DNA of 64,000 nucleotides. Origin: Fischerella sp. PCC 9431. Lineage in GTDB: Bacteria > Cyanobacteriota > Cyanobacteriia > Cyanobacteriales > Nostocaceae. Shown here piece after piece: positions 1-64,000 of the stretch. The DNA lies in assembly GCF_000447295.1 (NCBI RefSeq), contig NZ_KE650771.1, positions 4,745,451-4,809,450 on the forward strand, written 5' to 3'. Every line of letters begins with the position of its first letter. Position 1 is the stretch's first letter. The notes beneath the pieces were generated by a model. The model worked only from the letters and a program-made list of their open reading frames with translations. It did not search any database and was not told the origin of the DNA. The position numbers and the translations under genes were made by a program.

Positions 1-474
1 TTTCCAAGCTCCGGGATGATCCACCCAATGTCTACCTATACCAGGAAATGCATAGACAAAAACTAAGCTTAAAAACATACCTATTAATAGAGTATAGGTA
101 ATAATTTTTATTTGCTCTTTCAAGCTAAATCGGATCGCAAAATATAAACCAAAATTGGTCATCATCAAGATATCCCTGGAGTTCAGAAAGGTATAGTCTG
201 GGAAATCTGACCAGAGAAATGAAAAATAAGCGATCGCCGTTAATATAAACAGTACTTTGTTGCGATTGATGATAGCGATCGCATCTTGCCAAAAGAGAAA
301 CACTAGAAAGGTAAATATTCCCCAAAGTGAGAATCTAATGAACGTGATCAATCCCTCAGAGAGGACTATACCCATTGATTGAGTACCAAATATCCCTGAG
401 AAAAAGCTTAAGCCTGCAATCATCAAAACAATTTCGCCAAATCTCAGATATTTTTCTATATTGATTTTATTCAT
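1..474 (-). CDS. O-antigen ligase/polymerase-like membrane protein (3' end cut by window)
   Basis: I translated this from the sequence: an ATG at 474 opens a frame that runs off the window start, giving 158 residues without a stop. The product is very hydrophobic, with about four membrane segments, the first around residues 14-35 (IVLMIAGLSFFSGIF). This fits the N-terminal part of the O-antigen ligase/polymerase (Wzy/WaaL-like) family common in cyanobacterial exopolysaccharide loci, but the diagnostic periplasmic loop is outside the window. It heads a run of same-strand polysaccharide genes (506-8265), so a role in polymerising or ligating a surface polysaccharide at the plasma membrane is inferred from context. 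Confidence 0.6.
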   Translation of the reverse strand, partial: MNKINIEKYLRFGEIVLMIAGLSFFSGIFGTQSMGIVLSEGLITFIRFSLWGIFTFLVFLFWQDAIAIINRNKVLFILTAIAYFSFLWSDFPDYTFLNSRDILMMTNFGLYFAIRFSLKEQIKIITYTLLIGMFLSLVFVYAFPGIGRHWVDHPGAWK

Positions 475-505
475 TTTATATGCTGAAAATTTATAATATT
501 TATTT

Positions 506-1717
506 TTATGCTTTATCCCTTTCGGTACGAATCCATGTTTTTTCAGGTAAAAATATAAATTTTAAATAAATAGGTATTTTCCAGAAAAGATAAAAAGGTA
601 GAGCTAAAATTTGGTATAAATTTAAGTCTTGATGAGCAAAATATCTCCAAGATAAAAGTATTGATAAAAGAAAACAAAAGCCAGAACAAACAATAATTAT
701 GGCTGGTATCCATGCTCCGGCTAATATTCCAAAAATCAGAGCAAGTGTCATCAATACTGACCAAGTGATGACTAACAAAGATAAAGGCGGTACGCATAAA
801 TCAAGAGCAGTGACTAACAAATCTAATCTTTTTTGATAGATTGCTTCCTTCACCAAAAGAGGAACATAAATCTGCATAGTTTGTAAAAGACCGTGTTCCC
901 AGCGAGTTCTTTGGCTTTTGGCTGCTTGTAATTGTTGTGGTAAATAGCCAGTCACTTCTGCGGCTGGACAAAATAGTGGTTTGTGTCCTGCAATGGTTAA
1001 ATCTAAGCCTAGTTTTAAGTCTTCGACAATGTGACCACTGGCTAGATTTACTGAGCGAATGACTGACCAAGGGAAAGCCATACCAGTACCATACAACAAG
1101 CAAGGCATTTTCAAGCGAGATGATCCCAAGGGACGAACTAAGTTTTTGATGATGATCGAAAATTGAGAGATGAGGTCTTTTGATGAGTGAGAGTTTTTGG
1201 GTCTGAGCATTAAATAAGTAGCTTGTACTGGTCGATTAGTAGCGATCGCACACTCACTCAGTTGAGCGATCGCGTCTGGATCGACTGTACAATCAGCATC
1301 GATAATTACAACTACGTCTGGAGGTTCAGACTCAATAAAGCGTAAGCCGTAGTCTAGAGCGTATCCTTTGCCTTTACAGATGGCATCTTGGCGTTCTATA
1401 ACTGTAGCACCCACACTACGGGCAATTTCGGCTGTGGCATCATGACAATTATCAGCAATCACAATCACACGGTCTTGTGGTTTCAACGCACTGATCAATT
1501 TTTCTAGAGTGTCACGAATTACAACTTCTTCATTGTGTGCGGGGACTAAGACAGTAACTTTAGTATCTTGCCATTGATCTGTGCGATGCGAAGAGGCGAT
1601 CGCAAATAAAGCAGCAGTACACTCAATTAGAAAAAATAAGCAGATGATCAATAAGACTGATGTACTGATTAATAAAACAACATGAGTAGACAAAGACAAA
1701 AACTGACTAATTGACAT
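506..1717 (-). CDS. Family 2 glycosyltransferase, membrane-embedded
   Basis: This 403-residue protein has a GT2 (cellulose-synthase-like) catalytic domain between an N-terminal membrane anchor (residues 13-40) and a hydrophobic C-terminal third (about 300-390). Visible motifs are VLVPAHNEE (56-64), the DAD metal-binding triplet at 140-142, ED at 232-233 and QRTRW at 269-273, the set used by processive inverting transferases. It should add sugars from nucleotide donors to a growing polysaccharide on the cytoplasmic face of the membrane. The start is ATG. It sits 31 bases after the ligase-like gene on the same strand and belongs to the exopolysaccharide locus. The sugar specificity cannot be read from the sequence. 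Confidence 0.88.
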   Translation of the reverse strand: MSISQFLSLSTHVVLLISTSVLLIICLFFLIECTAALFAIASSHRTDQWQDTKVTVLVPAHNEEVVIRDTLEKLISALKPQDRVIVIADNCHDATAEIARSVGATVIERQDAICKGKGYALDYGLRFIESEPPDVVVIIDADCTVDPDAIAQLSECAIATNRPVQATYLMLRPKNSHSSKDLISQFSIIIKNLVRPLGSSRLKMPCLLYGTGMAFPWSVIRSVNLASGHIVEDLKLGLDLTIAGHKPLFCPAAEVTGYLPQQLQAAKSQRTRWEHGLLQTMQIYVPLLVKEAIYQKRLDLLVTALDLCVPPLSLLVITWSVLMTLALIFGILAGAWIPAIIIVCSGFCFLLSILLSWRYFAHQDLNLYQILALPFYLFWKIPIYLKFIFLPEKTWIRTERDKA

Positions 1718-1818
1718 GACACTGAAATATGTGAAGAGGGAACGGGGAAAAGCAAAAGGGTGTAGGGGTGTGGGGGTGTAGGAGGAGTTATTTTTTCATG
1801 CTTGGCGATGAAAACTTT

Positions 1819-2376
1819 TTACTGAATAATTTTTGCGGGAATACCAATTGCTGTTGCTCCTGGTGGGACGTCGCAGAGAACCACAGCATTAGCACCGATT
1901 TTGGCATAATCACCAATGGTGACTTTGCCTAATATTTTTGCACCAGCTCCAACTTCAACTCCTTTACCTAATCTCGGTGCATCATAAGGGCGATCAGCGT
2001 AACGGCTTCCTAATGTCACTCCTTGGCAAATCTGGGAGTCATCACCAATGACAGCATAGGCGTTGATGATGATTGTTCCTTGATGGTGAACAACGACACG
2101 ACGACCAAGTTTAACTGTGTAAAGTAGTTCAATTCCGTAGTGATTGCGAATTCTGCGATATAACAGGATGTAAAGAATACTAAAAGGTAGTTGTAAGATT
2201 TTGGGTTTAATTTTCTTGCGCCAAACTCCGAAGCGGTGAACAGCAACACTGCGGAACCCAGGTAAAGTCCAATCACGTCCGTGGGCGATCCAGTCTTCTT
2301 TGATTTGCTGCAACAGACTTAAATTCGAGTCTTCTGTTTGCTTTTGATTTGCTATCAAATCTACTTGAACACTCAT
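1819..2376 (-). CDS. Serine-O-acetyltransferase-like hexapeptide acetyltransferase
   Basis: A 185-residue protein with a left-handed beta-helix (hexapeptide) region from about residue 90 to the end: short I/V-G-x repeats (VVHHQGTIIINAYAVIGDD), a CQGVTLG segment and the closing IGIPAKII. This is the trimeric acyltransferase fold of CysE-like enzymes. It is shorter than housekeeping CysE because it lacks most of the helical N-terminal domain, and it lies between a glycosyltransferase and a methyltransferase. O-acetylation of a sugar in the exopolysaccharide is therefore more likely than cysteine synthesis, but that is inference. The start is ATG. Confidence 0.8.
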   Translation of the reverse strand: MSVQVDLIANQKQTEDSNLSLLQQIKEDWIAHGRDWTLPGFRSVAVHRFGVWRKKIKPKILQLPFSILYILLYRRIRNHYGIELLYTVKLGRRVVVHHQGTIIINAYAVIGDDSQICQGVTLGSRYADRPYDAPRLGKGVEVGAGAKILGKVTIGDYAKIGANAVVLCDVPPGATAIGIPAKIIQ

Positions 2377-2433
2377 TGTTCATGACCTATGGTAATTTGA
2401 ACACTTTTTATATTCTTTGAGTCTGAAATGTTG

Positions 2434-3390
2434 TCAATGTGGGAGTTGAAAATACAGTGCAGTTCGATTTCGCTGGATAAAACGACTGAGTTCTGTGCTG
2501 AGTGTATCTAGGAAACTAGTTGTGATATGAGCAGGGAGGCGATTAATCGACACAAATCCGGCTTGTTCACACATTTTTTTCAATGTGACAGGGGTAAAAG
2601 CATTGATATGTTCGAGTGGGTGAACAGCATGAAATTCGGAAAAATTTTGAGGCTGACTGATTCCTCGACAATCAGGAACTTCAACGATTAAAATTCCTTT
2701 GTCCACAATTGTGGCAGCAATTTTACGTAGAGTTGCGAGGGGGTCTTCGAGATGCTCTAATACTTGAAATAGTGAGACGGCGTGGACTTTATTGATCTGA
2801 GCAGATTCTAGAGCTTCCAAATTATTGAAAATAGAGATACCCATTTTTGCGGCTCGTTCGCTACGCTTTTGGCTGAAATCAATTCCATAGACATCAAAAC
2901 CAAAAAACTTTGCTAAACAGAGGAAGTATCCATCACCACAGCCATAGTCGAGAATGCGAAATTGCTCAATTGTGTTTGGTTCTATTAGTTTTTTGAGCCG
3001 CAATAGATGTTTAATACATTGTCGTCCACGTTCAAACAAAGTATCTCGCTTGCTACCTGTTTGATAGTGTGCTTCCATATGTTCGATTTGAGCATCATTA
3101 ATCCACTCGTCATACAGCTTGTGTAACCCTTGTGGTGCAAGGATTCGTTGATGAAAAATCATGCCACAGGTTTGACAACGCACTAAAGAAAAGGTTTCCT
3201 CTGCAAGCAAGGTCACTACATCTTTGCTGTAATGACATCTGTTAAGAAAAGAACGAGTGGGTTCATCAGTAAATTTTCCTTGCCACAGGGGATAAAGATT
3301 CGAGGAGCCACAACTAATGCAGTGCGATCGCTCTCTAAATACCATCTTTTGATTAGAGAGTTGTTCTAAACCGTGTTTGTTTGTGGTCAT
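2434..3390 (-). CDS. Class I SAM-dependent methyltransferase with N-terminal zinc-binding cysteines
   Basis: The frame extends to a GTG at 3456, but the ATG at 3390 (MTTNKHG) looks a better start; another ATG lies at 3345. Near the N-terminus are two CxxC pairs (HCISCGSS and RCQTCGMIF), as in methyltransferases that modify sugars or small molecules. The Rossmann motif I is ILDYGCGDGYF, followed by DVYGIDFS, and VLEHLEDP matches the downstream motif. It probably methylates a sugar of the surface polysaccharide, judging by its neighbours. No strong ribosome binding site distinguishes the three candidate starts. Confidence 0.8.
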   Translation of the reverse strand: MTTNKHGLEQLSNQKMVFRERSHCISCGSSNLYPLWQGKFTDEPTRSFLNRCHYSKDVVTLLAEETFSLVRCQTCGMIFHQRILAPQGLHKLYDEWINDAQIEHMEAHYQTGSKRDTLFERGRQCIKHLLRLKKLIEPNTIEQFRILDYGCGDGYFLCLAKFFGFDVYGIDFSQKRSERAAKMGISIFNNLEALESAQINKVHAVSLFQVLEHLEDPLATLRKIAATIVDKGILIVEVPDCRGISQPQNFSEFHAVHPLEHINAFTPVTLKKMCEQAGFVSINRLPAHITTSFLDTLSTELSRFIQRNRTALYFQLPH

Positions 3391-3560
3391 GTCGATTAAG
3401 TTCCGATTTGAAAAATGAGTTTGTTTCTTTCGGAAGCCACGCTCATACCATTTCACAAAATTGTTGATGTTGATCCAAGTTGATCCAAATCTTCTCCCTA
3501 ATCTTCCTAGTCCTCCTTTTCTCTGTCATTGCCAGATAGTGAAACGGTATTAGTCTAGTT

Positions 3561-5744
3561 CTATGGCATTCTTGCTACTCTTTCTAAGTCTGCGGCACTC
3601 TTGCGATCGCGAGGACTAGAATAATAGAAGTAACTGCCAGGTTCTTGTTTAACATTAACCGCATTAGCAATTATTCCCAAAACATTGGCCTCAGAACGTT
3701 CTAGTAGAGACTTAGCAGCAGCAGCACTAGGTGAATCTAAGACACCGGGTCGCGTTACCAGCAAAATTCCATCTGCCATTTTTCCTAAAACTGCTGCATC
3801 CGCGATTCCAACCAAAGGTGGAGTGTCAAAAATAACGTAGTCGTATTGTTTTGCAAAAATATCAACTAAAGAAGTCATACTCTCAGAGTCAATTAAGGCT
3901 AAAGGATTTGGAGGTATAACTCCTGCTGTCAGTACTGATAAAAATTCCGTAACTTTGTGTACTGCTTCCGAAAAAACTGCCTGACCAACAAGGAGATGAC
4001 TCAAACCCACTGAGTTGATTAAACTCCATAAATGGTGTTGTGTTGGTTTACGCATATCTGCATCAACGAGTAAAACTCGCTTACCTGATTGAGCGATGAC
4101 CGCAGCCAAATTAGCAGACACTTCTGATTTTCCTTCAGCACTCACAGAACTGGTAACAACTATTTTGCGAACTTTGCGATGGCTAATAAATTTCAGGTTT
4201 GCTTGCAGCATTTGATAGGCTTCATGAACTAATGTGCGAGGTGAAGTGGTGGTAATCACTTGTGGATAAACACCGTCTTCTATATCTTGCACAGCATTCA
4301 CAAAATTATTCGGTTTATACTTCGGAATTAAACCCAACAAAGTGTAACCAAAAAATGTTTCGGTTTCTTTGATTGTTTTTAATGATCGATCAATCAAGTC
4401 TACAAAAAATGCAGCAGCAATACTAATTAATACACCTGCAAAAATACTCCCACTTGCTAACAGGATTTTTGTTTTGGAGATGACTGGTTTTTTCGGGGTT
4501 TGTGCAGGTTGGACAATTCTCGCATTCCCGATAGTCTGCTTTTCTGCTACCTGAATTTCCTGTAGTCTGCTAACAAGATTTTCATAGCCATTTTTAGCAG
4601 ATTCTAACTTGCGTTCTAAGCCTTGTTGCTGTTTCTCCAAACTTGGCATCACAGCCAATTGTTGTTGATAATTCGCTCGAATATTAGACAAAGTTCGCAA
4701 TTTTTTCTCTAATCCCTGGCGTTCTGCTTTTAACTGCACATAATTATCAACCAAGTTTTCTCTAATCTTGCCTATTTGTAATTTACTAGGAGAAACTAAG
4801 GGAATTCCTGAATATTGCTGAGTCCGTTGTTGTAATAAAGCATTGAGAGTTGCTTGCTGATTTTTTAAGTCAGTGATAATTGGGTGTTGTTCAGTATAAA
4901 TTGCTCTGGCATTTGCTAATTTGGTTTGAACTTTTTGCAACTCAGTCAAAACTTCTTGAACACCAGGTATTTGACTCAAGGAAGCAACAGTTACTGCTTG
5001 ATTTTCACTAACATTTAGTTGACTGGCTATCTGTGCTTCTTGAGCGCTGACATCTGATAATGCAGCCTTGATTTGATTCATTTCTTGATCAAGCTTGGAA
5101 ATAATCTCAATAGCTGCGGTTGATTCTTCTGCAAGCTGAATCACTCGGTTTTGGATTTTAAACTGACGTAATGCTTCAGCTGCTCTTTCTAATTCTCGAC
5201 GAGAGTTGGGTAATTGTTCTTTAATAAATTCACCCGCAGCAGAGACTTGAGCGCGATTATTTTGAATGTTGTTCTGTACATAAGACTTCATTAATTGATT
5301 GACTATTGCTGCGGCTAATTCAGGATCATTTGAGGTATAAGAAACTTTGAGGACATCTGTTCCTACAATTGGTTTGACATTGATTTTGAGTAATTCCGGA
5401 TCAATTAGTTTTCCTTGTTCATCTTTTAAATCTAGAGCAGTAATCACTTCTTGCAATATTGGATGGGAATTCACAATTACGGCTTGGGTTTCTAAAGGAT
5501 TACCCTCACGCATTAAAGATTCTAAATCCCCGATTTTTTCCCCTACTTTTGTCAAAGATGATGTACGGTCTGATTTAAAAAGTAGTATACCATCTGCTTG
5601 GTATTCAGGTTTTTGCATGAATAGAGCTAAACCTGATAATCCAATTGCAGCAAGAACAATTGATGCTATCAATCGCCAACGGCGTTTGAGAACAAGTATA
5701 TACTGCTGAATTTCTGTTTCTTGTGTGTAGTTATTAGTCTCCAT
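3561..5744 (-). CDS. Polysaccharide co-polymerase/tyrosine autokinase (Wzc/CapAB-like)
   Basis: This 727-residue protein joins a Wzz chain-length domain to a bacterial tyrosine (BY) kinase. Residues 24-43 and about 427-449 are membrane segments, bracketing a long periplasmic region rich in coiled coil (about 165-400). The cytoplasmic kinase shows Walker A around SAEGKS (535-540), Walker A' VDADMRKP (560-567) and Walker B VIFDTPP (637-643). The tail carries a small tyrosine cluster (Y705, Y707, Y708), the usual autophosphorylation site. By family it controls polymerisation and export of exopolysaccharide together with the ligase-like and sugar-transferase genes beside it. The start is ATG. Confidence 0.92.
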   Translation of the reverse strand: METNNYTQETEIQQYILVLKRRWRLIASIVLAAIGLSGLALFMQKPEYQADGILLFKSDRTSSLTKVGEKIGDLESLMREGNPLETQAVIVNSHPILQEVITALDLKDEQGKLIDPELLKINVKPIVGTDVLKVSYTSNDPELAAAIVNQLMKSYVQNNIQNNRAQVSAAGEFIKEQLPNSRRELERAAEALRQFKIQNRVIQLAEESTAAIEIISKLDQEMNQIKAALSDVSAQEAQIASQLNVSENQAVTVASLSQIPGVQEVLTELQKVQTKLANARAIYTEQHPIITDLKNQQATLNALLQQRTQQYSGIPLVSPSKLQIGKIRENLVDNYVQLKAERQGLEKKLRTLSNIRANYQQQLAVMPSLEKQQQGLERKLESAKNGYENLVSRLQEIQVAEKQTIGNARIVQPAQTPKKPVISKTKILLASGSIFAGVLISIAAAFFVDLIDRSLKTIKETETFFGYTLLGLIPKYKPNNFVNAVQDIEDGVYPQVITTTSPRTLVHEAYQMLQANLKFISHRKVRKIVVTSSVSAEGKSEVSANLAAVIAQSGKRVLLVDADMRKPTQHHLWSLINSVGLSHLLVGQAVFSEAVHKVTEFLSVLTAGVIPPNPLALIDSESMTSLVDIFAKQYDYVIFDTPPLVGIADAAVLGKMADGILLVTRPGVLDSPSAAAAKSLLERSEANVLGIIANAVNVKQEPGSYFYYSSPRDRKSAADLERVARMP

Positions 5745-5785
5745 ACAACAAGTTTCTTTGTGGTGGTTATATACACGTATCGCAG

Positions 5786-7213
5786 TTAATAAGCGCCTGA
5801 TTTTTGCAATACGACTTTTACTGTTTCTAGTAAAATTTTCAAATCAAGCCAAAGTGACCAATTCTCAATGTAATTAATGTCTAGTTTCACTCCATCTTCA
5901 AAGTTATCAATATCAGAGCGACCAGAAACCTGCCACAATCCGGTAATGCCAGGTAAAACTTCTTGACGAATAAAGTGTTTTGTTTTAAACCTTTCAACAT
6001 CCCTACTAGGAAGCGGACGCGGACCAACTAAACTCATTTCTCCGACTAAAACATTAAAGAGTTGTGGCAATTCATCTAAACTGTAAAGGCGGAGAAATTT
6101 ACCTACCTGGGTAATTCGAGGATCATTTTTCATTTTAAAGAGAACGCCATCTTTAATTTCATTATTCTTTTCCAGAGATGCTTGGAGTTTTTCGGCATTA
6201 TTTACCATTGTCCGAAATTTCCAAATTTTAAAACTTTGCCCGTGCAATCCGATTCGATTTTGTTTGAAGAATATTGGGCCTGGAGAGTCTAATTTAATTA
6301 GGATTGCGATCGCTAAGTAAATCGGAGATAACAATAATAATAGTAGGACTGAAGAAACAAGATCAAAACACCTTTTTATCCAAAAATCACTACCTGCAAT
6401 AATTGGTGCAGGAATTGTCATACAAGGTACTTGACCAAGCATCCAAAAAACTGATTTGGGGTAATAAATATCAGTTTCCATTGGCAGAATTCGTAAAAGA
6501 ATACCAGCAGTTTGGAAATGCCAACAGACATAGAGACGATTTTTAATCGCATTCCAAGAAACAAAAACCTCGGTGATACCCTGTTTGTGAAGATACTCAA
6601 AAGTAGCTTCTCGATTCACCAAATCTAGACAGCTAGGATCAGCTATTCCTTGGACTGTATAGCAATTTTCTTTTTCTATTAATTGAATATGATTTTTTTG
6701 GTCTTTATTCTCAGTAATCAGAAAAACTGAATGACGAATTGCTCCTTGATATCGAAGTTTTTTTGTAGCCACATCAAATATGAAGCGATCGCCACAAACA
6801 AAGACTACAGAACAAACCCAAAATATCAGAAAAGTAGACCGGGATATATAACTATCTGGTTCGTAAAGAAAGGCTATGCATAAAAGTAAAATATCTGCTA
6901 ATGATACTGCTTGCATTAAACCAAAATAGTTTCGACGTTCTTTTCCTGGTTTATAGAGTCCTTTAACTGCTATCACACTTATTCCTGTGACTAACATGAG
7001 CATCAGTAGAGATATTTGTTCCGCCAACAGAAATTCTATGCTTGTTCCGTAATATGCTGCTAACATCCATGCGGCAGTTAAAGCAATAATATCTAATGTA
7101 ATTAGGGTGATGACTCGCAGTATCCTAATTTTTAATCCTCTTTGGATAGTCGTACCTTTCGCTGACCTCAAATCTGGTTTAAAAGTTGTAACTGTGAACG
7201 TATTAGTTGTCAT
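5786..7213 (-). CDS. Undecaprenyl-phosphate sugar phosphotransferase (initiating glycosyltransferase)
   Basis: The chosen ATG at 7213 (MTTNTFTV) gives 475 residues; an upstream in-frame GTG at 7297 adds an unconvincing extension. Several N-terminal membrane segments are followed by the bacterial sugar transferase domain. Its landmarks are the hydrophobic hairpin after KRCFDLVSS, then IWKFRTM, LDELPQLFNVLVGEMSLVGPRP and GITGLWQVSGRSD. The family transfers a sugar-1-phosphate from a nucleotide sugar to undecaprenyl phosphate at the inner face of the membrane, starting the repeat unit. It lies 41 bases from the tyrosine autokinase start, a usual pairing in exopolysaccharide loci. Confidence 0.92.
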   Translation of the reverse strand: MTTNTFTVTTFKPDLRSAKGTTIQRGLKIRILRVITLITLDIIALTAAWMLAAYYGTSIEFLLAEQISLLMLMLVTGISVIAVKGLYKPGKERRNYFGLMQAVSLADILLLCIAFLYEPDSYISRSTFLIFWVCSVVFVCGDRFIFDVATKKLRYQGAIRHSVFLITENKDQKNHIQLIEKENCYTVQGIADPSCLDLVNREATFEYLHKQGITEVFVSWNAIKNRLYVCWHFQTAGILLRILPMETDIYYPKSVFWMLGQVPCMTIPAPIIAGSDFWIKRCFDLVSSVLLLLLLSPIYLAIAILIKLDSPGPIFFKQNRIGLHGQSFKIWKFRTMVNNAEKLQASLEKNNEIKDGVLFKMKNDPRITQVGKFLRLYSLDELPQLFNVLVGEMSLVGPRPLPSRDVERFKTKHFIRQEVLPGITGLWQVSGRSDIDNFEDGVKLDINYIENWSLWLDLKILLETVKVVLQKSGAY

Positions 7214-7506
7214 GATTTTGAACACCAAATTAATTTTTTCACCAAAAATAAAGCACGTACAAAATTTATATTTTGAGAATATTCTGAGATCTTGCACCTA
7301 GTAGTACACAAAGGCAATTTTGCTGAGTGTAAATATTCTCCCTTGTCCCCGTGTCACCGAGTCTGGAGCGTCAGTCTCCATCCGTCAATTTTGGGTTGGT
7401 CGAGTACTAGCCTTGGCGATGTTCATAATTGCACGCCAAGTGCAAGATCTCAGTATTCATGTTTAGGATCAATTCTTATAGGCTAACTACTTTTCTCTGT
7501 TTCCTT
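7214..7506. other. Intergenic stretch between two exopolysaccharide genes
   Basis: No coding region is supported here. The open frames (to 7301 and 7292-7486) are short shadows. Part of it (about 7340-7375) is a C-rich low-complexity string like those found elsewhere in the window. Confidence 0.4.
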
Positions 7507-8265
7507 TCATTCAAATTTTGTTACTCCGATACGTTGTTTGAGTACCAACCAAACAAACAGAGGATTACCCATGATATAGCGTTTCCATAGGCGTCGGGGT
7601 TCAACCAGTAAGCGGAAAAACCATTCTAAGCCAGATTTTTGCATCCATAATGGCGCTCGTTGCACCATATTACTCACCAGTTCAAAACTAACTCCAATAC
7701 CAATTGAAATTGGGATATTTAGGGTTTTGTAATTGTCATAAATCCAGAATTCCTGTTTAGGAGAACCCAAACCGACAAAAAGAATATCTGGTTTTGCGTG
7801 TTGAATTTTAGAGTTAATAATTGCTAGTTCTTCTGGCTGCGATTCAAAACCATAGGGTGGACAGTATGTGCCGACTATTTGAAGATGAGGATATCTTTTT
7901 TCGAGAACTTCTTTTGCTTTTGCAGATGCTCCGGGGCGTCCTCCTAAGAAGAAGATTTTGAGATCTTTTTGAGATGCGATCGCACATAATTTCTCAAACA
8001 AATCTGTGCCATTAACTCGGCCTTTAAGTGATGTCTGCAAAAATTTTGCTGCCCATAACAGTGAAACCCCATCTGGTACTACTAAAAAAGCTTGACGATA
8101 GTATTCACGAAAACGAGAATTGCTTTGTAGCAGTACAACATGTTGTGCATTGGGGGTGACAACATATTTTGGCTCTTTCCCTACTAGTACGTGTTCGACA
8201 ATCTGTTCAACAACTTCATTAAAACAAAGTTGGTCAATTTCTACACCACAAATATTAATCTTCAT
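7507..8265 (-). CDS. WecG/TagA/CpsF family glycosyltransferase
   Basis: A 252-residue protein with the hallmarks of the WecG/TagA/CpsF (GT26) family: TPNAQHVVLLQ near the N-terminus, VVPDGVSLLWAAKF, the KIFFLGGRPGASAKA segment, DILFVGLGSPKQEFWI and IGIGVSFE. These enzymes transfer N-acetylmannosamine-type sugars to a lipid-linked acceptor as the second step of polymer synthesis. It follows the initiating sugar transferase in the same direction, which suits that role. A second member of the family lies at 38948-39706. The start is ATG. Confidence 0.92.
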   Translation of the reverse strand: MKINICGVEIDQLCFNEVVEQIVEHVLVGKEPKYVVTPNAQHVVLLQSNSRFREYYRQAFLVVPDGVSLLWAAKFLQTSLKGRVNGTDLFEKLCAIASQKDLKIFFLGGRPGASAKAKEVLEKRYPHLQIVGTYCPPYGFESQPEELAIINSKIQHAKPDILFVGLGSPKQEFWIYDNYKTLNIPISIGIGVSFELVSNMVQRAPLWMQKSGLEWFFRLLVEPRRLWKRYIMGNPLFVWLVLKQRIGVTKFE

Positions 8266-8346
8266 GGCTCACCCTGGATTAAGTTTTTAAGTATGCTTTT
8301 TTACATACTTATGTAGATGCAAGTAATGTTTGTGATTACAGATTGG

Positions 8347-9510
8347 TTATCTTTTGGGAGCGTGATCAAACGCTCTGGCTATAGCATTCCAAGCCAGTTT
8401 AGATTGCATGTTTGAGTCCAAAGGTAAAGGACGGACTGCGGATTTATCTGCACGAGGATAAAAATTTGATACCCAAGTGTATTTATCGCTCAATCCCCAA
8501 GTTAGAACTGCGGTGACTGCTCGCTCATCTAGGACAATATTCAAATAGTCTTCGTAAATACCTGCAACAATGCGATCGCGTACACTCGGATCTGAAGTTA
8601 ATTTTTGGTCTATCACATCTAGTTCGGTAATCAGAATCTTGAGACCAAGACTCGCTACATCTGCAAGAAAATTCCGCAATTTTTTAGCATTAAAGCCAGT
8701 TTGATCACCCATGAGATGAGATTGCATACCAAAACCATGAATCGGCGTTCCTCTTGATTTCAGTCGCTCTAGCAGTTTCAAAACAGCAGTTCTTTTGGCT
8801 TCATCTTTGGGGTTATCATACTCTAGTCCATAGTCGTTATAGACCAACATTGCTTTCGGATCACTAGCCGCAGCTGCGCGAAAAGCAAGTTCGATGTAAT
8901 CTACACCTAAAAACTCTAGCCAAGGTGACTTTCGTAAGCTGTCACTTCGTCCATCGTCTGGTTCTATCGCCTCGTTCACTACATCCCAAGAGTGTATTCT
9001 CCCCTTATAATGTTTAGCCACTGTTGTAATATGTTCCACCAAAAACTTTTCTGCATTTTTGCAGTTCACTACTTCCTGAAACCATACAGGTAAAGCTTGA
9101 TGCCAAACTAAAGTATGTCCACGAAACAACATATTGTGAGATTGTGCAAACTGAGCTAACCAATCTGATTTGGTAAAGTCAAATTTTTGGGGAGTAGGTC
9201 GTATATTATCCCATTTCAGTTGATAATCTGGTACCAGCATATTGCACTCCCTAGCGAAGCTGGTTTTCAAATCTCTGTTTAATAGTAAATCATCCTTTAC
9301 AGCAGCAGCCCCATACATTAATCCCTTTGCTGTAGCCCGATCTTTCAAAGAACTTTTGCCGACTATTTTGAATGTTTTACTTGAATTATCAAGTGCTTGA
9401 CTGTACATGAAATTTCTATTTGTTTCAATACCAACAGTGCTGGCTCCTGCTAAAACTGATAGGCTTGCATACAAAAAATAACGTCTACTTAATGACATTT
9501 TTCTGAGCAT
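8347..9510 (-). CDS. Exported GH10 endo-1,4-beta-xylanase-like enzyme
   Basis: The 387-residue product begins with a twin-arginine-like signal (SLSRRYFLYASLSVLAGAS, residues 6-24), suggesting folded export by Tat. The rest is a family 10 glycoside hydrolase barrel: HTLVWHQALPVWF (132-144), WDVVNEA with the acid/base E180, and ITELD with the nucleophile E296. The family cleaves beta-1,4-xylan internally. Because it ends an exopolysaccharide cluster, a role in trimming or remodelling the organism's own polysaccharide is plausible. ATG codons at 9510 and 9498 are both possible; the second leaves the RR motif intact. Confidence 0.9.
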   Translation of the reverse strand: MLRKMSLSRRYFLYASLSVLAGASTVGIETNRNFMYSQALDNSSKTFKIVGKSSLKDRATAKGLMYGAAAVKDDLLLNRDLKTSFARECNMLVPDYQLKWDNIRPTPQKFDFTKSDWLAQFAQSHNMLFRGHTLVWHQALPVWFQEVVNCKNAEKFLVEHITTVAKHYKGRIHSWDVVNEAIEPDDGRSDSLRKSPWLEFLGVDYIELAFRAAAASDPKAMLVYNDYGLEYDNPKDEAKRTAVLKLLERLKSRGTPIHGFGMQSHLMGDQTGFNAKKLRNFLADVASLGLKILITELDVIDQKLTSDPSVRDRIVAGIYEDYLNIVLDERAVTAVLTWGLSDKYTWVSNFYPRADKSAVRPLPLDSNMQSKLAWNAIARAFDHAPKR

Positions 9511-10773
9511 ATATAGATTAGCAAAGGGTCTTTATATAAAAAAATCCTGATTTGAAACATCATAATTGTTAGTTGATATAGCAAAGATTATGGAATTGAT
9601 AATTTTTCTTTTGTAATGTTGCTTCTAGCTTATTAAATATGAAAAAAAACAACGCTTGAGTCAATTAGACTTGAGATAGATCTCATAGATTGGCGTTAAA
9701 TCTATTCGCCAACATTTTTTGTGATTCAAACTACCTATCATTAAATAAACAACAAGTAATTTGCGTTGATTGAACTGAGATCAACAAGACCTTCTAAGCT
9801 CTAATCAACTTTCTTAATCACATAATTTATTAATTTGTGTTTGCTCTAGAGTCATGCAACAATGAGCATTTCATTACTAAAACTGCTATTCTCATGCGAG
9901 CCAAATTATCAAGTCACTCTAGACTATTTCCTTGGAAATACAAAGGTTTTTTGTAGTTTCCTACACTGAAAATGCACATATATATCTATTGATGGATTAT
10001 CAAACTATGCAAGTTTACTATTAGGTATCCAGGCAAACATTCTCTAAAATTATGTATTCATATGTCAGCTATTTGGAACCTATATGAAAATCGCAGTTGT
10101 TAAAAGAAGCTAGGACTCGCAATTAATTCTTGACCAGCTTTAAAAGCCAAAAATAGCATAATTTACTTGCTGCTGCAAAGTATTTTTGGTTTTCAAAGGG
10201 TTTTCTAAAAGCTATCTATATCATGCATGCAACAATCTTACAGTAATGTTGATATTTATTTCAAGTAGTTAATTTTTAAGATAACTCGCGATAATTTGCT
10301 TTGATTGATTATATCGTTGCATGGAATGACAAATATATTGAATATTTTGTATTTTTCAAAAAATAGTTGCTAAAAACAAAAATATTTTAAAGACAGATAT
10401 TGATACATGCATCAAGTAGGATCTTGAAAATAAATATATTACAAAAACACAAAATAAGTAATCTAAGCAGTTTGCATGAATATTATGATTTCAAAATCTC
10501 AGAAAATCAAATGTAATTAAAACTAGCATCTATATAATGCTCAAAATGCAATAAAAACACAGATTATTTGGTAAATATAACCTACAAAAGCCAGCCACTT
10601 GAAAAAATTACTTGCTATAGCCTTTTTACCCAGGGCTATTTTATTCTCATCCAGCCCGCCTCAGAATTAATTGGTGAGGCTAATAGCAAAACTCGGTTAA
10701 AACCGACTGTTGATTGGTAATTTGAATAAAAAACTAATGAGAAATGACAAATGACAAATAACAATCCTCGTCA
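9511..10773. other. AT-rich gene-free region, 1.26 kb
   Basis: No open frame of convincing size or composition was found on either strand. The DNA is distinctly AT-rich with many short A/T runs. Its right part (10634-10723) contains one copy of a dispersed element related to 30222-30386. Nothing else specific could be recognised. Confidence 0.6.
10634..10723 (+). repeat. Dispersed hairpin element, partial copy A
   Basis: These 90 bases match, in inverted orientation, the right part of the element at 30222-30386. They share GGCTATTT(T/C)ATTCTCATCC, an internal hairpin and a TCGGTTAAAACCGA block followed by GATTGGTAATTT. Here the hairpin stem is GCCTCA/TGAGGC, while the other copy has GCCTGA/TCAGGC, so pairing is kept despite base change. 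The far terminal repeat is not recognisable. Confidence 0.75.
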
Positions 10774-11385
10774 CTACCATTCTTCAGCCCAGTAGATGAT
10801 CTCTGAAGCTGATACATCAATGGCGACACCATAGCTATCACCATGACTCCACTTCAAATCAGAACTGCTTCTATCGTTTGCACCCAATACTAATATTTCA
10901 TATGAGTTCGGAAAGGAATCTTCTTGAGAGTTACTAGTATAAAAAAAAGTAGTAGGAACACCGTTAGGTAGATTGGCATGGATATTAGTGTTACCACCAA
11001 TATATTTATGTTTAGCGATCGCTTCGTATTGATTATGTAAATTGTTTATCTGTTCTTGTGAAAGTTTTAATCGAAGTTGCAAAAAATTATTGTTGTTTCC
11101 TTGGAAAAAACCACGAGAGTAAGCAAGACGAACATTCGAGGCATTAGCTGGTATTTTATAGGGAAAATGTCTGACTTGATTTTGATTTAACCAAAGTCTT
11201 TGTCGTATTTCTTGGTAACGTGAGGCATCTTGTATAACTTTAACTTGATGGTTGTTGTTAAAAGCTTGTCTGAAAACGAAACCTACCCCAACAATACCAA
11301 TACTGCCAAGAAAGATAAAAACAATGATGGCAATTTGTACAAGTTGTGCGGACGCATATCGCCTTTTTGGTAAACTTCGTTTCAT
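10774..11385 (-). CDS. Hypothetical membrane-anchored protein
   Basis: A 203-residue protein that I do not recognise. It has a basic N-terminus (MKRSLPKRRYAS), one membrane segment (about residues 15-40) and a soluble remainder rich in Asn and Gln. The C-terminus ends IIYWAEEW. The topology suggests an inner-membrane anchor with a periplasmic domain. The ATG start at 11385 and codon use with HIP1 sites nearby support a real gene. It stands alone between two repeat-bearing intergenic regions, so context gives no function. Confidence 0.6.
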   Translation of the reverse strand: MKRSLPKRRYASAQLVQIAIIVFIFLGSIGIVGVGFVFRQAFNNNHQVKVIQDASRYQEIRQRLWLNQNQVRHFPYKIPANASNVRLAYSRGFFQGNNNNFLQLRLKLSQEQINNLHNQYEAIAKHKYIGGNTNIHANLPNGVPTTFFYTSNSQEDSFPNSYEILVLGANDRSSSDLKWSHGDSYGVAIDVSASEIIYWAEEW

Positions 11386-11513
11386 TGAGTTGGATATTCA
11401 CGATAGTTGTATACCCAACTTTTATCGAAAATCGTAGAATTTCGGAATAGATTCTAAGTGGATTTACGCAAAATTTACAGAAAATTTATTAAAGCAGTAT
11501 GAGGGAACGGGGA

Positions 11514-11606
11514 ACGGGGATCAGGGATTGGGCATTGGGGATGAACCAGTTAACAGTGATCAGTTTAATTTGATAACTGATAACTGATAACTGATAACTG
11601 ATAACT
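11514..11606. repeat. Low-complexity G-rich string and heptanucleotide (TAACTGA) repeats
   Basis: A string of GGGGAACGGGGATCAGGGATT type runs directly into about five tandem copies of the 7-mer AACTGAT (about 11573-11606), just downstream of the prenyltransferase stop. Such short tandemly repeated repetitive sequences are typical of heterocystous cyanobacteria. The same 7-mer recurs at 30944-30977 and 51317-51352. Confidence 0.75.
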
Positions 11607-11617
11607 CTCACTTTCTC

Positions 11618-12499
11618 CTACAAACTACCAAAAATCATACCAGCCAGTATGATGAAACCAATCCAAACGTTTTGTCGGAACATTTCACCATATGCTGAGT
11701 TGGGTAAATCTTTTTGATTTAAGCGAATAGACTGCCAAATCCAACCAGTACTGGCAACTACAAGGCTAAACCAAAAAGCTAAGTGAAGATGAATAGCTAT
11801 TCCTAGCCAAGCAAGACAAAATATAGTGCCAGCGAAGAAAATTGTAATGGCGATCGCTGCATAATCACCAAAAAATAAAGCACTGGAATTTATGCCAATA
11901 CGCTTGTCGTCAGCGCGATCGCTCATGGCATAAACAGTATCAAATCCCAGTGTCCAAAGCACAGTCGCGCCCCAAAGTAACCAAGTCGGTTGAGAAATAT
12001 TTTGTGTGACTGCACTCCAGCTAATCAACACTGCAAAACCCCAAGCAATTGACAGCACTAGCTGGGGAACAGGAAACACTCGTTTTGCGGCTGGATACAG
12101 CAAAATCACTGGCACTGCTGCCACAGATAACCAAAAGGAGATGGGGTTAAGATAGAAAGCAAGAACCGCAGCACATCCTAAAGCCACGATCGCGATCGCA
12201 ATACCAACTTTGACAGAAAGCGCACGAGATGCAAGGGGGCGATCGCGTGTTCTTTCCACTTCTGGATCTATATCTCTATCCCACAAATCATTGACAACAC
12301 AGCCAGCAGCGCTTGTAGCCAGCGTTCCTAAAATGATCACACCAACCAATGGTAGAGGCGGCTTACCAGCAGCTGCTAAAAACACAGCCCACAAAGCAGG
12401 AATCATCAAAATTAAACGTCCTTCCGGTTTGTGCCACCGTAATAATCGGATAATCACAAGCCAAGTAGGTTCCTGGTTACGTTCTGGAGTACTGAGCAT
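11618..12499 (-). CDS. 4-hydroxybenzoate polyprenyl (solanesyl) transferase
   Basis: The UbiA-family enzyme is 293 residues from the ATG at 12499 (MLSTPERNQEP), the usual family length. The open frame continues upstream to 12841, but that part is translated low-complexity repeat DNA. The first Asp-rich motif is NDLWDRDIDPEVERTRDRP and the second lies at DTVYAMSDRADD. About eight or nine membrane segments follow. In cyanobacteria this enzyme prenylates 4-hydroxybenzoate on the way to plastoquinone, in the membrane. A second UbiA-type enzyme, the heme farnesyltransferase at 46410-47354, differs in its motifs. Confidence 0.88.
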   Translation of the reverse strand: MLSTPERNQEPTWLVIIRLLRWHKPEGRLILMIPALWAVFLAAAGKPPLPLVGVIILGTLATSAAGCVVNDLWDRDIDPEVERTRDRPLASRALSVKVGIAIAIVALGCAAVLAFYLNPISFWLSVAAVPVILLYPAAKRVFPVPQLVLSIAWGFAVLISWSAVTQNISQPTWLLWGATVLWTLGFDTVYAMSDRADDKRIGINSSALFFGDYAAIAITIFFAGTIFCLAWLGIAIHLHLAFWFSLVVASTGWIWQSIRLNQKDLPNSAYGEMFRQNVWIGFIILAGMIFGSL

Positions 12500-12830
12500 A
12501 AGGAATTGGGGATCGGGGAAAGGGGATTGGGGAAAGGGGACAAGGGGAAAGGGGATTGGGGAAAGGGGACAAGGGGAAAGGGGATTGGGGAAAGGGGATT
12601 GGGGAAAGGGGACAAGAGGACAACAGAGCAGGGAACACAGGGTGCAGGGTGCAGGGAGAAGGGGGAACGGAGAGATGTTTAATGCCCGATGCCCAATGCC
12701 CAATGCCCGATGCCCGATGCCCAATGCCCGATGCCCAATGCCCAATGCCCGATGCCCGATGCCCAATGCCCGATCCCCTTTCCCCGATCCCCGATCCCCA
12801 ATCCCCGATCCCCTTTCCCTAATTAATTCA
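12500..12830. repeat. Low-complexity region with (ATGCCCR)13 heptanucleotide array
   Basis: From 12503 to about 12620 the + strand is built from GGGGATTGGGGAAAGGGGAC-like blocks. From 12682 to 12772 there are 13 uninterrupted copies of the 7-mer ATGCCC(A/G), followed by CCCCGATCCCC blocks to about 12818. Because seven is not a multiple of three, all frames stay open and produce long spurious ORFs on both strands. It lies directly upstream of the prenyltransferase start. Confidence 0.9.
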
Positions 12831-13066
12831 CACATCTTCACATATATAGAATAACTTTATTTGATATTTATATAAGCAACAGCGAAAGTGGCAACTTTGA
12901 CTAAAAATAAATAGTCACTTTGCTTGATCTCACAAAGAGAGTCAAAAACTCAGGCACAGTCAAAAACAGAGTCAATTTGACAATCTATTTGTGAACAGAC
13001 AAACTTTGTTATCGTCCGCAAGTCAGCTTTTGCCTTTTTTTACTTTATTTACTGAGAGAACAATAA
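12831..13066. promoter_or_regulatory. Divergent intergenic region upstream of exopolyphosphatase
   Basis: About 236 AT-rich bases lie between the repeat block and the exopolyphosphatase ATG, so the promoters of that gene and probably of the divergent prenyltransferase should lie in or near here. Direct repeats of GAGTCAA are visible (about 12941-12976). No operator could be assigned with confidence. Confidence 0.35.
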
Positions 13067-14716
13067 ATGGTCAATTTGGTTTCTGCTAGCTGGGGGAGTA
13101 CACTAACTCAAACAGACAAGCAACAGCGAATCATCGCGGCGATTGATTTGGGAACCAATTCTCTGCACATGGTGATTGTGCGGATTGAAACAACACTACC
13201 AGCATTCAGCATTATTGGTAGAGAAAAGGAAACTGTGAGATTGGGCGATCGCGATCTAGTCACAGGATGCTTAAAAGCAGAAGTGATAGAAAGAGCGATC
13301 GCTTGCTTGCGGCGTTTCCAAGAAGTGGCTAAAACTCTCAACGCCGAAACAATCATTGCTGTCGCTACTAGCGCTGTGCGAGAAGCGCCCAATGGTAAAG
13401 AGTTTATCCAAAAGGTAGAAGTTGAATTGGGTTTGAGCATTGATTTGATTTCCGGTCCCGAAGAAGCACGCCGGATTTACCTGGGCGTACTGTCGGGGAT
13501 GGAATTTAATAACCAACCCCACATGATTGTTGATATTGGTGGCGGTTCCACAGAACTCATTTTGGGTGACACTCACCAAGCACGAAGTCTTACTAGTACA
13601 AAAATTGGTGCAGTTCGCCTCACAAATGAACTAATTAACAGTGATCCTATTAGTAATGCTGAGTTTCAGTACCTACAAGCCTATGCACGGGGAATGTTAG
13701 AACGTTCTGTAGAAGAGGTACTGGCAAATCTACAATATGGTGAACAACCCCGCTTAGTAGGAACATCCGGTACGATTGAAACCCTGGCGATGATCAACGC
13801 CCGTGAAAAATTGGGTTTTGTTCCCTCTACGCTGAATGGTTATCAGTTTAGCCTCAAAGATCTGCGGGAGTGGGTAAATCGCCTGCGAAAAATGACTAAC
13901 GTCGAACGAGCGAATATTCCTGGTATGCCAGAGAAACGGTCAGAAGTTATACTGGCTGGGGCAGTAATATTACAGGAAGCAATGAATTTGTTAGGGCTAG
14001 AGGCGATCGCAGTTTGTGAACGCGCCCTGCGTGAAGGTGTGATTGTAGACTGGATGCTTTCCCACGGCTTAATTGAAGACCGCCTACGCTATCAAAGTTC
14101 GGTACGTGAGCGCAGTGTTCTGAAAACTGGTAAGAAATACCATGTCAACTTAGAATATAGCGAACGTGTTGCCGTCTTTGCTCTGAGTATCTTTGATCAA
14201 ACTCAAGGCATACTCCATAATTGGGCAAACGAACAGAGACAGCTACTGTGGGCTGCGGCAATACTGCATAATTGTGGTCATTTTGTCAATCATGATTCTC
14301 ATCACAAACATTCATATTATTTAATTCGCAACGGTGAATTGCTGGGTTATACCGAAACTGAGATGGAAATCATCGCCAATATTGCCCGTTATCACCGCAA
14401 ATCTTCACCCAAGAAAAAACATGAGAATTTTCGCAATTTGTTGCATAAAGAACACCGACAAATCGTAAGTCAGTTGAGTGCAATTCTCAGATTAGCAGTT
14501 GCTCTGGATCGGCGACAAATCGGAGCAATTCAGCAATTACAGTGTGAATTTCTTCCAGATAAACGAGAATTGAAAATACGAATTTTCCCATCTCGTCCTG
14601 ATGATGAATGCTCCTTAGAACTCTGGAGCCTGGATTATAAAAAAGGAGTCTTTGAGTCAGAATTTGACGTGAAATTAATAACTTCTTTGGAAGAATCTGC
14701 TGTGATACTTAATTAA
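13067..14716 (+). CDS. ppx: Exopolyphosphatase (Ppx/GppA family)
   Basis: A 549-residue protein with the ASKHA-fold phosphatase signature: AAIDLGTNSLHMVIV near residues 25-39, DIGGGSTELILG around 157-168 and GTSGTIETLA around 229-238. A C-terminal HD-like domain contains LHNCGHFVNHDSHHKHSYYLI-type histidines. The family removes terminal phosphates from inorganic polyphosphate and can also act on pppGpp. Length is close to that of long bacterial Ppx proteins. The ATG at 13067 follows a GAGAGAA purine stretch, a possible ribosome binding site. It is monocistronic here, with repeat DNA on both sides. Confidence 0.92.
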   Translation: MVNLVSASWGSTLTQTDKQQRIIAAIDLGTNSLHMVIVRIETTLPAFSIIGREKETVRLGDRDLVTGCLKAEVIERAIACLRRFQEVAKTLNAETIIAVATSAVREAPNGKEFIQKVEVELGLSIDLISGPEEARRIYLGVLSGMEFNNQPHMIVDIGGGSTELILGDTHQARSLTSTKIGAVRLTNELINSDPISNAEFQYLQAYARGMLERSVEEVLANLQYGEQPRLVGTSGTIETLAMINAREKLGFVPSTLNGYQFSLKDLREWVNRLRKMTNVERANIPGMPEKRSEVILAGAVILQEAMNLLGLEAIAVCERALREGVIVDWMLSHGLIEDRLRYQSSVRERSVLKTGKKYHVNLEYSERVAVFALSIFDQTQGILHNWANEQRQLLWAAAILHNCGHFVNHDSHHKHSYYLIRNGELLGYTETEMEIIANIARYHRKSSPKKKHENFRNLLHKEHRQIVSQLSAILRLAVALDRRQIGAIQQLQCEFLPDKRELKIRIFPSRPDDECSLELWSLDYKKGVFESEFDVKLITSLEESAVILN

Positions 14717-14731
14717 GCACCAAGCCCATAT

Positions 14732-14848
14732 CCCAATACGGTTCGGTTAAGAATTTTTCGTCATAATTTTGAGATTGTAGAGACGCGATTTATCGCGTCT
14801 CTGGTGGATTTAAATACAATCGGTTTGTCTTATCCGAACCGTATTGGT
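14732..14848. repeat. Inverted-repeat element with palindromic GAGACGCGAT core
   Basis: CCAATACGGTTCGGTTAAG at about 14734-14752 reappears inverted at about 14827-14846 with one mismatch. Between them (14776-14802) lies a TAGAGACGCGATTTATCGCG palindrome, the same core seen at 16529-16558 and 24387-24413. The whole is a small stem-loop element just after the exopolyphosphatase gene; it could act as a terminator or be a non-autonomous mobile element. Confidence 0.65.
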
Positions 14849-14860
14849 CTTTTATCTCCG

Positions 14861-15070
14861 TCGTCGAGTCTTTTATACTCGTCGTCGAGTCTTTTAGCTC
14901 CGTCGTCGAGTCTTTTAGCTCCGTCGTCGAGTCTTTTAGCTCCGTCGTCGAGTCTTTTAGCTCCGTCGTCGAGTCTTTTAGCTCCGTCGTCGAGTCTTTT
15001 ATACTCGTCGTCGAGTCTTTTATACTCGTCGTCGAGTCTTTTATACTCGTCGTCGAGTCTTTTATACTCG
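14861..15070. repeat. 21-bp minisatellite, 10 tandem units
   Basis: Ten head-to-tail copies of a 21-bp unit (TCGTCGAGTCTTTTAGCTCC plus one base, with a TATACTC variant). The first unit and the last four carry TATACTC and the central five carry AGCTCCG, a mosaic typical of slippage or unequal exchange. The period is a multiple of three, so both strands stay open (Ser-Ser-Ser-Leu-Leu-Ala-Pro on +, Lys-Asp-Ser-Thr-Thr-Glu-Leu on -). Neither frame has a credible start or binding site, so I do not call a gene. Confidence 0.9.
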
Positions 15071-15231
15071 ACGATAGGGAAAAATAACAGACAAGGGAGA
15101 ATTTATGAACAATATTCTCTGTGTCCTCCTGTCCCTCTTCCCTTGTCTTCCTGATCAAGCAACTTCTTGGTGATCTACGCAGTCATAGGTGATCATTGTT
15201 TGAAGCCTATGTGGAATTTTGTACCCAATCA

Positions 15232-16491
15232 ATGATGAAAAAGTTTGTGAGATCGTGTAAGAAATTGTTTGTGTGGAATGCTCGTCAAAGTCGTCAACGC
15301 AACTTAGCTTTTTTTGCTGTGGTAGTAACTTTGTCTATGGTTGCTACGATGATGTTATCTTTTCCCTTACCTGCTCAAAATTTACCTATCCGTTCGCAAA
15401 CAGCAGAGTTACGGGGGGTGTGGTTAACTAATATTGATAGTAATGTGCTGTTTGAGCGCGATCGCCTTAAGAGTGCGTTACAAAATCTTCAACAGCTAAA
15501 TTTTAATGTTGTTTATCCGACTGTGTGGAATTGGGGTTGGACGCTGTATCCTAGCAAAGTGGCTCAAACGGTGATTGGGCGATCGCTTGATCCAGAACCA
15601 GGTCTACAAGGACGAGATATGCTCAAAGAAGCAGTCAACGTTGGTCATCAACAAAACTTAAAAGTTATTCCCTGGTTTGAATTTGGTTTTATGGCCCCCG
15701 CAGACTCGCAATTAGCAAAACGTCATCCTCAATGGCTAACTAGTCGCCGAGATGGTAGCAAAATTTGGAAAGAAGGTACTCACGACCGAGTTTGGCTAAA
15801 TCCTTTTCGACCGGAAGTGCAACAATTCATCCAAGATTTAATCGTAGAAATGGTCAGAAATTACGATATCGATGGAATTCAATTTGATGATCATTTTGGC
15901 TTGCCATCAGAGTTAGGATACGACGCTTATACAGTCGCATTATACAAAAAAGAACACGGTGGCAAAGCCCCCCCTGCTAACTCTAAAGATCCAGAATGGC
16001 TGCGGTGGCGAGCAAACAAAATTACTAATTATATGAAGCGGGTATTTACTGCGATCAAAGCCGCAAACAAGAATTGTATTGTTTCTATAGCACCTAATCC
16101 GCAACGCTTCTCTTACGAATTCTTTTTGGCAGACTGGGAAAAATGGGAAAGAATGGGACTTGTGGAAGATTTAGTCATCCAAGTATATCGAGATGATCCC
16201 AATGTATTTATCAGTGAGTTACAGTATCCAGAAGTCAAAGCTGCAAAAAGTCATATTCCTGTAAGTATCGGCATTATGACAGGATTAAAAGCCAAACACG
16301 TACCGATGACACGAATTGCTCAACAAGTCCAACAAGTACGCGATCGCAATTTTGCTGGCGTCTCTTTCTTTTTCTACGAAAGTTTGTGGAACATGACCAA
16401 AGAAGCAGCGCAACAACGTCAAACAGGTTTGAAAAATCTTTTCCCCACACCAACTGCTTACCCAAATTTAATTGCAGGCTGGAAACCATAA
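15232..16491 (+). CDS. GHL10-family (DUF187) glycoside hydrolase-like protein, exported
   Basis: The ATG at 15232, with a second at 15235, gives about 419 residues and a basic N-terminus before one hydrophobic signal/anchor segment (AFFAVVVTLSMVATMMLSF). An upstream TTG start at 15196 is less likely. The mature part begins ELRGVWLTNIDSNVL and contains WFEFGFM, RVWLNPFRPEVQQFI and DGIQFDDHFG, matching the family 10-like GHL10 barrel found in many cyanobacteria. The family is thought to act on polysaccharide or peptidoglycan glycan chains in the periplasm; the substrate is not known. It is transcribed alone. Confidence 0.85.
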   Translation: MMKKFVRSCKKLFVWNARQSRQRNLAFFAVVVTLSMVATMMLSFPLPAQNLPIRSQTAELRGVWLTNIDSNVLFERDRLKSALQNLQQLNFNVVYPTVWNWGWTLYPSKVAQTVIGRSLDPEPGLQGRDMLKEAVNVGHQQNLKVIPWFEFGFMAPADSQLAKRHPQWLTSRRDGSKIWKEGTHDRVWLNPFRPEVQQFIQDLIVEMVRNYDIDGIQFDDHFGLPSELGYDAYTVALYKKEHGGKAPPANSKDPEWLRWRANKITNYMKRVFTAIKAANKNCIVSIAPNPQRFSYEFFLADWEKWERMGLVEDLVIQVYRDDPNVFISELQYPEVKAAKSHIPVSIGIMTGLKAKHVPMTRIAQQVQQVRDRNFAGVSFFFYESLWNMTKEAAQQRQTGLKNLFPTPTAYPNLIAGWKP

Positions 16492-16560
16492 TACCAATTT
16501 GAAAAAAGAATCCGACAAATAGACCATTTGTAGAGACGCGATATATCGCGTCTCTACATC
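16491..16560. repeat. Dispersed palindromic repeat, copy 2
   Basis: This 70-base sequence (ATACCAATTT, then AAAGAATCCGACAAATAGACC) ends in a perfect 30-bp palindrome at 16529-16558 with core GACGCGATATATCGCGTC. A second copy with the same leading part is at 24348-24417. It lies between converging genes, at the stop of the GHL10 gene, so its hairpin may serve both as transcription terminator. Confidence 0.85.
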
Positions 16561-16595
16561 CGAATTCATACCGCAATTTAGCAACGCCCGATTTT

Positions 16596-18095
16596 CTATC
16601 CAATCCCCAATCGCCCAGCCAAACCGGGAGTTAGGGGTAACAGAGTCGCAATCATTAAGAATAAAGCCAATAAACCCAAAGCGGCGCGGGCGTCGTCTGG
16701 TTCGCTGATTTCATTCAAGCTGGGGCGTTCTAAATCACGTTGTAAAAACAAAATCACGATCGCCCAATACATCGCTAAAGGATTACCCAAAGCTACTAAT
16801 CCCAACAAAATTAAAGTTGCAAAGGTCGCCCGACCAGCAGTTTTGCGTCCGTAGATGGCTTGAACAATCCGACCACCATCAAGTTGTCCAGCAGGCATTA
16901 AATTTAAAGCTGTGATTACCAACCCTAACCAACCAATTACCACCAAAGGATGCACATCTACCAATGGTGACTGCAAAGCCGAACCAAGCACAACTTTTGC
17001 CAAGCTACCTACCAAAATTGAACCTTGGAAAAACTGATTGGGTAATTGAAACATACTGCCTTGATGAGAAAGCAGCAATCCCGTAATCAGCATCAGCAAA
17101 GATACAATTCCCCCAGCAGCAGGTCCAGCCAAGGCGATATCAAATAATACCTTCCGGTTGGGTAACAAAGACTCAAACCGAGTAATTGCTCCAAAAGACC
17201 CAATTTGCACAGCTGGGAGAAAATAGGGCCAGCTAAGGCGGATATTGTGACGACGAGCAAGTAACCAATGACCGATTTCGTGTGCCAATAAAACGACTAA
17301 AAGCCCCAGACCGATAGGTAAAGTTTCTTGTAAACGTCCAAAATCGGCAAATAAATCAAAACCTTGCAGAATTCCCGATGCTTCTAAACTTGTGACTACG
17401 GTTGCTACCAGCAAAATAATTGCAAAGACTTTTTGCGATAGGCTCATCGGGCGCGGGTCATTGCGGCTGGGTAAAACAATCACCACTGGTTTACCATCAG
17501 TGTTTTCCACTAAATAAAGGCGATATTTATCACCGATAGTTTCTTGCAATTTCGCAGTCAGACGATTGTGAACCATTTCTGGTTCTCCTCGCAGATTACC
17601 TTTAAAAATGGCTCCTTCTTGATAGGCAATGGTTTCTGTGGCAAAAAATGTATCTAGACCAAAAATACCTTTGATGGCATTCAGATCTGCTTCTGGAATT
17701 GGCATAACCTCCAATTTTACCTGTACAGATTCAACGGTCGGTGTTGTTTTGGATGTCGAATCTGATGTCGAGGTAGATTCTTGTTCAGCTAGCCTTTGTG
17801 TCGCCCGTTGTCTGAGAATTACATCTTGTCCAGCTGCTCTTAACTGTCTGCCCAGATAGATGTAAATTGCGGTAGAAACCACAAGTAACAAGAGGATAGC
17901 GACAATATTGATGTAAATCCCGGCAGCAAATAAGCCAAAAAATACTAACCAGGGAGCCATTAAAACCACTGACTGTAACCAGGCGAAGATTCCCAGCTTG
18001 CCATAGGGTCTAGCACGATAAAAGCCCCAACCCAAGATTCCGAAAGCGACTAATAGAATTGTCGCAATAATAGGAGTCTCTGATGCAGTAAACAT
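16596..18095 (-). CDS. Site-2-protease-type membrane metalloprotease (M50 family)
   Basis: The ATG at 18095 (MFTASETP) gives 499 residues; an in-frame TTG at 18122 is rejected. Two or three membrane segments lie at residues 9-85, followed by a cytosolic linker rich in Ser and Thr. The M50 core has HEIGH (H272-H276) for zinc binding and NLMPAGQLDGGRI (near 396-408), the second zinc-ligand motif. The family cuts membrane-embedded substrates such as anti-sigma factors; the plant EGY proteins are relatives important for plastids. Its substrate here is not indicated by the neighbours. Confidence 0.9.
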   Translation of the reverse strand: MFTASETPIIATILLVAFGILGWGFYRARPYGKLGIFAWLQSVVLMAPWLVFFGLFAAGIYINIVAILLLLVVSTAIYIYLGRQLRAAGQDVILRQRATQRLAEQESTSTSDSTSKTTPTVESVQVKLEVMPIPEADLNAIKGIFGLDTFFATETIAYQEGAIFKGNLRGEPEMVHNRLTAKLQETIGDKYRLYLVENTDGKPVVIVLPSRNDPRPMSLSQKVFAIILLVATVVTSLEASGILQGFDLFADFGRLQETLPIGLGLLVVLLAHEIGHWLLARRHNIRLSWPYFLPAVQIGSFGAITRFESLLPNRKVLFDIALAGPAAGGIVSLLMLITGLLLSHQGSMFQLPNQFFQGSILVGSLAKVVLGSALQSPLVDVHPLVVIGWLGLVITALNLMPAGQLDGGRIVQAIYGRKTAGRATFATLILLGLVALGNPLAMYWAIVILFLQRDLERPSLNEISEPDDARAALGLLALFLMIATLLPLTPGLAGRLGIG

Positions 18096-18224
18096 ATCCA
18101 AACCCTTCGCTTCGTAAATCAAGCCTGAATTTAGTCAGGTTTTACAGATATTAATAATTTATCAATATTATGTAGATGGTATGGATGTGAGGAGCTGCGA
18201 TCGCAAAACTTAGATAAACATCAT

Positions 18225-19907
18225 TCAATTATTATCCTGTGGTATGACCTCACTAGTTTGTTCTTTAGTTCGTTTTCGGAGTTGCTGTAACTGACTCTCC
18301 AAATTCAGATTTTGCTTGACTTGCTGTGTAGGAACTACTACCTCTGATGGATTTGATTGTTTTGAACTTCTGTTTGGCAAGACTGGTACAATCACTGAAC
18401 TAGAATCTTTGCTTGGTGATGGTTGTGGGGCAAGTTTCAGTTTAATCGGAGGTGGTGATTGAGTTTGTGAGGGTGTAGAAGAAGTTTGCCGAGAGTTGCG
18501 GTATTCTCGCAGTTTTTCCACTAGAGATGGTGACGAAGAAGTCTCTGGTGTACTGAGTGATGGTGTTTGTGTTGGCGATTGTTTCTGTTGTGATTCTTGT
18601 GATTCTTCTGTTACGGAATTATTTTTGCTTGATTCTTCTATGGTGTTAGTATTGCTAGTCGCGGTTTCTCGTTGGGAAGAACGCCGACTGCGCCTGCGTC
18701 GCTTAGAAGTAGTAGAGACGGACGCAGAGTTGACTGTTGATTGCGAAGTTTCAGAAGGTGTCGGAGAAGGTGAATTTGTGGATTTTACTTCTGCTGAAGT
18801 GCTTTGATTCGGCTGCTCAAAAACTGGTTTAGGGGATGGTGGCTGAGGCTTATTCAACATGGAAGTGATACCAAAACCTGCGGTTGCAGCAACAACAGCG
18901 ACACCAGCACCCAGAAGTACTTTAGGCGATCGCAGTTTTTTAGTAGCAGGAGTAATCTTGGGCAAGTTTGCCAACAGTGATGAAATTCTTTGTTTATTAG
19001 TGAGTTTTTGTTTAAGTAATTTTTCCTCATGCAACTGAGCAGATAAATCAACAGTTGGTACTGCCTGTGTCACCATTGGCATTGGTATGTGATTTGTGAC
19101 GTTTCCTGGTAGGAGTTTCAACCACTCTGCCACTGTTTGCGGACGAAACTTGGCTTCAATTGCCATACCACGCATCACAGCTTGATTGACTGCTGCACTT
19201 AAATGAGGTTGTAATTCGCGGGGTGTAGGCATTTGTTCGCGATCGCGCAACAATGCAGGCATGGGTACTTGTCCCGTCAAAAATGAGTACAATGTTGCTG
19301 CTAAACCGTAAACATCCGTTGCAGGCGTGCGCGTTGCCTGTGACAAGTATTGTTCAATTGGTGAATAGCCCTCAGACACCAAACCCGTGTGAGTTTGCCT
19401 CACCCCACTATTAAATTCACGGGCAATGCCAAAATCAATCAGTACTACTTCCTGAGTACCTTGGCGGAGAATAATATTATCTGGTTTAACATCTCGGTGC
19501 AGCAAACCATTTTGATGCACTACTTGTAAAGCAGCCCCGATTTGACGAATGTAATGAATCGCCGTCGCCTCCGGTAGAGGAATTCCTGGCAAAATATAAG
19601 CCTCCCCTAGAGTATCACCGGGAATATATTCCATCACCATGTATGGCAACCCATTCTCGACAAAAAAATCACTGACCCGGACAATATTGGGGTGGACACA
19701 TGTAGCCAAACGCCTAGCCTCATCCTGGAACTGACGCTCAAACTTGGCAAAATCAGGATGTTGTCTGAGCTTTTCATTCAGGGTTTTAATCACCACTACA
19801 TGATTTAAAAAGTCATGAGTAGCTTTGAAAGTAATACCAAAGCCACCCCGACCAATTTCTTGGTCTAAAGTATACTTACCACCCTGCAATTTTGTACCAG
19901 CTTGCAT
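18225..19907 (-). CDS. Membrane-bound serine/threonine protein kinase
   Basis: The kinase domain starts right after [14 protein letters not shown] and shows the glycine loop GRGGFGITF, catalytic loop [16 protein letters not shown] and a GYSPIEQY activation segment. One membrane segment (about 335-350 from the chosen start) is followed by about 200 residues rich in Ser, Thr, Pro and Gln, probably periplasmic and disordered. An ATG at 19946 would add 13 residues encoded by AAATCCC-type repeat DNA, so the ATG at 19907 is preferred. This is the Hanks-type kinase architecture common in filamentous cyanobacteria; the target is unknown. Confidence 0.88.
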
Positions 19908-19946
19908 AGTATTTTGATTTGGGATTTGAGATTTAGATCTGGGCAT

Positions 19947-20454
19947 CCATTTTTAGATTTTAGATTAGCGTCAAATATTATCCTAATAATCTAAAATCCA
20001 AAACCCAAAATCTTGATGGAGATCGGGGAAAGGGGACAAAACAATTAAAAATTAAAAATTAAAAATTAAAAATTGGGAAGTGGAAATTGGGAATTGGTTT
20101 ATTCTCCCTGCACCCTGCTCCCTGCTCCCTTGTCTCCCTTGTCTTCCTTGTCCCCCTTGTCCTCCTTGTCCCTCAATCCCCAATCCCCAATCCCCGATCC
20201 CTTTCCCGAAACTCACCCATTCAGGTGAAGTGAAGAATACTTGGGAAGGGTTAACATCAAGGAAAGTTAAGAAATTATAAGTTCGCTATTTATACTCATA
20301 CTCTTTCCTACGCAAGATGAATGTTAACAGAACTTAGGTTCTATAGAAAGTTAATGATCTTGCCTACAACCGATAAAGATTTTTAATCAATATTTCTGCT
20401 TTACCTCCCCCTTTATCATCCTGAAATCCAAGTTATTCCTCAAGGCTGCTGGTT
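19947..20454. other. Low-complexity intergenic region between divergent kinase and exporter genes
   Basis: From 19950 to 20215 the DNA is made of short tandem motifs: AATCTAAAATCC, five AATTAAAA units (about 20044-20076), then C-rich strings of CTCCCTTGTC and CAATCCC type. The open frame across it is an artefact of these. The last 230 bases are ordinary sequence and must contain the promoter of the adaptor gene at 20455; no operator is evident. Confidence 0.7.
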
Positions 20455-21912
20455 ATGAATACCTCTATAGAAATTCCCGTTATCGGCAAAATAAAGCATC
20501 CCCAACGCTGGCTAATTGGGCTAGTTACAGCCGGTATTTTGGTTGTCGGCGGCACTACAACTTATACTCTGGTAAATCGGGGAGCAAGCAGAGAAGATAT
20601 TGCGGCACTTACTATTCCTGTGGAAGCAAAAGATGTCACCTTGCGAATTACTGCCAGTGGTAAGGTAGTGCCAGATCAAAGCGTGAATATTAGCCCGAAA
20701 CAACCAGGAATTGTTGCAGAGTTAAAGGTTGAACAAGGCGATCGCGTCCAGAAAGGACAAATTCTCGCTGTTATGGATAGTGCCAATGTCAAGACTCAAA
20801 TTCTGCAATACCAAGCCAGCTTACAACAAGCCAAAGCACAGCTAGCTGAAGCCCAAGCTGGAAGTCGCCCCCAAGAAATTGCCCAAGCTAAAGCGCGTTT
20901 AGCACAAGCCCAAGCCCAACTTGAAGAAGCTATAGCTGGTAATCGTTCCCAAGAAATCCAAGAAGCTCAAGCTCAGGTTGATGATGCCAAAGCACAGGTA
21001 AACTTGACACAGGCAAGGGTCAGACGCTATCGAGAATTGGCAAGACAAGGAGCAATTTCTCAAGATCAATTAGATCAATATGTGAGCGAAGACACAAGGG
21101 CTAAAGCCACTTTGGAACAAGCTCAACGCCGATTATCATTACTAAAAAGTGGCTCTCGTTCTGAAGAAATTGCTCGCCAAGAAGCTGCGGTTGCAGAAGC
21201 CAAAGCCGCTTTAAAGTTGCTCCAAAACGGTACACGCCCAGAGGTAATTGCTCAACGTCAAGCAGCAGTAGCTGTGGCTGAGGCACAGTTAAAGTCAGCT
21301 CAGGTGAATTTAGAAGATACCATCATCCGCGCTCCCTTCACGGGAATTATCACCCAGAAATATGCTAACGACGGAGCTTATGTAGCGCCGACAACTTCTG
21401 CTTCTTCGAGTGCTTCGGCTACTTCTAGTTCTATCGTGGCTCTAGCAAAGGGTTTAGAAGTATTAGCACAAGTCCCGGAAGCTGATATTGGCAGAATTAA
21501 AGAAGGACAACAGGTAGAAATTGTTACCGATGCTTATCCTGATCAAGTATTTAAAGGTCGTGTGCGCCTGATTGCTCCGGAAGCCGTCAAGGAAGAAGGT
21601 GTAACGTTATTTCAGGTACGAGTCGCGATTAATACTGGACAAGAAAAATTACGTTCTGGCTTAAATGTTGATTTGACGTTTTTAGGCGATCAAGTAGACG
21701 ATGCTCTACTAGTACCAACTGTGGCAATTGTGACAGAAAAAGGTGACACTGGAGTACTTGTCCCAGATGCTCAAAATAAACCTTTGTTCCATTCAGTAAC
21801 AGTAGGGGCGCAGGTAAAAGATCAGACTCAGATTCTATCTGGTGTCAAAGAAGGCGATCGCGTATTTCTCAACCCACCCAAAGACTATAAACGCGAACAG
21901 CAAGCAAAATAA
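20455..21912 (+). CDS. Periplasmic adaptor (membrane fusion) subunit of an ABC exporter
   Basis: A 485-residue HlyD/MacA-type protein. One N-terminal membrane anchor (about residues 19-40) precedes a lipoyl half (ASGKVVPDQSVNISP), a long helical hairpin made of Gln/Ala/Glu-rich repeats (about 118-285), the second lipoyl half (IIRAPFTGIITQKYANDGAYV) and a beta-barrel. It would link a plasma-membrane ABC permease to an outer-membrane channel, as DevB does for heterocyst glycolipids. The permease gene follows after 5 bases. The start is ATG. The substrate cannot be deduced. Confidence 0.88.
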   Translation: MNTSIEIPVIGKIKHPQRWLIGLVTAGILVVGGTTTYTLVNRGASREDIAALTIPVEAKDVTLRITASGKVVPDQSVNISPKQPGIVAELKVEQGDRVQKGQILAVMDSANVKTQILQYQASLQQAKAQLAEAQAGSRPQEIAQAKARLAQAQAQLEEAIAGNRSQEIQEAQAQVDDAKAQVNLTQARVRRYRELARQGAISQDQLDQYVSEDTRAKATLEQAQRRLSLLKSGSRSEEIARQEAAVAEAKAALKLLQNGTRPEVIAQRQAAVAVAEAQLKSAQVNLEDTIIRAPFTGIITQKYANDGAYVAPTTSASSSASATSSSIVALAKGLEVLAQVPEADIGRIKEGQQVEIVTDAYPDQVFKGRVRLIAPEAVKEEGVTLFQVRVAINTGQEKLRSGLNVDLTFLGDQVDDALLVPTVAIVTEKGDTGVLVPDAQNKPLFHSVTVGAQVKDQTQILSGVKEGDRVFLNPPKDYKREQQAK

Positions 21913-21917
21913 TAAAA

Positions 21918-23135
21918 ATGAACCTAGCAGAAAGTATCAAAATGGCAGGAAAAACCCTGCTGTCTAATAAATTACGTAGCACCCTCACCATGTTGGGTAT
22001 CGTCATTGGTAATGCTTCAGTTATTGCCATGATTGGTATTGGTGAAGCTGGACAAAAGTATGTCAACAAACAATTAGAATCTTTGGGACCAAATGTGTTG
22101 TTTGTGCTTCCTGGGAATCGGGAAACACAACGTATATCTCGCGATACACCAAAAACGTTGGTGCTAGCAGATGCAGAGGCGATCGCAACTCAAGTACCAA
22201 CTGTCGCAGGAGTCGCGCCAGAATTAAACAGCCGACAAGTGGTGAATTACCGCAGCCGCAACACAGACGTTAATATCATTGGTACAACTCCAAGCTTTCT
22301 GCAAGTGCGAGACTTTGAAACAGCAAAAGGGCGTTTTTTCACTGACATAGATATCAAACGCAATAATCAAGTTGTTGTTCTGGGTGCAAACTTAGCAGAA
22401 AGATTTTTTGGGACAAGTAATCCCATCGGTCAACAATTGCGGATCAAAAATGTTAGTTTTCAGATTATTGGCGTATTAACAGCTAAAGGTTCTAGCTTGG
22501 GTGCTGATTATGACGAAGCAGCATTGATACCACTGACAACGTCAGCTAGCCGACTTGTAGGAGAAAATTCTCCCTATGGGATCGGTTTAGCTTATATCGT
22601 CGTCTCAGCTCGTGATGCTAATAGTGTAGATGCAGCAGAATTTCAAATTACCAACTTGCTACGTCAGCGACACAAAATTAATAGCGAAGATGATTTTACG
22701 ATCCGCACTCAAAAAGATGCAATGCAAACTATCGGTCAGATTACCAGTGCATTGACAATTATGCTAGCCGCGATCGCAGCTATTTCTCTGATTGTTGGTG
22801 GTATCGGTATCATGAATATCATGCTAGTTTCCGTCACCGAACGCACCCAAGAAATTGGACTGCGAAAAGCAATTGGTGCTACTCAGCAAGATATCTTATT
22901 ACAATTCATCATTGAAGCCGTGATTCTCTCCGCCGCCGGTGGTTTAATTGGGACTGCGATCGGTGTCGGCGGTATTTTGTTAGTAGCAGCCTTAACACCA
23001 TTAGATGCAGGAATTTCTGTTGTCGCAATTAGTTTGACAGTTGGTGTTTCTGGTGGTATAGGTTTATTCTTTGGCGTTGTTCCTGCTCGTCGGGCTGCGA
23101 AACTCGACCCCATTGTAGCGTTAAGAAGCGCTTAA
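21918..23135 (+). CDS. MacB/DevC-type ABC transporter permease
   Basis: A 405-residue permease with the MacB topology: an N-terminal helix within LAESIKMAGKTLLSNKLRSTLTMLGIVIGN, a large periplasmic domain (about 45-275) and three C-terminal helices. The conserved SVTERTQEIGLRKAIGAT motif before the second helix and the final PARRAAKLDPIVALR are diagnostic of this family. There is no fused ATPase, so a separate ATP-binding subunit is needed; the best local candidate is at 29086-29811. It is translationally close to the adaptor gene (5-base gap), so the two form one operon. Confidence 0.9.
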   Translation: MNLAESIKMAGKTLLSNKLRSTLTMLGIVIGNASVIAMIGIGEAGQKYVNKQLESLGPNVLFVLPGNRETQRISRDTPKTLVLADAEAIATQVPTVAGVAPELNSRQVVNYRSRNTDVNIIGTTPSFLQVRDFETAKGRFFTDIDIKRNNQVVVLGANLAERFFGTSNPIGQQLRIKNVSFQIIGVLTAKGSSLGADYDEAALIPLTTSASRLVGENSPYGIGLAYIVVSARDANSVDAAEFQITNLLRQRHKINSEDDFTIRTQKDAMQTIGQITSALTIMLAAIAAISLIVGGIGIMNIMLVSVTERTQEIGLRKAIGATQQDILLQFIIEAVILSAAGGLIGTAIGVGGILLVAALTPLDAGISVVAISLTVGVSGGIGLFFGVVPARRAAKLDPIVALRSA

Positions 23136-23151
23136 TTTTGTGAAAGGTTTG

Positions 23152-23184
23152 TAGTAAGCGCTTTAGCGCTGAAGCGTTACTCAA
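23152..23184 (+). terminator. Stem-loop repeat after the permease gene
   Basis: AGTAAGCGCTT and AAGCGTTACT flank TAGCGCTG, making an imperfect hairpin 17 bases after the permease stop. The GTAGTAAGCGCTTTAGCGCT wording looks like a dispersed cyanobacterial repeat. No T-run follows, so a terminator role is only tentative. Confidence 0.35.
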
Positions 23185-23247
23185 GCGATCGCATTGTAAA
23201 TTAAGAACGTAGTATGCAAAAATGTAATTTTTGCAGCAACGGCAAAA

Positions 23248-24081
23248 GTGAAAACAGACAGTATTTTTTACCAACTCTTTGCAGAATTTCCCAGTATTTT
23301 CTTTGAGTTGATTGGACATTCCCCCAGCAATAGTCAAGATTATCAGTTTCGGTCGGTAGAAATTAAACAAACCGCTTTTCGTATTGATGGCGTATTTCTA
23401 CCACCAGAAGACAGTCCAGACAAAACAGTATATTTGTGTGAAGTCCAGTTTCAAAAAGATCAATTTCTCTATCACCGGGTATTTGCGGAACTATTTTTAT
23501 ATTTAGACCAAAATCCAGCTACCTACGATTGGTATGCTGTGATTATTTACCCGAAACGGAGTCTAGAACCAGATGAAAACAGACTCTATCAGGTATTGCT
23601 AGAAAGTTCAAAAGTACAGCGTGTTTATCTTGATGAACTCGAAACCTCAGCCAGCAGGTCTTTGGGTATTGGCGTTGTGAAGTTAGTAGTAGAATCAGAA
23701 GAAAATGCCGCTAACTATGCTAGAGAACTGATTGCACAAGCAAGACAAGAAATTACAAATCGTTTATCTACAAGAGCGATAATAGATTTAATCGAAACAA
23801 TCATAGTTTACAAATTTCCCCAATTAAGCCGCCAAGAGGTGGAAGATATGCTGAAATTAAAAGAATTAAAACAAACTAGAGTTTACCAAGAAGCATTAGA
23901 AGAAGGACGCGAAGAGGGACTACAAAAAGGACGCGAAGAGGGACTACAACAAGGACGACTCGAAGGTAAATTAGCTGTTGTTCCACTATTGTTGAAAGCA
24001 GGAGTGAGTGTCGAAGAAATAGCTCAACAATTAGAAGTTGAGATTGAAGCAGTTAGGCGAATAGCACAACAGCAGTCTTAA
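23248..24081 (+). CDS. DUF2887/Rpn-like PD-(D/E)XK family protein
   Basis: A 277-residue protein starting at a GTG (MKTDSIFYQLF, the usual start of this family). The N-terminal half contains the nuclease-like core: FRIDGVFLPP, then YLCEVQFQKDQ (E-x-Q in place of E-x-K) and a FAELFLYLDQ segment. The C-terminal third is a charged repeat (EEGREEGLQKGREEGLQQGR) plus a helical tail ending VEEIAQQLEVEIEAVRRIAQQ. Relatives are annotated as Rpn family recombination-promoting nucleases or putative transposases and are abundant in cyanobacteria; their role is unclear. It lies 112 bases after the permease gene. Confidence 0.85.
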   Translation: MKTDSIFYQLFAEFPSIFFELIGHSPSNSQDYQFRSVEIKQTAFRIDGVFLPPEDSPDKTVYLCEVQFQKDQFLYHRVFAELFLYLDQNPATYDWYAVIIYPKRSLEPDENRLYQVLLESSKVQRVYLDELETSASRSLGIGVVKLVVESEENAANYARELIAQARQEITNRLSTRAIIDLIETIIVYKFPQLSRQEVEDMLKLKELKQTRVYQEALEEGREEGLQKGREEGLQQGRLEGKLAVVPLLLKAGVSVEEIAQQLEVEIEAVRRIAQQQS

Positions 24082-24103
24082 AATTGAGCCTAATTACTTA
24101 GCC

Positions 24104-24286
24104 GTGAGAAATATGATTAAATTTAGCGCTCTTAAGCACACCAGAGTTTACCAAGAAGCATTGGAAGAAGGTAAGTTAGCTGTTGTTCCACTATTGTTGA
24201 AAGCAGGAGTGAGTGTCGAAGAAATAGCTCAACAGTTGGAAGTTGATATTGAAGCAGTTAGGAAAATAGCACAACAGCAGTGTTGA
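24104..24286 (+). pseudogene. Truncated duplicate of the DUF2887 C-terminus
   Basis: This 60-residue frame (GTG start) repeats the tail of the gene just upstream: TRVYQEALEEG then KLAVVPLLLKAGVSVEEIAQ are the same as in the full gene, with the GREEGLQ repeats deleted. DNA identity over about 130 bases is nearly complete. It looks like a recent local duplication that lost the catalytic half. A short expressed peptide cannot be excluded. Confidence 0.75.
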
Positions 24287-24570
24287 GTACAAGCGATCGC
24301 ATTGTATGTTGAATTTGAATCGTGCGATCGCATTTTACATTCAAGTAATACCAATTTGCCAAAAGAATGCAACAGATAGGCCATCTTGTAGAGACGCGAT
24401 TTATCGCGTCTTTATCCAAGGATGTGTTGCAATCATTGATTGAATTGATATAAAAACAGTGCGATCGCATTATGTGTTGAAATTGAGTCGTGCGATCGCC
24501 CCTGTAACACCATCATCCCAACTCAGAAGTTCACTTTTCAAGCTCTGAGCTTCAGTATCCGACTTCAGAA
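24287..24570. repeat. HIP1-dense spacer with dispersed palindromic repeat, copy 3
   Basis: The stretch has several GCGATCGC sites, each preceded by GTGCGATCGC or similar. At 24348-24417 lies the same element as at 16491-16560 (ATACCAATTT leader, then GAGACGCGATTTATCGCGTC hairpin at about 24391-24410). No gene is supported. Confidence 0.75.
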
Positions 24571-24738
24571 CAAGAACTTTTTCACTTGAAACGAGAATTT
24601 TCCTACTTGGAACGAGAACATTCTCACTTGAAACAAGAATTTTCTCACTTGGAACGAGAACCTTCTCATTTGAAACAAGAATTTTCTCACTTGGAACGAG
24701 AATTTTCTCACCTGAAACAAGAAACTTCTCACTTGGAA
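24571..24738. repeat. 21-bp minisatellite with 42-bp higher-order period
   Basis: Eight consecutive 21-bp units alternate between a TTGAAACAAGAATTTTCTCA type and a TTGGAACGAGAA type, so the true repeat is a 42-bp dimer. On the + strand it reads as a coiled-coil-like heptad (HLKQEFS, HLEREFS), and on the minus strand as LVPSEKI. No ATG or binding site serves either frame; only TTG codons are present. It is probably non-coding. Confidence 0.85.
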
Positions 24739-24892
24739 CGAGAAACTTTGAGTTCAAAACTTCAACGTTCGAGTTTAGAGCTTCAATAATCAAGCTGAGA
24801 ACTAGAAACTTATATTAAATTTGTTTACTCTTGTCTACCCAAAGAATAGCTAAACGTCAGTTTTAGTCACAAATCTTCCATCTGACACAATA

Positions 24893-27793
24893 TCACTGCT
24901 CTGAAGCCAACTTAGCGCGAACAATTGCCAGACCTTCACGAACAGTGACAGTATGGGGATGATTCTCCCCTAACCGACGCTCACAAATTTCCAATGCTTG
25001 TTTGTACAACTCTTCGGATTCGCTGTAAAGTCCTTGGGAGTAGTAGAGAAACGCCAGATTGTTGAGGCTAATTGCAACATCAGGATGTGACTCACCCAGC
25101 AGGCGTCGCCTTTGTTCCAATGCTTGTTTGTACAAAGGTTCGGCTTCGCTGTAACGTCCTTGGGAGTAGTAGAGTAACGCCAGGTTGTTGAGGCTAGCTG
25201 CAAAATCTGGATGTGACTTACCCAGCGGGCGTCGCCTTTGTTCTAATGCTTGTTTGTACAGAGGTTCAGCTTCGCTGTAACGTCCTTGGGAGTAGTAGAG
25301 AAACGCCAGGTTGTTGAGGCTAGTTGCAACATCAGGATGTGACTCACCCAGCAGACGTCGCCTTTGTTCCAATGCTTGTTGTAACAACGGTTCGGCTTCA
25401 CTGTAACGTCCTTGGGAGTTGTAGAGTGACGCCAGGTTGTTGAGGCTAGTTGCAACATCAGGATGTGACTCACCCAGCAGACGTCGCCTTTGTTCCAATG
25501 CTTGTTTGTACAAAGGTTCAGCTTCACTGTAACATCCTTGGGAGTCGTAGAGTGACGCCAGGTTGTTGAGGCTTTGTGCAAAATCAGGATGTGACTCACC
25601 CAGCAAGTGTTGCGTTAGTTCCAATGCTTGTTTGTACAAAGGTTCGGCTTTGCTGTATCGTCCTTGGGAGTAGTAGAGTGACGCCAGGTTGTTGAGGCTA
25701 GCTGCAAAATCAGGATGTGACTCACCCAACAGGCGTTGTCTTAGTTCTAATGCTTGTTGGTGCAAAGGTTCAGCTTCGCTGTATCGTCCTTGGGATTTGT
25801 AGAGTAACGCCAGGTTGTTGAGGCTTTGTGCAACATGAGGATGTGACTCACCCAGCAGGCATCGGTATAGTTCCAATGCTTGTTGTAACAACGGTTCGGC
25901 TTCACTGTAACGTCCTTGGGAGTGGTAGAGTAACGCTAGGTTGTTGAGGCTAGTTGCAATATCACGATGTGACTCACCCAGCAGGCGTCGGTATAGTTCT
26001 AATGCTTGTTGTAACAACGGTTCGGCTTCACTGTAACGTCCTTGGGAGTGGTAGAGTAACGCTAGGTTGTTGAGGCTAGTTGCAACATCAGGATGTGACT
26101 CACCCAAGCGCTTTTTAGTAACTTCTAAACACTGCTCATACCAAGGTGCAGCCTGATCATACAATCCCTGACCATAATAAAATCGAGTGTTACCGACGAA
26201 AGCCCAGATTAAATCTCCCTTGTTGAGGTAATCAATAAGATTATTGGCTACTTCTGCTAAGTGAGGTATGGCGGGAGAGATGGCAGTGATTTGTTCGCGG
26301 GTGGGGGTTTGAGGAATTTCTTTAGCAACTGCTATCATTGCTGTGGCAAAAGCATATTGAAGATTCCCCCAAGTTCCCAGAAAATCTTGGTCTTTTAGCT
26401 GGGCTTGAAAAAATTCCCGTAGCAGTGGATGCAGTTGATAAATTCCCTTTTCCTTATGTTGTAGTAAATGCAAATTCAGCAACTTATCATCCCGACTTGC
26501 TTCTAACTCCTCTGCATCCACATCGGGTAAACACTGTTTTACTAACTGCCAAGATATCGGTGCAAGGGCAAATAAACTCAACAAACACGCCAGTTGCTTA
26601 TCGGTGTCGCTTAATTCTTGCCAACTCAACTCAAAGGCTGCTTGCACACCCTGCTGTGCTGTCATGTCGGCTGGTGCTTTTGACAGAGAAGGTTCTTTGA
26701 GTCCCTTTGCTTCCAACCTTTGCAACATTTCTGCGAGGGACAAATCCTCTTTTCTGGCTAAATACCGCCCGACTAACTCTATCCCCAAGGGCAAATACCC
26801 CAATCTTTCACATAGAGACGTTGCAGACGACACCTCTCCATTAATTCTTTCTACCCCAACCAGCGTCCTTAATAATTCCAACGCCGCATCTGGTTGCAGC
26901 ACATCCAAGGATAATTTTGCAATTGATACTCCTGGAAGTTGGCGAGTTGTGATCAACACTTTAAACCGGGACGATGACGGCGGTAGATATGGCTTAACTT
27001 CTTTATAGTCGGTGACGTTATCCAACACTAACAGCACTTCACCCTCACGCCAGTTTCGCCAGCAGTATTGGACTTGTGTTAGTACATCAAAATCTTCCGG
27101 TGGGTTTAAATTAAACTGAATTCTGGCAAATTGCACCACCTGCAACCCCACATTCTGCAACGCCAGCAACCAACAAACGCCGCCTTGGTAAATTTCTCGG
27201 TGTGTCTTTGCATATTGCAGCGCCAGTTCAGTTTTACCCACACCACCCATACCAGCAATTGCGGCTATTGCTACTTGGTCATTTTGCTGCAAGAGTTGGT
27301 GGAGGTTTTCTAGTTCCTCTTCTCGTCCGACAAACTCCACTACCCCACTCAAGGGAAGATTTTCATAAGGGGTAGGTTGGGGTTTTGCTTTTCTTCCTTC
27401 AGTACGCTGTACACCTGGTAATTTTTCTCTACGGCTTTGCCATTCTTGATCAAAGTTTCGTAAATTCTCTTCTTTGTCGCTTTTATCGTACCAAAGCGTC
27501 AGCTTAAAATGCCAATCCTCCGAACCTCGTTGATGTTCGCGCAAATCTTCCAGAATTTCTAAAAAATCTTGTAGTCGTTTCAGCGCTTCTCGGACTTGTT
27601 CTTTAGTCAAATCAGTGAGTTCTGCCAAAACTCTCAGGTTTGTCCTCACAATCACTTGGTTGGACGCTTGCCAATTGAGGTCTATTTTGAAACGTTGACA
27701 ATCTTCTAACTCGTCATTAGCAAAAGCCAAGAACTTCTCTAAAAGCAGCTTTACCCGCGCTTTGACATCATCACCATAGGTAGCACGCGCCAT
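24893..27793 (-). CDS. NB-ARC/TPR STAND-type signalling ATPase
   Basis: A 966-residue protein. Residues 1-105 are a charged helical module I cannot assign. An NB-ARC nucleotide switch follows: GREEEL at 157-162, Walker A GMGGVGKT at 181-188, Walker B VLLVLDNV near 255 and a GxP-like LPLGIELVGRYLA motif. The last 380 residues are nine nearly identical 42-residue kinesin-light-chain-type TPRs (SLNNLALLY, SQGRYSEAEPL, QALE, LLGESHPDVA). Such STAND proteins sense a ligand through the repeats and oligomerise; many act in programmed cell death or phage defence. The trigger and effector are not evident here. The start is ATG. Confidence 0.85.
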   Translation of the reverse strand: MARATYGDDVKARVKLLLEKFLAFANDELEDCQRFKIDLNWQASNQVIVRTNLRVLAELTDLTKEQVREALKRLQDFLEILEDLREHQRGSEDWHFKLTLWYDKSDKEENLRNFDQEWQSRREKLPGVQRTEGRKAKPQPTPYENLPLSGVVEFVGREEELENLHQLLQQNDQVAIAAIAGMGGVGKTELALQYAKTHREIYQGGVCWLLALQNVGLQVVQFARIQFNLNPPEDFDVLTQVQYCWRNWREGEVLLVLDNVTDYKEVKPYLPPSSSRFKVLITTRQLPGVSIAKLSLDVLQPDAALELLRTLVGVERINGEVSSATSLCERLGYLPLGIELVGRYLARKEDLSLAEMLQRLEAKGLKEPSLSKAPADMTAQQGVQAAFELSWQELSDTDKQLACLLSLFALAPISWQLVKQCLPDVDAEELEASRDDKLLNLHLLQHKEKGIYQLHPLLREFFQAQLKDQDFLGTWGNLQYAFATAMIAVAKEIPQTPTREQITAISPAIPHLAEVANNLIDYLNKGDLIWAFVGNTRFYYGQGLYDQAAPWYEQCLEVTKKRLGESHPDVATSLNNLALLYHSQGRYSEAEPLLQQALELYRRLLGESHRDIATSLNNLALLYHSQGRYSEAEPLLQQALELYRCLLGESHPHVAQSLNNLALLYKSQGRYSEAEPLHQQALELRQRLLGESHPDFAASLNNLASLYYSQGRYSKAEPLYKQALELTQHLLGESHPDFAQSLNNLASLYDSQGCYSEAEPLYKQALEQRRRLLGESHPDVATSLNNLASLYNSQGRYSEAEPLLQQALEQRRRLLGESHPDVATSLNNLAFLYYSQGRYSEAEPLYKQALEQRRRPLGKSHPDFAASLNNLALLYYSQGRYSEAEPLYKQALEQRRRLLGESHPDVAISLNNLAFLYYSQGLYSESEELYKQALEICERRLGENHPHTVTVREGLAIVRAKLASEQ

Positions 27794-27962
27794 CTGTCTA
27801 CTCAGAAAATTTGCAACAAAGTTTAGGGAACCCCCAAACTTAATCTAACAGCCCCAAACTCAAAATTCCTGAAATTTACTGGTTACAACAGGTAAAAAAT
27901 AGCTTTTGCTCTCGCATACTACCCCAAATTTACCTTTGCCTCATGAGTTAAAGGTAAAGCAA

Positions 27963-28130
27963 ATGAAGGCAGCAAAATTTATCAGTGTTAAGAAATTGGT
28001 GATAGTTCTGGTATTTTTAACTCCCCTGATAGCAGACTTAATCATGCCAGGTTCGGGTATTGTAATTGAGCTTGTATTTCTACTTTGGGAATTATTAGAA
28101 CCAGAGGAAACGGAGGGCAATAACTTATAG
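27963..28130 (+). CDS. Small hydrophobic protein, unknown
   Basis: The ATG at 27963 gives 55 residues: a basic start (MKAAKFISVKK), one or two hydrophobic stretches (LVIVLVFLTPLIADLIM and GIVIELVFLLWELL) and an acidic tail. It is divergent from the STAND gene and could be a small membrane protein. I do not recognise a family. A TTG start further upstream is not convincing. Whether it is expressed is uncertain. Confidence 0.45.
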   Translation: MKAAKFISVKKLVIVLVFLTPLIADLIMPGSGIVIELVFLLWELLEPEETEGNNL

Positions 28131-28159
28131 ACTATATCATTCGTTACCAGGGCTTGATC

Positions 28160-28600
28160 TCACTGTAAAGGCAAAACAGTAATCAACTCTGAAAACCTAG
28201 CAAAATCACCAGTATTGTGAGTAAGTAGCTGAGGAATACCGTAAACTAGCATCGTGGCGACAATATTCGCATCATGCACCTGCTTACCACCACTAGAAAT
28301 TTCTTCCATCAAAGTCAGTAGTCTTTCCGTCACCTGAGAATTATCTTCTGCCAAGCGAAAGCTTTTAGCAAAATATTGCACGTCTACTACTAGGGACGAA
28401 ACCGGAATTTCTCCTGTTAAATCGCCTCTCCTTGTCATCCCTGCTAAATATTCCCTCAAGGTTTGGCGACTAATCCATAGCTCAATACCTTGTTCTACAA
28501 GCGCTTGAAGTCGCTGTATAGCTTGTACGTGAAACGGCGACAAAGCTAAATTTGCATAAATCAAAATATTTGTGTCGATGAATACAGGGTTATCAGTCAT
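28160..28600 (-). CDS. PIN-domain ribonuclease toxin (VapC-like)
   Basis: A 146-residue PIN protein with the expected acidic residues: D9 in VFIDTNILIY, the glutamate in TLREYLAG, and the aspartates in HDANIVATM and NTGDF near the C-terminus. The family cleaves RNA, often tRNA, in toxin-antitoxin pairs. Its ATG overlaps the end of the upstream antitoxin frame (ATGACTGA-type overlap), showing translational coupling. The pair sits in the accessory stretch between exporter subunits. Confidence 0.85.
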   Translation of the reverse strand: MTDNPVFIDTNILIYANLALSPFHVQAIQRLQALVEQGIELWISRQTLREYLAGMTRRGDLTGEIPVSSLVVDVQYFAKSFRLAEDNSQVTERLLTLMEEISSGGKQVHDANIVATMLVYGIPQLLTHNTGDFARFSELITVLPLQ

Positions 28601-28814
28601 TTACGTAAAGGTCTTCTCTACGGAAAGTGAGGTTTTGGGAAACTAATCCTACAGGATAGGCGGAAAATTTTAGCGGCGATCGCTTTTCTTTAGTTACTGG
28701 CTTTTCATCAATTACTACCACTACTTGATGCTCACCAACTGGAATATCTGGTGGTAACTGAACAGTAAGTTTACCATCTGCTGTAACCGTGCCAATTGTT
28801 GTAATTGTTTTCAT
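28593..28814 (-). CDS. Antitoxin partner of the PIN toxin
   Basis: The ATG at 28814 (MKTITTIGTVTADGKLTVQLP) is preceded by GAGAGGATTAAC, a good ribosome binding site, giving 73 residues; the open frame continues to 28952 but the extension looks untranslated. The N-terminal beta-rich half (GKLTVQLPPDIPVGEHQVVVVID) resembles small cyanobacterial antitoxins that precede PIN genes. The C-terminal part (FRREDLYVND) would be the toxin-binding tail. Its stop overlaps the toxin start by 8 bases. The family assignment is by context and start wording, not a firm domain match. Confidence 0.7.
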   Translation of the reverse strand: MKTITTIGTVTADGKLTVQLPPDIPVGEHQVVVVIDEKPVTKEKRSPLKFSAYPVGLVSQNLTFRREDLYVND

Positions 28815-29085
28815 GTTAATCCTCTCATTTTTAACCATCTCAAAGACTGATTTGTCTGAACTAAATTCTACTGAAGAATGACTTACTCCATCACAGCTAA
28901 CACAGACTTCGGCAACAACTTCTCTTGAAACCAAACAATACTCGCGGAACATTGAACTTTACCCCCACCTGATCCAAATTCTCTCTCAACAAATCCCTTA
29001 CACCTACACCCCTAGTTATGGAAAGAAAAAGTAGTCTGATCAGCAGATGAGTAGAGATAATAAATACTAGGAGGACAAATCACAA

Positions 29086-29811
29086 ATGACAAATAACAAA
29101 TCATCAATTATTCAACTAGAAAATATCTTTAAAATCTACGGCAGTGGCGAAACCGAAGTCAAAGCACTTAATGATGTAAATTTAGTGATCGATGAGGGCG
29201 AATACTGTTCGATTATGGGGCCATCTGGTTCTGGTAAATCCACAGCAATGAATATAATTGGCTGTTTAGATCGACCCACATCTGGACATTATTATTTAGA
29301 TAACCTGGATGTGGCACAAATGGATGATACCGAACTTGCCCACATTCGCAATAAAAAAATTGGCTTTGTCTTTCAGCAATTCCATCTTTTATCTCAGCTA
29401 TCAGCACTAGAAAATGTGATGTTGCCGATGGTATATGCTAGTGTAGACCCTGGCGAAAGACGCGATCGCGCCGCCGAAGCACTCAAGCGCGTTGGTTTGG
29501 AAAAACGGATCAATAACAAACCGAATCAATTATCTGGGGGACAACAACAAAGGGTAGCGATCGCCCGTGCGATCGTCAATCGTCCCGTGTTACTGCTAGC
29601 AGACGAACCCACTGGTGCGCTTGATTCCCGTACCACTCAAGAAGTATTGGATATTTTTACCGAACTCAATACTACTGGAATTACAGTCGTTATGGTAACT
29701 CACGAACCAGAAGTTGCTCGCCAAACTCAACGTATAGTCTGGTTTCGTGATGGACAAGTAGTACATTCCCACCTCACCCCGGCTGACTTGACTCAGATGG
29801 CGGTATCATGA
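29086..29811 (+). CDS. ABC transporter ATP-binding protein (MacB/LolD/DevA type)
   Basis: A 241-residue ATPase with Walker [10 protein letters not shown], the Q-loop FVFQQFHLL, signature LSGGQQQR, Walker [13 protein letters not shown] and the H-loop VTHEP. This subclass ([11 protein letters not shown]-like start and the [10 protein letters not shown] string) powers MacB-type exporters and DevA. An AGGAGG sits 10 bases before the ATG. It lies about 6 kb from the adaptor/permease pair at 20455-23135, its probable partner, with unrelated genes inserted. It overlaps the downstream GNAT gene by 4 bases. Confidence 0.9.
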
Positions 29812-30218
29812 TCATCACCTACAAACGCGATCTAGAAAATGTTGACTGGGAGGAAATGAAAGCAACGCTCAGTCAAGATAAATTTGACAATGGTAGGACT
29901 CCAGAACAACTGAGAGTATCGTTTGCTAATAGCTATGCAACTTGTATTGCTTATGCAGGCGATCGTATCATTGGAACTGCTCGTGTTTTATCTGATGGCG
30001 TTTGCAATGCTTACATTGTCGATGTTTGGACATTTAGCCCTTATCGCCATCAAGGTATTGCCACTACTATGATGCGAACTTTATTGGCAGAATTACAAGG
30101 GCAACACGTCTGTTTATTCACAGATGATACTATTGATTTTTACAAAAAACTTGGCTTTACCCAAAAAGAAACTTGCCTAGAATTAGTAGTTGGTAAATGG
30201 TTGAGGAATCAAGTATAG
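29808..30218 (+). CDS. GNAT family N-acetyltransferase
   Basis: A 136-residue GNAT protein: GDRIIGTARVLSDG forms beta-strands 2-3, YIVDVWTFSPYRHQGIATTMM contains the acetyl-CoA-binding R/Q-x-x-G-x-A motif, and FYKKLGFTQKE is the typical C-terminal motif. It should acetylate a small molecule or protein amine. The ATG overlaps the ABC ATPase stop (ATGA), so the two are cotranscribed and coupled. The substrate cannot be inferred. Confidence 0.85.
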   Translation: MIITYKRDLENVDWEEMKATLSQDKFDNGRTPEQLRVSFANSYATCIAYAGDRIIGTARVLSDGVCNAYIVDVWTFSPYRHQGIATTMMRTLLAELQGQHVCLFTDDTIDFYKKLGFTQKETCLELVVGKWLRNQV

Positions 30219-30221
30219 CAG

Positions 30222-30386
30222 GGCTATTTCATTTTAGACATAAACCGCCCTGAACTAAAGATCACTGGCTCATAATTTAAGTCCCCTAAAACGGACTAAA
30301 TTACCAATCAGCAGTCGGTTTTAACCGAGTTTTGCTATTAGCCTGAGAATTAATTCTCAGGCGGGCTGGATGAGAATGAAATAGCC
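30222..30386. repeat. MITE-like element with terminal inverted repeats, copy B
   Basis: This 165-bp element has ends that are 12-bp perfect inverted repeats (GGCTATTTCATT at 30222 and its complement ending at 30386). Internally there is a perfect 22-bp palindrome at 30341-30362 (half-site GCCTGAGAATT) and a TCGGTTTTAACCGA hairpin at 30315-30328. Part of it recurs inverted at 10634-10723. It has no coding capacity and resembles a non-autonomous transposable element. Confidence 0.75.
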
Positions 30387-30595
30387 GTGCAAGTATAGTA
30401 TCCCTCTTTGATTTTGAAAATTTAAAAGTCAGATCCCCGACTTCTCAAAGAACTCGGGGATCTTCGTATTCACGAATAATTTAATTTCTCTATCTTTCAA
30501 TAGAGGAGAAATATCTATCTACAGATATCAAGGTTAAATTGGTTCACTCTGATAGAATCTCGACATAAACAAAAAATTAATCAGAGGGGATTCTT

Positions 30596-30883
30596 ATGTC
30601 TGAAGAAATTAAACCAAATGTTGAACAAGCTTCTACTGAAGATGCAAAACTAGTTGCTGAAGAAATCGCCAGTGGTGAAGCAAAAGCACCTAGTGTTGAT
30701 ATGGACAAAGATTATCAAGCAGCACAACAAATGAGTGTAGGTAAGGGTGCAAAAGCTGCCCAAGACACCACTACATCAGAATATCAAATGCCTGAATCAG
30801 AGGAGAAAAAAACAGAAGCAAAATCAACAGGCGATCCTGCTGATTATAAAGCAATGGCAGACGAAATTGGCTCTAAGCAATAG
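30596..30883 (+). CDS. Small acidic, disordered protein, unknown
   Basis: The 95-residue product is very rich in Glu, Asp, Lys, Ala and Ser, and lacks hydrophobic segments, so it is probably intrinsically disordered. An AGAGGGGA Shine-Dalgarno lies 7 bases before the ATG, which strongly supports translation. The C-terminus reads DYKAMADEIGSKQ. I recognise the style of small conserved cyanobacterial proteins but no function. It stands alone. Confidence 0.65.
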   Translation: MSEEIKPNVEQASTEDAKLVAEEIASGEAKAPSVDMDKDYQAAQQMSVGKGAKAAQDTTTSEYQMPESEEKKTEAKSTGDPADYKAMADEIGSKQ

Positions 30884-30970
30884 TCAACCTCTAACAGGAT
30901 TTTAGACTTCGTCGTGAGCCTCAGCCGAACGATTTTGGATTGTTAACTGATAACTGATAACTGATAACTG

Positions 30971-31606
30971 CTAACTGTTATTTACCACCTCCAGCAATTC
31001 GCTGGGGTGGTGAATTAAATAATTGGGTTTTTGTTTAGCTAAAACTTCTGGAGAATTAAAGCCCCAAGTGACTGCTACTACTTTAATATTGGACTTTTTA
31101 GAAGCTTCAATATCTCTTGTTTCATCGCCAACATAAATTACTTCTTCTAGTTTAAGTTGTTTTTGTCTTAGGACATTATTAATAATTGTTGTTTTCCCAA
31201 AAATAGTTATACCTGAATAAATAAATTCAAACAAATTGTCTAATTCATTAATTTTCAAGAATTCTGTGACATTATCTTTAGAATTAGAGGTAATAATTCC
31301 TAAATGATGCCCTGCATTTTTTAGGTCTATTAAGGCTTCTTTCATGCCTGTAATTGGTTTGAGTTCTGGTATTTTCCTCTTTAATTCTCCTTTGACTTTT
31401 TTCACTAAAAAAGGTATTCTAAATACAGAAATACCTGAGTAACTAATAATTTCTCTAGAAGTTAAATTTCTCAATAAAGCTAGTTCTTCTGGAGTAATCT
31501 GCACATAACCAAACTCTTCAGCTAAACGGTTGGCTATAGTTACAAGTGCGTCTACTGTATCAGCGATTGTGCCATCGAAATCAAAAATAACTACTTTCTG
31601 GGTCAT
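30971..31606 (-). CDS. HAD-superfamily phosphatase (phosphoglycolate phosphatase-like)
   Basis: A 211-residue HAD hydrolase: motif I FDFDGTIADT (nucleophile D9, second D11), motif II ITSNSKDN, a conserved Lys region, and motif IV YVGDETRDIEASK. It resembles Gph-type phosphatases with a small helical cap. The ATG overlaps the queG stop by 4 bases, so it is translated with that gene; whether they share a pathway is unclear. TAACTGA heptamer repeats follow its stop (30944-30977). Confidence 0.85.
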   Translation of the reverse strand: MTQKVVIFDFDGTIADTVDALVTIANRLAEEFGYVQITPEELALLRNLTSREIISYSGISVFRIPFLVKKVKGELKRKIPELKPITGMKEALIDLKNAGHHLGIITSNSKDNVTEFLKINELDNLFEFIYSGITIFGKTTIINNVLRQKQLKLEEVIYVGDETRDIEASKKSNIKVVAVTWGFNSPEVLAKQKPNYLIHHPSELLEVVNNS

Positions 31607-32559
31607 TCTTGTGCCTGTTGGAATGCGTTTAGATTAGCACGGGCATTCCGTCGTAACATTTCTGGCTTAATTCGCCGTAACGCCGATGCCGGAAATCTTT
31701 GATCCCACTCCTGATCTGAGATTTGGGCTAATTCTACCAGCTTGGGGGCAATATTCCCAGGATATGGCTGAAATTCTTCAACATCAGTTGGACTAGCAAA
31801 ACGCTGATTCCAAGGACAAACATCCTGGCAAATATCACAACCAGCAACCCAACCTTGTAAATTGGATGCGATCGCCTCTGGTAATTTTTCCTGGCGATTT
31901 TCAATTGTATGATAAGCAATGCAGCGATTGGCGTCTACCACGAACGGACTAGTTATAGCATTTGTGGGACAGGCCTCTAAACAGCGAGTACAATTTCCAC
32001 AATGTTGTGTATGGGCTTTATCTGGATCTAATTCCAAGTTTGTTAGCACTTCTCCCAAGAACACCCAAGAACCATATTCCCGTGTAATCACGTTACCATT
32101 TTTAGCAATCCAACCGATACCAGCTTTTTGCGCCCAGACTTTATCTTGTACTGGGCCTGTATCTGCATAATACCGCGCTTGGATGTTTTCACCTTGTTCT
32201 TGCAACCAGTTTGAGAGTGCTTTCAATTTTTTATGCATGACTTTGTGATAATCTCGTCCCCAAGCATAACGAGAAATTTTGCCATACTCTTCACCTCCAG
32301 GACGTTGATTGGGGGTGTAATAGTTAAGCGCTACACAAATTAGCGATCGCACTTCACTCATTACTAATCTAATATCTTGACGCTTGGGAGAAGTCATCCA
32401 TTCCATGTCGGCATGATAACCAAGCTTGATCCATGCTCGCAACTGCTGCATCTGTATATCGTCTTTCCCATCGACAGCAGCTATTCCTACTTTGTGGAAT
32501 CCTAACTCAACAGCTTTTTGTTTAACTTCAGTACTGTTTGTTCCCGGCAATTGATTCAT
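31603..32559 (-). CDS. queG: Epoxyqueuosine reductase
   Basis: A 318-residue iron-sulfur enzyme. The C-terminal half has two ferredoxin-like [4Fe-4S] motifs, CGNCTRCLEACPTNAI and CDICQDVCPWN. The N-terminal half binds cobalamin and includes the SLICVALNYY and GRDYHKVMHKKL segments typical of QueG. It reduces epoxyqueuosine to queuosine in the wobble position of certain tRNAs, using B12. Length is normal for cyanobacterial QueG. The start is ATG. It overlaps the HAD phosphatase gene by 4 bases. Confidence 0.93.
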   Translation of the reverse strand: MNQLPGTNSTEVKQKAVELGFHKVGIAAVDGKDDIQMQQLRAWIKLGYHADMEWMTSPKRQDIRLVMSEVRSLICVALNYYTPNQRPGGEEYGKISRYAWGRDYHKVMHKKLKALSNWLQEQGENIQARYYADTGPVQDKVWAQKAGIGWIAKNGNVITREYGSWVFLGEVLTNLELDPDKAHTQHCGNCTRCLEACPTNAITSPFVVDANRCIAYHTIENRQEKLPEAIASNLQGWVAGCDICQDVCPWNQRFASPTDVEEFQPYPGNIAPKLVELAQISDQEWDQRFPASALRRIKPEMLRRNARANLNAFQQAQE

Positions 32560-32759
32560 TTATCTTATTTAAAAATTGCCGTACCTACGGCGTGTTTACT
32601 CTACACTATCCAGTCAATACATACATTTGCTATTTTTTAAGCATTGTATTTGTAAATATTATTTGCAGTTTGTAAATAAATGATGCAATATGTATATCAA
32701 GAGCAAAACAATGCCCTTAACAATTCCCAGCGTATTGAACTATCGACTGAGGTGCGATC

Positions 32760-33281
32760 ATGACATTTACTACTGATTCAGCACAAAGCCGCTTTTCTAA
32801 AACTTTCAACTATAGTACCCAAATAGGTGATGCTGTTGCATCAACTGTGGCTGTGTTTACAAAACTCAGTGTAGACGACCAATTGGCAGTACTTTGGTAC
32901 GCTTACACTGAAATGGGACGTTCGATCACTCCAGCAGCTACAGGTGCTGCGCGTTTACAATTAGCCGAAGGTCTGCTAAATCAAATTAAGCAGATGAGTC
33001 ATGTAGAACAGTTACAAGTAATGCGTGATCTGGCTGCTAAGAAAAATACCCAGTTCTGCCGCTCCTATGGTATCCTCAGTGCCAACACCAAGCTAGCGTT
33101 TTGGTACGAACTATCAGAACTGATGGTTAAAGGCTTCGTTGTTCCCATGCCATCTAATTATCAACTGTCTCGTGATGGCGTACAGGTATTAGAAACACTC
33201 AAAGAACTCGATTTTGGTCAACAAATCACTGTGCTTCGTAAAGTTGTAACAGAAATGGGTGTTGATCCTCTAGCTGAATAA
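32760..33281 (+). CDS. Helical carotenoid protein (orange carotenoid protein N-terminal domain homologue)
   Basis: A 173-residue all-helical protein homologous to the N-terminal domain of the orange carotenoid protein. Visible landmarks are FSKTFNYSTQIGD, LSVDDQLAVLWYAYTEMGRSITPAA, AAKKNTQFCRSYGILSANTKLAFWYELSELM and the closing LKELDFGQQITVLRKVV. It lacks the linker and C-terminal domain, so it is a stand-alone HCP. HCPs bind a keto-carotenoid and quench singlet oxygen or phycobilisome excitation. A CTDH gene follows at 33576. This HCP-CTDH pairing is known in Nostocales and suggests carotenoid transfer between them. Confidence 0.92.
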   Translation: MTFTTDSAQSRFSKTFNYSTQIGDAVASTVAVFTKLSVDDQLAVLWYAYTEMGRSITPAATGAARLQLAEGLLNQIKQMSHVEQLQVMRDLAAKKNTQFCRSYGILSANTKLAFWYELSELMVKGFVVPMPSNYQLSRDGVQVLETLKELDFGQQITVLRKVVTEMGVDPLAE

Positions 33282-33575
33282 AATATACCAAGGCAGGAGT
33301 CAAGAGCAAGCAAAGTGTTGTATGCGCTTTGTAAACACTTCATTGTTGTAGATACCTAAGCATTCTGACATCCTGCCTCAATTTTCCTTGATTTCCAACT
33401 ACTAAATTGCTCTTTATGTCCTCATCAACTGATTGGGAAAAGTGAAGAGCTTTTTTTATATATTTTATCGACTAACCACTAATTACTAACCAATATAAAA
33501 AATACATCTCTAGCAGCAGGATTTCTATTGATTTTTATTTGTAAATTAATGGAAATATAAATTGGAGTTACTTTT
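33282..33575. other. Intergenic region between HCP and CTDH genes
   Basis: It holds a possible hairpin with GGCAGGA at 33292-33298 and TCCTGCC at 33371-33377, enclosing AGTGTT...AACACT, consistent with a terminator or attenuator after the HCP gene. The last 90 bases, with TTGGAG before the CTDH ATG, contain the ribosome binding site and probably a separate promoter. No gene is seen. Confidence 0.4.
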
Positions 33576-33998
33576 ATGGTTCTATCACAACCATCTGCAA
33601 ATACTACACAAGAATTAACGATTGAAGGAATTACAGAACCAACGATCCTCGCTTACTTTCAAACCTTAAATGCAGGAGATTTTGATGCTACTGCTAATTT
33701 ATTTGCAAATGATGGTGTGATGCATCCACCATTTGAATCTGGAATAATAGGGCCAGAGGCGATCGCTAATTATTTAAACAAAGAAGCTTTAGGAATTAAA
33801 GCTTATCCTCAACAAGGAATATCTGAAACTGTAGAAGAAGATTTAATCCAATTTCAGGTGACAGGAAAAGCACAAACTTCTTGGTGTGGTGTAAACGTTT
33901 TATGGCAATTTGTCCTCAACCCACAGCGAGAAATTCTTTATACCAAGATCAAATTGTTAGCTTCTCCTCAAGAATTGCTGAAAATGCAACGAAATTAG
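33576..33998 (+). CDS. C-terminal-domain homologue of orange carotenoid protein (CTDH)
   Basis: A 140-residue NTF2-like protein matching the regulatory domain of the orange carotenoid protein: ILAYFQTLNAGDFDATANLFANDGVMHPPFES, then GPEAIANYLNKEA and the strand region QFQVTGKAQTSWCGVNVLWQF. A cysteine follows TSW, as in CTDHs that dimerise through a disulfide when they hold a carotenoid. CTDHs carry a carotenoid and hand it to HCPs, so function with the gene at 32760 is likely. The start is ATG with TTGGAG upstream. Confidence 0.9.
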   Translation: MVLSQPSANTTQELTIEGITEPTILAYFQTLNAGDFDATANLFANDGVMHPPFESGIIGPEAIANYLNKEALGIKAYPQQGISETVEEDLIQFQVTGKAQTSWCGVNVLWQFVLNPQREILYTKIKLLASPQELLKMQRN

Positions 33999-34005
33999 TT
34001 AGTTG

Positions 34006-34037
34006 TTAGTTGTTAGTGGCAAATGACTAACAACTAA
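34006..34037. terminator. Candidate bidirectional terminator
   Basis: TTAGTTGTTAGT (34006-34017) and ACTAACAACTAA (34026-34037) form a perfect 12-bp stem with an 8-base loop between two converging genes, just 8 bases from the CTDH stop and 7 from the next stop. The arm is itself a short tandem repeat (TTAGTTG), so it may double as repeat DNA. T-runs are weak. Confidence 0.5.
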
Positions 34038-34044
34038 ACTAATT

Positions 34045-34533
34045 CTAATTTTTGGCCGCTGCCATTTGCTCAAAAGAGCGCAGTAATAATCTTCGTCCCA
34101 ACTCTACATCTTTAGGCGCACACTGCCAATCAGGATGTGCTGTCATCAGCAAACTATCCAAAGTTTCTTGATCAAATAAATGCCAGACAGGAGCGCCATT
34201 AAGTTTTGTTTCTATGGCATAGCAATTAGAACTGATACAGTGAATTTTACAAGCATCAGCAACTCTGAGCAAAGTCATTTGTTCTCCTGAGTTTAGGGAA
34301 CGAAATTGTTGTATTGCTTGCTTCAATTCGCTTTTAGCAGACACGCTCAATCCAGGAAGCGCTACTGTGAAATTTTTGTCTCCATTTACCATAATCCAGT
34401 AGTTACGACTGGGGTCAATTCCTTCTAACCAGGGTGATTCATCATCAAGGCGATAGCGTGGTGACAAACAAAACAAGGCTTCCATAGTTGAAACAGTGAC
34501 TTTGTTGTGCAACATCTGAGCGATAACTATCAT
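34045..34533 (-). CDS. Hypothetical protein
   Basis: A 162-residue soluble protein that I do not recognise; the ATG codons at 34533, 34515 and 34485 are all possible starts. It has WLEGIDPSRNYWIMVNGDKNFTVALPG and a C-terminal ELGRRLLLRSFEQMAAAKN helix. Three cysteines sit close together (ACKIHCISSNCYAI). No signal peptide is evident. It converges on the CTDH gene and is separated from the kinase switch by 300 bases. Confidence 0.6.
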   Translation of the reverse strand: MIVIAQMLHNKVTVSTMEALFCLSPRYRLDDESPWLEGIDPSRNYWIMVNGDKNFTVALPGLSVSAKSELKQAIQQFRSLNSGEQMTLLRVADACKIHCISSNCYAIETKLNGAPVWHLFDQETLDSLLMTAHPDWQCAPKDVELGRRLLLRSFEQMAAAKN

Positions 34534-34836
34534 CGGACACGTGCAAAGTCGATTTTTGGACTTGCGATCGCACCCGTTCTATCCATAACTGATGCCTTAC
34601 CGAGTTACGCATACTCCACAGAAAAATCTGATGAAATTGCGTGTTTTGAATTTACACACGGTTTTAGCTATCTTACATATTTTTATTTTTTGATAAACAC
34701 CACCTATAAATCAAATAATTTTTGCAAAAGTTATTAATTTAGTTAACACTTCTTAATATAGAGAACGGTCAAAAATACACTGAGCCTAATATCCAATTAC
34801 CAATTGCCAACTCTCAGTGTTTAAACAAACATAATA
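34534..34836. other. AT-rich intergenic region
   Basis: About 300 bases lie between the hypothetical gene and the end of the anti-sigma kinase gene. One HIP1 site is present at 34565. A frame at 34507-34737 is not convincing. The promoter of the hypothetical gene should be here. Confidence 0.35.
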
Positions 34837-35259
34837 TTAAGCATTTTCTGGCATACTCACTTGTAGCTTGAGACAGTTGTAACCATCAATCTGCAACTTG
34901 TACTCAACTTTATCCATGAGACGATTCATAATCAGCCAACCATAGCCACCTTCTTTTTTATCGTTGGGGCTAGGAGGTAAATAGTTGGATAAGTCAAAAC
35001 CTTCACCACGATCCCAGACTTCTAGGGCTATATCTCGGTCTTTTAATTCTAAACGGATTAAAACTGGTAAATAGGGTTGCTCTTTATGAGCATGACGCAC
35101 GACGTTGGAATAAGCTTCAACCAAAGCCAATCGTAGACGACTTGATTGTCGTGACCAATCAATAGATTCTTTGAATTGGACTTCCAAACATCCCAACAAC
35201 CAGCTTTCGACGATACCTAAAAACTTCAGGTCGCTTGGTACATGAAGTTCACTTTTCAT
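34837..35259 (-). CDS. Anti-sigma-factor-type serine kinase (HATPase, RsbW-like)
   Basis: A 140-residue GHKL ATPase of the RsbW/SpoIIAB group. The N box is ALVEAYSNVVRHAH, the G1 box is EVWDRGEGFDL and the G2 region is GGYGWLIMNRLMDKVEY. These kinases phosphorylate an anti-sigma antagonist (STAS protein) or bind a sigma factor. The gene lies 3 bases after the SpoIIE-type phosphatase, its usual opposing partner. No STAS-domain gene is visible nearby, so the switch partner must be elsewhere. The start is ATG. Confidence 0.88.
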   Translation of the reverse strand: MKSELHVPSDLKFLGIVESWLLGCLEVQFKESIDWSRQSSRLRLALVEAYSNVVRHAHKEQPYLPVLIRLELKDRDIALEVWDRGEGFDLSNYLPPSPNDKKEGGYGWLIMNRLMDKVEYKLQIDGYNCLKLQVSMPENA

Positions 35260-35262
35260 TGC

Positions 35263-36933
35263 TTAAAAAACCTCCAGTGAAAGTATAGTCTGGTCATCTT
35301 CTTGGATATAGTTGTCAGCCTGAATACGAGCTAACAATTTATTGAGAGATAATGGTTGAGTTTCTTGTTGCAAGAGTTGCCAAAGACCATCGAGATGTAG
35401 CATAGAACGATGATTTGGCTTGACACCATTGAGTGAATTTTCATCTGTATGACTCTTTTTTGTCACGGTGGCTTCAGTAATTCCATCGCTGGTAAACAGT
35501 AGGATATCTTTCGGAGCAAGAAGCAATTGACCAAAGTCGGCTTGCCATTTTGGTAAAATTCCCAAGGGTATACTACGTATTTTTAGGTATTTGGGATTTT
35601 CTGTATCAGTACCGCCAGACCACAGCAGAGGATAGATGTGACCTGCATTAGCATAAACGAGTTCTCTGGTAGTGGGGTTATATCGGGCTAAGATAAGAGT
35701 GATAAAGCAATTGCTACTAATTAAGTCATCACCTAAAGCTTTATTAAGATTTTGAATTACTATGTTTGGCATGGCTGGTGTTTCTTGAGATAATTCACGG
35801 CGTAACACCGAGATTGCACTAGCCATAAACAAAGCAGCTGGAACGCCTTTTCCGGAAACATCACCCACTGCTAACCATAAATCTCCTTTAGGATGGACAA
35901 ACACTTCAAAAAAATCTCCGCCTACTTCACGGGCGGGGTGACAACAAGCCTGTACTTTTGCATCTTTGATCTCAGGTAAGCTTTGACGTAGTAGATTATT
36001 TTGAATTTGACGAGCAACCTCTAACTCAGCTCGGATCTGTTGTTGTTTTTCCTGAAGACTTTGGTAGAGTTTTGCTTGAGAAAGGGCTAGAGCTGCTTGT
36101 TCAGCGACACCTGTAATTAGCAGAATATCTTCATCTGGCCAAGGGCGATCGCGACCTGATTGATAGAGGACCACAACAGCAAGTAAATGTTGCTGATAGG
36201 TCAGTGGCACAGCTAATTGGTAACAAGGAGTACCATGATATGTGTATTGACTATGCTGATAATGCTGAGTTTCGAGAACTTTTTCAATCAAAAGATTGGC
36301 ATCAAAAGCTTCACACGAACAAGAAGTTTTAGAATCTAAATAGGAGAACTGATTTGCTGTCAAGCAATTGCTTTCTACTGGTTTAAGCAAGCAATAGCTA
36401 GTTTTAAAGGACTGACCAATCGTGACAACTATTTTCTCCAACATGCTGGAGTAGTCTAGAGACTCGCGAATTGCAGTGGTGACAGCATTAAATAATGACT
36501 CTCGTCGTAGGGCGCGGCGTAGTTCTTGAGTGCGCTTTTTGACTAAACGATAGGTATCTGCTGCTTGCTCGACAATGACTTTGAGTCGTTCAGGTTTCCA
36601 AGGTTTAGTAATATATTTGAAGACTTGACCAGAGTTAATAGCATCAACTAAATCTTCAACGTCAGTAAAACCAGTCAGTAAGATGCGTATTGTATCAGGA
36701 AAACGCTCTACAGTCAAGCTCAAAAATTCAGTACCATTCATCTCTGGCATTCTTTGGTCAGAGATAATCACAGCCATTTCGCCTTCTTTGTCCAACATTT
36801 CCAGTGCTTTTAAGGCTTGATTTGCTCTGTAGACTTGAAAATCTCGCCTAAAAGTCCGGTAGAGTAGTTCTAAGTTATCTGGCTCATCATCTACCACCAT
36901 CAATTTAAGTTTTTCAACATCTGTCCCAGTCAT
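35263..36933 (-). CDS. Response regulator with GAF and SpoIIE-type PP2C phosphatase
   Basis: The ATG at 36933 gives 556 residues; a GTG 12 bases upstream is an alternative. A receiver domain comes first (LMVVDDEPDN, phospho-acceptor D in ISDQRMPEMNG, T in LLTGF, K in YITKPW). A GAF-like region spans about 150-290, then a coiled-coil linker (LYQSLQEKQQQIRAELEVARQIQ) and the PP2C/SpoIIE core (EVGGDFFEVF, GDVSGKGVPAALFMA, LLFTSDGITEA). It would be an RsbU-like phosphatase switched on by phosphorelay, acting on a STAS antagonist opposite the adjacent RsbW-like kinase. Confidence 0.9.
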   Translation of the reverse strand: MTGTDVEKLKLMVVDDEPDNLELLYRTFRRDFQVYRANQALKALEMLDKEGEMAVIISDQRMPEMNGTEFLSLTVERFPDTIRILLTGFTDVEDLVDAINSGQVFKYITKPWKPERLKVIVEQAADTYRLVKKRTQELRRALRRESLFNAVTTAIRESLDYSSMLEKIVVTIGQSFKTSYCLLKPVESNCLTANQFSYLDSKTSCSCEAFDANLLIEKVLETQHYQHSQYTYHGTPCYQLAVPLTYQQHLLAVVVLYQSGRDRPWPDEDILLITGVAEQAALALSQAKLYQSLQEKQQQIRAELEVARQIQNNLLRQSLPEIKDAKVQACCHPAREVGGDFFEVFVHPKGDLWLAVGDVSGKGVPAALFMASAISVLRRELSQETPAMPNIVIQNLNKALGDDLISSNCFITLILARYNPTTRELVYANAGHIYPLLWSGGTDTENPKYLKIRSIPLGILPKWQADFGQLLLAPKDILLFTSDGITEATVTKKSHTDENSLNGVKPNHRSMLHLDGLWQLLQQETQPLSLNKLLARIQADNYIQEDDQTILSLEVF

Positions 36934-37502
36934 ATTCGACTTCACTATTCCAGATTTTTAATGGTGAGATAGCGTAATGGCATTTATTACACCTTATCGT
37001 CAAACAATTTTGGATTTTAGATGACTCTAGCTTGAAAGTAGATGTAGGGGAGCCAGTGCGGTGGAGACGGGTTTTCAAGGACTGGAGCCGGAGCCTGTAT
37101 CCGGCTAAGAAAGTCCGTCGGCATAAGGCACTTGGCGGTGTAAGGTGTATAGAGGTTTAGAAGGAATCCTATTTTCATATCTGGCGGTGAAATTTTTTCA
37201 TTGGGACTCCCTTGAAGCCGCTCATAGACGCCTTGCGGCTACCTTCGGTAGGCGTGTTAGCGACTTCTGCAAGTAGCCACTCCGTGTCTACCCGTTAGGG
37301 TAGGACGCTTATGGATTTTGGATTGACCCCCAGGACTTATCCGAGGGCTTGTACCCTGCTCGGAATTATTGGTCATTTGAATGCTAAAACAGACTTTATT
37401 CAAGATAAATCACTCATTTTTAACACATTTTTCTGAGAAGGAATTAGTACATTTACTTATAGCAAATAGTAATTTCAAACTATTGCATACTTGTTTTTTG
37501 GC
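36934..37502. other. Intergenic region with degenerate hairpin repeats
   Basis: The middle part (about 37040-37320) is composed of imperfect GC-rich repeats such as GCGGCTACCTTCGGTAGGCG and a perfect CTACCC-GTTA-GGGTAG hairpin (37288-37303). Similar text recurs at 38378-38440. A frame at 37381-37617 overlaps the regulator gene and is not supported. No gene is seen. Confidence 0.6.
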
Positions 37503-38222
37503 TTATCCCACTAATCCAGAACGCAAAGCCCTAACCGCCGCTTGGGTACGGTCGTCTGCACAGAGTTTGTTTAAAATATTACGAACATGGGTTTTGACAG
37601 TTCCAACCGTGATGTAGAGCCTTTCTGCAATTACAGCATTACTACAACCTTCTACAATTAGTTGTAATACCTCTAATTCTCTTTCTGTTAAGGTATAGGG
37701 GTCAATTAAATCCTCATCTGCGCTAGTAGTTGTTTCTGAATTTTGCATTGGGGGTTTAGTCTCTGCCGTCATTTCCATTTTTAGCGGATTTTGTTGTGCT
37801 TGTTGTAATACAATGCGTGCGATCGCTGGATCGATCCAAGCATTGCCATTGTAAGTGACACGTACAGCTTCTGGTAAATTATCAAACTTAATATCTTTCA
37901 TGCAATAGGAGTCTGCCCCGGCAGCAAAAGCTGCAAGCACCGCTTCCTTGTTATCACGTAATGTTAAAATTAATACTTTAACTCCTTCTTCTCCAGTAGC
38001 AAGTGCTTTAATTTCTCGCGTAAGTTCAATGCCATCTTTATCTGGTAAGCCAATGTCTACAATTGCAATATCTGGGTGTAATGTTTTTAACAATCTGATG
38101 CCATCGGCAGCGTTAGCAGCTTCTCCCACAACTTCTATATCTTCCTTTTGCTGTAGTGCTATTTTGATGCCTACACGGGTAAGATCATGATCTTCTATCA
38201 ATGCCACACGAATTTTATTCAT
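37503..38222 (-). CDS. NarL/FixJ-type response regulator
   Basis: A 239-residue regulator: receiver domain with VALIEDHDLTRVG, phospho-acceptor D in IAIVDIGLPDKDG, conserved T in LILTLRD and K in YCMKDIKF; then a Ser/Thr/Glu-rich linker and a LuxR-type helix-turn-helix (LTERELEVLQLIVEGCSNAVIAE, recognition helix TVGTVKTHVRNIL). It would bind DNA when phosphorylated. No histidine kinase is adjacent. The start is ATG. It may act in stress control with the neighbouring SpoIIE-type protein, but this rests on proximity only. Confidence 0.92.
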   Translation of the reverse strand: MNKIRVALIEDHDLTRVGIKIALQQKEDIEVVGEAANAADGIRLLKTLHPDIAIVDIGLPDKDGIELTREIKALATGEEGVKVLILTLRDNKEAVLAAFAAGADSYCMKDIKFDNLPEAVRVTYNGNAWIDPAIARIVLQQAQQNPLKMEMTAETKPPMQNSETTTSADEDLIDPYTLTERELEVLQLIVEGCSNAVIAERLYITVGTVKTHVRNILNKLCADDRTQAAVRALRSGLVG

Positions 38223-38947
38223 AGTCGATTCTGCCCGTTACACTCTTAACTGTGTAAGATTGAGTTTACTAAAAAGTTTTAGAAGATGGAGTGCAAACTA
38301 CTTGCGAATTCTGAATTTGTAATTTGAATTGCTGAATTAGTTTGAGTTTAGCTGTCTTGAAAATAGGGTATAGGAGTGTGTAGACGCGTAGCGGCTACTT
38401 GCACGCCCATTGCTACCCGCCTACCCGTAAGGGTGGGTGTATGGGTGTAGGAAAAATCATGTTTTTATGCACAGGTTGTGAGGTTTTCTCATGAATGGCT
38501 GACTTGAGGATACTGAGTACCTTCGTGCTGACGGGTCAAAAAATCTTGAACCACTAAGACCCCTAGACACAAAGAATTTTCATCATTTCTGGTGTACAAA
38601 GTAAATGTTTACAATTACAAGGTGTACTAAATAATTGCATGTTAGAGAATAAAAATAAAACCCTCTCTATATTTTGCTTTGATGCTTAATGGTTTTAACT
38701 TTCATCTTGTGCTTTGAAATTTCATGGCACTGTCTTTTAAACTACTTTGTATTGAGTAACACAATCTAAATTTGACCATGAAATAATTTAATTTGGCTGG
38801 CAACTATTCGTAGACAGAATGTGCCTAAAGTTTATTTGGTCAAAAGTTGTATTCTAAAATACGCATTTTTCAGGAAATCTCTATTTACAAAAATTTGTTA
38901 AACTATCGTTCGATGGACATTGGTGTGAGGCTACTCAAGACTAGGCT
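38223..38947. other. Intergenic region, 725 bases, with hairpin repeat
   Basis: At 38378-38450 lies a copy of the CTACCCGTAAGGGTGGG-type repeat also found near 37280. The rest is AT-rich without credible frames. Promoters for the divergent regulator and the WecG-type gene should be here. Confidence 0.5.
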
Positions 38948-39706
38948 ATGTTTAAACCGCCTAAAGTGTTTTCGGTGTTGGGGCTACCAGTTCATATCAT
39001 GACAGATTATCCAAGCTGGTTGCTAGAAAGCTTGCAACAAGGTATGGGAGCGCATGTAATTACGCTCAATGCTGAAATGACCATGCAGGCTGAACAAAAC
39101 AAATCTCTGGCTGAGGTGATTAAAACTGCTGAACTAGTCATTCCAGATGGAGCAGGAGTAGTTCTATTTTTGCGATGGTTACGTGGACAAAAAGTGCAAC
39201 GGATTCCTGGAATCGAGCTAGCAGAGACACTGGTGCGAGAAATTGGAGAAAAACAAAGGGACGCAAAGCTATTTTTCTATGGTGGTGCGCCTGGAGTTGC
39301 TACAAAAGCCGCAGATTTTTGGCAGGGTAAAATACCAAGTTTGACAATAGCAGGAACACATTCTGGATTCCATTCCCAAGCAGAAGAAGAACAACTACGA
39401 CAAACTCTTGCTCAAGTCCAACCACAAGTTATTTTTGTTGGTTTGGGTGTACCACGTCAAGAGTTATGGATTGCTCAAAACCGCCATTTGTGTCCCCAAG
39501 CAATTTGGATCGGCGTCGGTGGAAGTTTCGATATTTGGTCAGGAACAAAAACTCGCGCTCCTGCTTGGTTGGGAAACAATCATTTAGAGTGGTTGTACCG
39601 ACTATACAAAGAACCTTGGCGTTGGCGGCGGATGTTGGCTTTACCTAAATTTGCTCTAAAATCTTTAATTTATGGTTTGACTGTAAGAGAAGCGATCAGT
39701 CCGTAA
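38948..39706 (+). CDS. WecG/TagA/CpsF family glycosyltransferase (second copy)
   Basis: A 252-residue GT26 protein like that at 7507-8265 but diverged: VITLNAEMTMQAEQ, VIPDGAGVVLFLRWL, AKLFFYGGAPGVATKA, VIFVGLGVPRQELWI and IGVGGSFDIWSG. It has the same length as its paralogue. In many cyanobacteria this version is conserved outside exopolysaccharide clusters, perhaps for cell-wall glycan. The start is ATG. The FtsE-like ATPase gene follows after about 200 bases of repeat-bearing DNA. Confidence 0.9.
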   Translation: MFKPPKVFSVLGLPVHIMTDYPSWLLESLQQGMGAHVITLNAEMTMQAEQNKSLAEVIKTAELVIPDGAGVVLFLRWLRGQKVQRIPGIELAETLVREIGEKQRDAKLFFYGGAPGVATKAADFWQGKIPSLTIAGTHSGFHSQAEEEQLRQTLAQVQPQVIFVGLGVPRQELWIAQNRHLCPQAIWIGVGGSFDIWSGTKTRAPAWLGNNHLEWLYRLYKEPWRWRRMLALPKFALKSLIYGLTVREAISP

Positions 39707-39912
39707 TTTTTTAAGGATCGGGAATCGAGGATCGGGGATTAGGGATCGGGGTGCAGGGTACAGGGAGAATAACCAATGCGCTATTCCCCATGTCCTATGT
39801 CCCAATGACTAACCACAAGCTAAAAAATATAAATACAGATTATGAGATTCCTGGGTATTACTTGGGAATCATTATTTTATGCATGTTTTGTTGTGGGTTT
39901 GAAGAAATAGGA

Positions 39913-40659
39913 ATGCCAACAGTATTATCACCGAAAGTGACGTCTGACAAATTTACTCATGTTCAAGATAGTGATACTCAACAGCCAAATACTAAGCTGA
40001 TAGTGCAATTGCGCTCAACTGCAAAAAGATATTTTAACGGTCATAACGCTCTGTTAGATATGAATTTGGAAGTAAAACAGGGTGAATTTTTATTTATTAC
40101 AGGTCCTAGTGGTTCTGGTAAGTCTACACTGTTGAAACTGCTGTATGGTGAAGAGTTAGCAACACAAGGAAAAGTAATAGTTGATGGGTGTGATGTAGCT
40201 TCTTTACGGGGCGATCGCTTATCGTTATTTAGACGCCGTATTGGGATTGTGTTTCAAGACTACAAACTCATCCCTCAAAGAACCGTAGCAGAAAATGTCA
40301 CTGTTGTCCTACAAGCACAAGGATATACCCGTAAAGAAATTCAACGGCGTCTAGAACCGACATTAAAGTTAGTTGGTTTGTTGAATAAAGCTGACTATTT
40401 TCCGGAACAATTGTCTGGAGGAGAACAACAACGAGTGAGTATTGCCAGAGCAATTATAGCAACCCCACCAATACTTTTAGCTGATGAACCAACTGGTAAT
40501 CTTGATCCTGACAACTCCTGGCAAATAATAGAGATTTTTCAGAAATTAAATTCCTTTGGAGCAACAGTCATTGTTACTACTCATGATGAGCAACTAGTCC
40601 GCAGATGCAGCCATCGTGTGGTACAAGTCCGTAACGGTAGACTGCATCAAATTAGTTAA
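39913..40659 (+). CDS. ftsE: FtsE-like ABC ATPase
   Basis: The ATG at 39913 ([11 protein letters not shown]) gives 248 residues; an open frame reaching a GTG at 39751 runs through GGGATCGGGG repeats and is rejected. ABC motifs are [59 protein letters not shown] and VTTHD. The [13 protein letters not shown] string and KLLYGEE are typical of FtsE, which works with FtsX to control septal peptidoglycan hydrolysis. No ftsX gene is adjacent here. The preceding GAAGAAATAGGA may be the ribosome binding site. Confidence 0.75.
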
Positions 40660-40703
40660 TTGTTAATTGATAATTGACAATCCAAAATCTAAAATCGCTT
40701 GAG

Positions 40704-41471
40704 CTAACAAATGACCCGACTTTTAACTTTTGCTTTGGTAGGTATTTTCAGTGCTACAGGAGTAGATGAAAGCATTTGCGTTTGCTCCAAGATTTGCAAA
40801 CTAGTAAAAGCTGCTTCTCGGATTGCTGCTTCTTCCTCATGACAAAGCAGGAGTCTTAAACATTGATCAACATTCTGTAACTCGGAAGCATCAATTCGGT
40901 TGTGAGTGATTAATTTTGTTAGCAGACGTATAGCGATTAAACGTTTGAGAGGTTCTTTTTCGGTGAGATTGTTTAATAAATCATCTAACTGGTTTTCATC
41001 TCGATTTCCGTAAAGGCTGACTATTTGCCATGTCGATAAAAATAATGTGAATAATGTTGCTGAACCTTGCAAAATTACGCCTGCGGCCAGCCAATGACTA
41101 TTGGATTCTAACCAAATCACAGTGGCCATGTAAGTGCTGAAGCAAGCCATACCACCACTAATTACAGCTAGAGCCAGCCTACGGTTCGGACTATTTAAAA
41201 ATTTCTTAATTTCAGACCAGTGTAACTGCCAACGCCACGCTTGCATGGAATAAACAAACATCATTGTCCCCATACCCGCACTACTGGCTAACAGCAGTTT
41301 CCAATTCCACAATAGCATCGCCACTACTATAGTCAGGAACCCAAGGACGCCTCCTGGTCCACGGAAACGTTCTAGAGGCAACTTTTTTGTGGCTCCCGAC
41401 TTGAACTTTGGAAGCATCCAATCGAGGATCTGGTCAATTAATTGCTGCCAATAAGAGGAAGCCTGTGCCAC
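40704..41471 (-). CDS. Conserved membrane protein, unknown
   Basis: A 255-residue protein from a GTG start. About four membrane segments lie at residues 43-62, 63-80, 98-120 and 125-148, and the C-terminal 100 residues are soluble helices (LTEKEPLKRLIAIRLLTKLI, EEEAAIREAAFTSLQIL) resembling HEAT/armadillo-type repeats. I do not recognise the family. It converges on the FtsE-like gene, so context gives no firm clue. Confidence 0.65.
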   Translation of the reverse strand: MAQASSYWQQLIDQILDWMLPKFKSGATKKLPLERFRGPGGVLGFLTIVVAMLLWNWKLLLASSAGMGTMMFVYSMQAWRWQLHWSEIKKFLNSPNRRLALAVISGGMACFSTYMATVIWLESNSHWLAAGVILQGSATLFTLFLSTWQIVSLYGNRDENQLDDLLNNLTEKEPLKRLIAIRLLTKLITHNRIDASELQNVDQCLRLLLCHEEEAAIREAAFTSLQILEQTQMLSSTPVALKIPTKAKVKSRVIC

Positions 41472-41747
41472 GATATCTACCTACTTGATTATAAAAGGTT
41501 AATAAATAAGTAATAACCTCTACCAGAATACCTGAAGTAGAGATCTTGCCAGAGATTTTATCACTGACTTTTATACTCCCAGCAAAATACTGCTTGGTTA
41601 AGAGCCGGGAAAGAAATTTCGTACTTCAAGCTTAAATCCGTTGAATGTCGTTAACTGGCACATCCTCAACTTTACCATTAGTCAGGCAGTGGGCTTGGGA
41701 AGGTACTAAGTCTCGTTTTGATGGGTGTTGCGATCGCATAAAAGAAA
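41472..41747. other. Intergenic region
   Basis: No credible gene is seen between the membrane protein start and the terminator at 41748. The frame at 41678-41887 overlaps the exported-protein gene and terminator and is a shadow. Upstream signals for the GTG-started membrane protein should be here. Confidence 0.35.
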
Positions 41748-41768
41748 AACCGCTCATCAAGAGCGGTT
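41741..41768 (-). terminator. Intrinsic terminator of the exported-protein gene
   Basis: On the minus strand, AACCGCTC-TTGAT-GAGCGGTT forms a perfect 8-bp stem (41748-41768) followed by a T-rich run (TTTTCTTT). It lies about 58 bases after the stop of the gene at 41826-42311, the right place and orientation for Rho-independent termination. Confidence 0.8.
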
Positions 41769-41825
41769 AATTGTAAACGGCATTTAAAACTTGCACTAGT
41801 CAAGATATTCTTGCGTAACAAAAAG

Positions 41826-42311
41826 CTAGTTGTGATTAACGCCATTCGGCGAAATGTTGAAAGGATGACTGTACTCAAAGTTTTCAAACTTACAGCTAAC
41901 CTCGTAACTTAGCAACTTTCCTGTTTCTGCATCAAAAAGATGATTTACCTCTGCATCTTGTTTACATCTCCCGCCTTCAGTGGGCAGTCCGTCAGCAAAC
42001 GTAGCTGTTACTTCATAAACTTGTCGATTCGGATCAACAGAATTAATTGTATCCTCTTTAAACAGCGATCGCTTGCCATAAGGAGTTAAAACAGCCTTTA
42101 CGTTTCTTGCTGTAGGCTTTAACTTGCGTGTAAAAAATTCTGCCCCTTTTAATTCGTTGATTGTTTTAGATGCATTGCCAGGATATCGAATGATGGGGGG
42201 CTTTAGTTCTTCCGGCGCATTTGGGTTGACTTGAGCAGGTAGCGCCGTAGCACCGCTATTCCCCAATAGCACAAAAAAGCAAATAGAAAGAGTTAGTAGA
42301 AAAATTTTCAT
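41826..42311 (-). CDS. Exported hypothetical protein
   Basis: A 161-residue protein with a clear Sec signal peptide (MKIFLLTLSICFFVLLGNSGATALPA, cleavage likely after ALPA). The mature part is soluble, with two cysteines (GGRCKQDAE and SYEVSCKFENF) that could form a disulfide. I recognise no family. It has its own terminator, and a separate promoter is likely in the 245 bases before the divergent hydrogenase-protease gene. Confidence 0.7.
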   Translation of the reverse strand: MKIFLLTLSICFFVLLGNSGATALPAQVNPNAPEELKPPIIRYPGNASKTINELKGAEFFTRKLKPTARNVKAVLTPYGKRSLFKEDTINSVDPNRQVYEVTATFADGLPTEGGRCKQDAEVNHLFDAETGKLLSYEVSCKFENFEYSHPFNISPNGVNHN

Positions 42312-42556
42312 GATTTAATTGGTAAAAGAAACACGATTTTGGCTAGCAGAGTAGTTTACATCCCAACTGTTGTTGTAGAGTAGGGAAAATCTTTAGTAAA
42401 TCCAGAAAAGTCAAAATCGCTAAATTGCTTCACACAATCTTTTGATTTGCCAATCTACTAACGTCATTTGGTTGTGTAAAATACATCAATTACTGCTAAT
42501 CTTGTGCTTGGTGTACATCAAAGTTTAGCCTCACGCACCAATTTTAAGAACAACAA

Positions 42557-43075
42557 ATGACAAAGGACATAGACACGCTAGCAGCTTTCCACAGGGTAGG
42601 ACAAATAACAATTATTGGTTGCGGGAATCTTAACCGTAGTGATGATGGAGTGGGTGTGATTATTGCTCAACACTTACAACAATATCTTGCTGAACATCCC
42701 CATCCTTATGTGCAAGTTTACGATTGCGGTACTGCTGGGATGGAAGTGATGTTTCAAGCAAGAGGCTGTAAACAGTTAATCATTATTGATGCAAGTACAA
42801 CAGGTTCCGAACCGGGTGCTGTGTTTAAAGTTCCTGGAAAAGAACTAGAGAGGTTGCCGGAACCCAGTTATAATATGCATGATTTTCGTTGGGATAATGC
42901 TTTAGCCGCAGGTAGAAAAATCTTTCAGAATGATTTTCCCCAAGAGGTGATAGTTTATTTAATTGAAGCGGCAAATCTTGATTTTGGTTGGGAGTTAAGT
43001 CCTGCTGTTAAAAATTCTGCTGACTTAGTTTTTGCAGAAATTAAAGCGATGATTCAGCAGGGAGTTAGTGCTTAG
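42557..43075 (+). CDS. hupW: Hydrogenase maturation protease, probably for uptake hydrogenase
   Basis: A 172-residue HybD/HupW-type endopeptidase. GCGNLNRSDDGVGV carries the first nickel-contacting acidic residue, VYDCGTAGMEVMF the second region, and MHDFRWDNAL a histidine region. The family trims the C-terminus of the large hydrogenase subunit after nickel insertion. Uptake hydrogenase recovers H2 made by nitrogenase in heterocysts, and as I recall hupW lies a few genes downstream of fdxH in Anabaena sp. PCC 7120, like here. A role for bidirectional hydrogenase (HoxW) is less likely but not excluded. The start is ATG. Confidence 0.75.
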   Translation: MTKDIDTLAAFHRVGQITIIGCGNLNRSDDGVGVIIAQHLQQYLAEHPHPYVQVYDCGTAGMEVMFQARGCKQLIIIDASTTGSEPGAVFKVPGKELERLPEPSYNMHDFRWDNALAAGRKIFQNDFPQEVIVYLIEAANLDFGWELSPAVKNSADLVFAEIKAMIQQGVSA

Positions 43076-43121
43076 TGCTTGCTTTTTCAGCAATTCCCTA
43101 TCCCTGATCCGTGATCCCCAA

Positions 43122-43490
43122 TTACGCCCGATCGCGATAGACTGCTAGCTCATCTACTCTCATTTCAAAAGGTAATCCCTGCTTTTTAGGCGGACAAACG
43201 CGGATTTTGGCGCTGCTGATAATGTCTCCTAAAATTGCTGCCATTGGTACAATTTGTTGAAGAACACGCCAGTTAGTAATTTGATCTGGACATTCAACAA
43301 CTAAAGTCAAAGCGTTAGGGTGACTAAGAATGTACCAGCGACAACTAGATAATAGTTTTTGAATAGTGCGATCGCAAGAATTATAAAAATAACAACTAAT
43401 AGAGTTTTCTAGTTGCTGGCGCAATATAATATCTGCTGAAGTTAACTGAATAGGGTGGGAATCATCCTTTGGTAAAAATTCCTTTTCCAT
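43122..43490 (-). CDS. Hypothetical protein
   Basis: About 122 residues from the ATG at 43490 (MEKEFLPKDDSHPIQ); AGAAGGAG abuts the ATG, closer than usual. A GTG at 43544 would add 18 residues. The sequence includes SISCYFYNSCDRTIQKLL and LTLVVECPDQITNWRVLQQIVPMAAIL and ends DELAVYRDRA. I do not recognise a domain. It converges on the hydrogenase-protease gene. Confidence 0.55.
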   Translation of the reverse strand: MEKEFLPKDDSHPIQLTSADIILRQQLENSISCYFYNSCDRTIQKLLSSCRWYILSHPNALTLVVECPDQITNWRVLQQIVPMAAILGDIISSAKIRVCPPKKQGLPFEMRVDELAVYRDRA

Positions 43491-44427
43491 CTCCTTCTCT
43501 CTCAATAACTCTATAGAATTGACACTCAAAATTACTAAAAACACAGATAGTTTTTAGTTCTGAAATCACAAATAACGGTTACATAGCAACCTCCAGTAAT
43601 TACTACATAACTCAGAGTAAAATGATTAAGTTTAACGTGAGTTTGACAGATATAACTTTACTTGTTTGTTGTCAAACCTTTTTCATCTGACTATGAGATA
43701 ATGTTTGAAAAGTCATATTGTAAATAGCAAATGTTGTAATCCCCCAAATTCACCTCTTTTAAGGGAGAATTTGATTATAGATTCTCCCCTTTTTTAGGGA
43801 TTTAGGCGGGATTGCAAGTACTTAAAATTACAGCCAACCACTTTTCAAATAACCTCTGAGAGAGATAAAAAATCTATTTATGACATTGCTCTTCTCATTT
43901 TTTACGGGAGAATAGAAAAGTCATAGGTTTGTTGTACTGACGTTAAAATTAAAAATTAATTTTAGGTTTCTGTCTGGATTGAAGCTGAAGCAGCAACTTT
44001 ACTTAGATAATAGTTGTTTCCTATTTCAAAAGTAATAGCTCAAGCTTTTATTATTCCAGCTAGATTTATGATAAACAGAAAATATTAAAAAAAAGAATCA
44101 ATTGATACTATTATTCTGTAAAATATCAATCTCTAATTTAATATCGATTATTGGAGAAAGTGATACTAGAAAATAATTCTCAACTTCTAAGTTATAGATG
44201 TGGACTGAGTGTAGTCTCTTGTTGGAACATATACCTAAACTTCTTCCTTGGATATAATCATTACTTTGACATAAAACGCATAAAAAATCTCATCCCTTAT
44301 CTCTAGCGATTTTCCCTCTGTTGAATCCTTAAATAAGGAGAGAAATGTCTGATAAGAAGAGGTGAGTTATAGTATAGGGCGCGTTAGACTGTGTTAACGC
44401 ACCCTACACAATTTAATACTTACCGTA
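43491..44427. other. Intergenic region, about 0.9 kb, with a small MITE-like element
   Basis: Mostly AT-rich. At 43734-43817 lies an 84-bp element with imperfect terminal repeats (TTGTAATCCCCCAAATTC at the left, complement of TTGCAATCCCGCCTAAATCC at the right) and an internal hairpin AAGGGAGAAT/ATTCTCCCCTT. No gene is seen in the remainder. Confidence 0.55.
43734..43817. repeat. 84-bp palindromic MITE-like element
   Basis: Imperfect terminal inverted repeats of about 20 bases flank an internal hairpin (AAGGGAGAAT at about 43761, ATTCTCCCCTT at about 43780). The wording (AATCCCCCAAATTC) resembles dispersed elements frequent in filamentous cyanobacteria. Only one copy is seen in this window. 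Confidence 0.6.
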
Positions 44428-45024
44428 TTAACCTACACTCACTGGACGACGTCCATTAGAGAATAGTTGTCTTGCTGATTTTTCTGGCTTTGGTGCGCCA
44501 TAAAAACATGCTTCTGCTTCGAGTTCGTCTACAAAATCCCAAGCTTCTACAGCTTTTTTAGAATCTGCACCGTAGTTACTGGAAATTGAGCGAGCATTTG
44601 ATACGGCTTTTTGGAGTTCTTTTTGCAAGAAAGCTAATTTGGGCTTTTCTAGGAAGTCGCCCTTGGTAATAATATCAGTAACAGAAATTATGCCAAGTAA
44701 TTCACCTTGAATAACAGGCGCACGCCAAACACCTGTATTCGCAAATAACCGTGCAACGTATTCCACATCAAGGTCGGGATTGACAACGATGCAAGGTTTA
44801 CTCATGATTTCATAGACATGTACCTGTTTGGGATCTTTCCCATAGGCGACCACCTTAGATACAATATCAGTCTCGGTAATAATCCCGTATGCATCTGCAT
44901 CGTTACGAGGTTCTACAATCAACGCCCGTAATTCTTTAAGCCTCATAAGTTTGACTGCTTCTGCTACAGTAGCCGAACCGCGAATAGTGGCTACATCTTG
45001 AGTCATAATATGCTTGGCTCTCAT
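44428..45024 (-). CDS. Two-CBS-domain protein
   Basis: A 198-residue protein with two CBS domains: MRAKHIMTQDVATIRGSATVAEAVKLM for the first and YEIMSKPCIVVNPDLDVEYVARLF for the second, followed by GIISVTDIITKGDFL. The C-terminal 60 residues are helical and charged. CBS pairs bind adenosine nucleotides and act as energy or redox sensors; some stand-alone versions regulate thioredoxins. An AGGAG sits 7 bases before the ATG. Large non-coding gaps lie on both sides. Confidence 0.88.
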   Translation of the reverse strand: MRAKHIMTQDVATIRGSATVAEAVKLMRLKELRALIVEPRNDADAYGIITETDIVSKVVAYGKDPKQVHVYEIMSKPCIVVNPDLDVEYVARLFANTGVWRAPVIQGELLGIISVTDIITKGDFLEKPKLAFLQKELQKAVSNARSISSNYGADSKKAVEAWDFVDELEAEACFYGAPKPEKSARQLFSNGRRPVSVG

Positions 45025-46126
45025 AATTTCTGCTCCTTTTCCTTGATGTAAGGAAATTGATTCTGTAATTCTTTCCTAGCTGCGTGAGTATTGAAGATAC
45101 ACGCCTGTTCTAAATTTAGATAATTAGGCTCAATTGCAATTCCTGAAAGTCACTGCTATCAAAAGCGATTATGAGTGAAGTTTAGCCAATTTGATCTCTC
45201 TAATTTATAAATTAATCTGGCTATTTTTTAGAATAAGATTTACGCATTTACCCATTATCTATAACTGCAAAATAACTTGAATATCCTGAGATTGAGAGTT
45301 TAGCCAAGATTTAGAAATTCATTTATTAGAGAAGTAGGTAATCACTTTTTCTGCTTTATTTGGGCTTTAAGGCAACAATTTATCCTACATTTACATCTTA
45401 TATCTCTCGGCAAATTAGGCAAGAGTTCAGTTATAAAACTTTGCAGTAATATTCATTAATAAAATGGTTAAAAAAAAGTGAATTTATGATTGTTATTATT
45501 GTTTTTATAGTAAATCATCGCTTTTTGCATAAAAGATATTTCTGAGATATGTGAAATTAAATCTCAATAATCATCAATAATCAATTACGAAAAATATTCT
45601 CATCCTCGAAATCTGATATTATTGTCCACTTTAATATCAATGACCAGACTTACTACCGAAAATAGGCTTGAGGTCGCTTGACTTGTCAATTATTTTAATT
45701 TCGCTGCTATAGATAGACTGGTATACGTACACGGACTACTAATAAAGAGCAATTATAGATAATTTTTAGTTTGTTGATACAAAGCTTGAAAACATATTAT
45801 AAAAATAATTATTTTGTCTGTATCTCATGTCACAAACTAATCAAAAATTAATTATTTAGATAAACCAGAAAACCGATTTTTCTGAGAAGTCTATCTTCTG
45901 AGTTATATATCATTAATGACTAGACGTTTCAAAAAAATATAGACGTAAAATCGACGAGCAATTACGTTTGCTACATTTATAAAAAAGTCAGAAAACAGAG
46001 TAAATTTATATATTTTATCTTGTATAATTTACAAATTTCATAAATCTAAAAACAATCTAAAGAAATACATGTATCTTCTTATTAAATGAGTAATATTATT
46101 GAGTCAAATAAATCAAAATCCAAAAG
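45025..46126. other. AT-rich gene-free region, 1.1 kb
   Basis: No frame with credible start and composition is found on either strand. Many short A/T runs are present. It separates the CBS gene from the divergent molbindin gene, so both promoters should lie here. A small RNA cannot be excluded from reading alone. Confidence 0.5.
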
Positions 46127-46336
46127 ATGAAAATAAGCGCTCGTAATACTCTAAAAGCTACTGTAAAAAAAGTTCTACCAGGCTCTGTCAACACCGAAGT
46201 TATATTAGAATTAGCACCTGGTGTAGAAGTAACTGCAATTATTACAAAAGCTTCAGCAGATAGCCTTCAACTTGCTGAAGGGAAAGAATCTTATGTTGTG
46301 GTGAAAGCAACAGATGTTATGGTTGCTGTTGATTAA
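46127..46336 (+). CDS. mop: Molbindin (Mop, molybdopterin/molybdate-binding)
   Basis: A 69-residue single TOBE/Mop domain: MKISARNTLKATVKKVLPGSVNTEVILEL, then VTAIITKASADSLQLAEGKE and VVKATDVMVAVD, which covers the whole Mop fold. Molbindins oligomerise and store molybdate in the cytoplasm. Its place near the nif cluster fits supply of molybdenum to nitrogenase FeMo-cofactor. The start is ATG after an AT-rich leader. Convergent with ctaB. Confidence 0.9.
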   Translation: MKISARNTLKATVKKVLPGSVNTEVILELAPGVEVTAIITKASADSLQLAEGKESYVVVKATDVMVAVD

Positions 46337-46351
46337 AAAATCATCTAGTTA

Positions 46352-46400
46352 TTTGTTGGTGGTTGGTTGTGACAGAAAACAACAAACAACAACCAACAAA
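46352..46400. terminator. Imperfect hairpin between convergent mop and ctaB
   Basis: TTTGTTGG (46352-46359) pairs with CCAACAAA (46393-46400), with further partial pairing of the GTTGGTTGT/ACAACAAAC parts between. It lies between two converging stops and may terminate both, but the arms are also simple GTTG/CAAC repeats. Confidence 0.4.
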
Positions 46401-46409
46401 AGACATAAT

Positions 46410-47354
46410 TCAATTAACCAATCTCATCATTACTTGAGTAAAATTATGGGTAATTGGTAAACTATCAACTACCATAGCAGCACATAGTAGCATCATATAA
46501 AGAATAGAGTAAAGAAATAGCGATCGCGCAGATTGTTTATTCTCTGAGTCTTGCAAAAGTGTCCAAGCTTTTTTAATCAAGATAGCTCCCATCATAAAGG
46601 CTATACAGCCATAAATCACACCCATTTTTTGCAGAGGATCTATCAATAAAAATGTCGCCGGGACAAGCATTAAAGTATATACCCAAATCTGCCGAGCGGC
46701 GGTAATATTATCAGTAACGACAGGTAGCATTGGTACACCTACCTTGGCATAATCTTCACTAATCATCAAAGCTAACGCCCAAAAATGGGGAGGTGTCCAC
46801 AAAAAGACGATCGCAAACAATAACCATGCTGTCCAACTCAGTGTACCTGTCACCGCAGCCCAACCTACCAACATCGGAATCGCCCCAGCTGCACCACCAA
46901 TAACGATGTTCAGTGAAGTGTGGCGTTTGAGTAAATGGGTGTAGACGCCCACATAAAATAAAATCCCAGACATTGCTAACAAAGCGCTGAGTAAATTTAC
47001 AAACACTGTCAGCAAAGTGAAAGAAATACAAGCCAAAGCGATCGCAAATATTAAAGCATGAGTAGGCTGGACACGCCCAGAAGGTAAAGGACGATGGCGT
47101 GTCCGTTCCATTTCATAGTCGATATCGCGATCGTAGACGCAATTAAAAGTTTGAGCGCTAGCAGCAGCAAAAGTACCACCAGCTAAAGTTGCTAACATTA
47201 ATATCGGATTTAATTTTCCCTCAGATGCGATCGACATACTAGCACCTGTAGTAATCAATAGCAGAGGAATAATTCGCGGTTTTGTGAGTTGATAGTAACT
47301 CCGAACGATTTGTAAAAAGTTGTGATAGTAGCGCGTGAGGGTATTCTCAATCAT
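46410..47354 (-). CDS. ctaB: Protoheme IX farnesyltransferase (heme O synthase)
   Basis: A 314-residue UbiA-superfamily enzyme with eight or nine membrane segments. The first Asp-rich motif is NCVYDRDIDYEMERTRHRPLPSG, and a second conserved stretch reads FLWTPPHFWALALMISEDYAKVGVPMLPVV, both typical of CtaB/CyoE rather than of other prenyltransferases. It adds a farnesyl chain to heme b to make heme o for terminal oxidases. Unusually, no ctaA or cox genes are next to it here. The start is ATG. Confidence 0.93.
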   Translation of the reverse strand: MIENTLTRYYHNFLQIVRSYYQLTKPRIIPLLLITTGASMSIASEGKLNPILMLATLAGGTFAAASAQTFNCVYDRDIDYEMERTRHRPLPSGRVQPTHALIFAIALACISFTLLTVFVNLLSALLAMSGILFYVGVYTHLLKRHTSLNIVIGGAAGAIPMLVGWAAVTGTLSWTAWLLFAIVFLWTPPHFWALALMISEDYAKVGVPMLPVVTDNITAARQIWVYTLMLVPATFLLIDPLQKMGVIYGCIAFMMGAILIKKAWTLLQDSENKQSARSLFLYSILYMMLLCAAMVVDSLPITHNFTQVMMRLVN

Positions 47355-47410
47355 ATTTTTGCTTTGAGGATAAAAATTACATATCTTGGTGTAGCCTACT
47401 GAATCAAATT

Positions 47411-47473
47411 TTCTTAGTGTCTTAGTGTCTTAGTGGTAAAAAGATTATTTTTAAAACACTAAGACACTAAGAA
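47411..47473. repeat. 17-bp perfect inverted repeat between ctaB and feoA
   Basis: TTCTTAGTGTCTTAGTG (47411-47427) recurs as its exact complement at 47457-47473 with a 29-base spacer. The arms are built of a TCTTAGTG tandem repeat. It lies downstream of feoA and upstream of ctaB on the minus strand, so it could end nif-operon transcription. Confidence 0.6.
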
Positions 47474-47508
47474 GAAATTAAATAATGTAATTAGTGCCAA
47501 GCATGTAA

Positions 47509-47760
47509 TTATCGATTTACAAGCCGAACATAAATTTTACGAGCAAGTTCTTTATTTATCACTAATGTTTGTTGGTTTAGTTTAATAACGACATTAGGAA
47601 AATTTTGTTTTAACGTAAAGCATATTCCCGGAGTTAGACCCAAAGATATCACTTGATTTAGAATATTTTCGTCCTGAGTGTTACAAAATAGAATGATTCC
47701 TTGATCTCCGATTTTTAGTAATTCTAGTGAAGAACCAGTGACACTAAAACTCTTAAACAT
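47509..47760 (-). CDS. FeoA-domain protein of the nif cluster
   Basis: An 83-residue SH3-like FeoA domain (LLKIGDQGIILFCN, VISLGLTPGICFTLKQNFPNVVIKLNQQTLVINKELARKIYVR). Stand-alone FeoA proteins usually help ferrous iron uptake, but this one occurs directly after fdxH in nif clusters of heterocystous cyanobacteria, with no feoB nearby. An iron-related accessory role in nitrogen fixation is inferred from position. It is separated from fdxH by 310 bases that include a terminator. Confidence 0.85.
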   Translation of the reverse strand: MFKSFSVTGSSLELLKIGDQGIILFCNTQDENILNQVISLGLTPGICFTLKQNFPNVVIKLNQQTLVINKELARKIYVRLVNR

Positions 47761-48070
47761 TAAATACTTAGTATTGGTTGTTATTTGCTAGAGTGTACAA
47801 TGATTAGTAAGTATAAAAAATAAGTTATCTATAATTAATAAAATTAATCGATAAATATTTATTTATAAAATGAATATAAAGAACAATAAAAGAGTTATAA
47901 AAATACGTTATCTTATAATTAAACAAAATATTTCAAAAATGATTTTTTTGAAATATTCACCTCATAAAATATTATTGATTTACTTAAGAAAGAAGTCATA
48001 GCTATAACATAAGCTATGACTTCGAGAATAGCTAAGGAAAGAAAAATACAGGGGAGGAAAAATGAAACAT
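47761..48070. other. Intergenic region fdxH-feoA
   Basis: AT-rich, about 310 bases. It contains the strong hairpin at 47993-48022 directly behind fdxH. The remainder is A/T-rich and should carry a separate promoter for the FeoA-type gene. Confidence 0.45.
47985..48022 (-). terminator. Intrinsic terminator after fdxH
   Basis: AAGTCATAGCT (47993-48003) pairs perfectly with AGCTATGACTT (48012-48022), an 11-bp stem with an 8-base loop, followed on the minus strand by CTTTCTTAA. It lies about 49 bases after the fdxH stop and would end the nif transcript there. Confidence 0.7.
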
Positions 48071-48370
48071 TTAGACAAGATAAGGTTCTTGATGGGTTTT
48101 AATTGTGCAATTAGAGCGAGGATAAGTAACGCAAAGTAATGCGAATCCTTTGGACATCTGCTCATCATCTAAGAAGATTTGCTCAGACTGATCTACTTCA
48201 CCTTCAACTACCTTACCAACGCAGCTAGAGCAAGAACCAGAGTGACAAGAAAAAGGTAGCTCAATACCATTTTCTTCTGCTCCTTCTAAGATAGTAGTAT
48301 CTTCGTCAATTTCAATTGTGGCGTCGAGGTCTTCTTTTTTGTTGATTAATCTTACTTGGTAGGTAGCCAT
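48071..48370 (-). CDS. fdxH: Heterocyst-type [2Fe-2S] ferredoxin
   Basis: A 99-residue plant-type ferredoxin. Cluster ligands are C42, C47, C50 and C80 ([10 protein letters not shown] and LLC). Compared with photosynthetic PetF, it has the longer, lysine-containing N-terminal part ([14 protein letters not shown]) typical of FdxH. It donates electrons to nitrogenase reductase in heterocysts. A GGAGAA lies 8 bases before the ATG. It follows hesA-hesB in the standard order. A strong terminator follows it. Confidence 0.95.
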
Positions 48371-48479
48371 TGTTGTGTTCTCCTCAAAAATAAATTTGTT
48401 GATATTTGATTTGTTGTTTGTTGTTTGTTACTTGTCACTTCCCAACAACAAATAACAAAGAACAAGCAACATTCATTAA

Positions 48480-48851
48480 TTAGTTGCAAGGTACACCTGC
48501 TGATTGACAATCACCAGTTTTAAATGATTTGCCACAACCACAAGTTTCTGTGGCGTTGGGGTTGATAAACTTAAAGCCGCCTTCCATTACACCATCAATA
48601 AAATCGATGACAATTCCTTCGAGTAATGGCGCACTTTCAGCATCAACATAAAGAGTTACCTTACCTTGCTGGATGACAAAATCAGATGATTTTGGCTGGC
48701 TGGTGACATCCATTGCATATTCATAACCACTGCAACCACCATCTTTAACAGATATGCGGATACCTTTTGTGGCGCCATTGGCATCGGGAGCAGAACCTGC
48801 TAAAAATGTCCGTAGACGAAATTCTGCTTTCTCTGTCAAAGTAACAGTCAT
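48480..48851 (-). CDS. hesB: HesB/IscA-type iron-sulfur carrier of the nif cluster
   Basis: A 123-residue A-type carrier. The three conserved cysteines are in KDGGCSGYEYAM and TCGCGKSF. The C-terminal tail adds FKTGDCQSAGVPCN with two further cysteines, as in nif-linked HesB rather than short IscA. It delivers iron-sulfur clusters to nitrogenase-related proteins. GGAGG lies 4-8 bases before the ATG. Between it and fdxH are short CAACAAA-type repeats. Confidence 0.93.
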   Translation of the reverse strand: MTVTLTEKAEFRLRTFLAGSAPDANGATKGIRISVKDGGCSGYEYAMDVTSQPKSSDFVIQQGKVTLYVDAESAPLLEGIVIDFIDGVMEGGFKFINPNATETCGCGKSFKTGDCQSAGVPCN

Positions 48852-48889
48852 TAAACCTCCTGAATTTTAAAAATTTGTCATTTGTTCAA

Positions 48890-48982
48890 AGTCAATAGTC
48901 CAGCGTCCAGAGTCAACAGTCCAATTTCAATAACTATTGACCATTGACTAATGACCAATGACTAGTGACCAATGACCAATGA
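48890..48982. repeat. Heptanucleotide repeats (TGACCAA/TGACTAA) between hesA and hesB
   Basis: About eleven degenerate tandem copies of a 7-mer of type TGACCAA/TGACTAA/TGACTAG (about 48926-48998 extending into the hesA stop region). Same family as 54224-54260. It is spacer DNA within the nif operon. Confidence 0.8.
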
Positions 48983-49771
48983 CTAATGACTAATGACTGT
49001 GGATTTGGATTGCAAGTATCTCCAAGGTGCATCGTTTCCGCATACTGGACAGCAGCGATCGCGATAAGAACGACGTTTAGCAAATTCCATGCGGGTTAAA
49101 TCCATTGTCAGTAGTTGTGATAACAAAGGTTGACTATAGCCAGTGATCAGCTTGATTGCTTCCAAAGCTGTCAAACAAGCAAGAGTTCCAGATACAGCAC
49201 CTAAAACTGAAAACCCGCGTCTATCCCAGTCTGGTTTCTCTGGAAATAGACAAGATAAACAAGGCGTTACACCAGGAATAATCGTAGTCAGGTAAGCCTC
49301 CATCCCGTCCATCGCTGCTTCTACCATTGGTTTACGCCAACGTACGCAAGCAGCATTTAGCAAATCACGTTCTGTAAAATTATGGGCGCAATCTAGGGCC
49401 ATATCAGCAGATTTCACCAAGGAGTCCACATTTTCCTGAGTAATATACTCATGAACCGCTTCCAGCTGGATATCAGGATTGATCGCTTCGAGAGTTTCCT
49501 TGGCTTTGAAGACTCTTGGTTGACCAACCCAATCATGCGTCATCAAAATCTGACGATTCATATCATCCAGTCGCAGATCACCACCCCGGACTAGGATCAG
49601 CCGCCCAACGCCTGCTACTGCTAAGTAAAGCGCTGCTGTACCGCCTAATCCTCCCACACCTGTCACCAGAACAGTTGCTGACTTGAGACGCTTCTGTGCT
49701 ACTTCGCCAAAATTCGGGAGCATCATTTGGCGGCTGTAACGTTCTAACTCGGTAGGCGTTAGGTCTATCAC
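48983..49771 (-). CDS. hesA: HesA (MoeB/ThiF-type adenylating enzyme)
   Basis: A 262-residue E1-like protein. The ATP site is VTGVGGLGGTAALYLA with the arginine-containing DMNRQIL motif; zinc-type cysteines occur in TPCLSCLF and CCPVCGND. By family it would adenylate the C-terminus of a small sulfur carrier; in heterocystous cyanobacteria it is linked to nitrogenase cofactor assembly, exact role unsettled. The start is GTG, chosen because AGGAGG lies 6 bases before it. It is 10 bases from nifW. Confidence 0.92.
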   Translation of the reverse strand: MIDLTPTELERYSRQMMLPNFGEVAQKRLKSATVLVTGVGGLGGTAALYLAVAGVGRLILVRGGDLRLDDMNRQILMTHDWVGQPRVFKAKETLEAINPDIQLEAVHEYITQENVDSLVKSADMALDCAHNFTERDLLNAACVRWRKPMVEAAMDGMEAYLTTIIPGVTPCLSCLFPEKPDWDRRGFSVLGAVSGTLACLTALEAIKLITGYSQPLLSQLLTMDLTRMEFAKRRSYRDRCCPVCGNDAPWRYLQSKSTVISH

Positions 49772-49781
49772 TTTTTACCTC

Positions 49782-50099
49782 CTAATCAGAAGTGATTTCT
49801 GTCAGCGTGACTACATTTTTAGGCTTCTGTTTAAATACTTTGAACAGCTTTTGTTCTTGAGGTGTGGATTCCAGAAAAACCTGATAAGCTTGTTGTAAAG
49901 CCTCACAATATTTATTTAATCTCTCTTCTGCACTTAGGTCAGTATAATTCTCATCAATTTCTTGAATAGATTGAGAGAATTTTTTCAAAATATGTAGACG
50001 ATTTACACTTACAACAGTTTGATCATAAGACAGACCAAAAAACTCAAAATATTCCTCTGCTTGTGTCAGCTTTTGGAAGTTGTTCCAATCTTCACTCAT
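49782..50099 (-). CDS. nifW: Nitrogenase-stabilising/protective protein NifW
   Basis: A 105-residue helical protein with the NifW signature: LTQAEEYFEFFGLSYDQTVVSVNRLHILKKFSQ at the start and CEALQQAYQVFLES near the centre. NifW associates with MoFe protein and protects it during maturation or from oxygen. Its ATG overlaps the DUF683 gene stop by 4 bases, so the two are coupled. The start is ATG. Confidence 0.93.
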   Translation of the reverse strand: MSEDWNNFQKLTQAEEYFEFFGLSYDQTVVSVNRLHILKKFSQSIQEIDENYTDLSAEERLNKYCEALQQAYQVFLESTPQEQKLFKVFKQKPKNVVTLTEITSD

Positions 50100-50296
50100 T
50101 TCCCTTTCTCCATGATTTTGAGTTGTTGCTTTAGTTCATCTAGCTGACGATAAATTTCATAAGTCGCAGCCGCAACATCCATAAGTTTTTGGTAATCTGT
50201 TGGCAGCCCTTCCGCCAAATCATGCAGATCCATTTTCATTTGACCTGCTTTACTATTCAGGCGCTTGATTTTAGTTTGTAATTCTTCAACCTTCAT
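50096..50296 (-). CDS. DUF683/CCE_0567-family nif-associated protein
   Basis: A 66-residue two-helix protein (VEELQTKIKRLNSKAGQMKMDLHDLAEGLP, then DVAAATYEIYRQLDELKQQLKI). This small family sits between nifX-associated genes and nifW in cyanobacteria and other diazotrophs; the founding member binds metal weakly. It may help cofactor trafficking. It overlaps nifW by 4 bases. The start is ATG. Confidence 0.88.
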   Translation of the reverse strand: MKVEELQTKIKRLNSKAGQMKMDLHDLAEGLPTDYQKLMDVAAATYEIYRQLDELKQQLKIMEKGK

Positions 50297-50369
50297 TTGG
50301 TGGTTGTTAATAGCTGGTGGTTAATAGTGATTCTTGACTATCGAAATTTACCCTTGACCATTGGCTAAA

Positions 50370-50846
50370 TTACAATCTTCCCACTTCAGGATACTTTTGA
50401 GCCAATTCAATACCTTTTTGAACTAGCTTTTCTCCTTCTTCTGCTACTTTTTCTAGCGATTCAAAACCAAAACGATGGGCATCTCTTAAGGTTTTGATTG
50501 CCAACAAAAGACGACCAGAAAAAACTAGCGCCCAGCCAAAACCTTCGTGACTCAAATCAACTACAACTTGAGATAACAAACCAGTTTCTTGTTCAATACG
50601 AGCAGCGACAGCACGATAAAATGCCATAATCCTAGCGATTGTTACTGGATCTACTTCACCTTCAACAGATATTTCGCGTTTCTTTTGTTTGCTCACCACA
50701 AACGGTTTGAGGATTAATTCATCTGACCAATTGCGGAAAACACCATAAGTATCTTGACCACGAATTTGTTGGACGATCGCTTTCAAAAAAGGCGAATTTA
50801 CAACCTCACTAGGAGCGGTTCCATTCACACTATTAGTTGTACTCAT
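50370..50846 (-). CDS. NifX-associated protein (DUF269)
   Basis: A 158-residue member of the NifX-associated family: SPFLKAIVQQIRGQDTYGVFRNWSDELILKPFV, DPVTIARIMAFYRAVAARIEQETG and GFGWALVFSGRLLLAIKTLRDAHRFGF. The family always follows nifX and is thought to assist FeMo-cofactor biosynthesis. Its ATG overlaps the nifX stop by 4 bases, so the two are translationally coupled. Confidence 0.92.
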   Translation of the reverse strand: MSTTNSVNGTAPSEVVNSPFLKAIVQQIRGQDTYGVFRNWSDELILKPFVVSKQKKREISVEGEVDPVTIARIMAFYRAVAARIEQETGLLSQVVVDLSHEGFGWALVFSGRLLLAIKTLRDAHRFGFESLEKVAEEGEKLVQKGIELAQKYPEVGRL

Positions 50847-51259
50847 ACAGTTGTTTCTTCTTCTAGTTCTAATTCATCAAAATTCAGATTTTTTTGCTGC
50901 AAAGCTTTGCGTAACCAAGGTGGTGGACTACCTTTGAGAGTTTCAACTAATTTGTTGAGCGTATCAGTAATTTCATCTTGCTCAGAACGTGCTTTAATTG
51001 GAGTGACACCTGTCTTCAGTAATTTGGCAGCAGCACTACTACCAATTGCTGCAACATACACAATTGTGCATTCTTTTAATGCATTGAGCTTGGGAACAAG
51101 TTTATCCTCGTTACCATCTTCTTTGAGGTTTCCATTAAAGTTGATAGTTTCTAGAAATTGATAACCATCTTGGGAAACTTCATAAACATCAATCATCTTT
51201 GCCCAACCAAAATGAGCATTGACATGAACTTGGTCACTAGTCGTGAAGGCTATTTTCAT
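50843..51259 (-). CDS. nifX: Nitrogenase cofactor carrier NifX
   Basis: A 138-residue NifX: MKIAFTTSDQVHVNAHFGWAK is the cofactor-binding start including the conserved histidines, and IVYVAAIGSSAAAKLLKTGVTPIKA is the second conserved stretch. NifX holds NifB-co and VK-cluster intermediates for transfer to NifEN. The start is ATG. It is separated from nifN by TAACTGA heptamer repeats (51317-51352). Confidence 0.94.
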   Translation of the reverse strand: MKIAFTTSDQVHVNAHFGWAKMIDVYEVSQDGYQFLETINFNGNLKEDGNEDKLVPKLNALKECTIVYVAAIGSSAAAKLLKTGVTPIKARSEQDEITDTLNKLVETLKGSPPPWLRKALQQKNLNFDELELEEETTV

Positions 51260-51309
51260 TTGTTGGTTATTAGTTAATGATTAGAAATCAGTGAACAGTT
51301 AACAACTTG

Positions 51310-51356
51310 CTTTGATAACTGATAACTGATAACTGATAACTGATAACTGATAATCC
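51310..51356. repeat. TAACTGA heptanucleotide array between nifN and nifX
   Basis: About five tandem copies of the 7-mer AACTGAT (51313-51352) lie immediately after the nifN stop. The same array is found near 11573-11606 and 30944-30977, away from nif genes, so it has spread through the genome rather than belonging to nif regulation. Confidence 0.8.
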
Positions 51357-52679
51357 CTAATCCCCCTGAACAACTCTATCTCTGACTTTCGTTTCTTCTG
51401 CGTGTAAAAAGAGATTACCGATATCAAATAAGAGTTCCATTGTGCCTCGATAGCCTACTTTGGTAAATTGGCCATTACCTAAGCGATCAAAAATGGGGAT
51501 ACCTTGGCGATAGAGGGGAATTCCTAAACGTTTGGCGATCGCTTGAGTATGAGAATTACCAATCAGCAAGTCAGAACCAACAGCTAAGTTTTCAAAATCT
51601 TCAAAATCACCGATGGTAACGCTGTCGATCGCAAGTTTTTCTAAAAGTGGCGATCGCGTTGTGGTGACAGCTGCTTGAATTTCTGCACCCATTGATTGCA
51701 AAAAGTATACCGTTGACCACAGCAAATCTGGCTCCAGTGCCAAGGATACTTTTTTTCTACCAAAGTAAAAGTGAGTATCCAACATCGCATCTTGGAGTTG
51801 GCGACGTTGGCGGCGATATTTTTCTGGAACTGCTGTTCCACTCAAATTCGCTAAAAACTGCATAAATCTGTCTACCGCTTCTAATCCAGTCAGTTCGGTA
51901 AACACTTCGGAAGGTGTGCCAAATTTTTGTTCTAAAATTTTGGCTGCACCCCGCATACTTTCACCCAACGCTAGGGTATAAACAGAACTACCAAGTTTAC
52001 GTAGTTGTACTAAAGTTGTGCCACCCCCGGTAATTGGACTGTAGGAATCATCCAAGTGACCATCCAAGGAAGCCGAAAGGTCAGGAACTACAATTGGTAT
52101 CAATCCAAAAGTACTGACAATTTCCTTGATTTGTTGCACATCCCCCGGTGTGAAGGCGGAACTCATCAAAATTGTCACCTGTTGCGCTTTTGGTTCACCT
52201 GGTTGCGGAACTTCTTTGACGATACTTTCTACCGCCCGTGCAAATCCATCTTGCAGTGCGCCTTTGAAATCCGGTGAGGAGACAAGTACAATTGGCAATT
52301 CATCCAATTCCGGATGACGTTTACGGAAATCTTTGAGAATTCCGTCCATGTCATCCCCTCTGGTTTCTGTTAGTCCAGTTGTACACAAACCAATTATTTC
52401 TGGTTGAGACTTCTGGACTAAAGTCAAGATTGCTTGTTCCACATTATCTTCACCACCCAAGATTGTGCTGACTTCCGTCATCGCTGTGGTGGAAAGGGGT
52501 ATTGCTTCCCGAAAATGGCGCACAAGTATCACTTTCGCAAAAGCAGTACAACCTTGGGAACCGTGGAGTAAAGGTATCATCCCTTTCAAACCCAAAAAGG
52601 CCAAGGCTGCACCTAAAGTTTGACTTTGCTTGAGGGGATTTACTATAACTGGCTTGTTAGGAGTGACAACTTTCGCCAT
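51357..52679 (-). CDS. nifN: Nitrogenase FeMo-cofactor scaffold NifN
   Basis: A 440-residue NifK paralogue. PLKQSQTLGAALAFLGLKGMIPLLHGSQGCTAF contains the cluster cysteine, and GLCTTGLTETRGDDMDGI matches the beta-subunit pattern. With NifE it forms the heterotetramer on which FeMo-cofactor is finished. The ATG overlaps the nifE stop (TAATG, 1 base), so translation is coupled. Full length for the family. The start is ATG. Confidence 0.95.
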   Translation of the reverse strand: MAKVVTPNKPVIVNPLKQSQTLGAALAFLGLKGMIPLLHGSQGCTAFAKVILVRHFREAIPLSTTAMTEVSTILGGEDNVEQAILTLVQKSQPEIIGLCTTGLTETRGDDMDGILKDFRKRHPELDELPIVLVSSPDFKGALQDGFARAVESIVKEVPQPGEPKAQQVTILMSSAFTPGDVQQIKEIVSTFGLIPIVVPDLSASLDGHLDDSYSPITGGGTTLVQLRKLGSSVYTLALGESMRGAAKILEQKFGTPSEVFTELTGLEAVDRFMQFLANLSGTAVPEKYRRQRRQLQDAMLDTHFYFGRKKVSLALEPDLLWSTVYFLQSMGAEIQAAVTTTRSPLLEKLAIDSVTIGDFEDFENLAVGSDLLIGNSHTQAIAKRLGIPLYRQGIPIFDRLGNGQFTKVGYRGTMELLFDIGNLFLHAEETKVRDRVVQGD

Positions 52680-54139
52680 TATTCACCCTCCTCCTCAAAA
52701 GATACGGAGAACGAGAGACGCGCTGACGCGGAGAATGTCCCCGTGTCTCCCTGTCCCCGTGTCCCCGCGTCGTCTTCCCAAGGTGCTGGTTTGCGGACTT
52801 GTTCCCACACAGGGCTGTAGAGGGCTTCATCTAATTCCCTAGCCATTTCTACCATGCCGCTATAGCCTGCATAGGCATGGTGACGTTCTTGGTTGATGTC
52901 GAGGAAAGGAATCCGGGCTTTGAGGGCGGTGTATTGGTTACGACCACCAGCAATCAGCATCTCTGCGTTAGTTTCGCTAATCACTCGCAGAATTTCCTGG
53001 GGATTGCCTTTTTCTAGAGTAATGCCGTCTTTGCCAAGTAACTGCTTGATGCGAGCTTTATCTTCCTCGGTACTTTTTTTGGTACTGGTAGCCACAACTT
53101 CCATTCCCAAGTCTTTAGCTGCGGAGATAATTGACCAACTTTTCACGCCTCCGGTATAAAGGACAACGCGCTTACCCTTGAGGCGATCGCGATAGGGAGC
53201 AAGTTTGGCATTGAGGGCGGCGGTTTCTTCGGCAATTAATTTTTCTGTGCGTGCTTGTAAATCAGGATCACCCAGTTTCGCTGCAATATTTCGTAAACAT
53301 CGATTGATATCCTCAACACCGTAGAAAGATTCTTCGATGTAGGGGATGCCGTAACGTTCCTCCATTTTCCGCCCCATGTTGATCAGAGCTTTGGAGCAAA
53401 TCATCACGTTGAGTTTGGCACGGTGGGCGCAGCAAACTTCTTTGTAGCGAGCATCACCAGTAATTTTTGCTAAAACACGAATACCTAATTTTTTAAATAA
53501 AGGTAATACATTCCACATTTCACCAGCGATGTTATATTCACCGATGAGGTTGATGTCGTAGGGTGTGGTGTATTCTGGTTCTTCAGTACCAACGACGTAT
53601 TCTAGTAAGGCTTCTCCACCGATGCGGTTGCCAAGATTTTTACTACCAACGAATCCAGGTGAATTCACCGAAATTACAGGAATACCAATTTTATTAGTAG
53701 CGGCTTTGCAGACTGCATCCATGTCTTCACCGATGAGAGCAGTAACACAAGTGGAGTACACAAAAACTGCTTCGGGATTGTAGCGTTTATGAATGTCGAG
53801 GATGGCTTTATAAAGCTTTTTTTCACCACCGAAGATGACATCATTCTCACTCAAATCGGTGGTGAAGCCGAATTTGTAAAGTTGAGGGCCAGAAGAGAAG
53901 CTACCACGACTACCCCAGGAATTACCAGCGCAGGCGATCGGTCCGTGAACTAAATGAGCAACATCAGTGATGGGTACAAGGGCTATCATTGCACCGTCAA
54001 AGGCACAGCCCCCTTGAGCTGCTCCTGGTTGAGCTTGTTGTGTGCAAGACTTATTTTTCTTTTCCCCATTTTTTTGATGATTATGTTCGCATCCTGGCTC
54101 AGAGAGCAGCTCGTTGATTTTGCCTTGGGTAATTATCAT
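52679..54139 (-). CDS. nifE: Nitrogenase FeMo-cofactor scaffold NifE, with repeat-derived C-terminal extension
   Basis: A 486-residue NifD paralogue. [34 protein letters not shown] carries two cluster cysteines and [19 protein letters not shown] a third. The normal protein appears to end near VRKPAPWED; the last 30 residues (starting [12 protein letters not shown]) are encoded by GGACACGGGGACAGGGAGAC-type low-complexity DNA seen elsewhere in intergenic regions, so the gene has been extended by repeat insertion. It overlaps nifN by 1 base. The start is ATG. Confidence 0.95.
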
Positions 54140-54160
54140 CTGTTTCCTCGCGCTGGATGA

Positions 54161-54304
54161 ATTTTGTTAGTTAGTCAATGATCTTTTGTCATTTGTCATT
54201 TGTATTTACTATTTATTTTTGTTATTTAGTAATGACCAATGACCAATGACCAATAACTAATTAGTAATGGATAATGAGTATTAATAATGAGTAATTTGTA
54301 ACGA
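54161..54304. repeat. Heptanucleotide repeats upstream of nifE
   Basis: Tandem TGTCATT and TGACCAA-type 7-mers (54187-54260) and TAATGAGTA runs fill the gap between nifE and the Mo-dependent nitrogenase-associated gene. No gene is seen. Confidence 0.7.
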
Positions 54305-54631
54305 CTAGCAAATATATTTCGAGACATCTTCTCCACATTCATCGCTGAGGTAAGATAATGCCCGAAAACGCAATCCGACAAAGTTGTCATATAAAGGATT
54401 GAGTTTGCATAGCGCGGGAACGTGGAAAATACGCCCAAACACGTGAATATCTCGCTGAAAAGGACAACAGCAAGGAATAATTTGGCAGATTAAATGAGCG
54501 AGACGATAATTTTTGATTTGGATGCTATCTACTAACCGACGTAATGGATGTAGAAGATCAAAACCGCCAGATTTTTGCTCATTAGGCGGATGGTAATTAG
54601 GGTGAGAATGAGTGTGATTAATTGATTCCAT
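54305..54631 (-). CDS. Mo-dependent nitrogenase-associated protein
   Basis: A 108-residue protein of the Mo-dependent nitrogenase C-terminal-like family: LLHPLRRLVDSIQIKNYRLAHLICQIIPCCCPFQRDI, FHVPALCKLNPLYDNFVGLRFRALSYLSDECG. Cysteine-rich (seven or more), so metal or cluster binding is possible. In Anabaena the gene lies between nifK and nifE, as here. Its function is not established. The start is ATG. Confidence 0.88.
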   Translation of the reverse strand: MESINHTHSHPNYHPPNEQKSGGFDLLHPLRRLVDSIQIKNYRLAHLICQIIPCCCPFQRDIHVFGRIFHVPALCKLNPLYDNFVGLRFRALSYLSDECGEDVSKYIC

Positions 54632-54746
54632 AATTCTATTTTGAGGAAAAAGTAAAAAGGAAAAAGTAAAAAGTTAAAAGAATCATCTTTAGAGTTTTTA
54701 CTTTTAACTTTTTACTTCATTGGCACGCCGTGAGTTGATGAGATTC

Positions 54747-56285
54747 TTAACGAATCAAGTCGAAGGAAATATCGGTTACACCAGTGATGTTGGTGTTGCG
54801 ATCCATTTCATCGAGAATGGTGTTGACAACCCAGTTGAGGAGGTTGATACCACCTTGATAACCGATGGTAGAATAGCGATGTAAATGGTGGCGATCGAAG
54901 ATTGGATAACCAATCCGTACCATTGGGATCTTGGTATCACGCCACAGGTACTTACCGTAGGAGTTACCAACAAAGAAGTCTACAGGTTCAGTAAACAACA
55001 AGCTACGGAAATGCCACAGGTCTTTACCAAGCCAGATAGTCGCTTGCTTACCGAAGGGACTTTCATCAAGAATAGCTTGCAGTTCTTTCTTGAATACTTC
55101 GTCACCGTTGTGGCAAAGAATATGTACTGGTTCAGCACCCAATTCCAACAAGAAACTAACAACACTGATAATTAGGTCTGGTTCGCCATAGATTGCAAAC
55201 TTCTTGCCATGAATCCAAGCGTAGGAATCGGTCATCGCGTCAACTAAGCGACCGCGTTCGATTTCTAATTCTTGGGGAATGGGCTTACCAGTCAATTCTG
55301 ACAATGTCATCAGGAATTCATCTGTACCCTTGACACCAAAGGGACGCGAAACCTTAGTTTCTTGATTCCACTTAGTTTTAATGTATTCACGGGTCTTGGG
55401 AGTGGTGTAAGCTTGCAGAGCAATAGTAGCTTCGGCGTTGCAGGCTTCAGCAGCATCTTCTAACTTAGTACCACCTGGATACATTTCATATTCACCGTTA
55501 TTAGGTGAATCAAAGTAATCACTGGTATCAGAAAGAATTGTGTAGTCTATGTCCATCAAACCCAGCATCCGCTTGAGTTCGCGGTTGTTGCCTACGTAGG
55601 TATCAAAGCCAGGAATGAAGTTGATTTTACCGTTAGTTTTGTCTTTCTTCTTACCTTCACTCAGGTTAGATAGAATTCCCTTCATCATGTTGTCGTAACC
55701 AGTGATGTGGGAACCAACAAAGCTAGGGGTGTGAGCAAAAGGTACAGGAAAATCTTGGGGAATAGAACCAGCATTCTTAGCGTTGGTGATAAATGCACCC
55801 AAGTCATCACCGATAACCTCAGCCATACAAGTGGTGCAAACAGCAATCATCTTGGGCTTGTAAAGTGTATAAGCAACACTCATACCTTCAATCATGTTGT
55901 TTAAACCACCGAACACGGCTGCGTCTTCTGTCATAGAAGAAGAAACAGCAGAGCAAGGTTCTTTGTAGTGACGGCTGAGGTGAGTACGGAAATATGCAAC
56001 GCAACCTTGAGAACCTTGGACAAAGGGAAGAGTTCCTTCAAAGCCGAGGGCTGCAAACATTGCGCCTACTGGTTGGCAACCTTTGGCTGGGTTAACTGTT
56101 AGTGCTTCACGGGCAAAGTTCTTTTCACGATAGTCCCAACCTTTTGTCCACTCAGAAACCCGTTCTACTTCTGCGTCAGAATGTGCGCCTTCAAATTGTT
56201 CGTGCTTATTCTTGAAGAGTTCGGTATACTCTGGCTGTTTAAATAGGTCTACGTGGTCTACGATTTTGTCAGGATTCTGTGGCAT
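54747..56285 (-). CDS. nifK: Nitrogenase molybdenum-iron protein beta chain
   Basis: A 512-residue NifK. P-cluster ligands are C70 ([11 protein letters not shown]), C95 ([10 protein letters not shown]) and C153 ([12 protein letters not shown]). The C-terminal [33 protein letters not shown] is intact. It pairs with NifD to form the catalytic MoFe protein in the heterocyst cytoplasm. The start is ATG. It lies 151 bases after the nifD 3' end, so it depends on read-through from the nifHDK promoter once the element is excised. Confidence 0.97.
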
Positions 56286-56436
56286 TTTTGTATCTCTTTT
56301 GCTTGCTGGGGTGGGTAATGGTATTTACAGATCGCAGACCAGGGATTGGTGATGGGAATCGGGGAATGGGAATTGGGGAAGAATTCTAACCTAATTCCTA
56401 ATCCCCACTCCCTAATCCCTAGTCCTCAGACTTTTT
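56286..56436. other. nifD-nifK intercistronic spacer with low-complexity DNA
   Basis: The spacer contains GGGATTGGTGATGGGAATCGGGG blocks and the near-complementary CCTAATCCCCACTCCCTAATCCC, which could fold into a long imperfect hairpin (about 56340-56425). This may tune the nifD to nifK transcript ratio or stability; that is speculation. Confidence 0.5.
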
Positions 56437-56574
56437 TTAGGCAACTTTAGCCTTAGCTTCTTTCTTGTTCCAAGGAGCATCAATTAATCCCCAAGTTGGG
56501 CTATTGAGTGCTATATCCATATCGCGAGCAAAGATGGCGAAACCGTCGTAACCGTGATAAGGACCGGAGTAATC
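56437..56574 (-). CDS. nifD: 3' fragment of nifD (interrupted by excision element)
   Basis: 45 codons plus stop encode [20 protein letters not shown] and continue to [10 protein letters not shown], the C-terminus of nitrogenase MoFe alpha chain. Reading further upstream the frame leaves nifD and hits a stop at 56596. The break falls in the 11-bp GGATTACTCCG, the recombination core of the nifD element known in Anabaena sp. PCC 7120. The 5' part of nifD must lie beyond 64000. Excision during heterocyst development would restore the full gene. Confidence 0.95.
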
Positions 56575-56575
56575 C
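56565..56575 (-). other. Recombination core site of the nifD element
   Basis: GGATTACTCCG on the minus strand is identical to the 11-bp direct repeat at which XisA recombines in Anabaena sp. PCC 7120 (from memory of that system). In frame it spells the Asp-Tyr-Ser codons of NifD. It marks one boundary of the element. Confidence 0.9.
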
Positions 56576-56623
56576 TTTTTGTGGTTTAATGGCTTTCAAC
56601 AGCTTAATGTTTGTAGTAAGCAG

Positions 56624-56654
56624 TGTTAATCATAAACATTGTTTACTGATGACA
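56624..56654 (+). promoter_or_regulatory. Paired TGT-N9-ACA sites upstream of xisA
   Basis: TGTTAATCATAAACA (56624-56638) and TGTTTACTGATGACA (56640-56654) are two adjacent matches to TGT-N9-ACA, the pattern described for BifA/NtcA binding upstream of xisA in Anabaena. They lie about 40-70 bases before the xisA ATG. A direct repeat TAGGCTAA follows at about 56667-56684. Confidence 0.6.
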
Positions 56655-56693
56655 AATAAATTTTTAGGCTAAATATAGGCTAATACCACAACG

Positions 56694-58112
56694 ATGCAAA
56701 ATCCGGATAAAGACAAGTATCAGCAAGCCTTTGCAGACTTAGAGCTACTGTCATCTACCGACGGCAGTTTTCTTGGCTCCAGTCTGCAAGCAAAGCAACA
56801 AAGGGAGCATATGAGAGCAAAAGTACTACAAGAGTTAGAGAAGGTAAATCTGCGTTTGAAGTCTGCAAAGACAAAAGTATCAATTCGGGAATCGAATGGA
56901 AGTCTGCAATTACGGGCGACGTTACCAATTAAACCGGGAGATAAGGACACAAAGGGAACTGGGAGAAAGCAATACAATCTCAGCTTGAATATTCCCGCCA
57001 ACTTGGATGGACTCAGGACAGCAGAGGAAGAAGCTTATGAATTAGGCAAATTAATTGCCCGTAAAACCTTTGAATGGAACGATAAATATTTAGGCAAAGA
57101 AGCTACGAAAAAAGATGTAAAAACCATAGGTGAGTTACTGGAAAAATTTGAGGACGAGTATTTTAAAACTCATAAACGCACAACCAAAAGCGAACATACA
57201 TTTTTCTATTATTTTTCCCGCACCCAGCGATACACTAATCCTCAAGATTTAGCAACTGCGGAAAATCTCATCAGTTCAATTGAACAAATAGATAAAGAAT
57301 GGGCTAGATATAATGCTGCCAGAGCCATATCTTCCTTTTGCCAGACATTCAATATAGAAATTGACTTGTCTAAATATGCCAAAATGCCTGATCGCAATTC
57401 CCGCAACATCCCTACAGATGCAGAAATCTTATCAGGAATTGCAAAATTTGAAGACTATTTAAATACAAGAGGCAATCAAGTTAATCAAGATGTGAAAGAT
57501 AGCTGGCAACTTTGGCGCTGGACATATGGAATGTTAGCAGTTTTTGGTTTACGTCCCAGAGAAATTTTTATCAACCCTGATATCGATTGGTGGTTAAATT
57601 CAGAAAATGTGGATTTGACATGGAAAGTTCATAAAGATTGTAAAACAGGTGAAAGACAAGCATTACCTTTACATAAAGAATGGATTGAAGAGTTTGATTT
57701 AAGAAACCCTAAATATTTAGAAATGTTGGCAACGGCAATTAGTAAAAAAGATAAAAATAATCATGCAGAAATAACAGCTTTAACACAACGAGTTAGTTGG
57801 TGGTTTCGCAAAATAGGCTTGGATTTCAAACCTTACGATTTACGCCACGCCTGGGCAATTCGAGCGCATATTTTAGGCATACCCATCAAAGCCGCAGCAG
57901 ATAATTTAGGACATAGTGTGCAAGTTCATACGCAAACCTATCAGCGTTGGTTTTCGTTAGATATGCGGAAGCTGGCGATTAATCAAGCGTTGACTAAGAG
58001 GAATGAGATTGAGGTTATTAGAGAGGATAATGCTAGATTGAGGATGGAGAATGAAAGGTTGAAGTTGGAGATTGAAAAGTTAAAAATGGAGTTAGTTTAT
58101 AAGCGAATTTAA
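56694..58112 (+). CDS. xisA: XisA site-specific tyrosine recombinase (nifD element excisase)
   Basis: A 472-residue integrase-fold protein. The catalytic box I arginine is in FGLRPREI (287/289), box II is YDLRHAW with R384 and a Tyr at 381 where most integrases have His, LGH gives H407 and the nucleophile is Y416 in TQTYQRW. The R-Y-R-Y pattern is a known feature of XisA/XisC. The last 35 residues form a coiled coil. It excises the element from nifD in developing heterocysts. The start is ATG. Its position beside the core site matches the Anabaena arrangement. Confidence 0.95.
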   Translation: MQNPDKDKYQQAFADLELLSSTDGSFLGSSLQAKQQREHMRAKVLQELEKVNLRLKSAKTKVSIRESNGSLQLRATLPIKPGDKDTKGTGRKQYNLSLNIPANLDGLRTAEEEAYELGKLIARKTFEWNDKYLGKEATKKDVKTIGELLEKFEDEYFKTHKRTTKSEHTFFYYFSRTQRYTNPQDLATAENLISSIEQIDKEWARYNAARAISSFCQTFNIEIDLSKYAKMPDRNSRNIPTDAEILSGIAKFEDYLNTRGNQVNQDVKDSWQLWRWTYGMLAVFGLRPREIFINPDIDWWLNSENVDLTWKVHKDCKTGERQALPLHKEWIEEFDLRNPKYLEMLATAISKKDKNNHAEITALTQRVSWWFRKIGLDFKPYDLRHAWAIRAHILGIPIKAAADNLGHSVQVHTQTYQRWFSLDMRKLAINQALTKRNEIEVIREDNARLRMENERLKLEIEKLKMELVYKRI

Positions 58113-58345
58113 TAATTGATAATGTGTAATTAATAGATGCTTGTGAGTGTGTTTTTTAATTTTTGAAAAGCTATCTTTTGACAAGCTAGATGAGTTCAAT
58201 AGTCTCGCTTCTGTAAACAAATGCGTGTATCTAAATTCTAAATTCAGCCAACTCACTACAAATTAAGTAGACTTACGGTGTTAATTTGGTAACAATGCTA
58301 ATTATAATTTTTAAAACAGAATTTAATAATTTTAAGGAAGCATTG

Positions 58346-60158
58346 ATGAATCAGATTATTGAATCTTATCTAAGAGATTTTTGTAAAGAGTATGGTTTAG
58401 AAGACTTAAAGAAAGACAAAGCATTTGAGTATTTTGTAAATTTTTGTATTGTTTCAAGGTTACACTCAGAAAGATTTAGCATCGAGGATATCAGTATTGG
58501 TGGCGGAGGGGATAACAGTATTGATGGACTAGCTATCATGGTTAATGAAAATTTAGCTTCTTCTACTGAAGAAATAAATGATTTTAAAAAAAGCATTAAA
58601 TAGGCTGGATGCAAAATTCGTTTTTATACAGACAAAAACATCCAGTAAATTTGATTTAGGACATATAAGTAAGTTTATTCATGGTGTGAGAGACTTTTTC
58701 AAAGATAAGCCATCTAGAGCTACAGGTCAGGAAATTAAAGATTTGATAGAATTAAAAAAACATATTTATTCTTTAAGTGTGTATATGGAAGAAAATCCAG
58801 TTTGTCATATGTATTATGTTACTACTGGAAAATGGGAACAAGATGAAAATTTACTAAGTATTATTAATGATGGGATTGAAGATTTGAAAAAGACTGGCTT
58901 ATTTTCTCCTGGACATGAAGGAGTAAAGTTTATTGCAGTTGATGCAGAATATCTGCAAAACATGTACAAGGAGATACGCAATAAGATCACGAGAGAAATT
59001 AACTTTGAGAGGCACACTATATTGCCACAGATAGACAAAGTTCAAGAAGCATATATTGGTATTTTACCTTGTAAAGAATATTTGAAACTTATATCTAGTA
59101 CAGATGGTACACTACAAAAAAGTTTATTTTATGATAATGTCAGAGACTTTCAGGGCGATAATATTGTTAACTCTGAAATTAATGAAACTATTAAAAATCA
59201 AGAAAGAAGAGATAGTTTTGTTATGTTAAACAATGGAGTAACTATCGTTGCTAAGTCAATCAATAAAACAGGTACATACTTTAAAATAAAAGATTATCAA
59301 ATAGTTAACGGATGCCAAACAAGTCATATCTTATATAAAAATAAAGATTTGTTAGATGAAAAAATCTATTTGCCAATAAAGTTAATTATTACAGGAGATG
59401 AAGAGATAACAAATCAGATTATTAGAGCAACTAATAGGCAAACAGAGGTGAAACCAGAAGCTTTTTGGTCATTACAACCATTCAATAAAAAGCTTGAAGA
59501 ATTTTATGAAAGCTTTAATAATGATGAAGAACGTAAACATCGCTTATTTTATGAAAGAAGATCAAAGCAGTACAATAGCTCTAACTCAATTGTTGATAAC
59601 GATAAAGTAATTTCGACTGCTATTCAAGTTAAGTGTTTTCTTGCCATGTTCCTTAATGAACCACACAGTAGCTCATGTAGATACTATGGTGAACTTCTGA
59701 AAAATAATACCCGGAGAATTTTTGTAGAAAATCATAGCTTTTATCCCTACTATTTAAGTACTTATACATTTTATAGATTAGAAAATTTAATAAAGACCAA
59801 TAATTTAAATCAGTTTTACAAACGCTTTAAGTATCAAATTATTATGCTCTTCAGGATACTAGCATTATCTGATTCAAAGCTTGATGCTGATTTTATTAAT
59901 AATAAGGAAAACGAAAAAAGATTTGTTCAATTACAACAAATATTACGCAATGAAGAGCATAGTTTAATTTTATTTAAGCAATCAATAGATGTTCTAGATA
60001 AAGTACTAGAAAATTATAAGAGTGGAAAATCTGCTTTTAATAGTCTCCCAGAAAGACTTAAAGCGTTTACTAATGATTTGATAGAATTTACACAACAGTA
60101 TAAACAAAACAAAAATTCTAAACCATTTAATAAACCTGTATTAAAACTAAAAACCTAA
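58346..60158 (+). CDS. AIPR-family abortive-infection protein, frameshifted at A7
   Basis: Two overlapping frames read as one protein. The first runs from ATG 58346 (AAGGAAG upstream) to a stop at 58601-58603; the second carries on to 60158. Removing one A from the AAAAAAA run near 58588 joins them as INDFKKALNRLDAKFVFIQTKTS. The joined protein (about 600 residues) has the AIPR features: GGGGDNSIDGLAI, FVFIQTKTS, SFVMLNNGVTIVAKS and YQIVNGCQTSHILY. AIPR proteins are linked to phage abortive infection. It may be a pseudogene, or be rescued by slippage at the homopolymer. Very AT-rich relative to the nif genes. Confidence 0.8.
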
Positions 60159-60378
60159 TAATAGGGAACGTGAATATCTGTCCTGAAAAACTAAAATTAT
60201 AAGTAATTAAAGTGAAAGAGGTTTTCATCCCGATTTGCAAGACTATTTGGTGAAATTGAATAATATTTGATATTAAATATAAGATGATGAGGTTGAAAAA
60301 ATGATCGCCTCAATATATGCTGGAGTAAAAGAGAAAGTATTTCAACAAGCGATCGCTCGTTGATCATTACGTATGGTA
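60159..60378. other. Spacer between AIPR gene and insertion sequence
   Basis: No supported gene. A short frame (60301-60363, starting MIASIYAGVKEKVFQQ) stops before the insertion sequence and may be a remnant of a gene cut by it. Confidence 0.3.
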
Positions 60379-61518
60379 ATACCAATTCACGAAAAATTTG
60401 ATTCAAATAAAGCATCAAGAATAAAATCCCACCCTGTTATAGAAGCAACAATTGATGTGTTTAATTTCTCCAAACGCTTCCAGATAAATTGTCTTAATTC
60501 ATCCAACGTTCCAAAACTTTCCCACGCCAAATATCTTTTAACTTCTTCCCACAATCGCTCAATTGGATTAACTTGCGGTGTATGTGGAGGTTGAAATAAC
60601 AAAATTATATTCTCTGGTATCTGAAGATGTTGACTAAAATGAAAAGCACCATTGTCTAACTGAATAATATGTATATCTTGGGTATAATTAGCAGAGAATT
60701 TTTCTAAAAAAATCTGAAAACAAGCCGCATTTAAATGAGAAAACTCCCAAATAAAATATTCTCCCGTTAACGGTTCTACTAATCCGTATAAATAAAAATT
60801 CTCCCGTTTCCATTGCATGATACCGATAGGTTTAGTCCCAAAGTTGGTAATTAATCTACCCGCTTCAGTCTTTAACCCCACACGGCTTTCATCTTCGCAC
60901 CAGTATCTAATTCTTCTTTGCTTATCTATTGGTGGTATAACATATTTCTTAATTACTTCTATGTATTGTGGAAGTTTTTTTTAAACTCCTCTTCCGCTTC
61001 TGGTTGGTGTTTAATACTTACTGCACGCGGTACTTTTAGCTTCGCTTTCATTCGATAACGCACTGTATCGCGTACTACTTTGTATGACGCTCTCACACCT
61101 TGGACTGCTTTTAACCATGTTCGGATTTCTTCATAACTTTTAAATCCCTGGGGGTCTTCTAGTTCCTTTGAAAGTTGCTCTCGAACATCTGTGTTAATAA
61201 TTGGTGGTCGCCCTGAACCTTTTTTTCTTGATACCAGAGTGTCAATTCCCGATTCTGCATAAGCCTTTAACCACCTTTGCACTGTGGCACTTCCTCTTCC
61301 CAACACTACTGCCAAATCTTGGATTGTCTTTACCTGCTGTATTTTCAGTAAATACAATGCTTGAATACGTTCTTTCCCTAATACGGTTTTTTGTTTTTTC
61401 AGCAGTTCACGTAATTCTTCTGCTGACTCTTTTATTTTTACTTTCGTGACTCCAGCCATGAACTTCTGCTCATATTTCTGATTTAACTATTTTTATCATT
61501 TTTTTAGTGAAATGGTAT
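60379..61518. mobile_element. IS630-family insertion sequence
   Basis: Bounded by about 23-bp imperfect inverted repeats: ATACCAATTCACGAAAAA at 60379 and, read from the other end at 61518, ATACCATTTCACTAAAAA. It contains a two-frame DDE transposase on the minus strand. A TA lies just outside the left end; the right flank reads CA, so a TA target duplication is not clear. Length is 1140 bp. It is inserted inside the nifD element. Confidence 0.85.
60387..61459 (-). CDS. IS630-family transposase, expressed by -1 frameshift
   Basis: The first frame (61459 to a stop at 60959) holds the helix-turn-helix part (LAVVLGRGSATVQRWLKAYAESG, GSGRPPI). The second frame supplies the catalytic part, with the first Asp in YWCEDESRVG, the second in IIQLDNGAFH and the Glu in NPIERLWEEVKRYL. 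They join at TTTAAAAAAAAC (about 60978-60990) by re-reading one A, the -1 slippage used by many IS630 elements. The reconstructed enzyme is about 355 residues, normal for the family. The stop codon lies inside the left inverted repeat. Confidence 0.88.
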
Positions 61519-61733
61519 CACTCGTGCGATCGCATCAAGATGCTTGCTGAAGTCGAAACGGAAGATGATCCTGATGGTGAAGAAGAACTGACTGAATAGT
61601 TTTATTTTGGCGATCACCTTACTGTTAGGGATGAAGTCATGCGATCGCTTACACTAGGTTTGTACATTCGTGACCCAAAGACTGCTTTAGCTTTCCCAGA
61701 CTGAGGCACAAAGACAAATCGTATCTTTGCTTA
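61519..61733. other. Spacer with a possible C-terminal gene remnant
   Basis: One frame up to about 61597 reads CDRIKMLAEVETEDDPDGEE and stops, resembling the tail of a gene whose 5' part was lost when the insertion sequence arrived. A second open stretch, LSQTEAQRQIVSLLND, overlaps the start of the methyltransferase gene. Neither can be assigned. Confidence 0.35.
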
Positions 61734-63917
61734 ATGACTAACTCTTTTCAACTTCAACTGTTCAACTCCAGTTCTGATGATTTTCCCAAAATTGTTACAG
61801 AAAGAACAGGTAGTTTTATTGATAATATGAAATTACCAATTCATCGGTGGTTTCGTTACTCGGCTGGTTTCTCTGCGGCTTGGGTTGAGCAATTAATTAA
61901 AGAATTAGAACCGCAAACTATTCTTGATCCATTTGCAGGTTCTGGTACTGCTTGTATTGTGGCTGATCAGTTAGGTGTTACTTCTTACGGTGTTGAAGCA
62001 CATCCTTTTGTTTATCGATTGGCTAAAGGAAAGCTTTCATGGAATGTTGATAGCTATGATTTTTTGGTAGCAATAAATGAAATTAAAGATTTTGCAGCTA
62101 ATTTAAAACTAAAATTACCTGAAAATATTCCCGCCTTATTAAGCAAGTGTTATACGGAAGTAACACTAATAAATCTCTTAAAAATAAAGCAAGCATATTT
62201 AGAAATTGCTCCAAACTTATCTGAAGATTTACAATCTCTAATTTTTTTGGCAGTTTGCGCTATTTTACGCTCATCCAGTCATGTAGGTACGGCACAATGG
62301 CAATATATTCTCCCAAATAAACGAAAAGTCAAAATTTATGAACCTTTTGATGCACTAGATAAGCAAGTTTCTCTTATGCGAGAAGATATGCTTTATATGC
62401 AGTCTCTTAATAAAGTCAGCCGAGCTAACCTGATTCAAGGAGATGCGAGAAATTTAGTAGGTGTTCCAGATAAATCCATTGATTTAGTTATCACATCTCC
62501 ACCCTATGCAAATAATTATGATTATGCAGATGCAACACGTCTCGAAATGACTTTTTGGGGTGAAGTTAATTCCTGGGGAGATTTACATGAGACAGTGCGT
62601 AAATTTTTAATTCGCTCCAGTTCACAACACGTTTCTAAAGAGAAACTTAGCTTAGATGCTCTGATAGCTGAATCTGTTATTGAACCAATCAAAGATGAAC
62701 TAATACCTGTTTGTAAAGAGTTAGAAGAAGTTCGAGCGACTAAGGGTGGAAATAAAGCATATCATACAATGATTGCTGCTTACTTTGCTGACATGGCAAA
62801 CGTATTCCACGCTCTGCGTCAAGTTACAACAGATAATTGTCAAGTTTGTATTGTAGTGGGAGATTCAGCACCTTATGGTGTATATGTTCCTGTTGAGAAG
62901 TGGTTAGGTAAATTAGCGATCGCAGCAGGTTTTGATTGTTGGTCTTTTGAACAGATTAGACAACGGAATGTCAAGTGGAAAAATCGAAAACATGATGTTC
63001 CACTCCACGAAGGAAGACTTTGGATAGAAAGCAAAATTATGGCACAGTCACCATCACATAAATTCGGTCAAGCACTAGGAAAACTCCTTGAAGATATTGT
63101 ACTTGATGATATTCTTAAACCTCGACTACAGCAGTTTGCCCAAACTAAAAACTATTATCTTGATTCACAAAAAGCGCGTCCAGCAAGGACAGGAAAAAAG
63201 GTTACATGGGAAGACAAGTATGGCAATAAACATGATTTAGATTTTGTTATCGAGGTTGATGGTACAGATGAAAAACTTGGTAGACCAGTTGCATTTATTG
63301 AGTCAGCATGGCGGAGATATACAAAACACTCCAAGAACAAAGCTCAAGAAATACAAGGGGCTATATTACCAATTATTGAACTTCATCATCTGTCAGCACC
63401 ATTTTATGGGGTAGTGTTAGCTGGAGATTTTACAAAACCAGCACTAGAACAACTAAAAAATAATGGCTTTGCAGTTATTTATATTCCTTATAAAGATGTA
63501 GTTTCAGCATTCAAATCAATTGATTTTGATGTTGCCTTTGATGAAGATACTCCGGATGAAATTTATTCAACAGCATCAAAGAAATTAGCAAGTCTTAGTA
63601 GTTCAGACAAAGAGAAACTTAGACAGGCTCTAATGCAAGTTTCTCAAAAAGAAGTAGACACTTTTATGACAACACTCAGAAACTGTCTTGAGCGTTACAT
63701 TACTAAAATAGTTATCATGCCACTTTTCGGAGTGAGATATGAGTTTGAGAGTATTGATAATGCCCTTCAAGAGTTAAATACACTTGATATTGAAAACCCT
63801 GGTGGTAAATTTGAAAGGTTTGAAGTTATTGTTGACTACAACAACAATGATACGATTCGGGCAACCTTCCAAAATAAAAATTTACTTGCAGATTTCCTAA
63901 GAAAGTTAGAAGATTAA
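61734..63917 (+). CDS. DNA methyltransferase with fused C-terminal nuclease-like domain
   Basis: A 727-residue protein. Motif I is DPFAGSGT (65-72) and the catalytic motif IV is SPPY (255-258), so it is an amino-methyltransferase (N4-C or N6-A) with the I-before-IV order and a long insertion that may recognise DNA. Residues about 490-545 look like a PD-(D/E)XK nuclease core: DLDFVIEVDG with D501/D503 and AFIESAWRRYTKHSKNKAQE with E523. If so, this is a single-chain restriction-modification enzyme. No separate restriction or specificity gene is seen before the window end. The start is ATG. Confidence 0.75.
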   Translation: MTNSFQLQLFNSSSDDFPKIVTERTGSFIDNMKLPIHRWFRYSAGFSAAWVEQLIKELEPQTILDPFAGSGTACIVADQLGVTSYGVEAHPFVYRLAKGKLSWNVDSYDFLVAINEIKDFAANLKLKLPENIPALLSKCYTEVTLINLLKIKQAYLEIAPNLSEDLQSLIFLAVCAILRSSSHVGTAQWQYILPNKRKVKIYEPFDALDKQVSLMREDMLYMQSLNKVSRANLIQGDARNLVGVPDKSIDLVITSPPYANNYDYADATRLEMTFWGEVNSWGDLHETVRKFLIRSSSQHVSKEKLSLDALIAESVIEPIKDELIPVCKELEEVRATKGGNKAYHTMIAAYFADMANVFHALRQVTTDNCQVCIVVGDSAPYGVYVPVEKWLGKLAIAAGFDCWSFEQIRQRNVKWKNRKHDVPLHEGRLWIESKIMAQSPSHKFGQALGKLLEDIVLDDILKPRLQQFAQTKNYYLDSQKARPARTGKKVTWEDKYGNKHDLDFVIEVDGTDEKLGRPVAFIESAWRRYTKHSKNKAQEIQGAILPIIELHHLSAPFYGVVLAGDFTKPALEQLKNNGFAVIYIPYKDVVSAFKSIDFDVAFDEDTPDEIYSTASKKLASLSSSDKEKLRQALMQVSQKEVDTFMTTLRNCLERYITKIVIMPLFGVRYEFESIDNALQELNTLDIENPGGKFERFEVIVDYNNNDTIRATFQNKNLLADFLRKLED

Positions 63918-64000
63918 TTTGGCTGACAACTTAGTTGGAGGGAACTTTTAACAAGTTCTCATCAACGCCTTAATTGTTGAGTTTAAATTTAATTCAGGCG
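63918..64000. other. Element DNA to window end
   Basis: The last 83 bases follow the methyltransferase stop. They contain no gene that can be recognised; GTTGAGTTTAAATTTAATTC is near the edge. The nifD element continues beyond. Confidence 0.3.

Follow-up and report, generated by a model that had tools for sequence, protein, structure and literature searches.

The xisA side of developmentally excised nifD elements looks like a high-turnover slot for defence and addiction genes

The elements that interrupt nifD at position 1355 share a target position, direct repeats and an xisA-type recombinase gene, which lies near the nifD 3′ end and runs opposite to nifD, and they carry variable cargo (Hilton et al. 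2016, PMC4874684). That article calls the advantage of these elements a mystery, and the portions of its text available to us describe neither defence cargo nor a slot for it, unlike the elements considered here. In Nodularia spumigena CCY9414, the hupL and nifH1 elements encode a DNA-cytosine methyltransferase accompanied by an HNH endonuclease, as well as a DNA modification methylase, and the nifD repeat is the same 11-bp sequence, GGATTACTCCG, as in the present strain (PMC3610870). In the available sections of that paper, these are single gene finds in other host genes and are given no defence reading.

The element in our window, by which we mean the whole 64-kb stretch of Fischerella sp. 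PCC 9431 DNA that was analysed, is of the ordinary XisA type that interrupts nifD, in its position-1355 variant. It sits at about nt 1355 of nifD, is bounded by direct repeats of the 11-bp core, and has its XisA recombinase gene near the nifD 3′ end. The 3′ part of nifD (56437..56575, minus strand), identified from the sequence, by tblastn (L009) and from the joined NifD, ends in the left core, an exact match at 56565..56575 (minus strand). The partner core lies outside the window, and the search past position 64000 that the original prediction had proposed located it 1,836 bp beyond the window end (G000:C1:4811286-4811296, equivalent to window positions 65836-65846). There are four exact core copies in the whole genome, and the two that bracket the nifD element (C1:4802015 and C1:4811286) enclose 9,271 bp with a GC content of 34%. 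Joining the flanks in frame gives an unbroken NifD of 496 aa, in which the core begins at nifD nt 1353 and covers codons W451-D-Y-S-G455. In a genome of the same genus (G058), nifD runs continuously through the same core, a natural empty site that rules out a chance match. The predicted interruption of nifD by an element with this core and xisA is thus confirmed by both cores, the rebuilt NifD and the empty site. As nifD is uninterrupted and without the element in two of the three other genomes of the genus, the element is readily absent. The AIPR gene, the methyltransferase-restriction (M-R) fusion and the IS630 copy all lie between the cores, as predicted, and a true boundary that would leave the AIPR gene and the fusion outside is rejected. 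In heterocysts of this strain, the element would be expected to be excised.

The xisA gene (56694..58112, plus strand) is open and encodes a tyrosine site-specific recombinase of 472 aa. The match of its product to the Phage_integrase profile (E 1.5e-4) is below the profile cut-off; R, YxxR and Y motifs are present in the translation, and XisA-type enzymes are described as having an R-H-R-Y recombinase motif with His changed to Tyr (PMC3610870). Of 96 relatives found, 80 were kept, all of which adjoin the nifD 3′ part; their identities are 79–94%, and dN/dS for xisA is 0.066.

Downstream of xisA lies an AIPR/AbiU gene (PF10592, E 6.8e-47; PADLOC AbiU, E 1.3e-109) whose reading frame is broken as assembled, so that it forms no complete ORF in this genome. 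A frameshift severs a 5′ piece (58346..58603, plus strand; AbiU profile positions 2–81) from a 3′ piece with the PF10592 domain (58578..60158, plus strand; profile positions 82–514). An intact relative occupies the same place in the element of Nostoc sp. FACHB-110 (L089), which joined the AIPR search because it bears this gene; a sequence search of the PDB with the intact copy gave no match. The original prediction named the gene families correctly, as the AIPR and M-R profiles bear out, and missed the frameshift. An error of assembly, or a slippage or phase-variable tract in a gene that works in this strain, is an improbable explanation of the break: relative to L089 it does consist of a single base inserted into a T/A tract, and the downstream part has a dN/dS of 0.09 against that copy, but neighbouring nif genes are full-length ORFs in the same assembly, and in another relative (L013) the AIPR gene has decayed differently, to a deletion remnant. 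The gene is probably already decaying in this genome. The IS630-family insertion sequence (about 60375..61527, minus strand, with limits drawn from copies in other genomes) was rejected as the cause of the break, since it sits between the AIPR gene and the fusion; its two ORFs span 60959-61459, with an A-run close to the end, and 60387-60881. Past position 64000, the element contains two more ORFs, of 294 and 127 aa. The shorter matches no family and is single-copy in the genome, and it has a repetitive Asn/Gly tail that we take to be reminiscent of amyloid-signalling tails.

The M-R fusion (61734..63917, plus strand) is open throughout its 727 aa and joins a DNA methyltransferase (PADLOC MTase_II, E 5.9e-134, residues 24–432) to a type II restriction endonuclease (REase_II, E 8.4e-64, residues 436–722). 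The translation contains DPFAGSGT and TSPPY, presumably the SAM and catalytic motifs of the methyltransferase. With dN/dS at 0.13, and at 0.07 in the R part, the substitution ratios indicate that the fusion is under purifying selection. A sequence search of the PDB matched the methyltransferase part alone, with two distinct sequences. The model of the endonuclease domain, built from four sequences, is poor (mean pLDDT 64.8) and has no PDB match at E ≤0.001; its top two, AF1548 and the restriction enzyme EcoO109I (best E 1.7e-2), are not counted as evidence. Among relatives, an open fused copy is found in L017 and split homologues also occur, along with a remnant in L012, a copy halted at 616 aa in L163 and a copy in L089 whose R part is absent within the sequence available. 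Two further copies, in G087 and G094, lie outside elements. Since the AIPR gene is frameshifted, the R-M fusion is the sole credible working system in this element. The defence island that had been proposed stands as anatomy.

We then consider nifD elements in general. With the window, the set comprises 81 elements, of which 45 are complete and 36 are cut by contig ends or were not extended. At least one defence-labelled ORF is present in 25 of the 81 (18 of the 45 complete ones); the other 56 have no labelled defence ORF, a figure to be read with 36 of the 81 incomplete and scanning partial. The cargo comprises unrelated kinds, namely type II R-M, C5 methyltransferase with HEPN, OLD ATPase pairs, Shedu, DRT8, TIR and NB-ARC, and CRISPR arrays occur in another nifD element. 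Toxin-antitoxin (TA) genes are common, and many elements are without a labelled R-M gene. Turnover of cargo is high and decay is common, as the AIPR and M-R copies illustrate. These labels derive from ORFs of ≥90 aa called by a simple script and grouped into 417 clusters; 30 representatives, chosen by eye from a shortlist of 50 and mainly from the two variable ends, were searched singly with PADLOC (cut-off 1e-8 in one batch, 1e-6 in others). Sixteen of the 30 matched, one of which (E 3e-7) was not counted. Pfam is the source of the HEPN and NB-ARC labels; an RloB-like label is a weak one, its E of 0.0018 falling short of the cut-off. Comparison with other nifD elements, which the original prediction had suggested, thus extends defence-type cargo well beyond AIPR and M-R genes, and neither gene is absent or broken in all relatives, given the intact AIPR gene of L089 and the open fusion of L017.

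The defence ORFs are unevenly placed. In elements with a conserved backbone, they account for 22 of the 227 ORFs beside xisA and for 4 of the 373 within the backbone region (Fisher P 7.6e-7), with L028 entering these counts on the xisA side only; the window element itself has no backbone genes. In the backbone region, 71 of the 72 cluster representatives of ≥150 aa were scanned and 25 of the 66 matching families are listed; as the listed families do not name their members, a retron-type RT was counted as one ORF. The copies of a given system that related strains carry cannot be treated as independent; by distinct systems, the contrast is 7 against 2 (P 0.0098). A candidate family, PDC-S03, is matched by two backbone-region representatives (best E 4.7e-22); its members are unnamed and it is outside the main count. 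If it is included as a further system, the contrast becomes 7 to 3 (P 0.023); if it represents a common cluster, the ORF contrast weakens to P 0.03–0.07. Subject to this caveat, variable defence cargo is found between conserved anchors, and by its gene content the xisA-side slot looks like a defence and addiction hotspot on a developmentally excised element.

Compared with the chromosome, three DNA-methyltransferase families have at least 10 of their 568 genome-wide matches in elements, which make up 0.24% of 45 genomes, where 1.3 would be expected (PF01555 counts are from 46 genomes minus six matches of the added incomplete genome, L089). Elements contain about 31 system copies per Mb (34 copies, tallied by hand, the broken window AIPR included) versus 5–12.5 in random chromosome (P 0.0015–0.033). 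Of the 260 control ORFs of ≥150 aa, which came from 20 regions in 7 genomes, 258 were scanned and two long ones omitted; among the families listed (25 of 56 and 25 of 50) 2 to 5 specific systems were judged present: a type II R-M pair, a pAgo with a Cas4-like nuclease and, with less confidence, SngB, Orf5 and HEC-06. Matches to generic ATPase, kinase, TnpB-like, GlgB-like, Csx1 and mad6 families were set aside. The broad enrichment suggested by these counts is modest, and defence genes may be abundant in accessory DNA as a whole. Among small ORFs, TA toxin families (we take DUF5615 to be toxin-like) are found in the elements (140 of 166 ORFs scanned, from 42 elements; 25 of 43 families listed), and none is among the control families listed (68 of 68 scanned; 25 of 48 listed). 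The element set excludes 16 clusters, mostly common ones, and elements L028, L081 and L083, an exclusion that inflates the TA share; the window's four small ORFs are among the 26 outside the scan.

Taken together, these observations lead us to favour, with a probability of about 0.6, a reading in which the xisA-side stretch is a high-turnover slot for defence, R-M and TA modules whose cargo restricts invaders and penalises loss of the element. Vegetative cells, which divide, would contain these modules in a form able to act; here that would be the R-M fusion, cleaving foreign DNA that lacks methylation. In a heterocyst, which is terminally differentiated, XisA would excise the element precisely and rebuild nifD, and since such a cell no longer divides, the loss would cost nothing. 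Persistence of the cargo is probably owed both to the restriction of invading DNA and to a penalty on dividing cells that lose the element by accident; on this reading, the cargo would be active and of benefit to the host. The claim that the element is thrown away was too strong, as the excised circle can persist in the heterocyst for a time. A more demanding form, in which the slot is an immune and addiction locus partitioned between soma and germline, is doubtful; there, R-M, abortive-infection, CRISPR and TA modules would restrict phage and punish stray excision in the dividing line, would leave the genome solely in the terminal heterocyst, which their loss does not harm, and by this coupling would keep elements in nifD.

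The slot could instead be a passive landing site, dispensable DNA that gathers passing accessory genes; since defence genes are common among mobile genes, such cargo would need no selection tied to the element. The high turnover and decay of the cargo, the modest enrichment and the residence of M-R genes outside elements are all as this account would have it, but it sits poorly with the purifying selection on the fusion and with the contrast between the two variable ends of the same elements, where defence ORFs make up 22 of 227 beside xisA and 7 of 190 at the far end (P 0.02; each end scanned in part), and we regard it as possible though somewhat unlikely. It is unlikely that the cargo serves addiction and not defence, with R-M and TA modules retained by killing or stalling dividing cells after stray XisA-mediated loss and with terminal heterocysts spared by their lack of division and by the persisting methylation of their DNA. 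The recurrence of R-M and TA genes fits this account, yet no TA pair was recognised by profile searches of the window element's ORFs, many elements have no labelled R-M gene, and AIPR, DRT, Shedu, TIR and CRISPR are, to our knowledge, not classic addiction cargo. Moreover, in the available text of Hilton et al. 2016 (PMC4874684), two Nostoc strains with and without a nifD element, compared by its presence and not by cargo, grew alike; on the other side, TA loci have been proposed to maintain the Bacillus skin element, which is also lost in a terminal cell (PMC4147584). The original suggestion that defence cargo explains selection for retention is accordingly one of two readings, host benefit and addiction, for an element absent from two of three congeners.

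If the xisA-side slot is a recurrent locus for defence and addiction, the benefit of heterocyst excision elements to their hosts becomes testable gene by gene, and defence cargo beside the excision gene may help account for the persistence of such elements. A bacterial immune repertoire would then differ between a dividing line and a terminal cell type through programmed DNA loss, and the xisA anchor would be a place to seek new defence systems. The hotspots of P2 and P4 phages and satellites likewise consist of a short variable stretch between conserved anchors that houses many unrelated defence systems; in the accessible text, these reside on phages and satellites and their activity was tested, whereas the nifD slot belongs to an element that a differentiated cell excises, and its putative defence role is read from gene content (Rousset et al. 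2022, PMC9122126). The skin element in sigK of Bacillus subtilis likewise undergoes developmental excision in a terminal cell, rebuilding the gene that it interrupts, and carries TA loci; its host is unrelated, and its cargo, as far as the available text describes it, comprises TA loci and arsenic resistance and includes neither R-M nor AIPR genes (PMC4147584).

The window spans C1:4745451-4809450 of the genome that carries it (G000, contig C1), and the nifD element extends 1,836 bp beyond its end. The left core, GGATTACTCCG, is an exact match on the minus strand at window 56565-56575. A whole-genome search returns four exact copies of this 11-bp core; two flank the nifD element, at C1:4802015 and C1:4811286, the latter being the second core that the original prediction had placed past position 64000. 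The other two lie away from nifD, at G000:C1:1714136 and C1:2074819. Core to core, the element measures 9,271 bp with a GC content of 34%, and joining its flanks gives a NifD of 496 aa in which the core starts at nt 1353 of the gene. Uninterrupted nifD is seen in two of three other genomes of the same genus, at 97–99% protein identity, and the intact nifD of comparison genome G058, which continues uninterrupted across the core, is a natural empty site. The third has nifD broken at a different place. At G059:C1:10569-19711, also in this genus, nifD is split near codon 262, with the parts ∼8 kb apart in opposite orientation.

The element carries, in order, the xisA ORF (56694-58112, plus strand), the AIPR gene, IS630, the fused methyltransferase and type II restriction endonuclease (M-R fusion), and then two minus-strand ORFs past the window, of 294 aa (window-equivalent 64039-64923) and 127 aa (65054-65437); it has no backbone gene. 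A family search with the last two ORFs gave no convincing match. These two ORFs (L009:7540-8938 in locus coordinates) form a pair at the far end of the window's element, the longer one having a Cys-rich C-terminus and the shorter one a repetitive Asn/Gly tail. The L033 element has both in the same order, and L019 has a relative of the shorter ORF.

The predicted methyltransferase-nuclease fusion is borne out, as 61734-63917 (plus strand) is open throughout, encodes 727 aa, and matches the PADLOC MTase_II and REase_II profiles end to end. Between the window and L017, where the protein is also fused, dN/dS is 0.13 over the whole fusion (M part 0.21, R part 0.07), compared with 0.066 for xisA; the R-M fusion, together with its restriction part, has thus been maintained as protein. 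The M-R protein is split into two adjacent ORFs in L022 and L027 and stopped at 616 aa in L163 (G084), where, in the stretch from xisA to the nifD 5′ part, it adjoins two ORFs resembling, by eye, the type II R-M pair of L089 (Nostoc sp. FACHB-110). The L089 copy seems to be continued on another contig, on which only MTase residues 58–400 were found. Outside nifD elements, M-R is fused in G087 and probably G083, and split in G094.

The AIPR gene (plus-strand pieces 58346-58603 and 58578-60158) is likewise present within the element, matching PF10592 (E 6.8e-47) and the PADLOC AbiU profile (E 1.3e-109), but the copy is broken as assembled. The AbiU match is spread over two overlapping frames, the upstream ORF holding the first 81 profile positions. 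An intact relative of 603 aa lies directly after xisA in L089, and against it the window gene shows a one-base insertion within a T/A tract; dN/dS for the 3′ part is 0.09 in this pair. In L013 (Chlorogloeopsis fritschii PCC 6912) AIPR is reduced to a deletion remnant. A search of the window genome at E 1e-5 found no second AIPR. Across 46 genomes, a set that the L089 genome joined because of its AIPR gene, 78 AIPR genes were found, of which two could be placed in nifD elements (window and L089).

We kept the best 80 of 96 relatives from an XisA search, and the nifD 3′ part adjoins xisA in all 80. With the window's own element this makes 81, of which 45 are complete after extension (2.0–88.0 kb, median 12.9 kb); the 81 add up to 1.11 Mb and hold 1,015 ORFs (≥90 aa). 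Gene maps reveal conserved backbone genes in 58/81, many of the other 23 being cut by contig ends. One variable stretch separates xisA from the backbone, and a second lies at the far end. The proposed comparison of cargo across nifD elements yielded AIPR, M-R, and other defence-labelled genes: 47 of the 1,015 ORFs, in 25 of the 81 elements and 18 of the 45 complete ones. These include a C5 MTase accompanied by HEPN and an NsnA-like protein (L019 and L030; L031 lacks the NsnA-like protein), an OLD-type ATPase paired with a weakly RloB-like protein (five elements), SduA, PDC-S11, and D12 MTases (three each), a type II R-M pair, type I M and S, DRT8, a pAgo-like fragment, TIR proteins, and NB-ARC-TPR. 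In Nostoc sp. FACHB-110 (L089:9872-21412 and L127), AIPR, an OLD-type ATPase pair, a type II R-M pair, SduA, and a partial M-R share one nifD element. In Nostocales cyanobacterium HT-58-2, the 72-kb element (L028) carries one CRISPR array of 20 repeats, a portion of another array whose repeat differs, and a Cas7-like protein nearest type III-D Cas7 (E 0.0019), the CRISPR features lying at L028:16479-17907 and L119:17565-17900. Since the arrays sit inside the nifD element, CRISPR memory is placed on DNA that heterocysts would be expected to excise. L042 and L043 (element ∼2.9–6.2 kb) have in the xisA-side slot a shared five-gene module (clusters 95–99). Many nifD elements, although they use XisA, have pairs of small genes (clusters 8 and 12) that by eye resemble the fdxN-element genes xisH and xisI; a Pfam scan without those clusters matched one small ORF to XisI.

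Among elements with a backbone, 22 of 227 xisA-side ORFs (205 kb) are defence-labelled, a minimum because that side was scanned only in part, versus 3 of 373 in the backbone region (393 kb; a later full scan added a retron-type RT, making 4) and 7 of 190 at the far end (216 kb). The xisA side exceeds the backbone region by ORFs (Fisher P 7.6e-7) and by distinct systems (7 vs 2, P 0.0098), and exceeds the far end (P 0.02). The count excludes PDC-S03, a candidate family found in two backbone-region representatives with members unnamed by the tool; as a third backbone system it gives 7 vs 3 (P 0.023), and if it represented a widespread cluster with 14 to 17 ORFs, the ORF contrast would drop to P 0.03–0.07.

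Across 45 genomes (363 Mb), three DNA-MTase families have 568 hits; elements (0.855 Mb combined) account for at least 10, against 1.3 expected (ratio 7.6, P 1.3e-6); the ten form three homology groups, and independent events are thus few. Elements hold about 34 system copies per 1.11 Mb, or 31 per Mb, versus 5–12.5 in a 400-kb random control with two to five specific defence systems (P 0.0015 to 0.033). Small element ORFs (90–175 aa, 140 of 166 scanned) matched DUF5615 (10), HigB (8), ParE (2), PIN (2), and PemK (1), families absent among the matches listed for control small ORFs (25 of 48 families).

In our view, dividing cells keep the element and XisA would excise it once a cell becomes a heterocyst, a cell in which losing it does no harm; the slot beside xisA would exchange defence and addiction modules. 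The working candidate in this strain is the R-M fusion; AIPR is broken as assembled. The benefit may go to the host through phage restriction, to the element through enforced retention, or to both. Passive accumulation of accessory genes is still a serious rival, because cargo decay and element absence are both frequent.

Among the literature matches judged by title or the opening of the abstract (with little subscription literature covered), none ties heterocyst or cyanobacterial elements to restriction, abortive infection, defence, or CRISPR. The start of the core at nt 1353 is consistent with the position-1355 variant that Hilton et al. describe (PMC4874684). Individual genes for a methyltransferase or a nuclease were reported earlier in the Nodularia hupL and nifH1 elements (PMC3610870), TA loci were proposed to hold the developmentally excised skin element of Bacillus in place (PMC4147584), and P2/P4 elements have known defence hotspots between conserved anchors (PMC9122126).
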